From positions 12,726,024 through 12,790,023 of the forward strand of contig JAKZAN010000001.1 of assembly GCA_023053545.1 (NCBI GenBank): DNA of 64,000 bases, read 5' to 3'. A program made the position numbers and the translations under genes. Of the stretch, positions 1 through 64,000 are shown piece by piece. Within the stretch, counting starts at the first letter, position 1; each line of letters begins with the position of its first letter. Under the pieces are notes generated by a model. The model was not told the DNA's origin. It ran no database searches and worked only from the letters and a program-made list of their open reading frames with translations. The DNA is from Lepidurus packardi (taxonomy: Eukaryota; Arthropoda; Branchiopoda; Notostraca; Triopsidae).

Positions 1-817
1 TCCTATTCCACCCTAACATTTCCTCCCTCTTTTGCTGCGTCTCCAATTCTATGTCGTATGCCTCCCTCCCCCCTCCCTTTTAGCACCCTCCCAAAAAAGG
101 GGAAAGTCTCTCCCTCCCCTTGTAGCCTTCCAATTTTCCTCCCTGCCACAGCTTCCGTTGGGGCTATTATACACGATACGATATGAGCCAGAGACACACA
201 CACATACACAATATACATGGACATATATGCATGCAACACACGTCACGAACTTTTTCCCTTTTGCCGAACAAAAACGGAAAATTTCGCCCTAAATAAATCG
301 CTCCCTTTAATATATCCATCCTCATGCTTCGCAAATCAAAGCCCACTAACGCCTCAGAAAAATCTACTCCAATTTTTGTTTGTTTCTAATTTTTATTGAT
401 ATTTTTTCTTATTTGTCTTTCTGATTTTTCGATTTTTTAAATATTTTTTTATTGATATTTATCTAATTGTACTTATATTATCCTAATTTTTATTTAGATT
501 TTTTCTATTGAAGTCTATGCCCCAAAAGAAGCTTCAAAAGAGCTTTTAGCGCATTTCAAAGTTGAATTCTCTTATTTCGTAGTCCATTTATCATGGAAAT
601 GGGGAAATGGACGGTGTCTAAGTGTATATGTATATGGCCGTGTGGACCCAGTAAAAATCCAGAAAATGGAAGATAACTTATCGTGTGTGCATATGGCTTT
701 TCTAGACACACACATACATTAAGGAAGTTACCTTCCTCTCACCCCCTCCTTCCCACCCCTGGTTTGGGAACGATATGGTATATAGACTTCCTTCTCTTTT
801 TTTCCTTTTGCTTTCAG
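1..817. other. No gene seen: AT-rich, low-complexity sequence
   Basis: The first part is pyrimidine-rich, followed by a CA-rich stretch near 190-240 and T-rich sequence at 360-500. No reading frame looks like a conserved protein. The last 35 bases before 817 form a strong polypyrimidine tract ending in CAG, which is the basis for the exon proposed next. Confidence 0.5.
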
Positions 818-905
818 GGAAAAGGATCTAATCAATGCCGTTAACGGTATCAAGCGCATCAAGTTGAGAAATTGGTTGGGTAAAACAAAAAACAAAATCT
901 CGTAG
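818..905 (+). CDS. Possible terminal exon of a gene lying to the left
   Basis: A long polypyrimidine tract ends in CAG at 815-817, and a frame then stays open to a TAG at 903-905. It would encode about 28 residues rich in Lys, Ile and Asn (reading EKDLINAVNGIKRIKLRNWL and then a short basic tail). A GT near 879 could also serve as a donor. I do not recognise the peptide and see no upstream exon within the window, so this rests only on the splice-site context. It may be chance. Confidence 0.22.
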
Positions 906-3900
906 GTCGCGAAAACCTTGCCCTAAGGCGGGCAAATCGCTTTCTTGTTCTAGCAACTCGGGATTGCAACTTCCGTTCTGTGCGGTTTTTTTTCCATGTT
1001 TTTATTCTTTTCTGGTCTAAAGAAAGCGTTCATAGCTGAGTAATTGGACACTCTTGCTTGCGCGATATCAAACTTCTGTGGCACGTTTTCAATTTGGCTG
1101 CCTCACAACACACGTATGAGCTGATGGGTCTGATATAATTTGAATAAAGAAAAGAAAAGACGATGATCCAGGGCAAGAGGGTGGAGGCGGAGGGCGGAGA
1201 GAGGAGGAAGCAAGCTGAAGGAGGATTTTGTTTAGTATGTGTTTCTAGTTTTGTGGAGCCCATTAGGTTGCACCCTCACGCACACGACTCGAGTCCAAGT
1301 TCTTGCTCGAGCTCAACTTGGATTAATGGTCGGCTTAATTACATCCAACAGCATGGAAATCACGCATCCCTTACCGAATAAACAAAAAAGAAAACGGAGG
1401 CCAACGCCAGAAAATAGACTAGATCACAACCTTTCTGAAGATTCTGACCGGCAATGGAACTAAATAGCATCACTCTTAACTTCTTTTTCCTCCTTGACTT
1501 CCTTAACTTATTCTCAATAGTTTCATGAGTTTCACGCCAAAACCATCTGCACCTACCACAAAGCTTTACAAAATGGCGGCGTTTTCGGGGTGATCCGTGA
1601 TCCTTTCAAGTCTTTCATTTACGAAACCTAAAATATTTTTTAAAAAATCCCCAAAATCCTCAAGCTTATCCCTTTGGAGTATTAGACTATACGCTGCTCT
1701 TGGACATTCTGAAAAAAAAGTGTAAAAAAGGCCGCCATTTTGATCACGACTTTTTCTTCGCTTGTCCAAGTGAGGTATCAAAAGGTTTTGAGCATTTCAG
1801 TGCAAAAGGTTTTTTCGCGCTTGTCAGTAACGGAGAAGTGAAACTGGCTTCGGTTTAGCCGTTTAGGAATGTGAGAATCGCACACCAAATGCATTGAATA
1901 CATCAAATAGATTCATTAACATGTGTCGAAGACGGTACAAGTTAGGCGATATAAATGTGTCTTAACAGCTCTCTCTCGCTTGCTCGTCTGGATCGTGGCC
2001 AACGGACGAGAAAATATCCCAGCAATGCTTCCCTTACCTTGATCTCTGGAATCCCTGGGCGAAGAGGGTGGCAGAATATTCCAAGCTTTTCTAGTTCTTG
2101 CGGGTTGTGGATTGCACTAAAGTTTACGGTTTACGTCAAGTTATTCCAATCGCTTTATGACAGAGACAGCGAGAAAATTACCAAGTTTTCAAAGAAGATG
2201 CACACATCACACGACAACGACACGTATTAGCCTTGCCACAAAAACGAGCTATTATATGGTGTTATGCTTGGTGAGCAGCACAGTACTGATTTGCATACAG
2301 TTTGGTCGGAAAAGTTTCTCATGACAAAAGACCAAGTTTCACAAGCCTGGAAAACTGCTGAGAATGGAACAAGAAAGCAAACCACTGCACCCAGACACAC
2401 GCACACCAATAAACAGCTGCAGGAAGCAGACAACGAAAAAACAAAAACACCCTTAATTTGTCTCTGTCAAATTTGGTTGTGTTTTTGCCCGTTCGGCCCT
2501 AATATTACGTCTTTATCTTGCCGATCGACTTTACATTAACACATAACACGATTTCAGTTTTCAAAAAACGAAAAAGTAATACTAGACGATGGGTGTAGAA
2601 AAACGTGCTCTAATGGTTTTCTCTCACCGTCGTGATTTGCAAGTCAAATGGAAAAATCGTCCGGGGTTGGACGGTCTAGAGCTCACTCAGCCGCACGTCT
2701 TTCCACCACTACGCTTTCCCGTGAACTGCGATCTGATCTCGTCCATCGCTCCCTAGTGTCTTGCGGCATTTGTCGAGCGGAACCGGAATGGAGCGACGCC
2801 GGGAAGCGCTATTCGCAGTTCTTTAAAACGGGACGCTTCGGATGTTCGGAAAACCTAAACGTTCGGGAACGGTCGCGTTCACCAAATTACATGCTTGCTA
2901 ACTGCAAGGGAATAACAGATTGTCTCCACTTTGTTTGGTCAAATCTCTGTCATTTTTTGTCTTGTTTGGGATTCTCACACTACAAAAGGAAGAGAGGGAA
3001 GGAAAAAAAGAGGTGTGTGTTTTTCCTCATCGTCTCCTGCTGCGGATGCCCGGGTGCCAAGGCAGGGTCACTTCCAGGGAGGCATACTACATACAAACGC
3101 TAAAAGGAACAAGAGAGAGCGAGATGACTAAAAGTAGGGGGGGTTCGGGGATGACGAAAAGGTTGAAAGGCACAAGAGAATTGTTGAAGGATTTTTTTCT
3201 GGGGGGGGGGGGGGGGAGTTCAGAGGTTCTGCTTTCCCAAATAGCCTACCTTATCTTACAACCCTTTTATTTAATCCCCCATGTACCCCCATCGCCCTGA
3301 AGGCGATCTCTTCCATGCTAATTTGCTTAAAGATCTCCACCTTATGCCCCCTCCCCCCCGTGACTGCATATTTTGCCAGCTTTTTAATGAAGATCACTCA
3401 CCTTCAATGTGACAAACAACAGAAAACCCAAGACACAACTCTTCCTGCGTGTGCCTGTTTTGTGGTTCTGGCTTGGGTTGTTCATTCACCAGTACCTTTT
3501 TCTGACGTGAAGTCCGGGTCTCCTTTTTTAAAGAGCTAAAAAGGCAAACGGCAGCAGTGCCTTAGTAAAAAATGAAAAGCATGTGGCTCCTCATCCGAGT
3601 TTTAATTTTTTCTTTTTTGGTTAAGGGAGGTAAATCTTTTCGCTAAGGATTACGTGGGTGACTGCCAGTTTTTCTATCCTAATGCTTCAATCTCTTCCCA
3701 GTCTTTACACGTTAAGGATGTTAAGGACAAGAAAAGGCGCATATATATCATATATACATGGAATAATTACAAGCTCGGGACTTTGATTATCTAGTGATAG
3801 ACTTTTATCTGTCGTCACTTGGCAAGAATTAGTATTACTTAGCTCTCTCAACGTCGAATCACTTTTCCAGATGGAAGAGCTTTTCTCGTGCCATAAATGC

Positions 3901-5716
3901 GAGGAGCACCGTTGCAGACCGCATCTCATCTTCCTCCTCATCTTGAGCAAATGGGCCTCATGCCAGGGTTTGGTGTATGGGTCGGAGTAAAAAGGGGAGA
4001 GAAACAAAATGTAAAGCTTGCTTTTCCAAGCGCAAAAGCTGCAAGCTCCGGCATGCATGCAGACTTGAGTTGAAGCTAAGCTATAAGGGTCAGACATCGT
4101 TATCATCATTTGTCATTAACAAGAGGCCAGAGATATGTGGCTCTGGCTTTTGTTTGATGTATATAGCGCGAGATGTTGGCTAGTGCGGTCAACTCATTAG
4201 TCATAAGTTTTGTAACCTAACCACAAAGAAAACATGCCCGCGTCGTACTCGCTTATGGCTACAGCTCGTCTTTTTTTAATTACATGTATATTTCACGTTC
4301 AGCTAAAAGAAAACTCGTGACAAAAAGACGAAAATACCAAAGAAAAAGGTAATAGGAGTGCACTATTCACTGTAATGGACGTCATGGGGAAATTGTTACG
4401 TGGCTTGTCAACGCGTATCATTAGCAAGTTCTTTTTCCTGTCAACCCATGCAAAGCCTCTGGTTATATCTCCGCTTATTCACAAACTGATGCGCTCTAGA
4501 GATAACGTTTGAGGCCAAAAAGAAAGGCTGTGAAGCACACACACAACACATTCCGCCAAAAAAGAAAAAAGTAGATTATTATTAGAGCATGATGGATGGA
4601 GGATCGTTCTCCTCGGGCCAGAGAAGGAATAACTTGCTCCACAATGGAAGTTTCCTCCGGTCTCCAGGAAACCTTGGGAGCAAGAGGGGAGGGCAAAAAC
4701 ACTTTTTTCGATTGGCATTTGCCTAATGAGGCGACTCCGCGACCCTAAAAGTCCACGTACGCCTCAACAGCTCAGCTTCACTTTTGTTCTTCACACGCTC
4801 ACGCGGCATACATTGGTCCGGGATAACGCCATCGAGAGAAAGTGGGGCCGTGTTTGGTTCTCCTTTATAGTGTGTTGGCAGTGTCTTGGGTGAGATAGGG
4901 AGGAACAAGTTTGGGTGAAGGCTTTTTAAGTAGCTAAAGTCGTCAACTGAAAATGGTCCTTTCTGGGGGGCGAAACGACACTAGTCCTTCCGTTTCCGTT
5001 TCTATAAGTATAGGAGAAGGTTGGGTGGGTGGGAGGGGAAGCTAATTAATTCCTTTCCTTCGCACGTTTCGTAATTCATTCACATACTCTCGTCAGAAGC
5101 TTCAGCTTCCTTCGGGCAGGGCCCCTTAATGGAGAGCGTGCCGCTCAAGAGCACTTGGTTCCAATGTCACGGACAACTTTTCCTTTTCGATTTGCTCCTG
5201 CTAGACATGACAATCTTGCCGGGAGTAGAGCTTGTAATTGACGACACAGATCGCTATATGAATCACCCCCGGAGAGACGAGCAAATAATGTTCCCAGTAT
5301 GAGCGGGATGTCGGGATGTAGCACCCATAACCCGAGGACAAAAAAGGGAGTCCAAAGGATAAAAGAGAAAAAAAGGAAGCCAACAAGGCCAGAATTTCAG
5401 AAAAGAGATCATTAGCAGGCAGTTGTCGTAATACCAATATCATAATCGTTATGCGTTACTTGTTCTCATGGCTTAGCATGTCTAATGCGCTTTGTTGTTT
5501 CCTTAACAACGTTCGATAGTGACTGATTTGTCTCCCAAGTTGCATTTTGTGGCGAGTAAATCGCCCAAGTTGTCGAACTTTTTTCTCCCGCTGTCGAGCT
5601 TTTTCTGCTGCTGTGGCTCTAGTGACGTCCTGTTGGGGAAAAAAAGAGTCAAGGCATGCACTTACACAACACCTATCAGCACATCATATAAGAGAGTTAG
5701 CGAGAAGGAAACCATA
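906..5716. other. Gene-poor 4.8 kb, no supported coding exon
   Basis: The longest frames here (for example 2648-3103 on +, 3705-4109 on -) have no recognisable domain and biased, low-complexity translations. The stretch holds purine-rich blocks and a run of 16 G at 3201-3216. Base composition around 2640-2900 is more GC-rich than its surroundings and could be a promoter or untranslated exon. Possible readings are intergenic space or large introns of a gene outside the window. Confidence 0.45.
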
Positions 5717-7029
5717 TTAAACCTTGGTTTGTTGAAAACCTTGATGCTGCAAAGTTTTTTTTACTGATTGCCGAAAAAGAGAGACAGACATAAATGCGAA
5801 AAGGAGAAAATATGACCAACCAACCTTTAATTTCTGCCCGAGCTGACCCGCTAGATTGATTTCTTGGTCACATTGGGCAGTTAAGCGTCGGACGTCTTGG
5901 AAGCACTTTTGCGAAATTGCGCGTGAAACACTACGTTCCGTTGTCATTTCTTGGGCGAAATGCAGTAATTCTCCTAAATAGCGCTTCAGCGTGAAACTCG
6001 TTTCCTTGGCAACGATAATTCTTTTGTGCAAAGTTTGGTTCCTCCTGAGCTCCTTCCTAAAGTACATAAGTAAAAAGCAAGTGAAGTTACTCTCATCGGC
6101 CAACCGGAGAGAGAGAGAGAGAAAAAAAAGAAAAAATCAAATCAAAAGATCTATCGTATTACTGGTGGAGCTTGCGGATACATTGGAATTGAGTCTCTCG
6201 TTCAAAGCAAGTTGATCGAAAAGCGGCTTCCACTTGGGTTGCTTGCTGTTGGGCTTCTTCCAGTTGACGGACAAGTTTGTCGGTTCCTTGGCGGTACTTG
6301 TCTTTTAACACTTGGAGCAATCTGCATAAATCAATCCTCCATAAATTTGCCGTCTATAAATCAAAGGCTAGGCGCAAACAAGCAAAAACCTAGGAGCGCA
6401 AAAACACCTGAGTTCAAAAAACATCAAGAGATGACAAACCTCTTGCATTCTTCGACGACGGCGCAGTGTGTCTCGTAGGAAATACACAATTGATTTTTCG
6501 ATTCCCATCGGAGGACGTCATTGGTAGTCTCATGGCTCGGCATTTTACAGACCTTCGTCGTTTTCTTTCCGCCTGTAGCTTCATGCTGATGAACCCGAGC
6601 CGTAATTTCTGTTTTTCGTTCATAGCCGATGGAAAGAAGAAAAAGCATTCATCAGCTTAATTAGTTTCCTACTCATGTCGGAGCAATATACGGAAATGCA
6701 ACGATTTGGAGCCGGCACTCACGAACGCTTACTTGGCTGTCGCTCTGGCTCCCGTTGCAGCAGTCTCTGCTGCAAATGCCAACGCTCCTCTGTCCATGCT
6801 TTCTTTTCGCGTTCGAATTGCGCTCGTAAATTTGCATTTTCGCCCAAGATGGTGGCGGCATCCTGTTGCAGTTGGATCCATAAACCACGGCTAATTGTCA
6901 CCTTTGCAAGACAACAAAAACCGAGCCGAGAAGAAAGTTTAACACTTCCTCCCACTATTATTACAAAGAAAATCCTACCGTTTCTTGGTCCGGGTCAAGT
7001 TCTTTCGGGTTACAAGGCAAGTTCATCAT
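5717..7029 (-). CDS. Unrecognised small coiled-coil protein, 5-6 exons
   Basis: Read on the minus strand, phase-consistent exons run from a start at 7029 (ATGATG) through about 6979, then 6909-6726 (an exon ending CAA/gtaagc), 6622-6430, 6328-6181 and 6057-5826, and end with a short exon whose stop is at 5717-5719. Every junction keeps the frame with GT-AG signals. The product is about 250 residues, begins with an acidic MMNLPCNPKELDPDQE segment, and is otherwise mostly charged, Gln/Glu/Arg-rich helix with heptad character (for example LVRQLEEAQQQATQVEAAF). I cannot assign a family: no catalytic or metal-binding motif is visible, and a scaffold or cytoskeletal role is only a guess from the coiled coil. 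It is divergent from RTF2, with 776 bp between start codons. Exon edges are accurate to a few bases. Confidence 0.55.
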
Positions 7030-7805
7030 TTTTTCCCCTTTTTGTTTTCATCTCTCGATTGGCAAAAAAAGCCCCCACAATTTCTCCATCTTTCTACTTT
7101 CTTCTCCCCACTCCTGTAGGCTTGGGCTCCGACTCACTTAGGAAGCTAGTCCCATATCGAGTGTATTAAAGTGTTCCAGATCCGGTTTGTTTTTCTTATA
7201 TCCTCATTATTGATCCAAGAGCGTCTTGCTTGCTTGAGCTTTATGCCAGCCAAAAGGAAACAGGGACCTGTTATTCATTAACATGCTCATGGTTCAAGCC
7301 GGTAGGGGTTACTATAACGACACGAGACAAAACATGCCAACTCAAGCTGTTACCTTAACTCAACCGGATTTGTTACCTTGTTTGTCACGTCAGCTGAAGC
7401 ACTTTCGCAGTTTTTGCCCACCCCCTCAATACAAACTAAGATTAGAGGCGTAACTAAACAGCGAGCTTTCATATCTTGTACAACTTTGTTTTATTTTCGT
7501 TATTTTTCTGTGTGAAATAAAGCTGCCGAGGAAGAAGGCAAACACTGTTTAGAATATCCTTTCGAAAGTGGGGCCAAGTTTAGTATTTCGTTAGATGGCG
7601 TAGTTCTACATATTTTGTGAGCCTCGACATCTGGTGAGAGCTTTGTTTAGAGGCTTGCTAATTTGCCCAGGGGATTTCGCAATCACGGCCTTAGTCCTTT
7701 TTCTCACAGCTCTGTTTGACGACGTCGGCCAATTAGCCATCAACAACCGTGATTTTAGGACGTGTCAAGACTCTTCCCAACTTTGTTTAGAACTTTTGAG
7801 CGATC
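7030..7805. promoter_or_regulatory. Divergent intergenic region, coiled-coil gene / RTF2
   Basis: This non-coding gap lies between two genes transcribed away from each other, so promoters for both should sit here. I see no TATA box or other named element that I would defend. The short open frame at 7634-7816 has no recognisable content and runs into the RTF2 start region. Confidence 0.4.
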
Positions 7806-8800
7806 ATGGGTTGTGACGGAGGTACTATTCCTAAACGTGACGAGTTGGTTAAAACTAGGAAGAAACCAGAACAGGTAAAGCGTTTTTATGCTGTTATTTC
7901 TAATTAAGAAAAGATTATAACAACACTTTGTCTGGCTACAGAAAGATAAAGACGCAGAATTGCACTGCAAATGGAGACTATGTTCAGTAACGCAAGAGAT
8001 GCTTAGAACCCCCGTTGTAGCGTGTGAACTGGGAAGACTGTATAACAAAGACGTCGTTATTGAAATGCTTCTGGATAAGTCCAAAGTAGTTCCCAGCGCT
8101 GAGCATATCCGAAACTTGAAGGTATATACATAATGAATTGACGTGTAATAGTAAATCGCAGATTATGCATGACTGTTCTCTGCAATAGGACATCAAGGAA
8201 TTGAATCTGACGACCAACCCTGCGTTTGGAAAGCGGAATTGTCCCAGCAAAGGCGACACGTATGTGGATTCCCGCGCTACAGAGTATATTTGCCCCATCA
8301 TTGGTTTGGAAATGAATGGCAAGTTTCGATTTTGCTTTTTGTGGTCGTGCGGCTGTGTCATGTCGGAGAAAGCTGTCAAAGAAATTAAGAGCGCCGTTTG
8401 CCACAAATGCCAGAAACCCTTTTCGGAAGAGGATGTCGTTGTTCTGAATCCTGGCAACGATGAATTGTCTGCCATTAACGACCGTATGGATGCTCGGCGA
8501 GCCCGAGCCAAGGCGGACAAAAAAAACAAGGCACAAAAACGCAGCGGAGAAGAGGAAACCTCGACTCAGACAAACAAAGCTAATGGCAAGAAATTGAAGA
8601 AGGACAAAACCAACCTTCACGCTGGAGTGGGAGTCAAATTGACGCCTTCCGACCCAGCGCTGGCTAAAATGTCAGCCGGATATAGTGTTGCCAAAGATGA
8701 GTCGACAAGCGAAGTTTACAAGTCGCTTTTTACGACCCATCGCACGGCCATAGAAAAAGGCACCGCCCACTGGGTTACGTTTAATCCGTTTTACAACTAA
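7806..8800 (+). CDS. RTF2: Replication termination factor 2 (RTF2) homolog
   Basis: Exons are 7806-7874, 7942-8121 and 8189-8800, giving 286 residues. The N terminus MGCDGGTIPKRDELV is the family hallmark. The middle carries a RING-like C2HC2-type fold: YICPIIGLEMNGKFRFCFLW, then SCGCVMS and CHKCQKPF, with VVVLNP following, as in RTF2 proteins. The C-terminal third is Lys-rich and ends with the conserved KSLFTTH and HWVTFNP segments. In yeast and vertebrates RTF2 is a nuclear protein at replication forks, controlling pausing at barriers and being removed from stalled forks by proteasome shuttle factors. The start is chosen because MGCDGG is invariant in the family. A polyadenylation signal follows at 8855. 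The 3' end faces proteasome beta-2 with 135 bp between stop codons. Confidence 0.93.
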
Positions 8801-8854
8801 TGGCGCTTTATGGAACTTTATGGAATGGATGTACAAGATACACAAAAGGAACGA

Positions 8855-8860
8855 AATAAA
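8855..8860 (+). terminator. AATAAA polyadenylation signal of RTF2
   Basis: A canonical AATAAA lies 55 bp after the RTF2 stop codon, before the convergent proteasome gene's stop at 8936. Seen directly; its use is inferred. Confidence 0.55.
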
Positions 8861-8935
8861 CACGGTTATTTGTAAAGTTGTAATTGGTGTATTGTTTCAT
8901 AGTAGATCAAGGAAACACTTTTTTCTTTCTTTTCT

Positions 8936-9743
8936 TCAAGCCAACTCTTTAGCGACAATCACGTCCATTGGTTGAATGCCATCTTGGTTCACCATCCGGA
9001 CTTGGAAATTGGGCAGATTGACAATCAAACGTTTCTGAATCTCGGCAACACATTTCTTCAAGAGGTCGTAGGCTTGTTCTACCGTCATATCTGTGCAAAA
9101 TAAAATAAAAAAAACAATGATTTTGCATCGTCAAAACCCTGCAAGTTTGGTATACCGCGTCTGTAATATCGGTCCATAATGCCTAAGCTAAAATAGCCTC
9201 CATAACCGTGCGAAGCGTATGGAACTTTGACCATTGTCGCAAGGTAATCCATAAAGTAAAGCTGTGGTCCTGTTTCTTTGTCGCAACCAGCCAAAAGAAG
9301 GTTGACAGAGTACGGAGACTAAGAAGTGTTGATAAGATTAGACGCTCAGCTCACTTATTTGCCAAGTTTTATATTTATTTACCCTGCTTCTCAGAGAATC
9401 GGCCAAATTACGCCGAGTAAAGTTGGCCGCAGCTTTAGGGGAGAGTTCATAGCCGTTTTTCATTTTATAGAGTTGAATGTTCTTGCTAATGAACTCCGCA
9501 AACTGAGAAGCATCACCAGACTCGCCATTCACGGCCATAATTAGCCGATCAGACATTTTATACATTTTGTCTTCATCTAGAAAAACCCAAAACGAAAAAG
9601 ACGATTTTTTTTTTTTATTTATCAAGTTTAGTTTGAGAATCTTTTAACTTACCTTGCTTGATGACAATAATGCTGTGGGCACATGTCATATCTGACGCAA
9701 CCAAGACAAAGTCATTACAAGCGATTCCTAATAAGCATTCCAT
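8936..9743 (-). CDS. PSMB2: Proteasome subunit beta type-2 (beta4 of yeast)
   Basis: Exons on the minus strand are 9743-9653, 9576-9383, 9318-9156 and 9090-8936, giving 200 residues, the normal length for this subunit. Diagnostic segments are the start [18 protein letters not shown], the highly conserved [20 protein letters not shown] block, and a C-terminal LLKKC..EIQKR..VNLP helix region. It has no N-terminal propeptide or catalytic Thr1, as expected for this non-catalytic beta-ring subunit of the 20S core. It acts in cytosol and nucleus as part of the 26S proteasome. It is divergent from EB1 with 573 bp between start codons. Splice phases 1, 0 and 1 all match. Confidence 0.95.
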
Positions 9744-10316
9744 TTTCACGTCTTAATTTTCTATTCTTTCAGGAATCAGAACACACGACTAAGAGCATAG
9801 TCATGAAACACTGTTGCCTTGCTTAAATATAATTGCGATTTAAATGTATAGAGTTGCTAAAGAATGATAATGTATAGTGTTGATAATGATTTATTTCAGG
9901 CTTTACATAAAACAAAAACTATTCATAATCGTAAATTTCAAATAGAAGAATCCACATAATTTGGCATCACTGCAGTCAGCAAAGTTTTTGGTGTGTCTGG
10001 GAGCTGTCTGTTTTTCACCGGTACTTCGTCCAGTGAATTTTTCCAGGTAAGTTTGATCAATTTCCATCCCTTTTGTTCTTTTTTTAGTCCCGTGAAATCA
10101 TAGTTTCGCTGGCTAATTGTGGCTAAATGTTATATACACATGCACAACCAGACATTCAGTTAAAAGACCGCCTTGGGGCATTAAATGGGTGGTTCTGGGT
10201 CGTTTGCTGCCCAAAATTGGGCATACACGTACACGTAGAGAGCTCTAGAACGAACGCTGCTGAAGCATTGCAAGATGCCTTGTTAAACCAAGCGTATATA
10301 CACTTGTATTCTAGTC
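9744..10316. promoter_or_regulatory. Divergent intergenic region, PSMB2 / EB1
   Basis: The gap separates two broadly expressed genes transcribed outward. The sequence is AT-rich near PSMB2 with no coding frame. A shared promoter is inferred from geometry only; no specific motif is claimed. Confidence 0.4.
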
Positions 10317-12436
10317 ATGGCCGTCAACGTCTATTCCACCAGTGTGACCACAGATAACCTAAGCAGACATGACATGTTAGCTTGGGTCAATGACTGTCTG
10401 CAAGCTCATTTGGGTAAAATTGAAGAGCTTTGCACCGGAGCAGCTTATTGTCAGTTTATGGATATGCTGTTTCCAGGTGGTATGTATTCGTCAAACATTT
10501 TCGTGATATTGCTTTGGTGTTCATTCGTATTTTATTTGCGGTTTACCGTATAGTCAGCCTCGTAATCAAGAAAGTCAAATTCAGGACCAATTTGGAACAC
10601 GAGTACATTCAAAACTTTAAACTTCTCCAGGCAGCTTTCAAGAAAATGAACGTAGAAAAGGTAAGTTACAACTACTCTCTTTCATCAACAATTTCGCAAA
10701 ACAGAACCTAACAAATGAAGAGGATCTTGTTTGTCTTGAACCCGAGTAGATTATTCCTGTAGATAAGTTAATCAAAGGTCGCTTCCAAGACAATTTCGAG
10801 TTTCTCCAATGGTTTAAGAAGTTTTTTGACGCCAATTACGATGGTAACCCTTATAATGCATTGGAAGTGAGATGCGGCGAAAGTTTAGGGTCGGGAGGCG
10901 GCAATTCATCAGTGGGCGGGTCTCTGTCGCATTTGGCAGGCGGTTCGTCTGGTAGATACACACCTCCCCAGTCACAACATCGGCAACCTGTCAGGACGGG
11001 TAAATCGCCTCGACAGCTTGCACCAAGTCTGTATCGATTCGACCAGATTTCTTTTTTTAAGTTGATAGTAGGCAAGCCACTTGTTTTTTTTTTACTTTTC
11101 AACGTCGTCTTGTCACAGTCGACCTCTTGAGTTGCCTTACATTATCGGTGTGCATCGCATCATGTCAGTAAATAGTCATTAGATTTTGTAAGCAAGTGGC
11201 AGCGCGACTGGTCAACTTGGCATTCATTAGGGTTTCCTTTCCTCTTGAGTTGACATTAGCATAACCGAATTTTATCCCTTATTAAGTTTCCGCGTAAGCT
11301 TGTGGAATGACTAGTTTTCGCTGGATGCTAACGGAAACGTGGTTCACTGTCGTCCCGAATTTCTTTTATTTTTTTAATTATATTTTTTACTATGTATCCT
11401 TGTAATGATTGCATGGTGCTTCAACAGAGTGTAACAGTGTCGGTGCCTTTCCGTTTTTTTTGGTTTTTCGCAGATAATCCCTATCGATAGACTGGTCAAG
11501 GGCCGTTTCCAAGACAATTTTGAGTTTCTGCAATGGTTTAAAAAATTCTTTGACGCCAACTACCAGGGTGACACTTATTACAATGCTTTGGAGGCGCGAG
11601 GAGGCGAAAACTTGGGGAATGGAGGGGCAAACGCTCCCACGGGGGGTGGAGTCTCAAGACCCCCTCCTCGCACCGCCATGGTGAAACCCCAAGCTCAGGG
11701 TATATTTAACCTTAATTCTATCGCTCTTTCTTTCTCACCTGTGCTTAAAAACTTAAAACGAAAAAAAAAGTGAAAATTACGAAATATTGACTAGAAGCAC
11801 TAAGCGGACTATGGTTTAGTCATCTTGGGACTATTTAACTTTGGTTTTCTTGTTTACCTTGTTGCCATTGCTTCTACTTAGGCTTGAACTACTTTCCATC
11901 GTTTAGCACGGTTTGGCTTTTTTCATTCCGTTTTGGTTTGAGTCGTTAACCTTTCATCTTCGTTACTAAATAGCACGTTTCTATAAGATTGTAACTGGAC
12001 ATTGTTAACCATTGAACAAACGTTATAGGTACTCGTGCCGCTCCTGTAGTTCGCACTCCACTTCCTGTTTCACGGAGTGCCAACTCTCACGGTCCGATTG
12101 CACCGGCTACTGCCAAGTTGAGTGTTATCAATGATGAGCGACTGGAAGAACTCAATCTCCAGGTATTTTCATATTTTTTCAACATTGATTTCTTTTAATA
12201 AGAGTGTTTACTTTGTGTAGGTTGCAGAGATGAAATTGACCTTGGAAGGCATGGAAAAGGAACGGGATTTCTACTTTGGCAAACTTCGCGATATCGAATT
12301 GATGTGTCAAGAACCCGGCTACGAGGAAAACCCGCTAATTATGAAGATTTTGGAGAAATTGTACGCTACGGAAGACGGTTTTGAAGCGCCTGAAGACGTG
12401 GACGGCGTTCCGCTCCCTGCGGAAGAAGAGTACTGA
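10317..12436 (+). CDS. Microtubule plus-end-binding protein EB1 (MAPRE family)
   Basis: Exons are 10317-10479, 10554-10660, then either 10750-10999 (3a) or 11474-11699 (3b), then 12029-12162 and 12221-12436. With 3a the product is 289 residues, with 3b 281. The N terminus is the calponin-homology domain ([22 protein letters not shown], the basic IKKVKF strip, [23 protein letters not shown]). A Gly/Ser/Pro-rich linker follows, then the EB homology coiled coil ([17 protein letters not shown]) that forms the SxIP-binding pocket. The last residues are EEEY, the motif read by CAP-Gly domains. EB proteins track growing microtubule ends and recruit partners. Exon 3 is tandemly duplicated and the copies seem mutually exclusive (see findings). 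The start is unambiguous (MAVNVYST). Confidence 0.95.
10750..10999 (+). other. EB1 alternative exon 3a
   Basis: This exon begins [18 protein letters not shown], completing the calponin-homology domain, and continues into a Gly/Ser-rich linker ending near RQPVRTG. It is bounded by gagtag and G/gtaaat. It starts in phase 0 and ends in phase 1, as 3b does. Its linker is 8 residues longer than that of 3b. Confidence 0.85.
11474..11699 (+). other. EB1 alternative exon 3b
   Basis: A second copy of exon 3, starting [18 protein letters not shown] and nearly identical to 3a through the calponin-homology part, then diverging to a Pro-rich linker ([13 protein letters not shown]). It is bounded by a T-rich tract plus cgcag and by G/gtatat. 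It lies 474 bp after 3a and has the same phases. Confidence 0.85.
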
Positions 12437-12923
12437 AATTTTTTCCAATTTGAAATTTGGTTGAGACCAACACAAGTTGTATAAGGGTTACAGTTGGTAA
12501 AGGCAATGAAAATGGTAATTGACTTTGTGTGTGCATCTGGTGAGATTTTCTCAAATTCGCAGCCGCCTTGATTAACAATGATTTTTTGTTTTTGTTTTAT
12601 CTCCTCCCGTCCCTGGCAAACTTCTTTCAGTTTACGTGGTCCAGTTCAGAATTTTTGAATTTTTGTTTAACCTCTAAAGTTACTAGTTTTGCTTTCGTGT
12701 GGCGCTTCCTCTGCGAGATTTGCTAACAGTGATGGTTTGTTTTTTTCAGTTGGAGAGTGAAGCTGCGCTTTTGAGTATACATTTGCTTCGTTTGCTTTTT
12801 CTAGGCACTCGCGCGAGTTGTATTGAATCAGTCACAACAGATTTTGTGTAAGACAAGAGAGAAAAAACAATGAAAACCAAACAAAAGACTTGAAAGTTTA
12901 GGGAATGCAAGCTTGGTATCGGC
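12437..12923. other. Convergent 3' region, EB1 / ankyrin gene
   Basis: The stop codons of two converging genes bound this stretch. It probably holds both 3' untranslated regions. No coding frame is supported. Confidence 0.45.
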
Positions 12924-14817
12924 TCAGCCAATGTTGGTGGATGAAGAAGGCACACTTTTTGGGGGGAGGAAACCTTCGGGAGACGTCATATTGCGTAATC
13001 TTCGGGCTCGCATCCGTGAAGGCGGTTTAATTGAAGGTTGACCACTTGTTACGCCCGAGCGAGGTACACTTGTCGCATGAAAAGTTGTGTCTTGAAGCTT
13101 TTGCACAGCCACCTGGGGAGGAGGAGTTTCAGGCGCGGAAACGACCGTAGTTGGGCTCCAAAAGTTGATTTGGATCTGTGGGACTGCAAACTGAGTGGGA
13201 AACATCGATTCTGATGAGGTTTGAGGCTTGTTGTTCGGTTCGCAACGTTCAGCTCGTGGCAGCAGAGGCATGGCTGAGCACCAGGCGGCATTGGTGAGCT
13301 GGGACGCTACGTTAATGACGGAGGAAGAATCGGAAGGTGTTGGTGACCGTCCGCTCAGGCTTTGCAAGGCTTTCTTGATGGTGGATTTCACCCACGATTC
13401 CCTAGACTTGAAGGCGGAGGTCAGGGAACCCGCTGAGACGGATCGTTTCAGCTTGGGTTCCGAAGTCCAGCGACTTGAGTCGGGTGACTGGATGGGAACG
13501 GCCCGGCGAATGAAACTTTCAATGAGATCGGCGCACTTGGTCCGGTTGCACAACTTGGCCCATTCCAGGGCGCACAAGCCACGACCATGATCTCTCGCGC
13601 TAATTGAAGCGCCTACCAAAGAAGAGGAAAGTGGTTCGTTAATTAGGGGATGGTCTATTTTGAGATAGGGGAAACCCAGTACCAGCTAATAGGAGTATCC
13701 GAGCGCAACGTAAACGCCCTTGCAAAGCCGCTTTCATGAGGGGTGTTAAGCCCGTTGAATTTCGGCACTCTATATCAATACCCGGAGCCAGAGTAAGCAG
13801 ACTGACGATGTCCGCCTGACCTAGACGTTGCACAAATAAATGTCAATTTTTCGTAGCTTATTTTGGTTTCAAATTTAGGGAGTTTAGATAGGAATGAACA
13901 GGCGATATACCTGCTTGAGCGGCTACGTGCAGAGCGCTATTGCCTTCCTTGTCGACTGGGTTGACGTCGATTCCTTGTAGCCGCAGTAATTCACGTGCAA
14001 TCGACACGTTTCCAGTGGCACATGCATACCACAAGCCCGTCTAACGCAGTTTTTTTTATTTTATGAATTAATAGATGTGAATATGAAGTACATATAGTCA
14101 TGTATGGCTAAGAAGCTTTGTTTACTTGGTCTGACGCGTCTCTCATATTGATGGTACCGGGGCCAATACTGCCCGGGGCGGCGTTCTTCAAGTAGGCTTT
14201 GAGTGCATCCAGGTCTGCACTTTTGCAAAAGTCCAATACAAGAGAAGAGGGCATTGGCTCGCGTGAAAGTTTCGTTGCCAAGGTTTCTTTTTGGGAAGAA
14301 GTGATGGGAACGCTAAGAATGATTTTCGAAGAATCTGGGGATGCAACTGGCCGCGGTCGAAGTGGAGCAGGAAAGACTAACGTTCCGTGCCTTACGACAC
14401 CAAATATTTCCTATTAAGACATTGTTGACAAGGCTTATTTGCGGTGTTTACTTGTAATAGGACGTTTCGTGGTGACGATGGCTTGTATTTACGGTCGGCA
14501 TGACTGGCACACGTCGTTTTACCCCTCCGGATTCGTAGGAAAAGCTTTTCGATAAGGTGTACGCTTGTTTGGGCGCTGATGTAGATTGGCTTATTGCTAA
14601 TGGCTGTTGAAATTTGATGCTAATTTTGGCCTCCGTGACCACCATAGCTCCATCCTGAAATCACATAACATAGAGGACGTCAGTTTAACTTGTTGCTATG
14701 TAAGTTTGCGTACGTTACCTCCGCGCTGGACGTACTGGGAAGTTGATCAACAGAGATTTTACGATTGTATTGCTTCCTGCGAGGCAAAGGTGGTCGCCCA
14801 TTTCGATCCGGCTCCAT
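12924..14817 (-). CDS. Ankyrin-repeat protein, ANKRD33-like
   Basis: Minus-strand exons are 14817-14719, 14654-14493, 14410-14126, 14040-13911, 13820-13683 and 13612-12924, giving 500 residues with all phases matching. After a Ser/Pro-rich N terminus of about 170 residues come four to five ankyrin repeats: TGLWYACATGNVSIARELL, GNSALHVAAQAGQADIVSLL, GLTPLMKAALQGRLRCARIL and GLCALEWAKLCNRTKCADLI. The last repeat, with LEWA.LC.R..CA..I, resembles the closing repeat of ANKRD33/PANKY proteins. The C-terminal 200 residues are Ser/Thr/Pro-rich and likely disordered. Vertebrate ANKRD33 members are linked to photoreceptor gene regulation; whether that applies here is unknown. The second intron donor (CCGACC/gtaaat) is the one that keeps the frame. 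A start at 14868 is also possible. Confidence 0.8.
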
Positions 14818-15251
14818 GTTTGTCACACTTTCGAGGAAACCACAAGGAATATAATACACTCCACACACTTAGCGCTGGCCAACTGTTGAGGCTGAAAGGC
14901 TCTCGTCTATTTTCAATCTCCTTGCAGCTTTGCATGACGTCCCACATACGTAGACCTAACTCGACACCATGTTTCACCCCACCTCTTGATATACTGGCTT
15001 GCCAATTTTCTCACCGCCTTAGGTTGGCTCGCCAATTTCCCATGGCTCACTGACCAGACTACCGTAAAACAACAAGTACCGGACTTGCACTAAGGAACTC
15101 GACCGGTAGTTAAAACAAGTCTATCTAGCTGTTCATTGAATGTTTACGAAACCGAGACAGACAAATGAGTAGGTATACGTTTGCATGGGCAACAGGGAAG
15201 GACTTCCACAGACCCCAAACCGTGTTTTATTTTTAGCCACCTAACTTCACC
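14818..15251. other. Upstream region of the ankyrin gene, no coding seen
   Basis: This lies 5' of the ankyrin gene. The + frame at 14607-15053 is largely antisense to its first exons and has no recognisable content. Confidence 0.35.
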
Positions 15252-15506
15252 TTACTGTTGGCGAGCCTTTTTTGCGGTATATAGTATATAGTTACGGGGC
15301 CGGCTCTTCTGTTTGGTTGGAGCGACGAAGTCGCGGAAACCCACGTGGGCTTTCTTGGCATGCGTTACCTCCGGACTCGCTATAGAAAATAACAAAAGCG
15401 TAGCTCCTAAATGCGGATGTCTCATGACGGTACGAACTATTGATTTAACAACCTTTGTGGTCCCCCCAAACCATCTCATGGTCCGTGTCGTCCATGTTGC
15501 TAGCAT
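15252..15506 (-). CDS. Possible small basic protein, 84 residues
   Basis: An uninterrupted frame from ATG at 15506 to a stop at 15252 encodes a protein with a basic, Trp/Thr/Arg-rich N terminus (MLATWTTRTMRWFGG), a central hydrophobic stretch (HLGATLLLFSIAS) and a basic C terminus. The composition would fit a small mitochondrial membrane protein, but I recognise no family and the opposite strand is also partly open. It sits between the ankyrin gene and the TOGARAM-like gene. Treat as a candidate only. Confidence 0.25.
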   Translation of the reverse strand: MLATWTTRTMRWFGGTTKVVKSIVRTVMRHPHLGATLLLFSIASPEVTHAKKAHVGFRDFVAPTKQKSRPRNYILYTAKKARQQ

Positions 15507-15641
15507 TCCGTGCTAAGCCATGTTCACTGCTAGTTGTGGATTACGCAGTGTTCTAATTTGAGTTCGAAAATGCGTGTCGTTTGTCATGGTTTCTAATGTG
15601 GTTCAGCCAAATACAGTTCGCAGTAATGAAGAAGGCAGGCT

Positions 15642-18600
15642 ATGGCGTTATTGGGATCGGTGATAATTCTACAGCTCGGTTCCGTCATGCCTTGGACGAT
15701 TCGACAACAACAAACGCCGGAAACGGGAGGAGAGTCGGAAATCTCAGACCAAGGGGTCGTTTGGAAATGGGGCATTTTACCCGCCTTTACTCTCAGGAAA
15801 CTGCCCACTTCAACTCCTTCACCAGTACCAGCACTGAGCAGCACTAATCCTTCAAGTGGGAATTTCACTAGCCCAACCCCTTGCCTTATAACTTCACCTC
15901 CCACAACTCGATTGCCGCCTATTCAAAGTCATGGTCAGTGCTTTACATGTCCGCCAAGAATTCCGTATCGTGCCGTAAGTTTATGCGGGTTACCAAATAG
16001 AATGGATGAACCTAAACATTTGGCTAATGAAACATGCAACAAGTTTTTGGGTTGCTATAGCGACAGCAAGTTGCTCTTCAAGGAAAGTGACAGTTATAAC
16101 TGTATAGTCTGGCAAAAAAACAAAAAATTAAAATACCTTTGCTTGAGCGACTATTGAGAGTGACCCGTCTTTTGTTGTACCGCATATCTTTTCATGCTGA
16201 TAGATCATAGCCTTGGTTTTGTCTAAGAAATAGTAAAACAGAAAACACTCAAAAGTGCATTACTTCATCTCGCTCCCGTTAGCTATAGCAACCGTTGATC
16301 ATGCGTATATCGGACTATATAGAAACGTCATAGAAACTTCATCATCCTGGGTCTTCATTAGCTTTCCGTTGGTCGTACTAGTCAAGAGCGTTTTGCGGTG
16401 AAAGAAAGTTTTGTCAAAACGTGTTGGGCCTATTTTTAAAATCTTTAAAAAAATCTTTTTTAAATCAACTTTCAGTTGCAAGCTGCAGTAGGGAAATTTA
16501 CTTGTTTTCGCTGGCATTATTGTTGAAAACGGGTGTCATTTGTGCTAAACCACGAGTGGATCCACCTCTTTTTGTAAGGGCCCTTTTACTTTTTCTTTTT
16601 TTTTCTCGTCGAATATGCGTGTCTGCTTCCTGCGGGGTCCAAGTATATTAATGAGCTTATTGTGTGCGGTCTTGCATGGTATGTGTGTTTAGGAGGTGGA
16701 TTCCGAGGACCTTGGCTGTCCATTGTTTATCAACAACCACAGCAAGATGCCGTCCTACTTCCATGCCAAGGACAAAACGAACACTGTAAACAATAATGGT
16801 AAAACTAATAATATTTGGGTTAGGTATTACGAAATCAGCGCTTTTACCTATCCCCTATACAGGCCTAGTCATGGGAAAATGGATCGCATCGAATAGCAAA
16901 CCCGAGAAACAAAGAAATTCCCTCGTCGGTACAAACCCCAGTAAACCCATCCGCTTACCCGCTGTTGCTCCCGTAACCCGTTCGATACTACGCCCACCCA
17001 CATACATTCCCGCTCACCGTCCGTTGGCTGTGGATTTTGTTAATTTGCCCCGCAATCAAGTCGATGCCAACGTTGAAGTAGTCGCATCATCCGAGCGAAC
17101 CAATGTAAACAACGCTACCCACGAGGGTAGTTTTGCTTCTGCTTCCTCACCATCATCTCCGGCTTCAGGTAAAGCACGGCCATGTACGGCAAGCGAACAT
17201 TTCGTAATATGAAAGGGGCCAACTAACGAGAACTCCATGTAAGGTCAATGCTACGCGTTTTTGCCTAACGCCAATTATGGGCTTTGGCAACTCAATTCTT
17301 TATCCGCCTTGATCAGCAGTTTCTCTAGTAATGCTGAGCTGAGCCAAGACCCATGCATGAAAAGAAAGGCAGTACTGTTAAAAAAAAAAGGATAAGGATT
17401 ACGAGGGTTTAGTGAGTAATGTGTTGTGTTTTCAATTCCCGTTATGGTAAAACGCAGGTACAAATTTGGACATGGACGCGACTCCTACGCAATTAAGCTC
17501 GCCAGACCGGCTCTTGACATCACCGTCACCTCAAACAGAAGAGCCTCAAGCTACACAAACCTCAGATTCTGAGCTTGAGCAGGAGTTCACCAGCACTGCC
17601 AAGACGCCAGAGAGCGGAGCAGATGCAGAAGATGCTGCAAAGGCTTTCGATCCGTTAAACGAGCAACAACAACAAGAAAACCCTAACTCGACAATGTTGC
17701 GTCCAGCTGAGCAGCGAATGTTCACGTCCAGGGCCCATCTGGTAGCTAATCTCGTGCAAACTTTTAATGCCAAATCCGCCCCTTCATCACCAGTGAAACA
17801 GTGTGCTTTGGCTTCATCTCCCAAATGTTTAGTTTCTGCCCGGACCAGTTTTGTCCCCATTGTAGCGGCCCAAGTCGAACAAGATGATGAAGAAGATGAA
17901 GAAGACGAAGAAGAAGGGGTTACCGAAATCGAAGCAATAGTACCACACAGACAAGAAGAAGAAGGCCTTGACGATATCCAAGAGCAGCTAATCAACAAAG
18001 TGTGCGATGACGATGCCGTTATGGTGGATGTGGAAGAAGCCTTGGAAGAATTGGAATTTATAGAAGATGAACGAGAAGAAGAAGTAGAAGAAGAAGAAGA
18101 GCAAGTGGAAGAAGTAGAAGATGACGAAGAAGAAGAAGAGCAAGTAGAAGAAGTAGATGATTCGGAAGCTGAATCGAGTGGCTTTTCTTGCGATTCCATT
18201 GAAGAGGTGCAAGAGCTGCAAGATAAACCTACGGGCCCAACAGAAGCAGTGGCGAGTCTTGCATCCCAAGACACCACAGACGGCGAGTACGTGATTACAC
18301 TTTTTATTCCTTCAGCTTGGTTTTTATTGATAATAGCACAATATGACGTCAACTGAAAAGGAAAATAGGCGTGATCACCTTGGCACACATGTATGAATGT
18401 ATTATAGCCAGCGTGTGAGCATAATGCGCAGAGGTGACGGCGTCGATTCGTAAATGTCCATTCGCTCACCGGTAATAACAGCGAGTGAGGCATGCCATGT
18501 ACTTGTAGTCACAAATGTTTACTCGACATCAGCGATACCTATGGCTCACCTTTACTCAGAATGCTCAAATTCGTACATGCGCCTTAAGTACATAAATTTA

Positions 18601-21047
18601 CAGTGAAAAAACGTGATTGTCGAATGCAAAGGTGATGGGGACCACAGCCAGTTCCCGATCCACTACACCCGTTATTCCAATGAAACCATACGGGTAAAAC
18701 TGCTTTTGCAACTTGGGACTGGAATGTACCGTTACCTGTGACCTGAAATTTTGGGGCGAAATCGATTGTCGAATGCGTATCGGACCCCATGTGCACACGT
18801 GTCCCCACTAAATGACGTCCTTACTAGCCCGTATACAGATCAATGTCTGTGTGGGGGCCCCGCTTATGAATATAGATGCAAACGTGGCGGCTTTCATACA
18901 AATTAGCTGTATACGTTGAGAGACACAGAAATTGGTTCTAATATAGAGATCTATGGTTTTGTTTATGTTACAGGTACCGGGAACCTCGTCGTAGATCGGA
19001 TCGGTTTTTGACCGAGTCGTTTAACAGTGGGAACGCCAAAGGTAAAATCTCGGGGCTTTTTTTTTCTGTCCGAACAAAACCTGTTTTTGAAGCTGATAAA
19101 CTCATTATGGTGGTTGTAGACATGTTGGGTTCTTCGCTGAGTAGCAACTACTTTCATGATTACCAAAGGGAGATTACCTCGCCAGCCAAAATCCGTTCCC
19201 CGAGCGTTTTATCACCCATTCCACCAGCAGTTGATTACCCAGAGAAACTCTATGATGAGAAATCGGGCAAAACTTCACCGGTATGATATATGGCTATACC
19301 AACCTCCTTTACTGTGTGTTTAGTGCGTGTGAGGATTGACCTGTGTTTGTGTGTGTTTTGTAGGTGTTGCAATTAGCTCATTCAACAAAACGAAAATTGG
19401 CCAAATTAAATATCAACCAACAGCCAACACAAGACAATACATGGGATCAGGTCATTGAGGAAGATATAGGTAAACAACGAAAAGTTCGGCAAATTGCGTA
19501 GTACTAATTTAAAAAAAAAATATTTATATGAAAAGACCCGCAAAGTCCTCCGCCTGTTAGAATGCAACATTCTCCCGTTTTACCACGATCTTCATCAATG
19601 TCGCGTTCTTCACCCATCGAATGGTCACCGCCTCCTTTACATGTACAACCCGTTAAACGTTCAAGTACCATGTCCGTCAAGACCGAGTCCAACCGAACTC
19701 GGAAACCGGCTGTCCACACGGCCAGGTCAACACCTAGTTCATACACTAAGACTTCATCTGCTGCATCTTCTTCAGTTTCTTCAAAGCCAAGTCCGGTGGG
19801 GGCCAAGACATCCTTAAATCAAACAAAAAGTCGCTTGTCGCAAACCCCAACCCGAAAAAGCTTTGCGACCGGGTACTTTCAATCTCGTTAAAGAGGACAG
19901 ACTTTTTAACTCGGTTTTTTATTTTCCCATTAGAACTCCTTTGCAAAGTTCATCAAGTGGTAAAGCAGGTTTATCCAAGACGTTTGTGTTAAACAACAAC
20001 TCGACAGCATCCAGTGACCCCCAACAAATGTTGCAGATGGCGATGAAGAACCTACAAAATGAAGAATGGTAATGTTATATAATGGCGCCAATTTTGATTC
20101 CGGTTATTACTTTTATTATTTTTGTTTCCAGGGAGGTGGAGATGGATGGGATCCAAAGTGTAGCACGATTAGCAGTATACCATACCGACGTTTTATTAAG
20201 CCAATTGCATGCTGTAAACTTGCTCATGATAAACCAAGTCAAGAACCTAAGATCACAAGTCTGTCGCGCTGCCATTCAAACTTTTGGTCTATTATTTGAA
20301 CATATGGGGAAAAACATGGAGCCCGTAAGTGTGGTCACATTATTGACACGACATGTTGCTCTAATTTTTTTTTCATAGGATATGGATAAAGCTGCGGCAT
20401 TGCTCTTTCTAAAGACTGGAGACACGAACAAGTTTATTCGTGAAGATTCCAATATCGCACTGGATGCAATGGCCGAGCACGTAACTCCTGTCAAAGTTAT
20501 GTGTATAATGCTTTCAGAAGGCGCAAAGTAAGTCACCACCAGCAGTTTAATAGTTTGTTTAAAAAATCTTTTCCTTTTCTATTAGTCATAAAAACGGGTC
20601 TGTGCGAACAACAGCAGCACGCTTAATAGCCAACTTGGTTGAAAAGATGGGTGCAGCCAAGACATTGAAGGATATGGCAGATAAATTACTACCTATTGGC
20701 GCGCAGTTACTTCAAGATGGAAGTCAAGAAACGAGGTTGTAATACTAATTTATTGAATCGCAGGCATGGAATTTTTATCCAATCGTTAAAATAGGAACTA
20801 CGCAAAGAAAATTTTTGCCATACTCGTCCAGGATGCGAATTTCGATAAGCTTTTAGAGAAACATTTGCAGTCGACAGTTTTACGGAATGTCGAGAAAACG
20901 ATAAACTCCATTAAAACTAATGTAAGCTAGCATAATTAATTATTTTAAACGAGCATTCCTTATGTTGGATTATACAAATACTTTTCTTAGGGTTTAAATG
21001 CAACGCAACGGGTCAAACCTGGGTCTCGATTTAATGCGACAATCTAG
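15642..21047 (+). CDS. TOG-domain protein, TOGARAM (FAM179/crescerin) family
   Basis: Proposed exons: 15642-15974 (uncertain), 16693-16798, 16863-17168, 17458-18286, 18974-19041, 19120-19280, 19364-19469, 19536-19872, 19934-20068, 20132-20324, 20379-20527, 20586-20735, 20795-20921, 20991-21047; about 1018 residues. The last 220 residues form a HEAT-repeat TOG domain typical of TOGARAM C termini (NLRSQVCRAAIQTFGLLFEH, FIREDSNIALDAMAEHVTP, KDMADKLLPIGAQLLQDGSQ). Such proteins act on ciliary and cytoplasmic microtubules. The middle is long, Ser/Pro-rich and disordered, with a strongly acidic block at roughly residues 390-485 (17880-18165) and an SPIP motif. The N-terminal TOG domains of vertebrate TOGARAM1 are not seen here. 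Confidence is high from 16693 onward; the first exon depends on phase and a good gtaagt donor alone. Confidence 0.8.
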
Positions 21048-21624
21048 ATTTGTGAGCTTGTATAACGAATTAATTATGAAACCCGTGAAAAACTTGTGAG
21101 AAAAATTGAGAACTTAACACGAATATTAGTTAGCAAGCATATATTGGGGTATATTTAATGCGTTGTAGAGAGACTTTATTGAAATGTCAGCGTTGAGCCC
21201 TGGAGCTGGAAAATTTACCCCGGTCGACACACATGCCATGTCACAAGCTTATTATTTATATTTCATGTACATTAAATTCAACTTGTAATAATCCTCTGAA
21301 AGATCTATATAAAGCAGTGACGCAAACAGTAGAGTGGGGTTCAAGAAAAAAATGCTCTTTGCTCTTTTTGCCTCTCATAGTGTTAGTCTGCTCAGTTTGG
21401 GTCTGATGGCAGCACCAGTCTTGGACTTTCCATATAATCCTATGATCCTGTGCATCATCTATATTTCTCATTGTCTGTTCTTTGCGCGACGCCAAATGGT
21501 GTGAAAGGTGTTTGCTTGAAACCTTGATTTGTGATAAACTTTTCAGTTCATTGTGTAACTTCTTGCTTGCAAAAGCAAACAAACTTAATAACAATGTGCT
21601 AAATAGTGTTCACCATATAAAAGC
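21048..21624. other. Gap between TOGARAM-like gene and Hook
   Basis: The TOGARAM 3' untranslated region and the Hook promoter should lie here, both genes being on the + strand. A minus-strand frame at 21256-21594 shows no recognisable domain. A TATAAAA sits at 21616-21622 but is only a few bases before the Hook ATG, too close to act as a TATA box for a transcript that includes it. Confidence 0.4.
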
Positions 21625-24600
21625 ATGGAACTCCCGGACCCCTCTTTTCATTTAGCAAGTCTTCTAAGATGGGTAGGTTTATTTTTCACAAATAACGCAA
21701 CAGTGATTTCTAAATCAATTTATAAATAAATAAGTATTAAGATAAGGGATTTCTTAACAGCTTGGAACGTTCAACATATCCGTCCCACATAGTTCCGTCG
21801 AAAATTTGAGTAATGGAGTGGCGCTAGCTCAAGTTCTACAACAAATGTAAGTTTTATAATTCATTAAAAGCATCCAGTGCATGTTATATGATCATCATTT
21901 TTCCGTTCTTAATCTTGTGCTTGGCTTGATCTTTGATCTTTTTGTTTTCAATGCATCGTGTTGCCCAAAAGGCTTTGATTATTACTTTTCATTTTCATTC
22001 TCAGCGGTTCGTCTCACCCAGATCCTAAATTGATTGACAATCCTCTACACTTTTTGTTCTTAAAAACACATTCTCGTTTATCCTATCTCAGTCACCGGCA
22101 TGAAAACAACCTTTCCTTTTTCCCACCCTTGAAGTTGAAGCTTTCAATGCTTTGGCGCCAGTTTAGCCTTTTGCCCTTTTTCGCAATTACTCAAATATAC
22201 GACTCTCATATTGTCAGAATTGCAATGAGAAAGTAATGTCCGTCTTCCTAATTTACAGAGATTCGTCGTGGTTTGGTGACAGTTGGTTGGTTAAAATCAA
22301 GGCTGAAGTAGGATCCAACTGGCGCCTGAAGGTGATTTGCGTATATCTTAATCATTCCTTATTATTATTCTCTCGATGCATCCGTGTGTCAGTAGGGGTT
22401 TTCCCATCCCCTATTCTGGGGCAATCCCTACCAGCAAAGCAGTATAATTACGATTTCCGGTCGATTTTTTAGCCTTCAAGTGGGCCAATCCTTTCTCTGC
22501 CTCTACCTGCGTCAAACACGATTGGTGATGCCATTGGGTCGTGATTGTGCCCAAGTCCACCCAACCTACGCACCCGCCAGCACCGCAAGCTTCTTGCGTG
22601 CGTTTCCTTCTTTCTTTTTTCTTTTCGTCGTTCGTGAACGACAACGGCAGGCAAAAAGGAACACCGCGAAAGAAACGAGGACGAGTACTGCATGCATTAA
22701 CTTATTAAATTTATATGACAAGTGGGACGATGCCGATGGGGTACCACAGAAATCGCAACCACGATTTTTTGTTTTTCCGCGATTCTCATACCTATTGATG
22801 GAACATGTTAATCCCAAGAGGTCATTTTCAGGACAGAAAACTGCCCTGTTATTATGGGGTGGGATTTGGATTAGTCGACTTCCGTTTCCAGAAAGGACAG
22901 GAAACGAGTTTTAGAGTTAGGCGGTACAGTACAGGAATACTATAGTTAGTCGTGGGAAACGGCCAGGGAACAGGTGGAATGGTTCCGAACTTTTATTAAA
23001 GCATGAGAATCCCTTCTCGTCCGTGTTTTGGTATCATGCCACACTTATACTACGCTCCTCTGCGTCCAAAAGTTTTTAACAACCTTTATATATCCATCTG
23101 TATCTGTCTATTGTAGATAAGCAATCTGAAAAAAGTCCAAGAACGTGTGGTGGATTACTACCAAGAATCGCTGGGTCATTCCCTTGCTGCCTTCACCTTA
23201 CCTGACGTCAACCGCATAGGTAAATACTATACAGTACACCGTTTTCCTCTTAACATTTTGAAAGCGTGGAGAGAAAACAATTACATCATCACTGTAAATA
23301 GGTGAACATGGCGATCGTACTGAAACTGCCCGTCTTTTGCAGCTTGTGTTGGGATGCGCCATTTACTGCGACCGTAAAGAAGGTTAGTTGTGATCGATAG
23401 TTCATTCAGTGGGTTCAACTAATTTTTTCTTTATTTTTGGGGGTCATGTAGATTACATCCAAACCATTATGCGGTTGGAAGAAGATGTCCAGCAAGGCAT
23501 CATGCGAGCTATTCAAGAATTGGAAGCAAGTGGCATGGGTGGAGACTCTTTGGCTGGCTTTGCAGGCGCAGGGAGTGTTGCGTCCAAACAAGCTTTGTTG
23601 GATGCATTGGAAGCCGCTAACGAAACCAAAGAGCAGCTCAGTCAGCGATGTCAAAAGCTGGATCATCAAGTGAGCGCTTCTTTTTAAACCTTTTAACAAA
23701 TTTTGTCTTGCAGGAAAATATTTTTATTTACATTTTTTGTTTGTATTTTTTATTTATATTTTTGTTTATGTTTTTGTTTTTATAAATTTTTTTTTTTTTT
23801 TTTTTTTTTAAATCTATAGTTGGGGTTAATGCAAGGCGAGCGGGCTACATTGCAAAGTGAAATTGAGCGGTTGCAAGAACTGCTAGATCGTGACGGACAA
23901 TCAGATCTGTCCGGTCATGCGCAGCCTTCATCGGATGTAGCGTTTCGCTATCGAGATCTTCGTCAGCAAGTCGAGTCTCTCCGAGAGGAAGTTTTCAAGC
24001 TGGAAAGTTGTACGTTAACCATTTTTTTTTTTATAAAAAAAATTTAAAACTAACAGTCTTGCGTGGTTTTGATCTTGCAGCACGAGAGGAATATAAAGTT
24101 CGAGCCGATTTTTTGGAAAGAGAACTAGAATCTTTACGATCCCGACAAGAAGAATTGGTTTCTGCAGCGGAAAGCGCTCGTTCGCTCAAAGATGAAGTAG
24201 ACATTCTACGTGAAGTGGCTGGCCGTGCTGCCAAAGCTGAAGCCACTGCCGAAGGCTTACGCAAACGAGCTGAAGAGTATAACGAGTTGCGACGCCAAAT
24301 GAGGAAGTTGGAAGAAAAAAACGAAGAGCTCCTTAACCAGAATCTTGTCTTGGAAGAAGTAACTTGACCTCGGACCTTTTATTTAAAAAGAGAAAAAGAG
24401 TGCTCTCGGCACACTTTTTACGCTCATTTTGGTTCTCTTTAGGAAGTCAAGAAAGCCGTGCCATGGAAATCGCAATTAGATTTGCAGAAGAAGCAAATGG
24501 CCGAGCTGCAAGAACGGCTAAGTCAAGAAACGCAAAGGACAGACAAGTTTGAGTTCCAAGGCAAGAAGCTGCAAGAAAAGTTGGACGCCTTGCAACAAGA

Positions 24601-27600
24601 AAAAGAGGTATTTTTTGTTTATTATCTACTTAAAATGAAAAAAGAGGTCCGAAAGTAACTTTCCGTGCCGTAGCGTTTGGCCCGCGAAAGGGATACCTTA
24701 AAAGAAGCCAACGAAGAACTGCGTTTTGCGCAACTAGCTTCAGGTGGTACACCCGCACATGCCTTGAATCTTAGCGATGACGACGGTGTTGCTGGCCTAG
24801 ATACCGTGGACATGATTCCGCCCCAAGTCAGGTACAAAAAAGCTCCCAAGGCCCTTTTTTGGTATGCTCTTGTCTGGATTACATCTTTCAATGCTTTCTG
24901 TTCTCGGTCTAGCGCAATTCATAAAACTTTGTCACCTTTTCCTTGAAATTAATTCGAGAAAAAAATTTAACCTAAATTTGCCTGAATTTTAATTATTTTT
25001 AATTATTACTTTTGTATTATATTTTATTTTGGATTTTGGACATTTAACTATTATGATTTTTATTTCCTCTCACAAATTTTTACATTAATGCGGTCTCGTG
25101 TTAAAACCAGATCTCAACGAAAGATCAAAAGATTTTACCCAAGCACCTTTCGAAGAATGCGTGAAGTTCCCATAAGTGCTACTTTTTGCATTTCTCCGGC
25201 TAAAATAAATAATAATTATTATTATTATTTATTTTGGATATTTTTAACCAGTAGGCTGATTTTTGGAAGCAATTGTTAAAGTTTATGTTTTTCGCATAGA
25301 GAAAAGCTGATCCGCCTTCAACGGGAGAATGTCCGTTTGTTGGAAGCGCGTTCAAAGGCCGTGCATGAGAACGGCTGTAGTGAAGAAGAGAAAGCGGTTC
25401 TCCAAGCCATGGTAGATGATCTAAAACAGCGTGAAGGTGACTTGGAAGCCCAGAACAGGTGTGTGAACCATTGCAGCTTCCTTTGCAACTCCCATCATGC
25501 CCACTCTCCCCCTATTATTAAGCACATTCACGAAATTCATATGACCTCGCCAACTCCAATCATAAACGGCTGCACTCCAACTCCTGAAGCTTTAGTAGAA
25601 TCGCTTTTGCAACCACAAGTACCCAGTGCCAAACCTTCACCTGCTCCCAAAACGTTACAAGAGCGTAACTATGATAATCTGACGTCCATAGCTCATGAAA
25701 ATGCTAGCCCCAATTTCATTCTGTCGCACGAAGACTATGGTCGTATGGCGGACGAATCGTTTGCCGAGTCTTACAGCGCGCGTTCTTCTCTACGCAGTTC
25801 AGGCTACGGACCTTCCAGTATCGGTACCGCTTCGCCATTCTGGGGTACCCTCGAATCCAATCCCAAAGACCGCGATGTGTGGACCTCGAGCTCCCCAAAT
25901 GGCGACTTTAATCTTTTGCGCAGGAAGACTACGGCTGGGCCTTTCTTGAAACGTTTTAACGAATCTCGTCGGTCTCTTAGTTTCCAGGACTCGAACCGAG
26001 CTAAATATGAAGCGGTTGGTAACAAACCAGGTCTCACCAAGCCCGTTTTTGCAGGCCAGATAGTATCAAAGCGTAAAAACGACAAAGAAGAAAAGGAAAA
26101 CTTGGGAGAAAGAAGGGCGTCGACTGGTTTAGCCTCTCCTATTTTAGTGCAAGGTGTGGTTACGAAGCGATTATCCGAAATTAATTCCTTGAGAAGCAGC
26201 ACAACTAACGGGGCCGATGCCAAGCACATTTCCTGGCATTTGCCGGACAAAACGTACGGTTATGACAAGGCCTTAGGTTTCGCGCTCACCCAATCCCCCA
26301 TCCTGGGACGCTCCGCTCCAGTAAGCCCAGTCTCACTCACCCCTCCCGCTTCTCCCTCCAAATCGGCAGATTTAGAGGCCGAGACAGCTCAGCTAGTGCA
26401 GAAACAGAAACCTCCCCATCCTCTCGAACCAATAGTAGTTATGCAGTCCGCCACCAGCGGTAGTAATAATAGTTTGCGCTCTACGAAATTCGAGTATTTT
26501 TCTCAGCCTTCAGCCCAGAAAGCGAAGGTTCCTTCAAATGAGCAAGAAAAACAGGACTTGTTAGCCAAAACCCCCTCTCCCAGTCCAGATTCAGAAGATA
26601 CAGTCGACACCGTCCAGGTCGAACTCTTATCTTTGTCGTCCGTTTCGGGAATCAGCGACTCCGGGGTGTACCGTCCAGGAATATTTCGGCCTCATTCACC
26701 TTCAGTAACAAAGCAAGTGCTCATCCCGGAATCCTATGCCAAACATTTGAAAAAGAAAAAGTCCAAAAAGGGTTTCAAGTCCATTGGCAGAGCTTTTTTT
26801 GCCTTCTGTGGGCCCTGAGTATCGGATATTCGGATATTTATGTCGGATATTTAATGCTTATATCGGATATTCGGATGTTTATGCCAAATATTCTGATATT
26901 TATCGGATATTATGGTATTTATGTCGGATATTTTGATATTTATTTCGGATATTCGGATATTTATATCGAATATAGGATTTTTTTAAAACAAAAGATTTTT
27001 TTTTATATAAAAGATACCATGACGTGCCAAAATTGGTAGCTAGAATTGTTTCGGACTAGTCAGGTGGGGTTAAAATGCAATTTTTTTAAAGAAAAATTTA
27101 TTTTTCTGGAAGAAATATTTGCAGCTTTATTGGGAATGATGGACAGTGTATGTTCGCCAAGTAAATATTGGCTGGAGTTTTTCGTGTTTTTTGTGTTTAA
27201 TGGTTCTAGTTTTCTTGTATACTGTCATGGGCGTATTTCAAGTTGTGCTTGATGCTTGGGGCAGGGCAAATTTTATTGTGTGCTAACTTTGCCAAAGCAA
27301 AAAGTTTATTGCAAAAACATTCCATTTCATATAAACGTCCAACGTGTATTTCATTACATACTATTTTTTAAAAAATTCAGTAAAAAATGGTCGTGTTTTT
27401 CTTTTGTTGATGAAATGGGAAACATTTCGAAAAAAAAGTCTTTCCCCGCCCATCTGCCCCGCTACCACGCCTATAGAAAGCATGTCTAGCACCTCTTGAC
27501 AACGCACCCACACTTTTTAGGACGTTGGTTGATATGTAAATATCATTGTAGTTCGGAAGTACGTCAGTTAATTTTCGCGTATCTGTGTGTGTGTTTTGTC

Positions 27601-28356
27601 ATTAGGCGCTCGAATCAACGCTTGTTGGCATTGGAGAGCGAGCTGGAAGAGCTGAAGGCTTTGGGAGATGGTGGGCGTGTTCAAAGTACGACGGCTAGTA
27701 CGGAAGAGAAAGAAAAAATTGCGCAGTTAGAACGTGAATTGTCGACCAAGAGTTTAGCCGTGGAAGAGTTAGAAGTCAAGTTGACGGAGCAGGAGCAAAG
27801 AGTTTCGGTCTTGCAAGAAGCAGTGGGAAGAAAAGAAGTCGAGATGGCTGCCATGGAAGCGCGGTACAAGAAATACATCGACAAAGCCAAGAAGGTGCTG
27901 AAAACGCTCGAGTCCAAAGGGGGCGGCGCCACAGATGCCGCTCCCGAAGTGGTGGCTCTGAGGGCGGAGCTTCAAGAGAAAGACCGCATAATTGAAAGCA
28001 TGGAACGTGAAGCAGAACGCAATCGTTTAGTTCGCGAAGAAGCGGATCATCTTATGACAACAGCGTTTTATAACCTAGTAAATACATAAAAAAAACTCAC
28101 ATTTTTTTAATTTGTCCGAGCTAATTTCACCTCGAATTAGGGCATGCAAATGCAACGCCAAGCAATGGATCAAAGATTGGGAGGAACTCCAGCCAGTCCT
28201 TCTTTATTAACTAGGCAACGGCAAGCGGTTGCAAGAAAAGCTTCCAATTTAAACCAAGGGTAATAATATAGTAATTTATATGTTGAAGTATTTCTAAAGA
28301 ATCCTAATGAGTTTTTTTTTCTTAATTTTTATTGCAGTGATAGTTACGACTATTGA
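21625..28356 (+). CDS. Hook microtubule adaptor, canonical isoform
   Basis: Exons: 21625-21672, 21761-21846, 22259-22331, 23117-23219, 23302-23382, 23452-23669, 23820-24009, 24081-24358, 24443-24607, 24674-24831, 25300-25458, 27606-28077, 28141-28259, 28338-28356; 722 residues, the usual Hook length. The start MELPDPSFHLASLLRW leads into the Hook domain (SNGVALAQVLQQI, SWLVKIKAEVGSNWRLK, LVLGCAIYC, MRLEEDVQQGIMRAIQEL), which binds dynein light intermediate chain. A long coiled coil follows (about residues 175-660), including LKDEVDILRE, TLKEANEELR and MEARYKKYIDKAKKVLKTLE, which match vertebrate Hooks. The C-terminal cargo (FTS/FHIP) region ends DSYDY. Hook proteins couple dynein-dynactin to endosomal cargo. 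All 13 junctions keep phase. A second 3' end is described separately. Confidence 0.95.
25300..26818 (+). CDS. Hook alternative terminal exon, 453 novel residues
   Basis: If the donor at 25459 is not used, the Hook frame stays open for 1360 more bases to TGA at 26816-26818. The isoform would keep the first 519 residues (Hook domain and most of the coiled coil) and replace the cargo-binding tail with a Ser/Pro/Thr-rich, mostly disordered segment. The end is strongly basic and then hydrophobic with one Cys (KKKKSKKGFKS followed by an FFAFCGP end), which suggests membrane or acidic-surface binding and perhaps lipidation; that is inference. The translation has protein-like composition throughout, with no low-complexity breakdown. 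I know no Hook with such a tail. Intron length here (2147 bp) is by far the largest in the gene. It could also be a separate downstream coding exon with an unseen acceptor. Confidence 0.65.
26820..26980. repeat. AT-rich minisatellite in the last large Hook intron
   Basis: About nine degenerate copies of a unit near ATCGGATATT-CGGATATTTAT occur in tandem, starting two bases after the alternative Hook stop codon. Units vary (CCAAATATTCTG, TCGGATATTATG). The repeat may lie in the 3' untranslated region of the alternative transcript. Confidence 0.85.
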
Positions 28357-28652
28357 GATTCCAACGATCGAAAGGAGCCTTAACGTTGGGTTTACCTAGC
28401 ACGCGTTTATTTCTAATCAGAAAACACTTGACTTTGTTGCTCGTCAGATTCATAAGCGTAAAGGGTGGGAGTGGCGGGGACAGTTGCTGATGAGTCTTTC
28501 CTTTGTTTTTATTGAGACAGTAGAGGGATCGATTTTTTAATTTTATTAATTAGATACTAACAGAAAGGTGACAAGTCCAAGAATTCATGTCAAAAACCAG
28601 TAGTGATTTTATTCGCATTGGAAGAAAAGTGAGTATAGAAAAAACAAGTTCT

Positions 28653-30766
28653 TCACCGCTTTTTCTTTCCTTTGGGCGCCAGTTCCAAACCTTTGATGTA
28701 TTTCTTAGGAATTCCGTACTCCTCTGTAAAAGAATAACACATACAATCATAAAATAAAAGCATTAAAGCTAACATGAGTGTTAAACTCACCCATGAGCAA
28801 TTTTGAAACAAAAGCTACTTGATTGCCTTGCACCAACACCAGAGTTCCCTTTTTGGCGGGTGACGTAGTTAACGTGGTCGAAGCGGCCACGCCTACTTGA
28901 CATCTACGCGCGAACTCTTCCAACGGAATACTGAATGCTTCCAGCCCACTGATCAAAGTCACCTGGAAACAGTTTTCTTACAAATGTAATCTCAACTTGA
29001 AATAATTGAACTAAAACACCCTCGCCCATTTTTTTAAAATAACCTTTTTGTTGCCCGCACGCGTAGCCACAGATAATTCTACAGGCTCCAAGGCTCCTTT
29101 TAGCACTTTGGGTTTTTCTCCCGGAAAGGTGAGCGAATACGCAGACCCCATTTTTGCTAAACAACGAACATGTAGATTTTCCCAAAGTAAAGCTGGAGTA
29201 TCAGGTGCTTCCCCCTTGTTTAGTAAGATGTTCGTAAGGATTGGATCCAGTTTTATCACGCTTAAAAAAGAAAAATAAATAGACGCTTATTTCCATCGAA
29301 GGTAACGTAATTTCCTACTTTTTGTCATCTTCGTGTTGCAACTTATTGTTTTTGACGTACTCCGATAAGAATTTTCGGACTTCCGGGGCAGTCAACGTGT
29401 CGCCTTTGCTACAAAAACAGACAGTAAAGTAAAGATAAATTAAGATAATTAAGTTCGAATTGCATTTTTTTTTTTTTTTTTAGTACCTACCTGTATCTGT
29501 TCGCGGAGAAAAGAGGAGCTACAGTAGCGTTTACGGTGTAAAGTTCTTGAATTGTCGGCGTTTGGTAGGATTGATTAGAATTCGTTTCGACTGCTTTCAC
29601 TTCCTCTAGATCAGGAGAGTCAGCTGTAGGACGGTCATCCTGGAAGTCTCGTAGTCTGTTATGGCTAAAATTGATGCCAGTAATGCTCTCCACGCCAGGG
29701 CTAAGTTCCTTGACGTCAAGTAACCCTTTAGCTTTCATTCCGGCCAGGAATTTAGAGAGTTTCTTGAAGGAAGTTTTCTTTACTTCGAGCGTTTCTCCAG
29801 ATGGACATGCGGCCAGTATATGACTCTTGAAGAAAGTACTGCTTAATATGGGAAACTCAGCTTTTTTAGCTGTGGTTTTCAGGCTCTTAAAGAAACAGTA
29901 GTATAATAGATCGTCCATTCGTTCTTGCGGAGTCTTTGAAGTATCTGGCTCAAGTTGGATTTCATCAAGTTTCGACTCTAACGTTTCGCCTTCTTGATTA
30001 GTCTGTGTATTCAGCTCACTTTCTGTAAGCTCCGGTTTTGGTTCCATGGCGTCAGTCGCATTTTGCGGTGGCAAGTCCATGTTTGAAGGTTCTTTTGAGG
30101 ATGAAGCAGACCCAGGAGGACCTAATTCAGGTGGAATAACTTTCCCCATTAACTGACAAAGGTGATCGCCGATGCAATGGAGGATTTCGACGCCTTTGCC
30201 CTTGCCACCACACATGTACATATCTTCTCCTGATAGGGCGGTTTTTCCCACAGCCAAAGGAGCAGTGTTTTCGTTGGTAATAATAGAAACAGCTTCTCCT
30301 TTGGAGAGTTTCCCATACGCTCTCATTCCCAAAGAGCCGTCAATAATAATGCCAGGAAGCATCAAGTCCGCTCCGTTGGCCAGTTTGCTGACGACAGGCA
30401 ACCATGTTGTAAAACTGGGAAGAATATGAGGTGCTTTCCATAGAGTAAAGAGAGAAGGATAGCTGCGATCTTGGACATGGAACATGACGGGTGTTTTGCC
30501 CACTAGATGAACGCTGGCATAATCTTTCTTATGGGTTTCGATCTTCATCAGAGTCATGTCCTCTTTAGGCGGAAGTATGGAGGTAACTATTTCTTCTGTT
30601 AGGCTTGGGTAGAGCTTGAGTAGGTCACTCTTCAATTTTTTCCTGTAAAACAGAATCAGGAATTCAAAATCATTTATCAATTTTGGCATAATAACGACTT
30701 GGTTTTTTACTTTTCTGAACTCTTTAATTGTGTGTTGGATTTGACCCGGAAAGGTTTGGCGAACAT
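28653..30766 (-). CDS. EIF2D: Translation initiation factor 2D (ligatin)
   Basis: Minus-strand exons: 30766-30711, 30642-29491, 29408-29319, 29260-29044, 28962-28791 and 28723-28653; 585 residues, the family length. The start MFAKPFRVKSNTQLK matches eIF2D. An N-terminal DUF1947/PUA region follows (LKLYPSLTEEIV, FTLWKAPHILPSFTTW, NGADLMLPGIII), then an acidic linker, a winged-helix segment (FKKLSKFLAGMKAKGLLDVK, LSPGVESI), a SWIB-like part and a C-terminal SUI1 domain (TRAGNKKVTLISGLEAF, QGNQVAFVSKLLMEEYGIP). eIF2D delivers Met-tRNA to the ribosomal P site without GTP and recycles 40S-tRNA-mRNA complexes. The large 1152 bp second exon carries most of the PUA and linker. It is divergent from RNF170. 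Confidence 0.95.
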
Positions 30767-31327
30767 CTTCGCAAAAAAATACTGTCGTTTGCAGGTATGA
30801 TTGTTGTTTATATATTATAACAGTACGATACCGGTACGAGTTTACACACGTGCTGATCCTGTGTAAATAGGGTGTAGGTAAAACGCGAAACACAGCGAAA
30901 CCTAGCCCAAGCAACCGGGGGTTCGAGCATCCCGATCAGCAACCATAATCTGAGCAGCCAGATCAACTTCCAGTTGGTCCCTTTTACTATTCCGAGACAT
31001 TTTTACTGATTAAAATTATCCTATAAATATAATCTTATATCTATTAAGATATTATTAGTTCTTATTGCAAATTAGTATGATTTATTTGTCGTAATATAAT
31101 TTAATTTCGCGCATTGCCGTTTAATTTTGTATTTCGCGCATCGCATTTCACGTCCACCCACAAAAGCGTGTATCCCAACGTAACGTCGGGAGGCAGCACA
31201 AACGCACAAATCCCGTGCTATTTCAAAACAAACAGAGCAGCGAGAGTGTCAGCATTATTATTTTTTATATTTTTAAAAATCCATAAAAAAATAATTACTT
31301 GCCTGTTCATGTGTATATAAATTTAAA
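30767..31327. promoter_or_regulatory. Divergent intergenic region, eIF2D / RNF170
   Basis: 561 bp separate the two start codons. The RNF170-proximal half is very AT-rich with TTTAAAA-like stretches. On the minus strand an ATG at 31000 opens a 32-residue frame (MSRNSKRDQLEVDL...) that ends at about 30902 and could be an upstream ORF of eIF2D. A 7-bp inverted repeat (GCTGATC/GATCAGC) spans 30852-30940; its tRNA-like look was examined and rejected. Confidence 0.4.
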
Positions 31328-32561
31328 ATGTCCGACGATGACGAGAAATTCCCTATTGTGGAAGGGGTTGGTGAAGAAGTCATCCTGACCCTAACCGTGC
31401 TAACTGGCCTTGTTATCTTGGTCGCCGGCTTTTTGTCTTCAAGGTAAATTAGAACTACGTTTTGCTTGTTTGTTTTCTTACACGTTTATTAGGCTTCGGT
31501 TCATTGTATTGCTTTTCATGTGGGGTAACAACCCCGTCTATTATCTGGCATGAATGGGGGTAGTTTAGCCGGTATATATCTTATTCTTAATGCAGCGTTA
31601 GAAAAATTCCATCCAGGTTTATACTATTATACATTGTAGACGAAATAATGGCCCCGATACTGTCCATCCAGATCACATGGAAGCTGTAGCTTCGGTAAGG
31701 CAGGGATTACGGGAACAGTTGATAGCCAATTCAGGTCTCTTTGATTTCTAGAAAGCTATAATTGTCTAATAAATACGTACACTAGACAATGGACGACCTA
31801 GGATGACCTCTGATTCGGACGGGGATCGTCAGTGTCCAGTTTGTTTAAATGAGGTTGAATATGCCATTGAAACTAATTGTGGGCACGTATTTTGCGGTAC
31901 GATTGTTCAAAAATTGGTTAACGTCAGTCGTCTCCAAGTTTTTACCTTATAGGCTCTTGCATGGTGGCGTATTTCAATCACGGCAATGTATTGGGTCCTG
32001 TACGTTGCCCTGTTTGCAGGCAGCAGGTCCGTTTGCATAGAAAGGGGTTGATTATCTAATGAGATTAACAGCGTGCTTTCAGGTTACTCTTTTCTTGAAT
32101 TGCTTATCAGAAAGAGAACTAAATTGCACTGTGGAGGCTGAAGTCGCAAGGCGGCGTGAATTGCAAACAGAAATCCGTGCCTACAATCGTAGGTTTTCGG
32201 GTGAACCTCGTTCCGTAAGTCACGCCTTATTCTTATTCTTAATATTCTTATTTTAATTTTAACTTCGATGCGGAACCGTACGAATTTGGTTTAGTTTCGA
32301 GAGTACCTGAGCGACTTGCCTACGCTTCTTAGACATCTGTGGAACGAGTTTTTCTCCGTGGGGGGATTATTGTATATGTTCCGAATTCGAATTGTGATGA
32401 TCCTTGTCGGAGCTTTGCTCTACTTCATTTCGCCCTTGGATATCCTTCCTGAAGCTGTCTTTGGCGTTCTTGGATTCTTGGATGATATGTTTGTGTTTGT
32501 GTTGTTAGCTATTTATGTGAGCATCATTTATCGCCGTTACGTTACGGATCGTGATGATTGA
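31328..32561 (+). CDS. RNF170: RING finger protein 170 (ER E3 ubiquitin ligase)
   Basis: Exons: 31328-31443, 31640-31734, 31786-31896, 31953-32026, 32083-32214 and 32295-32561; 264 residues against about 258 in human. An N-terminal membrane segment ([17 protein letters not shown]) precedes a C3HC4 RING ([24 protein letters not shown]) with all eight zinc ligands visible. The C-terminal half contains the DUF1232 region with two membrane segments ([40 protein letters not shown]). RNF170 sits in the ER membrane and ubiquitinates activated IP3 receptors for degradation. PLC-delta, about 9 kb away, makes IP3; this proximity is probably coincidence. Two introns are only about 51-56 bp. Confidence 0.94.
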
Positions 32562-33069
32562 GATTTTGCATCAGTTTAGAGTAACTCAGAGTGTTCGAAA
32601 GGTGCTTCAGATGCCCGAAAATTGATGCAAAAGAAGTTCCACAGTCTGTAATTTGAGATTAGTTTTATAAAGCGTGCAAAAACATTTTATTCAAGCTTTT
32701 CTGGGACAAGGCGGCACTGGTATCTTAGCTTCCAAATATTTTCATCTTTTTTTTTTTCATGGGAAATAAAATTAAGTCACAATAGCTTGAATACTGGAAT
32801 TCTGACTGAAACAGCAACACTGGGTAGAAAAATCTAACTCACTAGCAAAATAACACTAAAACTAACGGGAAAAAAAACACAAAATGACACAACGTAAAGG
32901 AGTGAAAAATTAGGACTTAACAGAGCACCACCTCATCTTATAAGTGACATAATATCAATAGAAGAGAATAATCGCATAAAACAACTTCGCCCCGCGCCAT
33001 TCCTATGGAATGCGTGAAAGAATATGAGGAACTCTTAGCACGGCCCCTGAATATGCTCAGGGGACAGCC
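32562..33069. other. Convergent 3' region, RNF170 / PAN-ZP gene
   Basis: AT-rich non-coding sequence between two converging genes; probably untranslated regions. No supported frame. Confidence 0.45.
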
Positions 33070-36000
33070 TTACATGTGTCCTTCTGGACTTTCCTCATCG
33101 AAAACACGGCGCAAATCTGTGGCTGCTATACTTCTCATACTTCGAGAGCGTTCAAATAATGAAGGCTCTGTATAAATTGGTTCGCTAGGGTCTTCAAACG
33201 CCCGCCTCGATTGGTTAGTGTTGGGAATGTCATTGGAGTTATCGTCATTCCCGTTTACAGGAACTTCTGTCACGTACCTTTTTTTCCGTTTTAAAAACAT
33301 AAACATTCAATTAACATTTTTTGTTCCGAGATCAATCCAAGTTGCTTACCTGGGTTCGAATCCACGAGCTAGACTTGACATGAAAAAGAGATTGCGTGCA
33401 GATGGCGTGTGCGAAGCAGGTGGGCGGGGCGAAGAAGTGTTGTTTTGATTGGACCAGCGACCGGGAGCCGTTGCGTCCGCTTCGGCGTTTTTGAACTGCA
33501 AAAGCCGGTAGCGCCTAGGTAACAAGTTTAAGAGGCTAGATTTCGTGGACTCGGCAGTGGTACAATGTTTCTTATTTATACCTGAAGCAAAGTCCAGCTA
33601 AGCAAGAAGCTAGCAGCATAATACATAGGAGGATGATCAAGGAGGCAATTAAGCCGTAGTATTCCGTTTTCGATAAGCAGACGTCGAGCTGTCGGATGGC
33701 GGTCAATTCTTCTGCGGGTATTTCATCCCGGCGACTGTAAACTTTCAACATTTCCATAACAAGCTCTTCCTCTGCCTCTTCGCCAGCAGTTTGGTTGGCC
33801 TTGCCATCTTGGGCGGTAGGAACCGCGACCGGAAGACCGGTTATCTCTGCAGGCGCACCACGACGTTTGCGTCCGTAAGATTGCAAGGACCCTCTTCCGG
33901 TATTGCTGTTACAATATACCTGTGGAAGCAGCAAAAACCGTATTTCTTTCAGTGAAGGGAATTATTTCGTTTCTATTGATAAGTGTACCGGCTGACAGCC
34001 TCCGCGACAGGCGCGGACGGTGGCTTCGAAAACGAGGAAGTTGGATTCGGGAATCTTAAACGCGTTAAAGCGGGCTTCTAATCCGTCCAATTCTCGCGAT
34101 TTGTCCAACGCAGGAAAAATTCCATCATCCACAGGGCAACTAGATGTTTAAGGTTATGGTTAGTGGTACAAGGTGGATGAATGAATAATAAAGTTTTGTA
34201 CCCGAAGCGGTCAATGAGTTGGACACTTCGACCAGTGTAAGGATCCTTGGCGACGACATTGGTAGCAAAGATATCGTTGACCAGGTTGTAGCCGGCTAGG
34301 GATTCTAGACGGAACGTTAAAGGATCACCGACCGCGATGGTTGTTGTAGGTCTGTTTTGGAATAGGATCAAGAGCCGTACTCGCGAGTCTAGTAGGTTTT
34401 GCGCCGGCAAGTATTCAATGGGTGTAGGACTGCCAGACCTAGAACGCGATTTCCAATTCCAACTTGTTTTATTCTTAAAATACGGTTACGGACTCAATAA
34501 AACAAAGGTTTTACCCGGCACCGATGTAACCAGAGGTCACGACCGCCTCACCAGGGCCGCCGAACAGGCAAGTCAGGTTGTAACGCTTGTCACGGGAAGT
34601 TTGGACCATTTCACTAAACTGGACTACGACGATGTTGGTTAGAATATCTCCGTACTATAAAAGGGGGGAAAACATGGTTAGGATAACTAAGTTTCTTTAA
34701 CGATATCCAAGTTCAAGATACCTTTTGAGTACCGCAATCAGGGTACCCGCGAGGTCCGGTAATGCGTAAAACGCTGTTCGAACCTCCTGTACCGCGGAAA
34801 AAGCATCGGTCATAGAAACCATACGTATAGATACGGCCCGTAAAACCATCAGGGGTACGTAAAGTGAATTCCATGCCATCTTCGTTACACGTTTGACTGA
34901 CGTCCAAACAATCCGAGCCACCAATGCTGCGCTCGTAGAAGTCAAAGTCGCCGTTGGTTTCAAAGTAGGACGGATTGGTCAAATCCAAATCTTTTGACCC
35001 GCGGTCGCTTAGCTCACAGTTGTCAAGATCCCGGCCTACAAAATTGCTTACTGGCGTGGCTGGTAGACGACTGAAGAACAAAAAACATGATAGTTCACAA
35101 TGTCAAATGAATTTAACTTAAGTTCGTACTTGAAATTGAAGCTCACGCAAGCGAAATCTCGAGCATTTTGACATTCTCGCTCACACTGGAATAAGGAAGT
35201 AGCTTGTAGGTAACGGCGGATGTATGGACGGCGAATCCGGATTCTCGAACCGGCCTAGAAAGGAATGGAAATGGATTGATGAGTAAAAAAGAGGAAAATG
35301 GAATCTAAATTTACTTGACGGAATCCATCTTCCCGACCACCGCAGCGATCGCTCACAGGACGGAAGGAGCCGCCTGCTACTCCGCCGGCTCCTCCGAAAG
35401 ATCCGCCGCCACCACCAAAAGATCCACTGCCACCACCAAAGGATCCGCCGCCGCCACCAAAAGATCCTCCCCCTCCAAAGCTCGATGATCCACCGCCGCC
35501 AAAACTAGATCCCCCACCGCCAAAACTGGATGATCCTCCGCCGAAAGATCCGGATCCCAATGAGCCCCCGCCTCCGAACGATCCGGAACCAGAGCTTCCA
35601 CCGCCGAAAGAACTTCCATAATACCCATCATCTATTTCGTTAATTGTTTTAAAAATGAAATCAATTAGAGATGTTTCGTAGTTAGAAGAGGTTTAAAGAT
35701 AGCATCATGCGATTCTAAAGGTGCCGTGCAAAAAGTACACTAACGTGTGGTCGTTCTACAGATATGTTAGGAGGATGTTACGAAATGTTAATGCGGTATC
35801 CAAAGACGCATCCCGGATTGATCTCTAAAAACTCTCGCGTTAGCATGAGGGGCATACACATGCGAAGGGTTAAAGACAAGGTTGTTACGCAAATGAAGCA
35901 CCTGTGGTAACCCCAGCAGTGGCTTGCTGAGGTCTAAGTGTGATGGGTTCCAGCTCCTGAATGCTCGGGTACGTCAAGTTGAATTCTGATCGGTCTACAA

Positions 36001-39000
36001 AAACGTTCAAGTGCTTAAAAATCACACACACACACACACAACAAACACCTTTCTTTGTCCCCCTAAAACTAAGGAGTCATAAGCGTGCGCCGCAAAACTC
36101 GTAAATACGACTCGCAGTGCGACTCGAAATGCCACGCGGATCAACCCAAACTAATACATTGGAAGAGAGAGAAGAAGAACCTCGGTTGCTGTACGGGTCC
36201 AGACCCGAAGAAGAACTCGAACCTGAAGAGGATGAACTCGGATAAGAAGGGTAGATAGAGGGACGGTCGCGATCATTGCCTCCTCCGCCAATGCTGCCGC
36301 CGAATCCATACGGGCGGTTTAAACGGTGCTTCCACCGCTGCTTCCAGATCCTATTCCGCCGTAACTCGAGCCGCTTCCACCATAGGCACCTCCCCCCGAA
36401 CTTCCACTGTACCCACTTCCTCCAGCAGAACTCCCACCATACCCACTTCCCCCTATACTTCCACCGTACGAACCTCCCGCTATACTTCCACCGTACGAAC
36501 CTCCCCCTAAAGTTCCACTTCCAAAGCCACCGCCACTTGATAGCCCTCCTATGCCTCCTCCTCCGGTGCCACCGGAGGAGGAAAAGGGGATATTACTGGA
36601 CCAGGAAGAGGACGAAGACCAGGCGTTGTTGCCCAAATCGGCTCCTGCGAACCCGGATCCGTCAGCTAAAAGTATTGTTAGGACCAGACATGAGTGGTAC
36701 GCGGACAGGGACGTAGACATTAGTGGGGAAAAGCGTTCATAACACAGCCCTTTTGTTGACCATATCGTTTATAGCTAGTGATGGTTACCTGTCAGACTTT
36801 CGTAGTAATCGTAGTCAGGGTCGTAGACCAGACGTCCGTCTTTCTGTTCGAATCGACTCAGGCGGCAGATTCTGTAGCGTTCACTGTACATGGCTGAGCG
36901 GCAGCGGTAACTTGCCTAAACAGAGGAGTCATTAGGTTAATTGCGTCCTGCCAAGCTATTTTAAAACTTATACTTGGCGTAGACACTCGTCGAGGCATTC
37001 TGCCAGGGTACGGTCTGTGATTTCGGTCTGGAAGTCGGACGACAATCGGGAGTTTCGGTAGCGCTGGAACGCTGTTAGGATATCCCTGCGACGACCATCA
37101 GCGTAGAGCGGGGAAGTGTCACCATCGCCGCGACCATTTGAGGGTGTCTCAGTGTTTTGCCCGCTCGTTTCCATGCACATAAACTCAAAGTATTGGTACT
37201 TGGACCCGGAAACTTGATTCACTGAATTGCTCGACTCGGGCTCGGGGCTTGTAAAGGAGTCCTCCGAGGATAAGAAACAAGACTGGGTGGCGGGGTCGAA
37301 GATAAACGACCGGCAAAGATACCTACGATACATTCCCCCCAATTTGGCGTCAGTCGTAAACTAGTTTACCCTGAAAATGTGTTACGTACCTGTCGGCCGC
37401 CACGCAGCGAGACTGGCATTCTTCTGCAGACGCATTCCGTACCGTTTCAACTTCTAAAAAGTTGCCAACTTGGGTGCGTTCTTCACGAATAAACGACACT
37501 CGGCCATCGCAGCGTCGGTCCTCTGATAGGCACGTGTTTTCGAAATAATCAAAGCCAGGGTCGTCTTCGAAAAACTGTGAATGGGACCGCCTCGTATGTC
37601 GGCTCAAGTAGCAAGTACGTGACGTACTGTCGTACGAAGCTCCGCGGCACACGAAGCTGTACTCGTTTAAGCATCTAGTTCGGAATTTAGCATTAAGTTT
37701 AACTTCTCTTAGACAGTTTAAGTTGAATAAGAAATGCTTCGTACTTGTCTTCACATTCCGTGCGATTGGCTACAAAGTATTCTTTGGCCCCAGTAGGACG
37801 GAATTTCTTGCGAGGAGCGCGCTCAATGACGTATCGACGATTCGGGCACTCGCGGTCAATCCGGGAAGCTAATTATTATCAAAGTTACCCCAAAGCAAAA
37901 AGAATGTTTCGTTTTCGTTTACATGTTAGACAGATTTCGCTGAGATGGAAAGAGCCAGGCATGGCCACAAGCGTGCCTAATCCTTCAGGGCGTGACTGTT
38001 CGCGGGACAGGAAGCAGACGGAATCCTCGTAATCCCCTACACTGCCACTCAATCCATTCCCATTGTTGTTGCTACTACCGAGTCCGCCCAACAATCCTGC
38101 CCGTCTGCCTGGCTGGAAATCCAAGGAACTGCACGTTCGTACTAGATTGTTGGCTGCTGTGCGGTCCCGTAAGCACAAGTCTTGGCATTTCTCCAGAACT
38201 TGCATCGGAGGAGAGGCATCTCTCACCTTAATTTACCACCAATTCATTTTTTTGCTTAAAAAATACTGCAATTTTTTATTATTATTTTTCTAACTTACCA
38301 CGTCATCGTCAAATCCTTGGAGTTGGTAATTAGGGAGCCTTTCGTAGACTATCTTACCCACTCCGAAATTACAAGTCGTTTGAGCTGCAAACAAGAGAGG
38401 AAAGGATTTTTTTTTTAAATTAACATATCCATTTCGAATTAGTCTAAACATTTGGTATAGAAGTCAAGATCATTTCGTTTGAATCCCAAATAAAATAAAG
38501 TAAACTCCACACCGTAATAAATAGCTTGAAGCACTGTGAGTGTAGGCTTCCACAAAATCATTGCAGCATGGTTAACTTGGTGGCTAACAAATTAAACTCG
38601 CTATGTAATCGGTAACACTTATGATGAGTTAATGTCGACTCTTGCTCAAATGCAAGCTGGTTTGTTTCTGTCAGTTGATACCTTACCGTTATGCTTTAGT
38701 GACCTGGATGGAGGGGGAGTCCCATAGAGATGCTGCGGGTAATTAACCCTCTGCCTGTTGCATGTAATCAACCCACTGAAAAATTTATTTACGCCTACAC
38801 CATATATTTTTTTTCTAAAAAGGCGCGATGGAATTGTGTTTTACGATTGGCATAAATTGTGTGGATTTTACTCGGAACGGGGGGAAACAAACAGGAACTT
38901 ACAAAAAAATAGAGGAAAGGGGGGGGGGTACCCACCCATGTCCGTAAAACGTTTACACGGTTGAACTGATTTTGTTTCATAATTTAACCCCGTCAGTGCC

Positions 39001-40114
39001 CTAAATATATAATGAAGGCTCAAAACGACTTCGAAAGTAGCTTTTATTTTCAGGGTGAAATTCATTTGACGGTCAGATAGTTCTTTTTTTCCTTACAATA
39101 GGGTCATCCACCTGTGGGGTGTGGTGTGATTTGCTAGAGAGAAGACCGGATGTAACCGGAAGTTACGCCAGGCCTTCGATTGTAGCAGTTACTTTCGCTG
39201 TGATAACTTTCGGCATTTCAGCTGATGGTATTAGCTCGAATTGGAGAAAGCTTGCTCTAGATACTAAGGATTGGATGTCTAGTCTAGACTGTGGATTACT
39301 CTGGACGGTGAAAATGCGGTTCGCGGAAAAGTGTCTGGCTAATGACCTTGCTTGCGAATTGACAAGGTCCCAATCCAACCCTGCTAACTTTGGCGTTTCG
39401 CTGTAGGCGTTAAGGGGTTGGACGTATTTGACTGTTCAACATCTGTAGAGGATTGTAGACCATTTGACTAACTCTATACTCAGTGGACAAACTGGTACTA
39501 GAGGGGAATGCATCGATAGTATCGGTAGTATTTTGACCCAGAAAGCTAGGAAGTTGAAAAAGCAAACCAAACGAGGTCAGCTAATGTTTTGGAATAAAGA
39601 GTTTATTGCTCTGACGCAAGTTTTTCTTCACAATAGAAAGGCGAGGAGGTGTGTTTTGTTTGGCGGTATACTGGGCAGTGCAGAGCGGAAATGGATCAGG
39701 TGAGTGATTGCTATTCATAACTGTGATAGGGGAGATATGGGATGCTGGACACATTACATTCTCATTTCCGGACCATAAGAGAGACCCTGACGCGCCTATT
39801 TTCATGTAGGTTAAAGGTGAACTTGCGTATTTTTTTGAGGCCAAATGAGTTTGACCGTCACGATTTTCTTAAACAATGAAGGCGGCAAGTCAAATTGTAA
39901 TTCGTTTTAAACTAGCTTAGTCTATTTAATATTAATTTATACTAATTCAACTTAGCTTTCAGAAAATTCCTGGTTGGGGGGATTAATGTGAAAAGTATTT
40001 AAAAAATGCTAATAGTTTACCTTCGGTGAGCATCCTGAGGACGGTGAGTAGAGAGATGGCTTGCACCATGCTGCGTTGAAGGCTGACTGGGCCACTAATG
40101 AGTCCTCCTGGCAT
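33070..40114 (-). CDS. PAN/apple + zona pellucida domain membrane protein
   Basis: Minus-strand exons: 40114-40021 (signal peptide, VQAISLLTVLRMLTEA), 38384-38299, 38226-37923, 37868-37745, 37674-37390, 37322-36974, 36915-36789, a Gly-rich exon from 36665, a Ser-rich piece ending near 36181, 35994-35902, 35631-35315, 35254-35130, 35070-34722, 34654-34515, about 34436-34202, 34139-33989, 33919-33582, 33514-33350 and 33277-33070. Three to five Cys-rich PAN-like modules (CQDLCLRD, ECLDECLRQ, CERECQNARDFACVSFNF) precede a full ZP domain (ILTNIVVVQFSEMVQ, CPVDDGIFPAL, VRACRGGC), a furin site (GRKRR), one transmembrane helix (YYGLIASLIILLCIMLLASC) and a short cytoplasmic tail. The layout matches arthropod apical-matrix ZP proteins such as NompA or the Neyo/Nyo/Trynity group, which anchor cuticle to epithelium. 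Splicing in the Gly-rich part (36180-36665) is unresolved. Confidence 0.85.
35315..35631 (-). repeat. Gly/Ser-rich SFGGGG repeat block in the PAN-ZP gene
   Basis: The exon encodes roughly fifteen repeats of the type SFGGGG or SFGGGS, a low-complexity spacer typical of cuticle and silk-like matrix proteins. The second such block is at about 36320-36600 with GGSYGGS-type repeats. Such codon-repetitive sequence is prone to length change. Confidence 0.85.
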
Positions 40115-41804
40115 GATGCTATGACGAAAATCTCCCACGCACACAACACGCACTCATAAAGGCCGCTGGTTTTTAACCAAAATGTCTAAAGCACCAAAAC
40201 TGATCCAAAGAGGGTACCTGTCAAATAAAACGTAGATGTACTAATATAGTACCACTATGTTTGCTCCTTGGAATAGAATTTTAAAACTATTTTTTAAGTT
40301 TGGATTCAAGGGGCAGTTAACTATAAAAAGCTCAGCCGAGGTGGTCGCTGCATGTCTCTTTCAGAACACAAGCTTTCCTGATCTGTGTTATACTAAGAGA
40401 CCGAAAGTGTCAGAAGGATGGTAGAGATGGAACGAAACTGGAGGGCAGCGAAGGATTTTCAACCTGTGATATATGAAATTCAGAGCGAAAGTCCCAATCG
40501 TTCATCTCGTGTTTGATACACAAATGTTGTATAAAGTCCATAAAGCATGCATGGGTAAATACCACGCCTATGCCCACCTTTTCGAGGAGCTTTTTGACCA
40601 GTAAAAAGGTACGGTAGTTCCAAAATAGGGTGCCGATGACGAAACAGGTTGTTAATGAAAAGAAAAGCACGTTGTGGAATGTCCGTTTTGGGGGGGAGAG
40701 GGGAAAAACAAGGGTTAAGCCCCAACGAACTCAGCGTACAGGTGAAAAAACGGAAAGCGAAAGTATTCTATGCTAATTTTAGTTGTTTTTTAAACAAAAT
40801 ATAAGCGATGGCGATAACCTGTACAGGAACTGGTTTTACGAGTGCGTCTGAAAAGGCAGCGGAAGTGATTGCGTTTTTAGTCCAGGTTACCAATGTTACG
40901 GCGGAAAGACTCACACAAAACTCGTTAGGATGAGTTACTATGACACCATAGGATCTCATTACGGCGCCCGTATGTTCTGTTGTGCTTTATTGTATTTCAA
41001 AGCGGGCAATTTTAGAAAGAAGTAGGACATGCTTTGGCTTTTCAAACTTAGATGGTCACTTACCTTACACGGGCTCCCTTTTTTGGTTCAATTCAAGTTA
41101 AAAATAGCAATTTCAATCTCCAAAATGTCACTTTCACTGTTGTAATCAACGTAATGTCTCTTATGTGGACAGAAGCTCGAATGCGAGGGATGGAATTGTT
41201 GCAGGTCTTCAAGTACTACGGAAATTCACGATACCGTGTCCCCCTTTTTTCTCTCTTTCGTTTAAAAGGGGGTATAAGCTCATTAGCACAAGTCATGGTG
41301 CAAATATCCTCCCTTTTTAGTTTTTTTGCATTGTCCATACATTTGGAGTGCCGGATATGTTGCTTTGTATGTCATCAAATCGACACTGTCGGTATTTACA
41401 CCAACAGGACTGATACTTTGATTAATGAATCCGAGTAACAATCCAAACCTCTGTGTCATTTCCAGAATCGCCAATCCACGCCCCTTGTCACCTGTAAAAA
41501 GTGGACTTCGCCATTTAAAAAAAAAAAAATTAAAGCAAATGTTAGGCGGTGTAGTCTTTTTTTGCAAATTTTTGTATTCTTTATCCACCACTGGTCTCGG
41601 AATGAATAGATTTGGAATTGGACAATAATCACACCACAGGGTACTGGCAGAAAGGTATATCACATGCTTTTTAGACCGCAATTAGTTGCCTTTTTTTGCA
41701 ATTCTGGCGTGTAATTAAGCCCCGAAATATAAAGTTTTATACCTGGATACGAATTAAAAAGATAAAAAGAAAGTCCAGTCCAAAAAAGGGTAAGCTACAC
41801 AGAT
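40115..41804. other. Intergenic region, PAN-ZP 5' side / PLC-delta 3' side
   Basis: Both flanking genes are on the minus strand, so the PAN-ZP promoter should be in the left part. Frames at 40410-40725, 41052-41438 and 41283-41681 have no recognisable domain. The PLC-delta 3' untranslated region is expected near 41600-41800. Confidence 0.4.
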
Positions 41805-44800
41805 TTAAGGACCAAATTTGACATGGATGAAAATTGTGGCAGGAGAAATTGCATCGCCACTTTTAGTTAGCAAAGGCACATGGGTGTATCCTATGGAACA
41901 GAATTAGCCAATGAGAATCTTCTACACATTTTTTGACTATTTAGAAAAATTTACCTTGATTTAAACTAGTCACTGGAATAGCGTAGCCACCAATGAACTC
42001 ACTAGCCGAGATCTTGTCTTTATCCTTGACTTGAAAGAGCATCATCGTAGTATCTGGAGAGCTGATGTGAAAAGTTGTCGTTTCGTTCCAAACTGGGTTG
42101 AAACCTGTAGCAAAATAAAAAAAATTAACCTCTGCTCTACAAATGTTACAGTGCGTTTTTACCATTGTCAGGGACATGTTTTGTCTTGAACTTTTGATCC
42201 TCAGTTTCGCCGTACAATCTGACAGATACATAGGGATCAACGACGTCTTTCGTTTTCTCTACTCGAGCCTTGGGCAGACTCTGTCCGGAAATGATTCGTA
42301 TACTCACAGTAATCGAATTCCTGTAAAAAAAAGAAGAAAATAAATTAGCTAAAAGTTTATGTAAAGTGGCAATGAAAAGATAAACTGACATGGGATTCGT
42401 GATATCACCGATGAGGAAATTAGGTTTCAGAACGTAACCGCAATTTCCGTTTTCCAGGAATCTTCCCCTAGCAAGCATCATGTCTTTCCCGGGCGTTTGG
42501 TAATTCAGTGCCACTACCGTGGAAAAAGTTAATTAGGCGTACTGGACTGGATGAGTGGGCGCTGTGTTACCTATTTGACACCCGACTTTCCAGTAAGGTA
42601 CAGGGTTGTAATTGCTGGATCCGGTACGGCTTCCGGCAGGGTAAATGCGCACCAGTTGTCGTGCTGTATGAGCTATAAAGTCTTCTTTCGATACTTCCAT
42701 CAGTTCTTTCGCGCGACCCTCGGAAAAGGAAGACATTTGGTAGCACTTGTTGTCGGCGCGGCTCTGTTCAAAGCTCTTAAAAGATACAGCTTGGCAAATG
42801 TTCACCAAGTCGGACAAATCCTTGGAAAGCACCTTCTTCAACTGCAAAACAAAATACACAAAATAGCGAACGTTTTTATACCATCCGAATCGAAGTAAGA
42901 ACCAAATCTTGGCTGTGTAGCTTACCTTTTCAGCATCAGGTTGCTTAGCACTCACGTTTCCATCAGGCTCATCAATGAATGACCGAGCAGCGTTAAGAGA
43001 TTGTCGGCTACCACTGCTGGACTCTTGTAGGGCATAATTCTGTGCAGTTTGAGCTGGCTCTTCCAAAGTACTAATGAGCACGGCTTGAGGTGCGCTAGGA
43101 GCAACTGCAGCATTGCTGGGAGCTTTCATTTTCTTGCCTTTTACAATAACTTTGCGCATTAAAGCTTCTGGTGACGGAAGGTTGGTCATGTCGTCATCTA
43201 CCGGCTCGTTGTAAAGCATATCTGTGTAATATTGGCAGAAATAACGTTAAGTATGTATACACTTTCGCGATATAATGAACAAGTTCTATACCTCCCAATA
43301 TTTCTTTCAAGTGCTGGGCCAGCTTGTCTTGTTGAGGCTTGCTTAGATGGTTTTCCAAGGACAGAATCAGCGGATAGGGCGATATGTCAAATGCATGAGT
43401 CTTGATGGCATCCGCCAAGACGTCTTTGACTAAGATAGCTGAAGTTATGGTATGTCCGTGGTAAATAGAAGGCTCGTCATTGGGTCCATCCCACAAGTCC
43501 ACTTAATAAGTGCATAAATGATTAGGATTTTAGGTATTTACGTTATGATTTTTTTAGTCATTACGTTCAAGACAGCGACATCCTTTTCGCATGGCGCTGA
43601 TGTAAGCCTCGATGCTGCTCTCACTAGTTAACTGGTTCCCCATTAAGTAGGTGTTGTGCGAAGATGCGACGTAATAGTGCGCCAAGGGACGCGTCATATC
43701 TTGGTTTACTTTCTTGTGCTCAGGCTTGAGGGCTTCGAACATTCCCGAAGTTAACAAGTTCGTGAATCCTACAAGTTTTGCCAAACCAAAATGATGACGC
43801 TTTTAAACACGCTTTGAGTAGAAGTAATTATTAAAGCTTACCTGCTAAGGTGAGGCTATCTCTTTTCTTAATCTCGGACATTTCAAAGGTTTGAATAAGT
43901 TTCTGGACGGTTTCCAAGTTTACAGTATCGTCATTGTATTCTTTCTTAAGGAATGCGAGCAATTCAGCTGCTGTCATGATCGAGCCATTGGAGATGGCGT
44001 ACCTAACCACAGTTTTGCGTTTAGTCACGGGTATAAAAAGCTCAGTAGTCTTTGTGTGTTTTTGTTTTTACTTTCTAAAGAGTTCTTCCAGCTCAGGTCT
44101 TTTAAGCAATTGCTGGTAAAAGACCACAAATTCATGGCCGTCCAAAACTTGTTCTTTCTTGACCGCTTTGCGGTTTGTGTTGGCTTCATCGAAAAGCTTT
44201 CGGACGTGTTCTTTGCTCATTTTGATGTTTAAGAGCCCCAGGAGTTTGAGGCATTCTTCAAAGTTTAAACTTCCCGAATTATCCTTATCAGCTTTCTTGA
44301 ATTGGGCTTTTAGCCACCTACACACATACATAAAAAAAGGTACGATATAAGATTAAGTGGTCAGAGGAGACCGATATCCGCTTTCCTTACTCTTCATAAA
44401 GACGTTCCTGTCGAAGTCCACGCACGACTATGAGTAAATCCCTTAGACCACGAACCCATTTCTTAGCAATGTCTTCTTCCCCAGCTACCAAATCTAGCGT
44501 CACTTGTCCGTCACCGTAAATAATGGAAAAACAGTGAGCTTCTTGTAAAATTGGATCGGTTGGGTGCTTTTGTCGCCGTTCGTCCACTCGCCGGCCAACG
44601 CGGTTGAACGTATCCGTTGCCCAACCTCCTCTTACGTCTTTAATATCCAAGATGTCGACTAAAAACAAGCACAAACATCAGCTTAAAGTTAAGACGCCAA
44701 ACGATATGAGCTCTAGTTACTGTAGGTATCCGTTTGGGTACACAAAGGCTTATGAGTGGGTTCGTAGCAGATTCGCAAATGGTTTTCGTCTAGCCAGTAG

Positions 44801-45111
44801 CGGCGTGGGTACCATTTATCGTAGCTCCGAACTTTCCATAACTGAGTGCCTTTACGTAAAACGGCAAGTTCCGCTTCGGAAGACTTGGATCGCTTAACCA
44901 CCTCTGGGAAAAAACAAACAAAACAAAAAACCGCACCCATTAATGAACGTCCGCTGTATACCACAACTATGAAATCTTGGCACGTATGAAAACGCCTATG
45001 GCTAAGAATGAACACTTTGGAACACTTTGGCGAAGAAATACCTTGAACAAAATCAGAAAAGGAATAGACAAACTGTCCGGATGCTCGCCAGTTCTCTTGG
45101 CCGTAACTCAT
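41805..45111 (-). CDS. Phosphoinositide phospholipase C, delta type
   Basis: Minus-strand exons: 45111-45042, 44903-44721, 44658-44391, 44317-44072, 44002-43842, 43768-43565, 43501-43292, 43221-42926, 42841-42571, 42513-42390, 42320-42163, 42104-41955, 41890-41805; 808 residues. In order: a PH domain (about 35-150; [20 protein letters not shown], basic as in PIP2-binding PLC-delta), EF hands (loop [12 protein letters not shown]), the catalytic X box (ASSHNTYL with its catalytic His, [15 protein letters not shown] with the second His, [10 protein letters not shown]), an X-Y linker with Ser/Ala-rich sequence, the Y box ([34 protein letters not shown]) and a C2 domain ending KFGP. It hydrolyses PIP2 to IP3 and diacylglycerol. 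No SH2/SH3 insert (gamma) or C-terminal extension (beta) is present. Two further candidate first exons lie upstream. Confidence 0.94.
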
Positions 45112-45686
45112 TATGGCTAACAAGAAAATACAAAGGTCAAGAATTTTAGTTTCCTGTCCAGGTCGTCCACTTTGATGTTGTTAATCAATAGTACCACGTC
45201 TGTTTTCACGGCGTGTTTTGTTGTTGTCGCCTGCGAGCGAAGAAGCATTCGTAAGACTCAACGTAGCAAGGGTGACTACCCATACCAATGCGTAACATCC
45301 CCAGTTCGATTTTGTCATTGAGAAAAATAACTACGGCTCAACTAACTATAGCATTAAAGTCGAGCCAAGTTGCTTGGCTATATATTCGAATGATTGAAAA
45401 GGACAGACAGTCCTTATCGTTAGTCGATAACGACGTGTCGCCCTGCATTTCCATACATTCGGAAGTAGTTCGGGGGGTTTGGGTGGCGCTTCGCTATATC
45501 TTATCGTATGCGATCGAAGAAAAGGAAAGTCGACAGACTTGGTTGTTTCTACACTTGCGTAAAGACAGTTTTTTCTTGTTTGGGTTTTGGTAGCGAACAG
45601 GGTTATGTTTCGCATTCCAATCAACACTCTGAGATTCAAAGAACACTTGAAATGTGGACGAGACGGAAGGAAACTTAAATTCTTAC

Positions 45687-45708
45687 CTGAAAAGTTGATA
45701 ACCGTCAT
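45687..45708 (-). CDS. Candidate alternative first exon of PLC-delta (7 codons)
   Basis: On the minus strand ATG at 45708 opens MTVINFS and then meets a strong donor (CAG/gtaaga) in phase 1, the phase needed to join PLC-delta exon 2 at 44903. Very short, so chance is a real alternative. Confidence 0.35.
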
Positions 45709-46046
45709 TTTAGAGCCGAAAACACACACAAAAAAACAATCCTATGCTTACGCTAATGCGCAAAATACTGAATTAGTTTCACATTTGCCTTACGTATTTG
45801 ACCAGGATTCAGATTTTCCCGCATAAACCAAAGAAAAACCTTTATCATTGACGTCACGGATCAAGCGGATCTTACCCCACGCCCACGTGAGGCTGCTAAT
45901 GTGCGGTCTGTTCTGAGAGAGATAGTGACGCATGCATGCGTGTCAGAGCAATAGGCATAACAGCACACAAATAGGTTGTGTGTGCCACTAGCTGGAAGAT
46001 TCTGACTTCTAGGAAAAGTAATGGCCAGGTCTAACTTTCTTCCTAC

Positions 46047-46107
46047 CTCGGTATTCCGGAATATCTTCTAGTGTTGGGTAGAGAGACTTCTTATCGGGTG
46101 TTGCCAT
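46047..46107 (-). CDS. Candidate alternative first exon of PLC-delta (20 codons)
   Basis: On the minus strand ATG at 46107 opens MATPDKKSLYPTLEDIPEYR and then a donor (CGAG/gtagga) in phase 1. Joined to exon 2 at 44903 it gives an uninterrupted N terminus (IPEYR-EVVKRSK) in place of MSYGQENW. The peptide looks protein-like. Alternatively it starts another, unrecognised gene. Confidence 0.5.
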
Positions 46108-46740
46108 GGTTTTAAATGAGAGAATTTCACAATGATTGGCATGCACAAGCGTGTGGAAAGTTCACAACACTTGTTTGACTCACTAATAAACTTTGTCCAG
46201 GACTATGAACGCTCACTATATGTGCTTGTTACGCGTGTAGGGGGCAGAAATGGAGTTTAGAAGCAGTTAGCTTTCCGGAAATCCTTTTGGCGTTGAAACG
46301 GATTATTGTTGCAAAAACGAACAGCTCCTGCACTAATCTGCGTTGTTGGCTTTACGACATGCACCCAACTGTCTGAGACCAAGACCGCGGCAAACGAACT
46401 CGGCAAACTCTGGTGCTTGTTTTCTTGGACTGGGCACGGAACATAGAACCTAGCCGCATGAAGGAATTCCAAGAGTTTCAAGGACAATTGTTCCCAGAGG
46501 TATATTGTAAAAGTACAGGTACTTGACTGGACGGACGAAAACAAGGAAAAGGAAAAAAGGAAACTTCCTTTTCGACTCGACCATTCCATCCTAAAACTCC
46601 CGCCCACTTGGTCAGTGCCGGGAAAGTCCGAAGTTTTGAGAACTGAGGACAACCTTCCAAAAGACTAGTGTGTGTGGGCGAAATTTCGTGTAATTGGTTC
46701 TCATAGAGGAAGGACATATATTACAAGATTAAGAACAGAC
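46108..46740. promoter_or_regulatory. Divergent region, distal PLC-delta start / BDH1-like gene
   Basis: If the distal first exon is used, the start codons are 633 bp apart. No coding content is supported; the frame at 46257-46652 (-) lacks any recognisable feature. Confidence 0.35.
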
Positions 46741-47920
46741 ATGCCGTGGCTTTTTCATTTCCACTCGTGGTGGGAAGATCCGACCATTTGGCTAGGAACG
46801 GCCTTTGCGCTCATGTTTTTGGGCTCTGTTCTGCTGCTGATCGTAACGTGGTGGTGGTGGAGGCGAAGCCAAGCCAGTCAACAGGTTGATTTCGACGGCA
46901 AAATCATTTTTATTACTGGCTGCGATTCAGGAGTGGGCTTGTCTCTGGCAAGTTACGCCCACCAACTCGGTTTCCATGTTCTGGCGGGATGTTTGAAACC
47001 TGACGGCGAAGGACCAGCCTTGTTGCGGGAATTGTGTGAAGAGTCACCTCAGCGATTAAGAGTTGTGCCTTTGGACGTGACGAAGATCGAAGCCGTCTTA
47101 GAAGCTAAGCACGAAATCGAAGAATGGATGACTGAAGATGATTTAAGCTTATGGGCTGTAGTCAACAATGCCGGCGTGTTAGTTTTCGGTCTGTTGGAGT
47201 GGCTACTCGAAGAGCAGATTGTCAGCCAGCTCAGGATCAACTTGGAGGGAGCGATTCGTGTCAGTAACACATTTCTTCCTATGCTTCGGCAGTCCAAAGG
47301 TGAGTTTCCATCCCAGTCACCTTTATTAAAAATTAAACCTTAATTAACTTTAAAATTTTTTTCCAGGGAGGCTTATTAATATAACGAGTCCTACAGGCCA
47401 ATTGTCATTCCCCGGTTTGGCCGTGTATTCTGCTACCAAAGCTGGTGTTGAGGGCTTTTCAGATGCTCTCAGGCGAGAAATGAAGCTCTGGGATGTTGAC
47501 GTTATTCTCTTCAATCCAGGTAAACAACTAAAATTTTTCCTTCGAGGAGATTGTGGATCCAAATGTCTTTCTTTGTTAGGTGATTTGTCACGTCATACGC
47601 AAATCATGGCTGCCCAAAAGCTACACTTTGAGAAAATGAGAGCTAAAGTTGACTATTCCGCTTTTGGCGATTTCTTTCAAGCGTTTGAGAAACACATTAT
47701 ATCCAACCTCAGTCCGCCTCAAGTTGGAGTCTTGGAAGATGTAGGCAGTATGTATCCAAATTTCAAAGACGCTTTGCTGAGCGCGCAGCCTCTATCTCGC
47801 TACCAGAACTTAAGTGTGCCATTTCGTATGTTTCTCTATGTCACAAGCTTGTTACCCAACGTTTGGAATGATACTATAATTCGCAGTATTGGTTTCAAAT
47901 CCATGGGTTACAATCCTTGA
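46741..47920 (+). CDS. Short-chain dehydrogenase, BDH1/SDR9C-like
   Basis: Exons: 46741-47299, 47367-47519 and 47580-47920; 350 residues. An N-terminal membrane segment (WLGTAFALMFLGSVLLLIV) precedes a classical Rossmann fold: TGCDSGVG dinucleotide motif, an acidic DVT segment, NNAG, and the catalytic YSATKAG (YxxxK). The Ser partner is in NITSPTG. TGCDSG with AGCL is typical of the SDR9C group, which contains 3-hydroxybutyrate dehydrogenase 1 and retinol/hydroxysteroid dehydrogenases; the C-terminal segment PLSRYQNLSVPFRM resembles BDH1. The substrate cannot be fixed from sequence. The membrane anchor suggests ER or mitochondrial membrane. An in-frame ATG at 46672 could extend the N terminus. 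The 3' end is convergent with ZFPL1 (255 bp between stops). Confidence 0.88.
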
Positions 47921-48175
47921 TCTAAGAAGATCTCATAAACAGCAAAACAGGGAAAATCATTTTCAAAGATTAGAACAAGGTGCCTGACTCGGAATATTAA
48001 CTGTATTGCAGAATAATCGTGAATATTACCCCCCATCACATTCATGTATGCAGCAGTTACTTAAAAATACACAAAAACAAATACACAATCCCCCCCTTCC
48101 CTCCTCCTTTTTTTCATTGGAGTGGTGATGCTTTCCTATAAAGCGAAAAAAACAGCAAACTTGCTCTAAAACATC

Positions 48176-49315
48176 TTAGTGGCCATCTTCCATGCGTATC
48201 ATAGGGTTGCGGTCAAACGTGGCTTCTTCTTCCGGCCCGCTAAATATTCTGCTACTTATGGCAATCAGAAACATAATACCCACAATGCCCAGCACGGCCC
48301 AGAGTGCTGTGCGACGCTTTGACTTCCTTGACAGCCCTTTCTGTTGCAAGGCATTCCTATGGAAAGGCTTTAAAAAAGATATGCTACAATTTATACGATG
48401 CTTACTCGAGCCATCGTCCAAGCATTTCCCAGACTGACTTTCGTTTATATTTATCGTCGTCGTTATCTACCAATCCCTTCCACCTAGGAGTGACCGAATC
48501 ATTGCGGTGGTACACAGCAGCACCGTCACTAAAGCCGTCGACATTGACTACGCTATATGGTGGACCAGGATTCTTAACCGGCCTGATAGGCGTGGAAGGA
48601 AAAGGACTGGCTTGTCCGCCGTTGTGTATTCTGGCTTGGGGAACAGATTCGCTGTGAGGACTTGCAATACCGCTGTCATCTGACATGCTAGAAATGATGA
48701 CTTCGCTATCTGAGGACTTGAAGAAAAGTATAGGATTAATCATTTGCATATTTAGTTAGTAACCAGTTTACCATTGGTAGGCCTAGACCTTCCCTTGCCC
48801 AGCTCTTTCTCGAAAGAATATTCCGGAGTGCATCTACTACTGGTGAAACCATGTTGGCTGGCGGAAAGATTCCCGTGTCACAAGTTGGGCAACTAAAACC
48901 AGCAGGGGCGGTGTTCGACGGTAGTTGCCTGGCCCAACCATCCAAGCAGTTTATGTGATAAACGTCTGAATACGGAAAACTTCAAATAACTGCCTATTGT
49001 GAATTAAAACGTAAGGATGAAATGTGAATGCGTACGGTAGCAGGTAAGACGAATGCATTCCTCATTGTTTAGTTCCCCGGAGCAGAGCTCACATACCGGG
49101 CTATAGTCGCTGTCTTTCAGCCATTGCAAATAGGATTGGACAATACACTAAGGAAGAGTAATTTCATTAACCTACTGAACGTTTATTATGTTGATATAAT
49201 CAAGAATGAATACCTTGGGGTGGTTGCTGACCATGCAGTATTCGCAAACATTCACTCTGTGCTCAAAACAGAACTGGTTGGTAACTTTCTTTTTGGGGCA
49301 TTTACAAAGTCCCAT
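48176..49315 (-). CDS. ZFPL1: Zinc finger protein-like 1 (Golgi membrane protein)
   Basis: Minus-strand exons: 49315-49214, 49147-49036, 48965-48772, 48716-48406 and 48356-48176; 299 residues against 310 in human. The start [20 protein letters not shown] and the block [20 protein letters not shown] are near-identical to the family's B-box-like zinc finger. A RING-like domain follows ([31 protein letters not shown]). The C-terminal half is disordered and ends in a membrane anchor ([18 protein letters not shown]) with a short lumenal tail. ZFPL1 is a cis-Golgi tail-type membrane protein that binds GM130 and supports cis-Golgi structure. The start lies 263 bp from that of TSNAX in a divergent arrangement. 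Confidence 0.95.
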
Positions 49316-49578
49316 TTTGCCAATTAAAATTGATCTGGACAACCAAATTGACGCATTTGTTGACCCTGTGAGTTGGCCGATCGGGAATTGGGGAGTAAAC
49401 AAATGCGAGCTATGTTCAGAATAAGCAGCAAGATACCAGGCTTGTAATTCACGATTGTCGCAACAAAAGTTGAGGGACAAGAAGGTAAATATTACGCCTT
49501 TTTTAATCAGCAGTCGTAGTCTAGAATCATCTGTAAGTTTATAACAAGTATTTTAACTGTTCAATAGGACACATAACA

Positions 49579-50634
49579 ATGCAGCGTGGCCTTGGGTATT
49601 GTCGAGGTAGGAGAGGTGGAAGCGGGCGAGGAGGTGCACGCTCCGGAGGGGGTTTCCGTCAGAAGGACTTTAACGATCCCGGGGATGAAGACGATGTGAC
49701 TCCTCCAATCAGTTCATCAGTGGCTGTTTTCTTTCAAGAATGCTCAATCACTTTGGACGATCATCATGATAGACACGAACGCTTGGTCAAATTAAGTCGG
49801 GATATCACAATTGAAAGCAAGAGAGTCATCTTCCTGCTTCACAGGATTGTTGGGTAGGAAATTCTCTAACCAAACTTATAAAAACCAAATTCTTACCGGA
49901 TCAATACCTTCCTAGTAACGCTCAGGCCGATAAGATTATTCAAGAAGCGGAAAGTAAATTAGAATACGTCCGGGCAACCTTATGGAAACAAATCGCCATC
50001 GAGTTGGATGGTCGCGACCCTTATCGTTATCTTCGCGCTATAAGCCCAGGTTCGCTTTAATTTAGAATAATGTCTTCCTTATGTTTTGTTTGGCTTTGGG
50101 CGTCAAGGCATGCAAGAGTATATAGAGGCAGTCACTTTCCATCAATATATTCAAGTTCAGAAACTTGCAACATGGAGCCAAATTTCGTCTCAACTCAAGT
50201 TTTATATTTCACCGCAACCTGATATCGCTAATGAGAGCTCACCAATCGAAGACGTAGCATCTGTTGTCAAGACGGTCTGCGTCGACGTACCGTGGACCGA
50301 ATACATACTTGGTGTGGCTGATTTATCGGGCGAACTTATGCGCTATTGCATAAGTTGCGTGGGTCAGGGAGAAACGAATTTGGCAACTATTGCTTGTCAG
50401 TTCGTACGGGAACTTCATGATGCATTTGTGGGTGTGAATGCGACCACTTCGTCCAGCTCTCGGGAAATTAATAGAAAGTTATGGACCTTAAAGCAAAGCT
50501 TACAGAAAATGGAAGCTGCTTGTTACGCTGTTGAGGTACGAGGCTCCGAAGTACCTAAATCCTTACTAGCAATGGCTTGCAGTATGGACCCCTATGATGC
50601 CAGAAACACTGGCGACTTCGAAGAATTTGGTTAA
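49579..50634 (+). CDS. TSNAX: Translin-associated factor X (TRAX)
   Basis: Exons: 49579-49853, 49916-50049 and 50108-50634; 311 residues. After a Gly/Arg-rich N terminus (RGRRGGSGRGGARSGGG, nuclear-signal-like) comes the translin fold, all helical: HERLVKLSRDITIESKRVIF, SPGMQEYIEAVTFHQYI, YILGVADLSGELMRYCI and KQSLQKMEAACYAVEVRGSE, which are the conserved TRAX segments. With translin it forms the C3PO endonuclease that removes passenger strands in RNA silencing and processes tRNA; the catalytic acidic residues lie in TRAX, consistent with the Glu/Asp in EYIEAV and GELMRYC-type helices. A fragment of the last exon recurs at 54714 (see findings). Translin itself is not in the window. Confidence 0.94.
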
Positions 50635-51464
50635 AGTGAGATGATTATTTTGTATATTACGCATTACACGTCTTTGGAAGCATTTAAGGATGTGTACTGG
50701 TCGCGTTTATATACTAATGTCTCCTACCGTTTTTATAAACATGGCTTTTCATGTGTTTAATTTCCTGCATTACGAACTATACTTCATCATTTCCCAAGGC
50801 TTATCGCAATGCGACAGTTTCCACATACACAAAAATGACTGGGCAAAGCGATGAAGAAATTTGGTCAAGTTCCAGATTGCAACTCCCGCCCTAGGATTTA
50901 AAGGGATTTGTTTGTTTTGTCGTTTAGAAATCTTTAATCCTATATAGCTTTGGGAACTTCTGATTCGGTCATCGCTCTCGTGTTTTCCAGTTTCGTGTGG
51001 CTAGCTCAAACTGGTAACTCGTCAGCTTCTTGAATATGGGCATGTGAAAGTCACGTACCGAAGATACACTGCATTTAAGGCAATGTGCGAGCAGCTTTTG
51101 TGAAAATAGCGCAGAAGAGATGACCTTCATTCACTATATCCCATACATGGTTCTTTGCTCGGGGTAGTAGTTCTATGACTATGAGTAATACAAGGCAAGA
51201 AGGTTCATCGCATTAAATCGCCCACCAAAACCCCACAACTATACCCACCTTTATACTGCAGCTTCCTTACCTTCGGTCAATATCGAGTTGCGGCTAGACA
51301 CGTCTATCGATTTGGACCGCGGCTGCGTTCTGGGTGCTGCCCTCTGCCTTATGTCGCTGCTTCGTCCCTTTCCATTGTGCATTCCGACGCTGACATCGTC
51401 TCGAATAGGAGTATTCGTGACTTTTACCTTTTAAATCTTTTCATTAGTATCGTGAACTGCAGTT
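50635..51464. promoter_or_regulatory. TSNAX 3' region and beta-tubulin upstream region
   Basis: Both flanking genes are on the + strand. A TATATAG sequence at about 50941 and a pyrimidine-rich stretch near 51340-51460 fit promoter and 5' untranslated sequence of beta-tubulin. No coding frame is supported. Confidence 0.35.
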
Positions 51465-53837
<2,373 letters not shown>

Positions 53838-54949
53838 GAAGAAAGAGAAAAGAAGTGAAGATTCACTAACGAGTTGAAATTCCAGTTTGTTTCGTTACAT
53901 GCTTTCCTAGCAAATCTATCCCATCTTTTGTAGGCTAACTGTCCCTTCTTTGAAAAATTATACCTGGTTAAAAGCTTCGTGCTAAAACTTTTCTAGTTGA
54001 TCTATTAATGAGCGTTTAACAAGGTCTTCCTCTGCAAATAAATAAAACATACGACTTGTAACCATGTGGGGTACCTTCTCATCCGGAGTTGAAGCCTCGT
54101 CATCGACAACTCATCAAGGTTGCAAGATTGGCGTCCAGTTCTTTCCGCTAACATCCTCAGACCGCAAGGAAGAGTGCAGATAACACGATAAGGAATTAAC
54201 GCAGAATACTTACACTCTCGAAAAGAAACAGAAGTTACTGAAGATCAACTAACTAGTTCAATTATTTTGCAAAGCAAGTTGAATAAAAAAATACAACAAA
54301 TTACTTCTAAAAAATAGTACATACTTTGGAGATCACATATGGACAAATTGGAACAATATGCAATATCCCTTTCTCGTAGTTGACTTCGAAGCTTACTCAA
54401 AGCGCTCAGTCAATGAAAAGCTGTCTTTGATCTTCGTTTTACCATTTCGCCTTGTAGGCGTCAGTCTGATAGAAAGAGCGATAAGAGCTGAAAGCTTAAC
54501 CAATATATTCTGAAAACCCTTCTTATACGATTAATTTGGTACGGCAAAATGAAAGATACATTGTAAAGTTATATTCAACCATTTGGGCCAATACCAAAAA
54601 CAGCTAAAATTTAGCCTTGTACCAGAGAACTGCAAGACGCACAAAACTGAACCAGTTTCGAACTGAAGCCTATTTCCCAGCAAAAAATAAAACCAATAAC
54701 AAGTGTGAATACACGTACCGTCGTGGACCGAGTACATACTTGATGTGGCTGATTATTGTGAAGACAGGCAGTTCTTGCTACCTCTCGTGAACAAGATTAT
54801 GTCGTACAAGTTTCGTTTATTCGAAGACAAATTTACACGAGGTCTGATCTTACAAGACGTATAACCTTTCCTCTACATCGTCTAACCGGTTGACCGGGTA
54901 ATGGGATTTAATGCCGCAGCAAATGGGAGGCTTGATGGTACTGGCAAAT
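53838..54949. other. Convergent 3' region, beta-tubulin / COX8-like gene
   Basis: It contains a likely beta-tubulin polyadenylation signal (AATAAA at 54041-54046). The rest is AT-rich without supported coding. A 42 bp piece at 54714-54755 is a diverged copy of TSNAX exon 3 sequence. Confidence 0.5.
54041..54046 (+). terminator. AATAAA polyadenylation signal of beta-tubulin
   Basis: A canonical signal about 200 bp after the stop codon, in an AATAAATAAA context. Use is inferred. Confidence 0.5.
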
Positions 54950-55232
54950 TTAGTCGCGTCCGCGATAATTCTTGATGTTTACCAAAATATACGCAGGTAT
55001 GATGCACATACCCACTGTCATGACGGTTCCCAGTACGAGTTTTTCCTGAAAAGTATGTATATTTAAGTACGATTGGTCTTTTTGCGTTTTGGTTTCCTTG
55101 TGTTATACTTACTGCTAAGGAAACTCGTACTCTGGGGGGTCCAGAAACGATGGAGGTGCGAACTTGCATAATGTTCGCAGATTTGGAAACCAAGGAGGAT
55201 CCCGAGGAAATAACACTTCGTGCGGCAAACAT
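54950..55232 (-). CDS. Cytochrome c oxidase subunit 8-like protein
   Basis: Minus-strand exons: 55232-55113 and 55045-54950; 71 residues. The N terminus (MFAARSVISSGSSLVSKSAN) is basic, Ser/Ala-rich and free of acidic residues, as in mitochondrial targeting peptides. The mature part has one membrane helix (LVLGTVMTVGMCIIPAYILV) followed by NIKNYRGRD. Length, Pro-Ala-(Tyr/Trp)-Ile-Leu in the helix end and the Y(R/K)-rich tail match COX8, a nuclear-encoded subunit of respiratory complex IV in the inner membrane. Because the protein is tiny, another single-span complex subunit is possible, but COX8 fits best. Confidence 0.75.
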
Positions 55233-55589
55233 TTTGAAAATTTAATAAATGTTGGCCTGAACAATTTGTTATGGCGTACGGAAAGGAACTTACTCACGTT
55301 GCCATGTTCTTATGCAAACCTATTTGCATTATAGAGTCTATTATAAATTGTTAAAGTTGAATTTTTTGTACAATTCTATTATAGTAACAGTAGCTTATTA
55401 TTTCCGAAAGTTAAATAACATAATTGTTGGTTAGGTTATTTAGAAAGCAATGTTGTAAAAACACTCAACCACAAACCAGCAGTAGCGCGTGATTCAAAGT
55501 TCAACTGGTAAACGCAGATGTAAGCACAGTAAGTAAAACACCAGATATCATGAAAACTCTTTTAAACGTTTTTTAAATCATGTATTGAG
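55233..55589. other. Gap between COX8-like gene start and UTP25 stop
   Basis: AT-rich; it should hold the COX8-like promoter and the UTP25 3' untranslated region. Nothing further is visible. Confidence 0.4.
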
Positions 55590-58132
55590 TTATCGGCTTC
55601 CTGTAACAACCAAGTGGACGTTTCTCTGTGACGTCATAATTGTACGAGCCCTTTCGGTACTTACAACGGCAGCCAATCGAGGAGCATCGTACTGGCAATG
55701 AAGAACGGTCACGGAAGCCGTACTTTCAGCTTCTTGCTGGTATTTGCGAGGCTGGAAGCTAGCTTGGAGCAAATTACACATTTCGGAATAAAAGTGCGGG
55801 TACATGGGTAACTGGTAAAAGACCAAATGGCGAATGCCTTTTATCCGGTACCGACGATAAAAATGTAGCCTTTCCGTGTACAGCATGAATCGTAGTTTCC
55901 CTTTGAAGAATATCTCCCTAGCTTGGGCCAGTTTTCCATCCTAATTTCAATGTAATAAGTACGCAATACGTTTAATTACCTCACGCATATTACCTCAGTA
56001 TATTCACAAGCTTCAGCGAATTCAACCTCCTCCTTCCGCAAGTAGTTTCTTAAGCGCACGTAATCAAAGTACGAAGGGATGAAAATGAGCGTATGTGCCA
56101 TTAACGCGTCATTGAACTGTGGCAGAAGTTTGGAAACGAAAAACTCAAACCTGGCATCCATGGCTTGTGCAGCAGAGTTTGCATCGAAACGATGGAATGC
56201 CTACAAGGAAACATGGTTATCAGAAACTTTAATTATTTCGAAATTTGGAGCACCAATATTACCATAGGTAGTTGCGGTACAACTTGTCCAACGGACCCTA
56301 GAGATGTTGGATTGTGTATTCTGACAATACCCCCAAAGTTCCGGCAGTGTTTGTTAAACAGTCCACTCAGTTCAGGCATGTAGACTGAGCTGAAAGCGAG
56401 TGTTTGGCGGTAGTATTTGGCCCAACCTTGCAGCATGGATAACCGTACTCGCGTGAAATCAACTCCATGTGAGTCTCTCGGTTGCAAGTGCAAATGGCTG
56501 ACCAAGTGTAAGATATGGTCCCAGTTTTGCATCATTAGCACATCGGCTTGATCCAAAACAAATACTTCAATGGACGACAAAAAGTCGAAATCCCTATCCG
56601 CTTCACCTTCAGCTCCGATGATCAATCGCAATCCCAAAGGCGACGCAATGATGATATCCGAAACATAAAAGTTGGTATAGAGCTGCAAACCATAAAATAC
56701 AAGAAATTAGCTTTACTCATTAAATCCATAACATTCTACTCTATACCACGACCAAGACTAATACCTTGAGACAGCGCTTTGTGATGCTAATACCTATTCG
56801 AAACGCGTCATCAATGTTACCCGCAAACGTTTCTTCCCAATCGTCAGGTTTGTAATGCTTCTCTTTCTTCTCTCCTCGATGCAAGTATTCTTCGTCGAAG
56901 CGTTTTCTATGCATTACGTTCCCGCCCTTTTCTTCCCCAACCAGTAGCTGAACCAACATCTGCACTATCCGCACTACGGATTCGCGAAATGGGACTACTA
57001 TGAGTACCCTCGGACGAGCCAAACCTTGGTCTCGGAATTCATCGCCGTATTCCACGTGAAGGTTTTTAGCCTTCTTGCCAATGATAGAGAGCTCGGCTTT
57101 CTTTTTGTTAATTTTGGCATTATGTTGTAAAACCACCGACCGCGCTTTCAACACATGATTCAAAGCGTGGAGACAGTACGCGTGTCGGATTTCTTCTCCA
57201 TTTTTGGTGGTTCGTTCAGAATACAGTATGTCTTGGTACTGGACCATAAGAGAAAATAGTTCTTGCTGTAATGTTGTCAACGAAGTAACTCGGCTTTTGA
57301 TGGGCTGCTTAACAAACAAATGGTCGGCACCTACCAGTGCAGACGGCGCAACGGGAATTTTACCGGGTGTTATTATAGCGTGTTCTTCACCAAGCATGTC
57401 GCTCGTTAATGGGCTTAAGAATGTCTTGACCGGTCTTTCAAGAACTTGAACGTTCAAGTGGCCCAGCGTTGGCCAGCTTAAATCTTCCTGGGTGTTATAA
57501 GGTTTAGTGGACGACAACGGCTCCAGTAGGCTATCTGGAAGTTCCCCTTCGAAATGCAGATGGAACGGGTCTTTGGCGTCCAATTGGCCCATGTCAAGAT
57601 CGTCTTCCGCAACTTCTTCTTCATCTTCCACTGCGTCGTACTCTTCTTGGTCTGCTAGAGAATCCCCATTTACGAGACTTGTGTTGCCATCGTCTTTGGA
57701 TAGTAAACTTGCATCGTCTCCTTCATCCTCTTCATCTTCCGTTTCCTCTTCAGGTTCCATTTCTTCCTCATTCGACTGCTTTCCCTCATCGTCGCTTTCG
57801 GATTCCTCTTCAGCGCTGGATCCGAATGCTGTACATTTGGAAGCCGATGTGGTACCTAGCATGCCAAGGAGTTGATCATAAGCGTGCGGTTCTTCAGTTT
57901 CAGACTCGGAAGACGTATCCGAGAATGATTCGGATTCTTCCTTGGACGGTGGAACAAATCTAGCCTTTTCCTGTTCTAATTTGGCCTTTTTACTATTCAG
58001 CTCCAATTTCTGTTCTTCTCGTTGCGAAAAACCAAAGCGATTCCGCTTTTGTCCTGCCCCTCCTCTCCCTCTCGAAGAACCACCACGTCTGCCACCAAAT
58101 CCCCTTTTCCCTCTCCCCATGTTCTGTGCCAA
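55590..58132 (-). CDS. UTP25: UTP25 / digestive organ expansion factor (DIEXF)
   Basis: Minus-strand exons: 58132-56765, 56682-56263, 56200-55994 and 55940-55590; 781 residues. An RGG-rich N terminus (GRGKRGFGGRRGGSSRGRGG) and a very acidic stretch precede the DEAD-helicase-like body: NGEEIRHAYCLHALNHVLKA, RDQGLARPRVLIVVPFRES, SDIIIASPLGLRLIIG, DFDFLSSIEVFVLDQADVL and HTLIFIPSYFDYVRLRNYL, all as in vertebrate DIEXF. The helicase ATP motifs are degenerate, as is normal for this family. UTP25 is nucleolar, part of the small-subunit processome, and needed for 18S rRNA maturation; in vertebrates it also affects p53 turnover. The start could be 58132 or an internal Met at 58120. It is divergent from WDR20. 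Confidence 0.95.
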
Positions 58133-58608
58133 ACCGAAGGATAACTAACGCTTAAACCAGCAAGAATTGCAAATCGTAATTCCGCGTGGTTGACGTCCAA
58201 CAGATGACTGTTTTGTTGACTAATTTCTAAGTTTGCTGAAAAATCCACCAGGCGGCCTATTAAGAAAGCATGGCCGCTGGTGCTGGGAGAGGGAGTGACT
58301 GGCTGTTTGGAATTAAATTCGAGTGCTTTTTGTTATTTCTTTAGTACATTCTTTAAAGAAATATTATTCAGCGTTAATTATGTGATACAGGTAAATGTAT
58401 TAAATTTAAATAACTACTTAGAGAGTGACGGACCTTTAAAATCAATATGTTCTCTTTTACATTTAGGTTGTTGCTTATAAGTTATATATGTTTGTGTATA
58501 TCCAGGTTTTAAAATAATTCCCCAAATTGCAGTATTATATGCAAGGTAGCCTATCGATCTCCTTTGGTTTGTCGACTTGAAGCTAAATGGGGCGATGCTG
58601 AGCTGGCC
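58133..58608. promoter_or_regulatory. Divergent intergenic region, UTP25 / WDR20
   Basis: 476 bp between two start codons transcribed outward. The WDR20-proximal half is AT-rich. No named motif is claimed. Confidence 0.4.
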
Positions 58609-60633
58609 ATGGCTTGCCCTGGAGAGGCACCCAACAGTAGCAGTTTAGTTAGTGGGAAGGATGAAGTGAGGACCCGGTTTTCCACCAGAGAAGGAGAGTA
58701 CCGTCTCGTTCCTTTGGCAGAATACTCTCGTACGAGCCGGCTGAATTATACTACGACTACACCTGGGCAGCAAGGACAGCAACAAGGAGCAAATCCCCAA
58801 GTCCGCCTCAGCTTTTTACCGCTTCCTTCAGACCATGATCCTTCAGGCTTCTGTGATAGATTGTGTTTCAATCATGGAAGAGAGTTGTATTTTTACCTGT
58901 ACAGAGGTATTGACAAGGTAAAAAAGTTCAATAAAAACATATTCTACCTTTAAAACATAGGTAAACCTTAAACTTTATGTTCTCTACGTTTTCCCCCCCT
59001 CACAGGTCTCTGATATAAGTAAGCCTATCGATAAGCGATTGTACAAAGGCACAAGCCCTACCTGTCACGAAGCCAATCAAGTCACAGCTTCGACGGATTT
59101 CGTTTCCTTCCTTATTGGGTTTACTGGTGGGCAAGTGCAGCTCATCAATCCTTTGAAAAGTGATATGGGGAGGCTGTTTAACGAAGACGTACATTTTTTC
59201 TATTTCAAGCTTATGTCTTATAGCATTTTAACATGTATGCTTTTTTATAGCGTTTGATTGACAAGACCCGGGTGACGTGTTTACGATGGGTGCCTCAATC
59301 CCGAACGCATTTCTTGGTAGCGCATGCTTCTGGGCATATGTACTTGTACAACGAGGAGGCAGGGCCCGGAAATGGTTCCTCCCCCCAGCTCTCCCCGCTC
59401 AAAGTGGGGGAAGGCTTTAGTGTACATACCTGCCGAGTAAAAGGCGGCACCAAGAACCCAATACTGCGATGGAGCATAGGAGAACCGCCCTCAGCTATTC
59501 AGGAAATGGCATTTTCTCCGTGTGCCAAATATTTGGCCCTAGTCACCCAGGTTTAATCTCGTTTACATATTATAACATTTGGTTTGCAATAAATGTATTT
59601 GTATTTCAGGATGGTTTTCTGCGCGTGTTCCAATATGAAAGTTTGGAGCTGGTTGGATTTGCCAGATCGTATTTTGGTGGCCTGCTGTCGGTGTGCTGGT
59701 CTCCGGATGGACAGTACATTGCCGTAGGCGGTGAAGACGATCTTATCACTGTATGGAGTTTTTTGGAGAGACGAGTGGTCGCGCGAGGTCAGGGCCACCG
59801 ATCTTGGGTCACGGCAGTGTCTTTCGATGCGTTTACGAGCTCTTGCGGGTTTCCTGACCCAGACTCGGACGAAGAAGTCAATGTACGGCAGCGTAACTCG
59901 ACAATATCCTCTCAGAATTGGAACGGAAAAGCCAATGGAGAAAGTCAGAGCAGTGACGACTTGACTTGCTATCGGCTGGGCTCCGTAGGCCAAGATACTC
60001 TGCTGTGTCTGTGGGACGTTACCAATGATGTGTTGAAACAGCCTTGCGTTAAATCCCGTTGCTCGCTGATGAGCAGCAGCGGCGGGGGGTCTAGTCTGAC
60101 AGTGAGCAGCTCAAGTTTAACCCGGAAAGAAAAAGACAAAGATGATAAGGAGAAGAACCACAATCACAAGAGACATTTCAGTCTCACGGGGGTGACGGGA
60201 AAAATGAAGCATAGTGGATCAGGATCTTTATCGTCCGCCACAAGCATGAACGCGGCCTCTGCTGCAGCCTCAGCGGCAGCAAATGGTTCGGGCACGAGAT
60301 GGGATGATCCTCTGCGCTTGATTGGCACAGCAGCTTGCCCTCGGCTCGACGAGTGTCCCATGTTGGAACCTCTAGTGTGTAAAAAAGTGTCGACGGAGCG
60401 GTTATCAGCGTTGTCCTTTCGACCCGATTGTCTTTTGGCGGCCTGCCAGGATGGAATTGTATACACGTGGGCGCGACCAAAAAGGCCTCCGGTATGTATT
60501 GGAAATTATGTATGAAGGTTGAATGAAAGAACACGAAGTATTCATATTTTTGGAATTATTTATATTTATGTAGGATAACAAGGCGGGCGTTTGCCCAGGC
60601 AGTCCACCGCCTTCGGGAGGAACGATGGTGTAG
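58609..60633 (+). CDS. WDR20: WD repeat-containing protein 20 (USP12/46 cofactor)
   Basis: Exons: 58609-58917, 59006-59188, 59251-59550, 59610-60491 and 60574-60633; 577 residues. The N terminus (TRFSTREGEYRLVPLAEYSR) and SKPIDKRLYKGTSPTCHEAN are family signatures. WD blades follow: CLRWVPQSRTHFLVAHASGH, GLLSVCWSPDGQYIAVGGED, DDLITVWSFLERRVVARGQG, GSVGQDTLLCLWDVTND and the last blade near ACQDGIVYTWARP. Between blades lies a Ser- and Lys-rich insert with an Ala run, as in vertebrate WDR20. WDR20 binds and activates the deubiquitinases USP12 and USP46. An in-frame ATG at 58564 would add 15 residues. The last short exon (DNKAGVCPGSPPPSGGTMV) replaces the vertebrate C-terminal residues and is the least certain part. 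Confidence 0.93.
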
Positions 60634-61257
60634 AGGAAATCTATTGGAAGATAGTTATATATAATCGTGCATCTAATCAGTGCAAGTTGGAAGATGGTTT
60701 GAACCTGCTCAGTTGCATCATCGAGCAAGTTAGGCAATTTGAAATAAGGACGCAGTTTAATTCCAAAGGTGTTTTGTCAGTTTTTGGGAGGCTTGCATTC
60801 CCCACATTTTTGTTACCCTACAATCCTCCCCCAGCCCTTTTTAATTATTTATCGAGTCTGTCTACACCGAGCCCCCTCCCTTTCAGTTCTGATCAACTTG
60901 TGTTAATCTATATGCAATCTTGTGTGGAATGAAAGCGTGGCAGAGTGCAGAGAGCTGGTATTACATAAAACAAACCTCATTCCCTAGTTTTTCATTGTTT
61001 TGCATTACGATTTGATAATTTTTAAGTTATTGAACTTCAGAAGAATTAAAAGAGAACGGATGGTTTACGTTATCCGACAGAAAACAATTGCAATCCGCTT
61101 TTTTTGGGAGCAGTGGTCCAGGCAGTTATTTCTTTGCTTGCGAAATGGCGCGAGCATTTCGCGCCATTCTTTAGTCACCTGACTGGACGTCATAGCGCTT
61201 TCAAAGGCACGCCCGCAAACAATTCACTGCGTGGCGCATTGAGGTTATTTTATCAGA
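60634..61257. other. WDR20 3' region up to the tandem array
   Basis: Probably the WDR20 3' untranslated region followed by non-coding sequence. A short palindrome (GCGCGAGCATTTCGCGC-like, about 61146-61165) is visible. No gene is supported. Confidence 0.4.
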
Positions 61258-64000
61258 AACATCAGAGCGCTATGTACCGTTGACTGTCGAATAAGAGAAA
61301 ATGAGACACCCATACACTTTCGACATTTCGAGATGGATAATATGGACTACAAACCACTAGCCTAGTCCTTAAGTCGGGTACACCGTATTCCTTCTGTCGA
61401 GTCGTCCTTGTCTCGCGTTGCCGGTTAATGTGATTCCCAGGTCTAGTTACAGGTCAGAAATTTGACACTGTAAAGTCTACTTCGATGCTACATTGTAGAC
61501 CCTAGGTAGGGAGAGTTGCGGGTATCTTTCAATTGTCCTATTTATAATTATATAATTATTTCATATGTTATAACGAAAGCTTACGGTGAAAGAAATTACA
61601 AGTTTAAAAAATTTGAAACGATTACCCTTTCGCAAGTCGATACTGCTTAGAAAATATTCTTTTATTATTTTGTACTCTGTACTTATCCAAATTTAAGGGC
61701 TCGTACCCAATAATATGTTGTTCCACTTTACAGGTATACAATGCAGCTCATCAGATTTTTCCTTTGAATGCAAAAAGCCCCGGTTTGGTCTAAAGAAACA
61801 TCAGACCGCATGTACCGTTGACTGTCGAATAAGAGAAAATGAAAGACACCCACACACTTTCGACGTTTCGAGATGGTTAATATGGACTACAAACCCCCTA
61901 GCCTAGTCCTTAAGTCGGGGTTCGTAGTCCTTAAGTCGGGTACTCCGTATCCCTTCTGTCGAGTCGTCCTTGTCTCGCGTTGCCGGTTAATGTGATTCCC
62001 AGGTCTTAGTTACAGGTCAGAAATTTGACACTGTAAAGTCTACTTCGATGCTACATTGTAGACCCTAGGTAAGGAGAGCTGCGGGTATCTTTCAATTGTC
62101 CTATTTATAATTATATAATTATTTCATATGTTATAACGAAAGCTTACGGTGAAAGAAATTGCAAGTTTCAAAAATTTGAAACGATTACCCTTTGGCAAGT
62201 CGATAATCCTTAGAAAATATTATTTTATTAGTTTGTACTCTGTACTTACTCAAATTTAAGGGCTCGTACCCAATAATATGTTGTTCCATTTTACAGGTAT
62301 ACAATGCAGCTCATCAGGGTACGTACATATTTTCTTTGAATGCAAAAAGACCCGGTTTGGTCTAAAGAAGCATCAGACCGCTATGTACCGTTGACTGTCG
62401 AATAAGAGAAAATGAGACATCCACACACTTTCGACATTTCGAGATGGATAATATGGACTACAAACCCCCTAGCCTAGTCCTTAAGTCGCGGTTCGTAGTC
62501 CTTAAGTCGGGTACACCGTATTCCTTCTGTCGAGTCGTCCTTGTCTCGCGTTGCCGGTTATTGTGATTCCAAGGTCTAGTTACAGGTCAGAAATCTGACA
62601 CTGTAAAGTCTATTTCGATGCTACATTGTAGACCCTAGTTAGGGAGAGTTGCGGGTATCTTTCAATTGTCCTATTTATAATTATATAATTATTTCATATG
62701 TTATAACGAAAGCTTACGGGGAAAGAAATTACAAGTTTAAAAAATTTGAAACGATTACCCTTTCGCAAGTCGATACTGCTTAGAAAATATTCTTTTATTA
62801 TTTTGTACTCTGTACTTATCCAAATTTAAGGGCTCGTACCCAATATTATATTGTTCCACTTTACAGGTATACAATGCAGCTCATCAGGGTACGTAGATTT
62901 TTTCTTTGAATGCAAAAAGCCCCGGTTTGGTCTAAAGAAACATCAGACCGCTATGTACCGTTGACTGTCGAATAAGAGAAAATGAGACACCCACACACTT
63001 TCGACATTTCGAGATGGATAATATGGACTACAAACCCCCTAGCCTAGTCCTTAAGTCGCGGTTCGTAGTCCTTAAGTCGGGTACACCGTATTCCTTCTGT
63101 CGAGTCGTCCTTGTCTCGCGTTGCCGGTTATTGTGATTCCAAGGTCTAGTTACAGGTCAGAAATCTGACACTGTAAAGTCTATTTCGATGCTACATTGTA
63201 GACCCTAGGTAGGGAGAGTTGCGGGTATCTTTCAATTGTCCTATTTATAATTATATAATTATTTCATATGTTATAACGAAAGCTTACGGTGAAAGAAATT
63301 ACAAGTTTAAAAAATTTGAAACGATTACCCTTTCGCAAGTCGATACTGCTTAGAAAATATTCTTTTATTATTTTGTACTCTGTACTTATCCAAATTTAAG
63401 GGCTCGTACCCAATAATATGTTGTTCCACTTTACAAGTATACAATGCAGCTCATCAGGGTACGTAGATTTTTTCTTTGAATGCAAAAAGCCCCGGTTTGG
63501 TCTAAAGAAACATCAGGCCGCTATGTACCGTTGACTGTCGAATAAGAGAAAATGAGACACCCACACACTTTCGACTTTTCGAGATGGATAATATGGACTA
63601 CAAACCCCCTAGCCTAGTCCTTAAGTCACAGTTCGTAGTCCTTAAGTCGGGTACACCGTATTCCTTCTGTCGAGTCGTCCTTGTCTCGCGTTGCCGGTTA
63701 ATGTGATTCCCAGGTCTAGTTACAGGTCAGAAATCTGACACTGTAAAGTCTACTTCGGTACTACATTGTAGACCCTAGGTATGGAGAGTTGCGGGTATCT
63801 TTCAATTGTCCTATTTATAATTATATAATTATTTCATATGTTATAACGAAAGCTTACGGTGGAAGAAATTGCAAGTTTCAAAAATTCGAAACCATTACCC
63901 TTTCGCAAGTCGATGCTCCTTAGAAAAATATTCTTTAATTATTTTGTACTCTGTACTTACTCAAATTTAAGTGCTCGTACCCAATAATATGTTGTTCAGT
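61258..64000. repeat. Tandem array, unit about 570 bp, at least 4.8 copies
   Basis: The marker TTGACTGTCGAATAAGAG recurs at 61280, 61818, 62391, 62961 and 63531, giving spacings of 538, 573, 570 and 570 bp. Units are highly similar along their whole length, with scattered substitutions. The first unit is shorter: it lacks one copy of an internal direct repeat (GTAGTCCTTAAGTCG) and part of the GGTACGTAGATTTTTT segment. The array continues beyond the window. Each unit carries a splice-site-like island (see findings). No long reading frame is conserved across units. Confidence 0.96.

Follow-up and report, generated by a model that had tools for sequence, protein, structure and literature searches.

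A candidate alternative C terminus of Hook encoded by a long open frame in the largest intron of the Lepidurus packardi Hook gene

The Hook gene and the open frame in intron 11

The window, by which we mean the whole 64,000-nucleotide stretch of Lepidurus packardi DNA that was analysed, contains a Hook gene whose exons join to encode a canonical protein of 722 residues (Table 1). Pfam places HOOK_N (PF19047) at residues 11-153 of this protein (E 2.6e-63) and the HOOK coiled coil (PF05622) at residues 195-711 (E 7.3e-132). The presence of the N-terminal Hook domain is also seen in the match to the Hook homolog 3 structure 6b9h (E 3.7e-52); five PDB sequences match the canonical protein, four of them named Hook homolog 3 and one Hook homolog 1, and towards the C terminus residues 555-624 match 9kns and residues 575-711 match 8qat. 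A search of the animal's own genome with PF05622, in which scoring was restricted to the best candidates, gave four matches at E <=0.001, all of which are exons of this same gene (7, 8, 9 and 12). Hook lies tail to tail with a convergent eIF2D gene, the coding ends being about 300 bases apart, and neither AATAAA nor ATTAAA occurs between the two stops (28357-28653). Other open frames in the window comprise a Glu-rich, acidic frame of 301 codons upstream of Hook (17451-18353, + strand) and two frames on the - strand (12927-13685, 253 codons; 36080-36592, 171 codons), and for each of these there is no Pfam match at E 0.0001. Rfam gave no match at gathering score within the window.

Intron 11 (25459-27605) measures 2147 nt and is the largest of the 13 Hook introns, the other twelve ranging from 63 to 785 nt, as the initial annotation of this DNA had proposed. 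That annotation had also described the Hook frame as running on uninterrupted for 1360 bases beyond the normal donor, and we confirm this: a stop-free frame of 512 codons (25280-26818) spans exon 11 and the next 1360 bases, with its stop at 26816-26818. Reading on past 25458 gives a protein of 972 residues, of which 520 are common to, and identical with, canonical Hook and 452 are new; the long in-frame tail thus stands, and the earlier count of 453 residues includes the split Arg codon at the exon border. Directly after the alternative stop lies a degenerate tandem array (26822-26973) with a 21-bp unit, 7.4 copies and the consensus TCGGATATTCTGATATTTATG.

Table 1. Positions in the window of the features of the Hook locus discussed in the text.
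Feature	Position	Strand	Description or basis
Hook gene, coding span	21625..28356	+	14 coding exons, borders chosen by inspection, then joined
Hook exon 11, last shared exon	25300..25458	+	donor CAG/GTGTGT at 25458/25459
Alternative C-terminal coding stretch	25460..26818	+	continues the Hook frame for 452 codons and ends at the stop
Possible separate exon of rival models	25523..26818	+	acceptor-like site, in-frame ATG at 25541
Basic amphipathic tip KKKKSKKGFKSIGRAFFAFCGP, net charge +8	26750..26815	+	hydrophobic moment; short low-confidence helix in AlphaFold2
Canonical exons 12-14, lost in the alternative form	27606..28356	+	PDB matches; HOOK3 roles from parts of PMC11996680 and PMC12152161

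Coding character of the stretch

The open frame is real, and for practical purposes chance is excluded as its origin. The probability that 452 codons stay open is 1.4e-9 if stop triplets are as frequent as in the flanking introns, 3.8e-10 at their rate in a 200-kb sample of the genome and 3.4e-7 at that of the open frame itself; to give a sense of scale, the 200-kb sample holds 10 stop-free frames of at least 450 codons. The longest open frame in 500 order-2 simulations was 212 codons, and the period-3 power of the stretch is 3.67 compared with a maximum of 3.28 among 2000 shuffles. In the Hook frame the tail has a codon score of +0.150 bits per codon, and the corresponding means of 30-codon windows are -0.134 for the non-coding set and +0.129 for the coding windows. 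The latter are the same sequences that served for training, namely 31 long open frames from the 200-kb sample and six non-Hook stretches of the window, among which there may be mobile elements or pieces that are in part non-coding. The five other frames all score lower, the best reaching 0.107 on the reverse strand, and each holds 13-23 stops. When only synonymous choice is scored, the stretch exceeds 2000/2000 back-translations made with non-coding frequencies, with frame +2 scoring higher on this measure than the true frame (32.7 vs 23.1). The view that the frame arose by chance within the intron, for which the only point is that the tail matches no known family, is refuted for practical purposes by the open-frame odds, the periodicity and the synonymous choice, and its probability is negligible. 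The description of the translation as protein-like is therefore borne out, in that the stretch, when read in the Hook frame, has the properties of coding sequence; we take it to be a real coding exon, and one that is very probably in use.

The signal differs along the stretch. The first 27 codons past the donor (25460-25540) score -2.9 bits and are non-coding-like: this value is equalled or exceeded in 0.547 of 836 non-coding windows, of 4318 coding windows a fraction of 0.066 scores this low, with a density ratio of 0.28. The following segment, 25541-25795, scores +14.1 bits, which is reached by none of 2618 non-coding windows and lies near the middle of the coding ones, and 25796-26815 is likewise coding-like at +56.7 bits; some single 30-codon windows from 25541 onward score near zero. 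The first 15 residues past the donor (25460-25504; CVNHCSFLCNSHHAH), which fall within the part that scores as non-coding-like, are rich in Cys and His. Opposite the tail, on the - strand, lies an open frame of 151 codons (25804-26259); it is probably a shadow of the coding frame, because, over the stretch as a whole, lower scores are seen in the reverse frames.

Relatives of the tail were sought in several collections. The tail has no match in NCBIfam or the PDB and no Pfam match above a cut-off, and on its own it recovers no Pfam family at E 0.01. Exon 11 and tail together gave Pfam matches to TRIM_CC (E 0.0003), HOOK (0.0025) and DUF908 (0.084), all below the family cut-offs, the TRIM_CC and HOOK matches lying mostly on the coil of exon 11. 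No second copy was found in the animal's own genome, where the search with the tail, that with its last 37 residues and that with a degenerate codon pattern for the tip (control 0) each returned one match, the locus itself. Pattern searches yielded no confirmed relative among 11 matches in IMG/VR or among 87 in GTDB contigs, collections in which an animal exon is not expected. A pattern for a liprin motif (KG-hydrophobic-KSS-hydrophobic-GR) gave no match on either strand and its reversed control gave one, and a likeness of the tail to liprins was accordingly set aside.

Probable attachment of the stretch to a Hook transcript

We consider it likely that the stretch belongs to a Hook transcript, whether by read-through or as a separate exon, and we favour, with some reserve, an alternative last exon read straight through from exon 11 to give the 972-residue product. 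Membership of Hook is favoured because the frame is unbroken from exon 11; if coding sequence began only at 25541, a connection over 27 codons that happened to be in phase and free of stops would have an estimated probability of about 0.10 (1/3 x 0.956^27). Taking the unbroken frame and the low score of codons 1-27 together, we estimate that read-through is favoured by about 3 to 1 before other signals are considered. In some transcripts, as we reconstruct them, the exon 11 donor would go unused and the transcript would end within intron 11. This donor agrees with the consensus at 8/9 positions and is the best among the 13 of the gene, so that bypassing it would require regulation, of which early polyadenylation is one possible form. 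The simple read-through of the initial annotation is thus upheld as likely, and against it stand the non-coding-like codons 1-27, the skipping of the best donor and the absence of AATAAA and ATTAAA from 26819-27605, where only weaker variants of the poly(A) signal are present. One or other of these hexamers occurs in 0.71 of 2000 random sequences with the composition of that interval. Both are also absent from the canonical 3' end between 28360 and 28752, an interval that extends past the stop of eIF2D, which we placed near 28653 by inspection; because the canonical end lacks a signal too, the missing signal does not separate the models. We do not favour an insertion that returns to exon 12 through an internal donor and so keeps the FHF end, as the stretch has no donor of at least 7/9 besides that at 25458; two sites of 6/9 exist within it, and 0.304 of 1000 simulated sequences likewise have no donor of at least 7/9.

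The low score of 25460-25540 would find an explanation if the stretch were a separate alternative last exon of Hook with an acceptor of its own, the open connection to exon 11 being accidental. An acceptor-like site before 25523 has 13/15 pyrimidines, a content that none of the gene's 13 real acceptors reaches, and the phase 0 that it requires is offered by the ends of exons 6 (23669), 8 (24358) and 9 (24607). However, this site ends in AAG, where a pyrimidine precedes the AG in 13/13 real acceptors; sites of its pyrimidine content occur at 0.73 per kb; and its use would demand an accidental open join in frame over 21 codons, with an estimated probability of about 0.13. Seven phase-2 YAG sites with at least 9/15 pyrimidines inside the stretch, among them 25777 (9) and 25798 (11), would in principle be available as acceptors to exon 10 or 11, but splicing at either of these two would leave the coding-like segment 25541-25795 as intron. 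The product in each case would still be a Hook with a tail encoded by the stretch, but either its coiled coil or its tail would be shorter. We regard a separate exon as quite unlikely, and a small nested gene on the same strand in Hook intron 10-11, with its own promoter and a function unrelated to Hook, as unlikely. The coding exon of such a gene would occupy about 25523-26818 or begin at the ATG at 25541, which is the first in-frame ATG of the stretch and the point from which the coding signal is clear. This ATG has C at -3, a weak start context by the animal consensus, and the continuity of the stretch with exon 11, open throughout in the frame of Hook, also speaks against a nested gene; moreover, a protein of 425 residues without a known domain is in our judgement less natural than a tail. 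A former exon, once coding and still open but now unused, would fit the strong donor upstream; since local rates predict one stop per ~23-31 codons, 452 stop-free codons make this history highly improbable. We return below to the preferred reading, in which the stretch is read through from exon 11.

Predicted function and comparison with known systems

Interpolation from the PDB alignments of canonical residues 11-155, 555-624 and 575-711, between which the chain is unaligned, places the cut at about residues 516-522 of human HOOK3. Excerpts of PMC11996680 describe the FHF complex as autoinhibited, with crosslinks from CC2 to CC3 and CC4 in HOOK3, and HOOK3(1-522) as a truncated, constitutively active form; they assign KIF1C binding mainly to HOOK3 607-632 and the FTS and FHIP1B sites to 663-718. 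Parts of PMC12152161 put the KIF1C site within HOOK3 591-624 and define the dynein-binding region as the Hook domain with the first two coiled coils, and in passages of PMC5533585 HOOK3(1-552) serves as a known activator, with KIF1C and FHIP binding specific to 553-718. By analogy the alternative Lepidurus form would retain residues 1-520, which comprise the Hook domain, CC1, CC2 and the beginning of CC3, and this part should bind the dynein light intermediate chain and activate dynein-dynactin. The claim that the dynein-activating part is retained is upheld, with the cut near the end of the constitutively active construct; the further claim that most of the coiled coil survives holds to the extent that 326/517 residues of the Pfam HOOK match (195-711), or ~63%, are retained, namely 195-520.

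What the alternative form would lose is the rest of CC3 and CC4, matching the HOOK3 regions that contact CC2 when the protein is inhibited and that bind KIF1C, FTS and FHIP. The replacement of the FTS/FHIP-binding tail, as initially proposed, agrees with our alignments, by which the counterpart of the part of HOOK3 bound by FTS and FHIP would be removed: the segment that matches 8qat (575-711), and with it an FHF-competent C terminus, is absent from the alternative form and lies in exons 12-14. At canonical residue 664, in exon 12 and hence also absent, is EEADHLMTTAFYN, which loosely resembles the EEKxxxSAWYN motif published in PMC11996680, as given in the part of that paper used here. Because the lost part holds the CC2 contacts and the KIF1C, FTS and FHIP sites, the alternative form should escape fold-back inhibition and be unable to join FHF; the loss of autoinhibition is suggested by analogy with HOOK3(1-522).

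The tail contains 14.4% Ser and 9.1% Pro and carries 18 Ser-Pro/Thr-Pro sites. It looks disordered: a single-sequence AlphaFold2 model of exon 11 and tail has a mean pLDDT of 46.7, with 385/512 residues <50, values that fit disorder but equally the lack of an alignment, and it shows a short low-confidence helix near the tail end. The last 22 residues have a charge of +8; the most basic 22-residue window of the tail contains 9 basic residues. Among windows of 11 and of 18 residues, the highest hydrophobic moment of the tail lies in this tip, and the observed moment was reached by 140/10000 shuffles of a 13-residue core and by 238/10000 of the last 18 residues. The tip was earlier described as having two Phe pairs and a Cys close to the end; it holds four Phe, with one adjacent pair rather than two, and the Cys is third from the end. 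The tail has no transmembrane-like span, the highest 19-residue Kyte-Doolittle mean being 0.87. KASH peptides end in the form PPPx, and no PPPx stands at the tail terminus; nor do the last four residues, FCGP, form a CaaX prenylation box. Of the linear motifs scanned, SxIP, NPF, DPW/F and the LC8-type TQT are each absent from the tail; it has one RRxS, six PxxP, three YxxPhi and one acidic-dileucine-like match, all of them kinds that often arise by chance and to which we give no weight.

Together these features suggest a model in which the disordered, Ser/Pro-rich tail and its amphipathic tip would attach Hook elsewhere, most likely to an acidic membrane, in a manner that would be adjustable by phosphorylation at the Ser-Pro/Thr-Pro sites. 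Membrane attachment by the tip is predicted from its sequence, and microtubules, RNA or importins are equally plausible as its binding partners. We propose only tentatively, and would not favour outright, the full model, in which transcripts ending in intron 11 supply a natural, membrane-attached and constitutively active dynein adaptor that is independent of FHF. Were this model true, one gene would provide two adaptors, one of them gated and acting within FHF and the other ungated and independent of FHF, and Hook would find cargo without FTS and FHIP. Relief of Hook autoinhibition is an active question, to which excerpts of PMC11996680 offer KIF1C binding to the C-terminal half as one answer; in the alternative form Hook would also be switchable on by transcript choice, near the cut chosen for the active laboratory construct.

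Our searches of open-licence PMC papers showed no description of a Hook with an alternative tail of this form. The main text of a Daphnia magna isoform paper (PMC11061156) contains no occurrence of "hook", and excerpts of PMC7649786 and PMC8730729 hold nothing on alternative Hook ends. The initial statement that no Hook of this form has been described needs a qualifier, as in the portions of PMC13224763 consulted the isoforms a, b and c of ZYG-12, the Hook of C. elegans, differ in their C termini and hence in location, and act at centrosomes or the nuclear envelope. The likeness is that one Hook gene carries different C termini and dynein is sent to different places. ZYG-12b and ZYG-12c, by the same partial account, have a C-terminal transmembrane segment and a KASH end, whereas the Lepidurus tail is long and Ser/Pro-rich; and the ZYG-12 isoforms, according to a figure legend of PMC13224763, all keep the FHF-binding region that the Lepidurus tail would replace. 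If our model is true, the principle seen in ZYG-12 would hold also for a tail that is soluble and disordered and has a charged tip.

The canonical FHF Hook has residues 1-520 in common with the alternative form and, unlike it, has the region matching the HOOK3 fragments bound to FTS, FHIP and KIF1C. The cut itself is nearly identical to that of the laboratory construct HOOK3(1-522), as described in part of PMC11996680, which is engineered and tail-less, whereas the alternative Hook would be natural and carry a new tail of 452 residues. In its design the tail comes nearest to kazrin C, a member of a different family to which the likeness is one of design only: sections of PMC10181827 present kazrin C as a candidate dynein/dynactin adaptor with a C terminus that is predicted to be disordered and that binds PI3P by means of a required poly-Lys stretch, which had earlier been proposed as a nuclear localisation signal. 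Alternative C termini of Hook are thus already known from ZYG-12, and it is the kind of tail and the position of the cut that are new.
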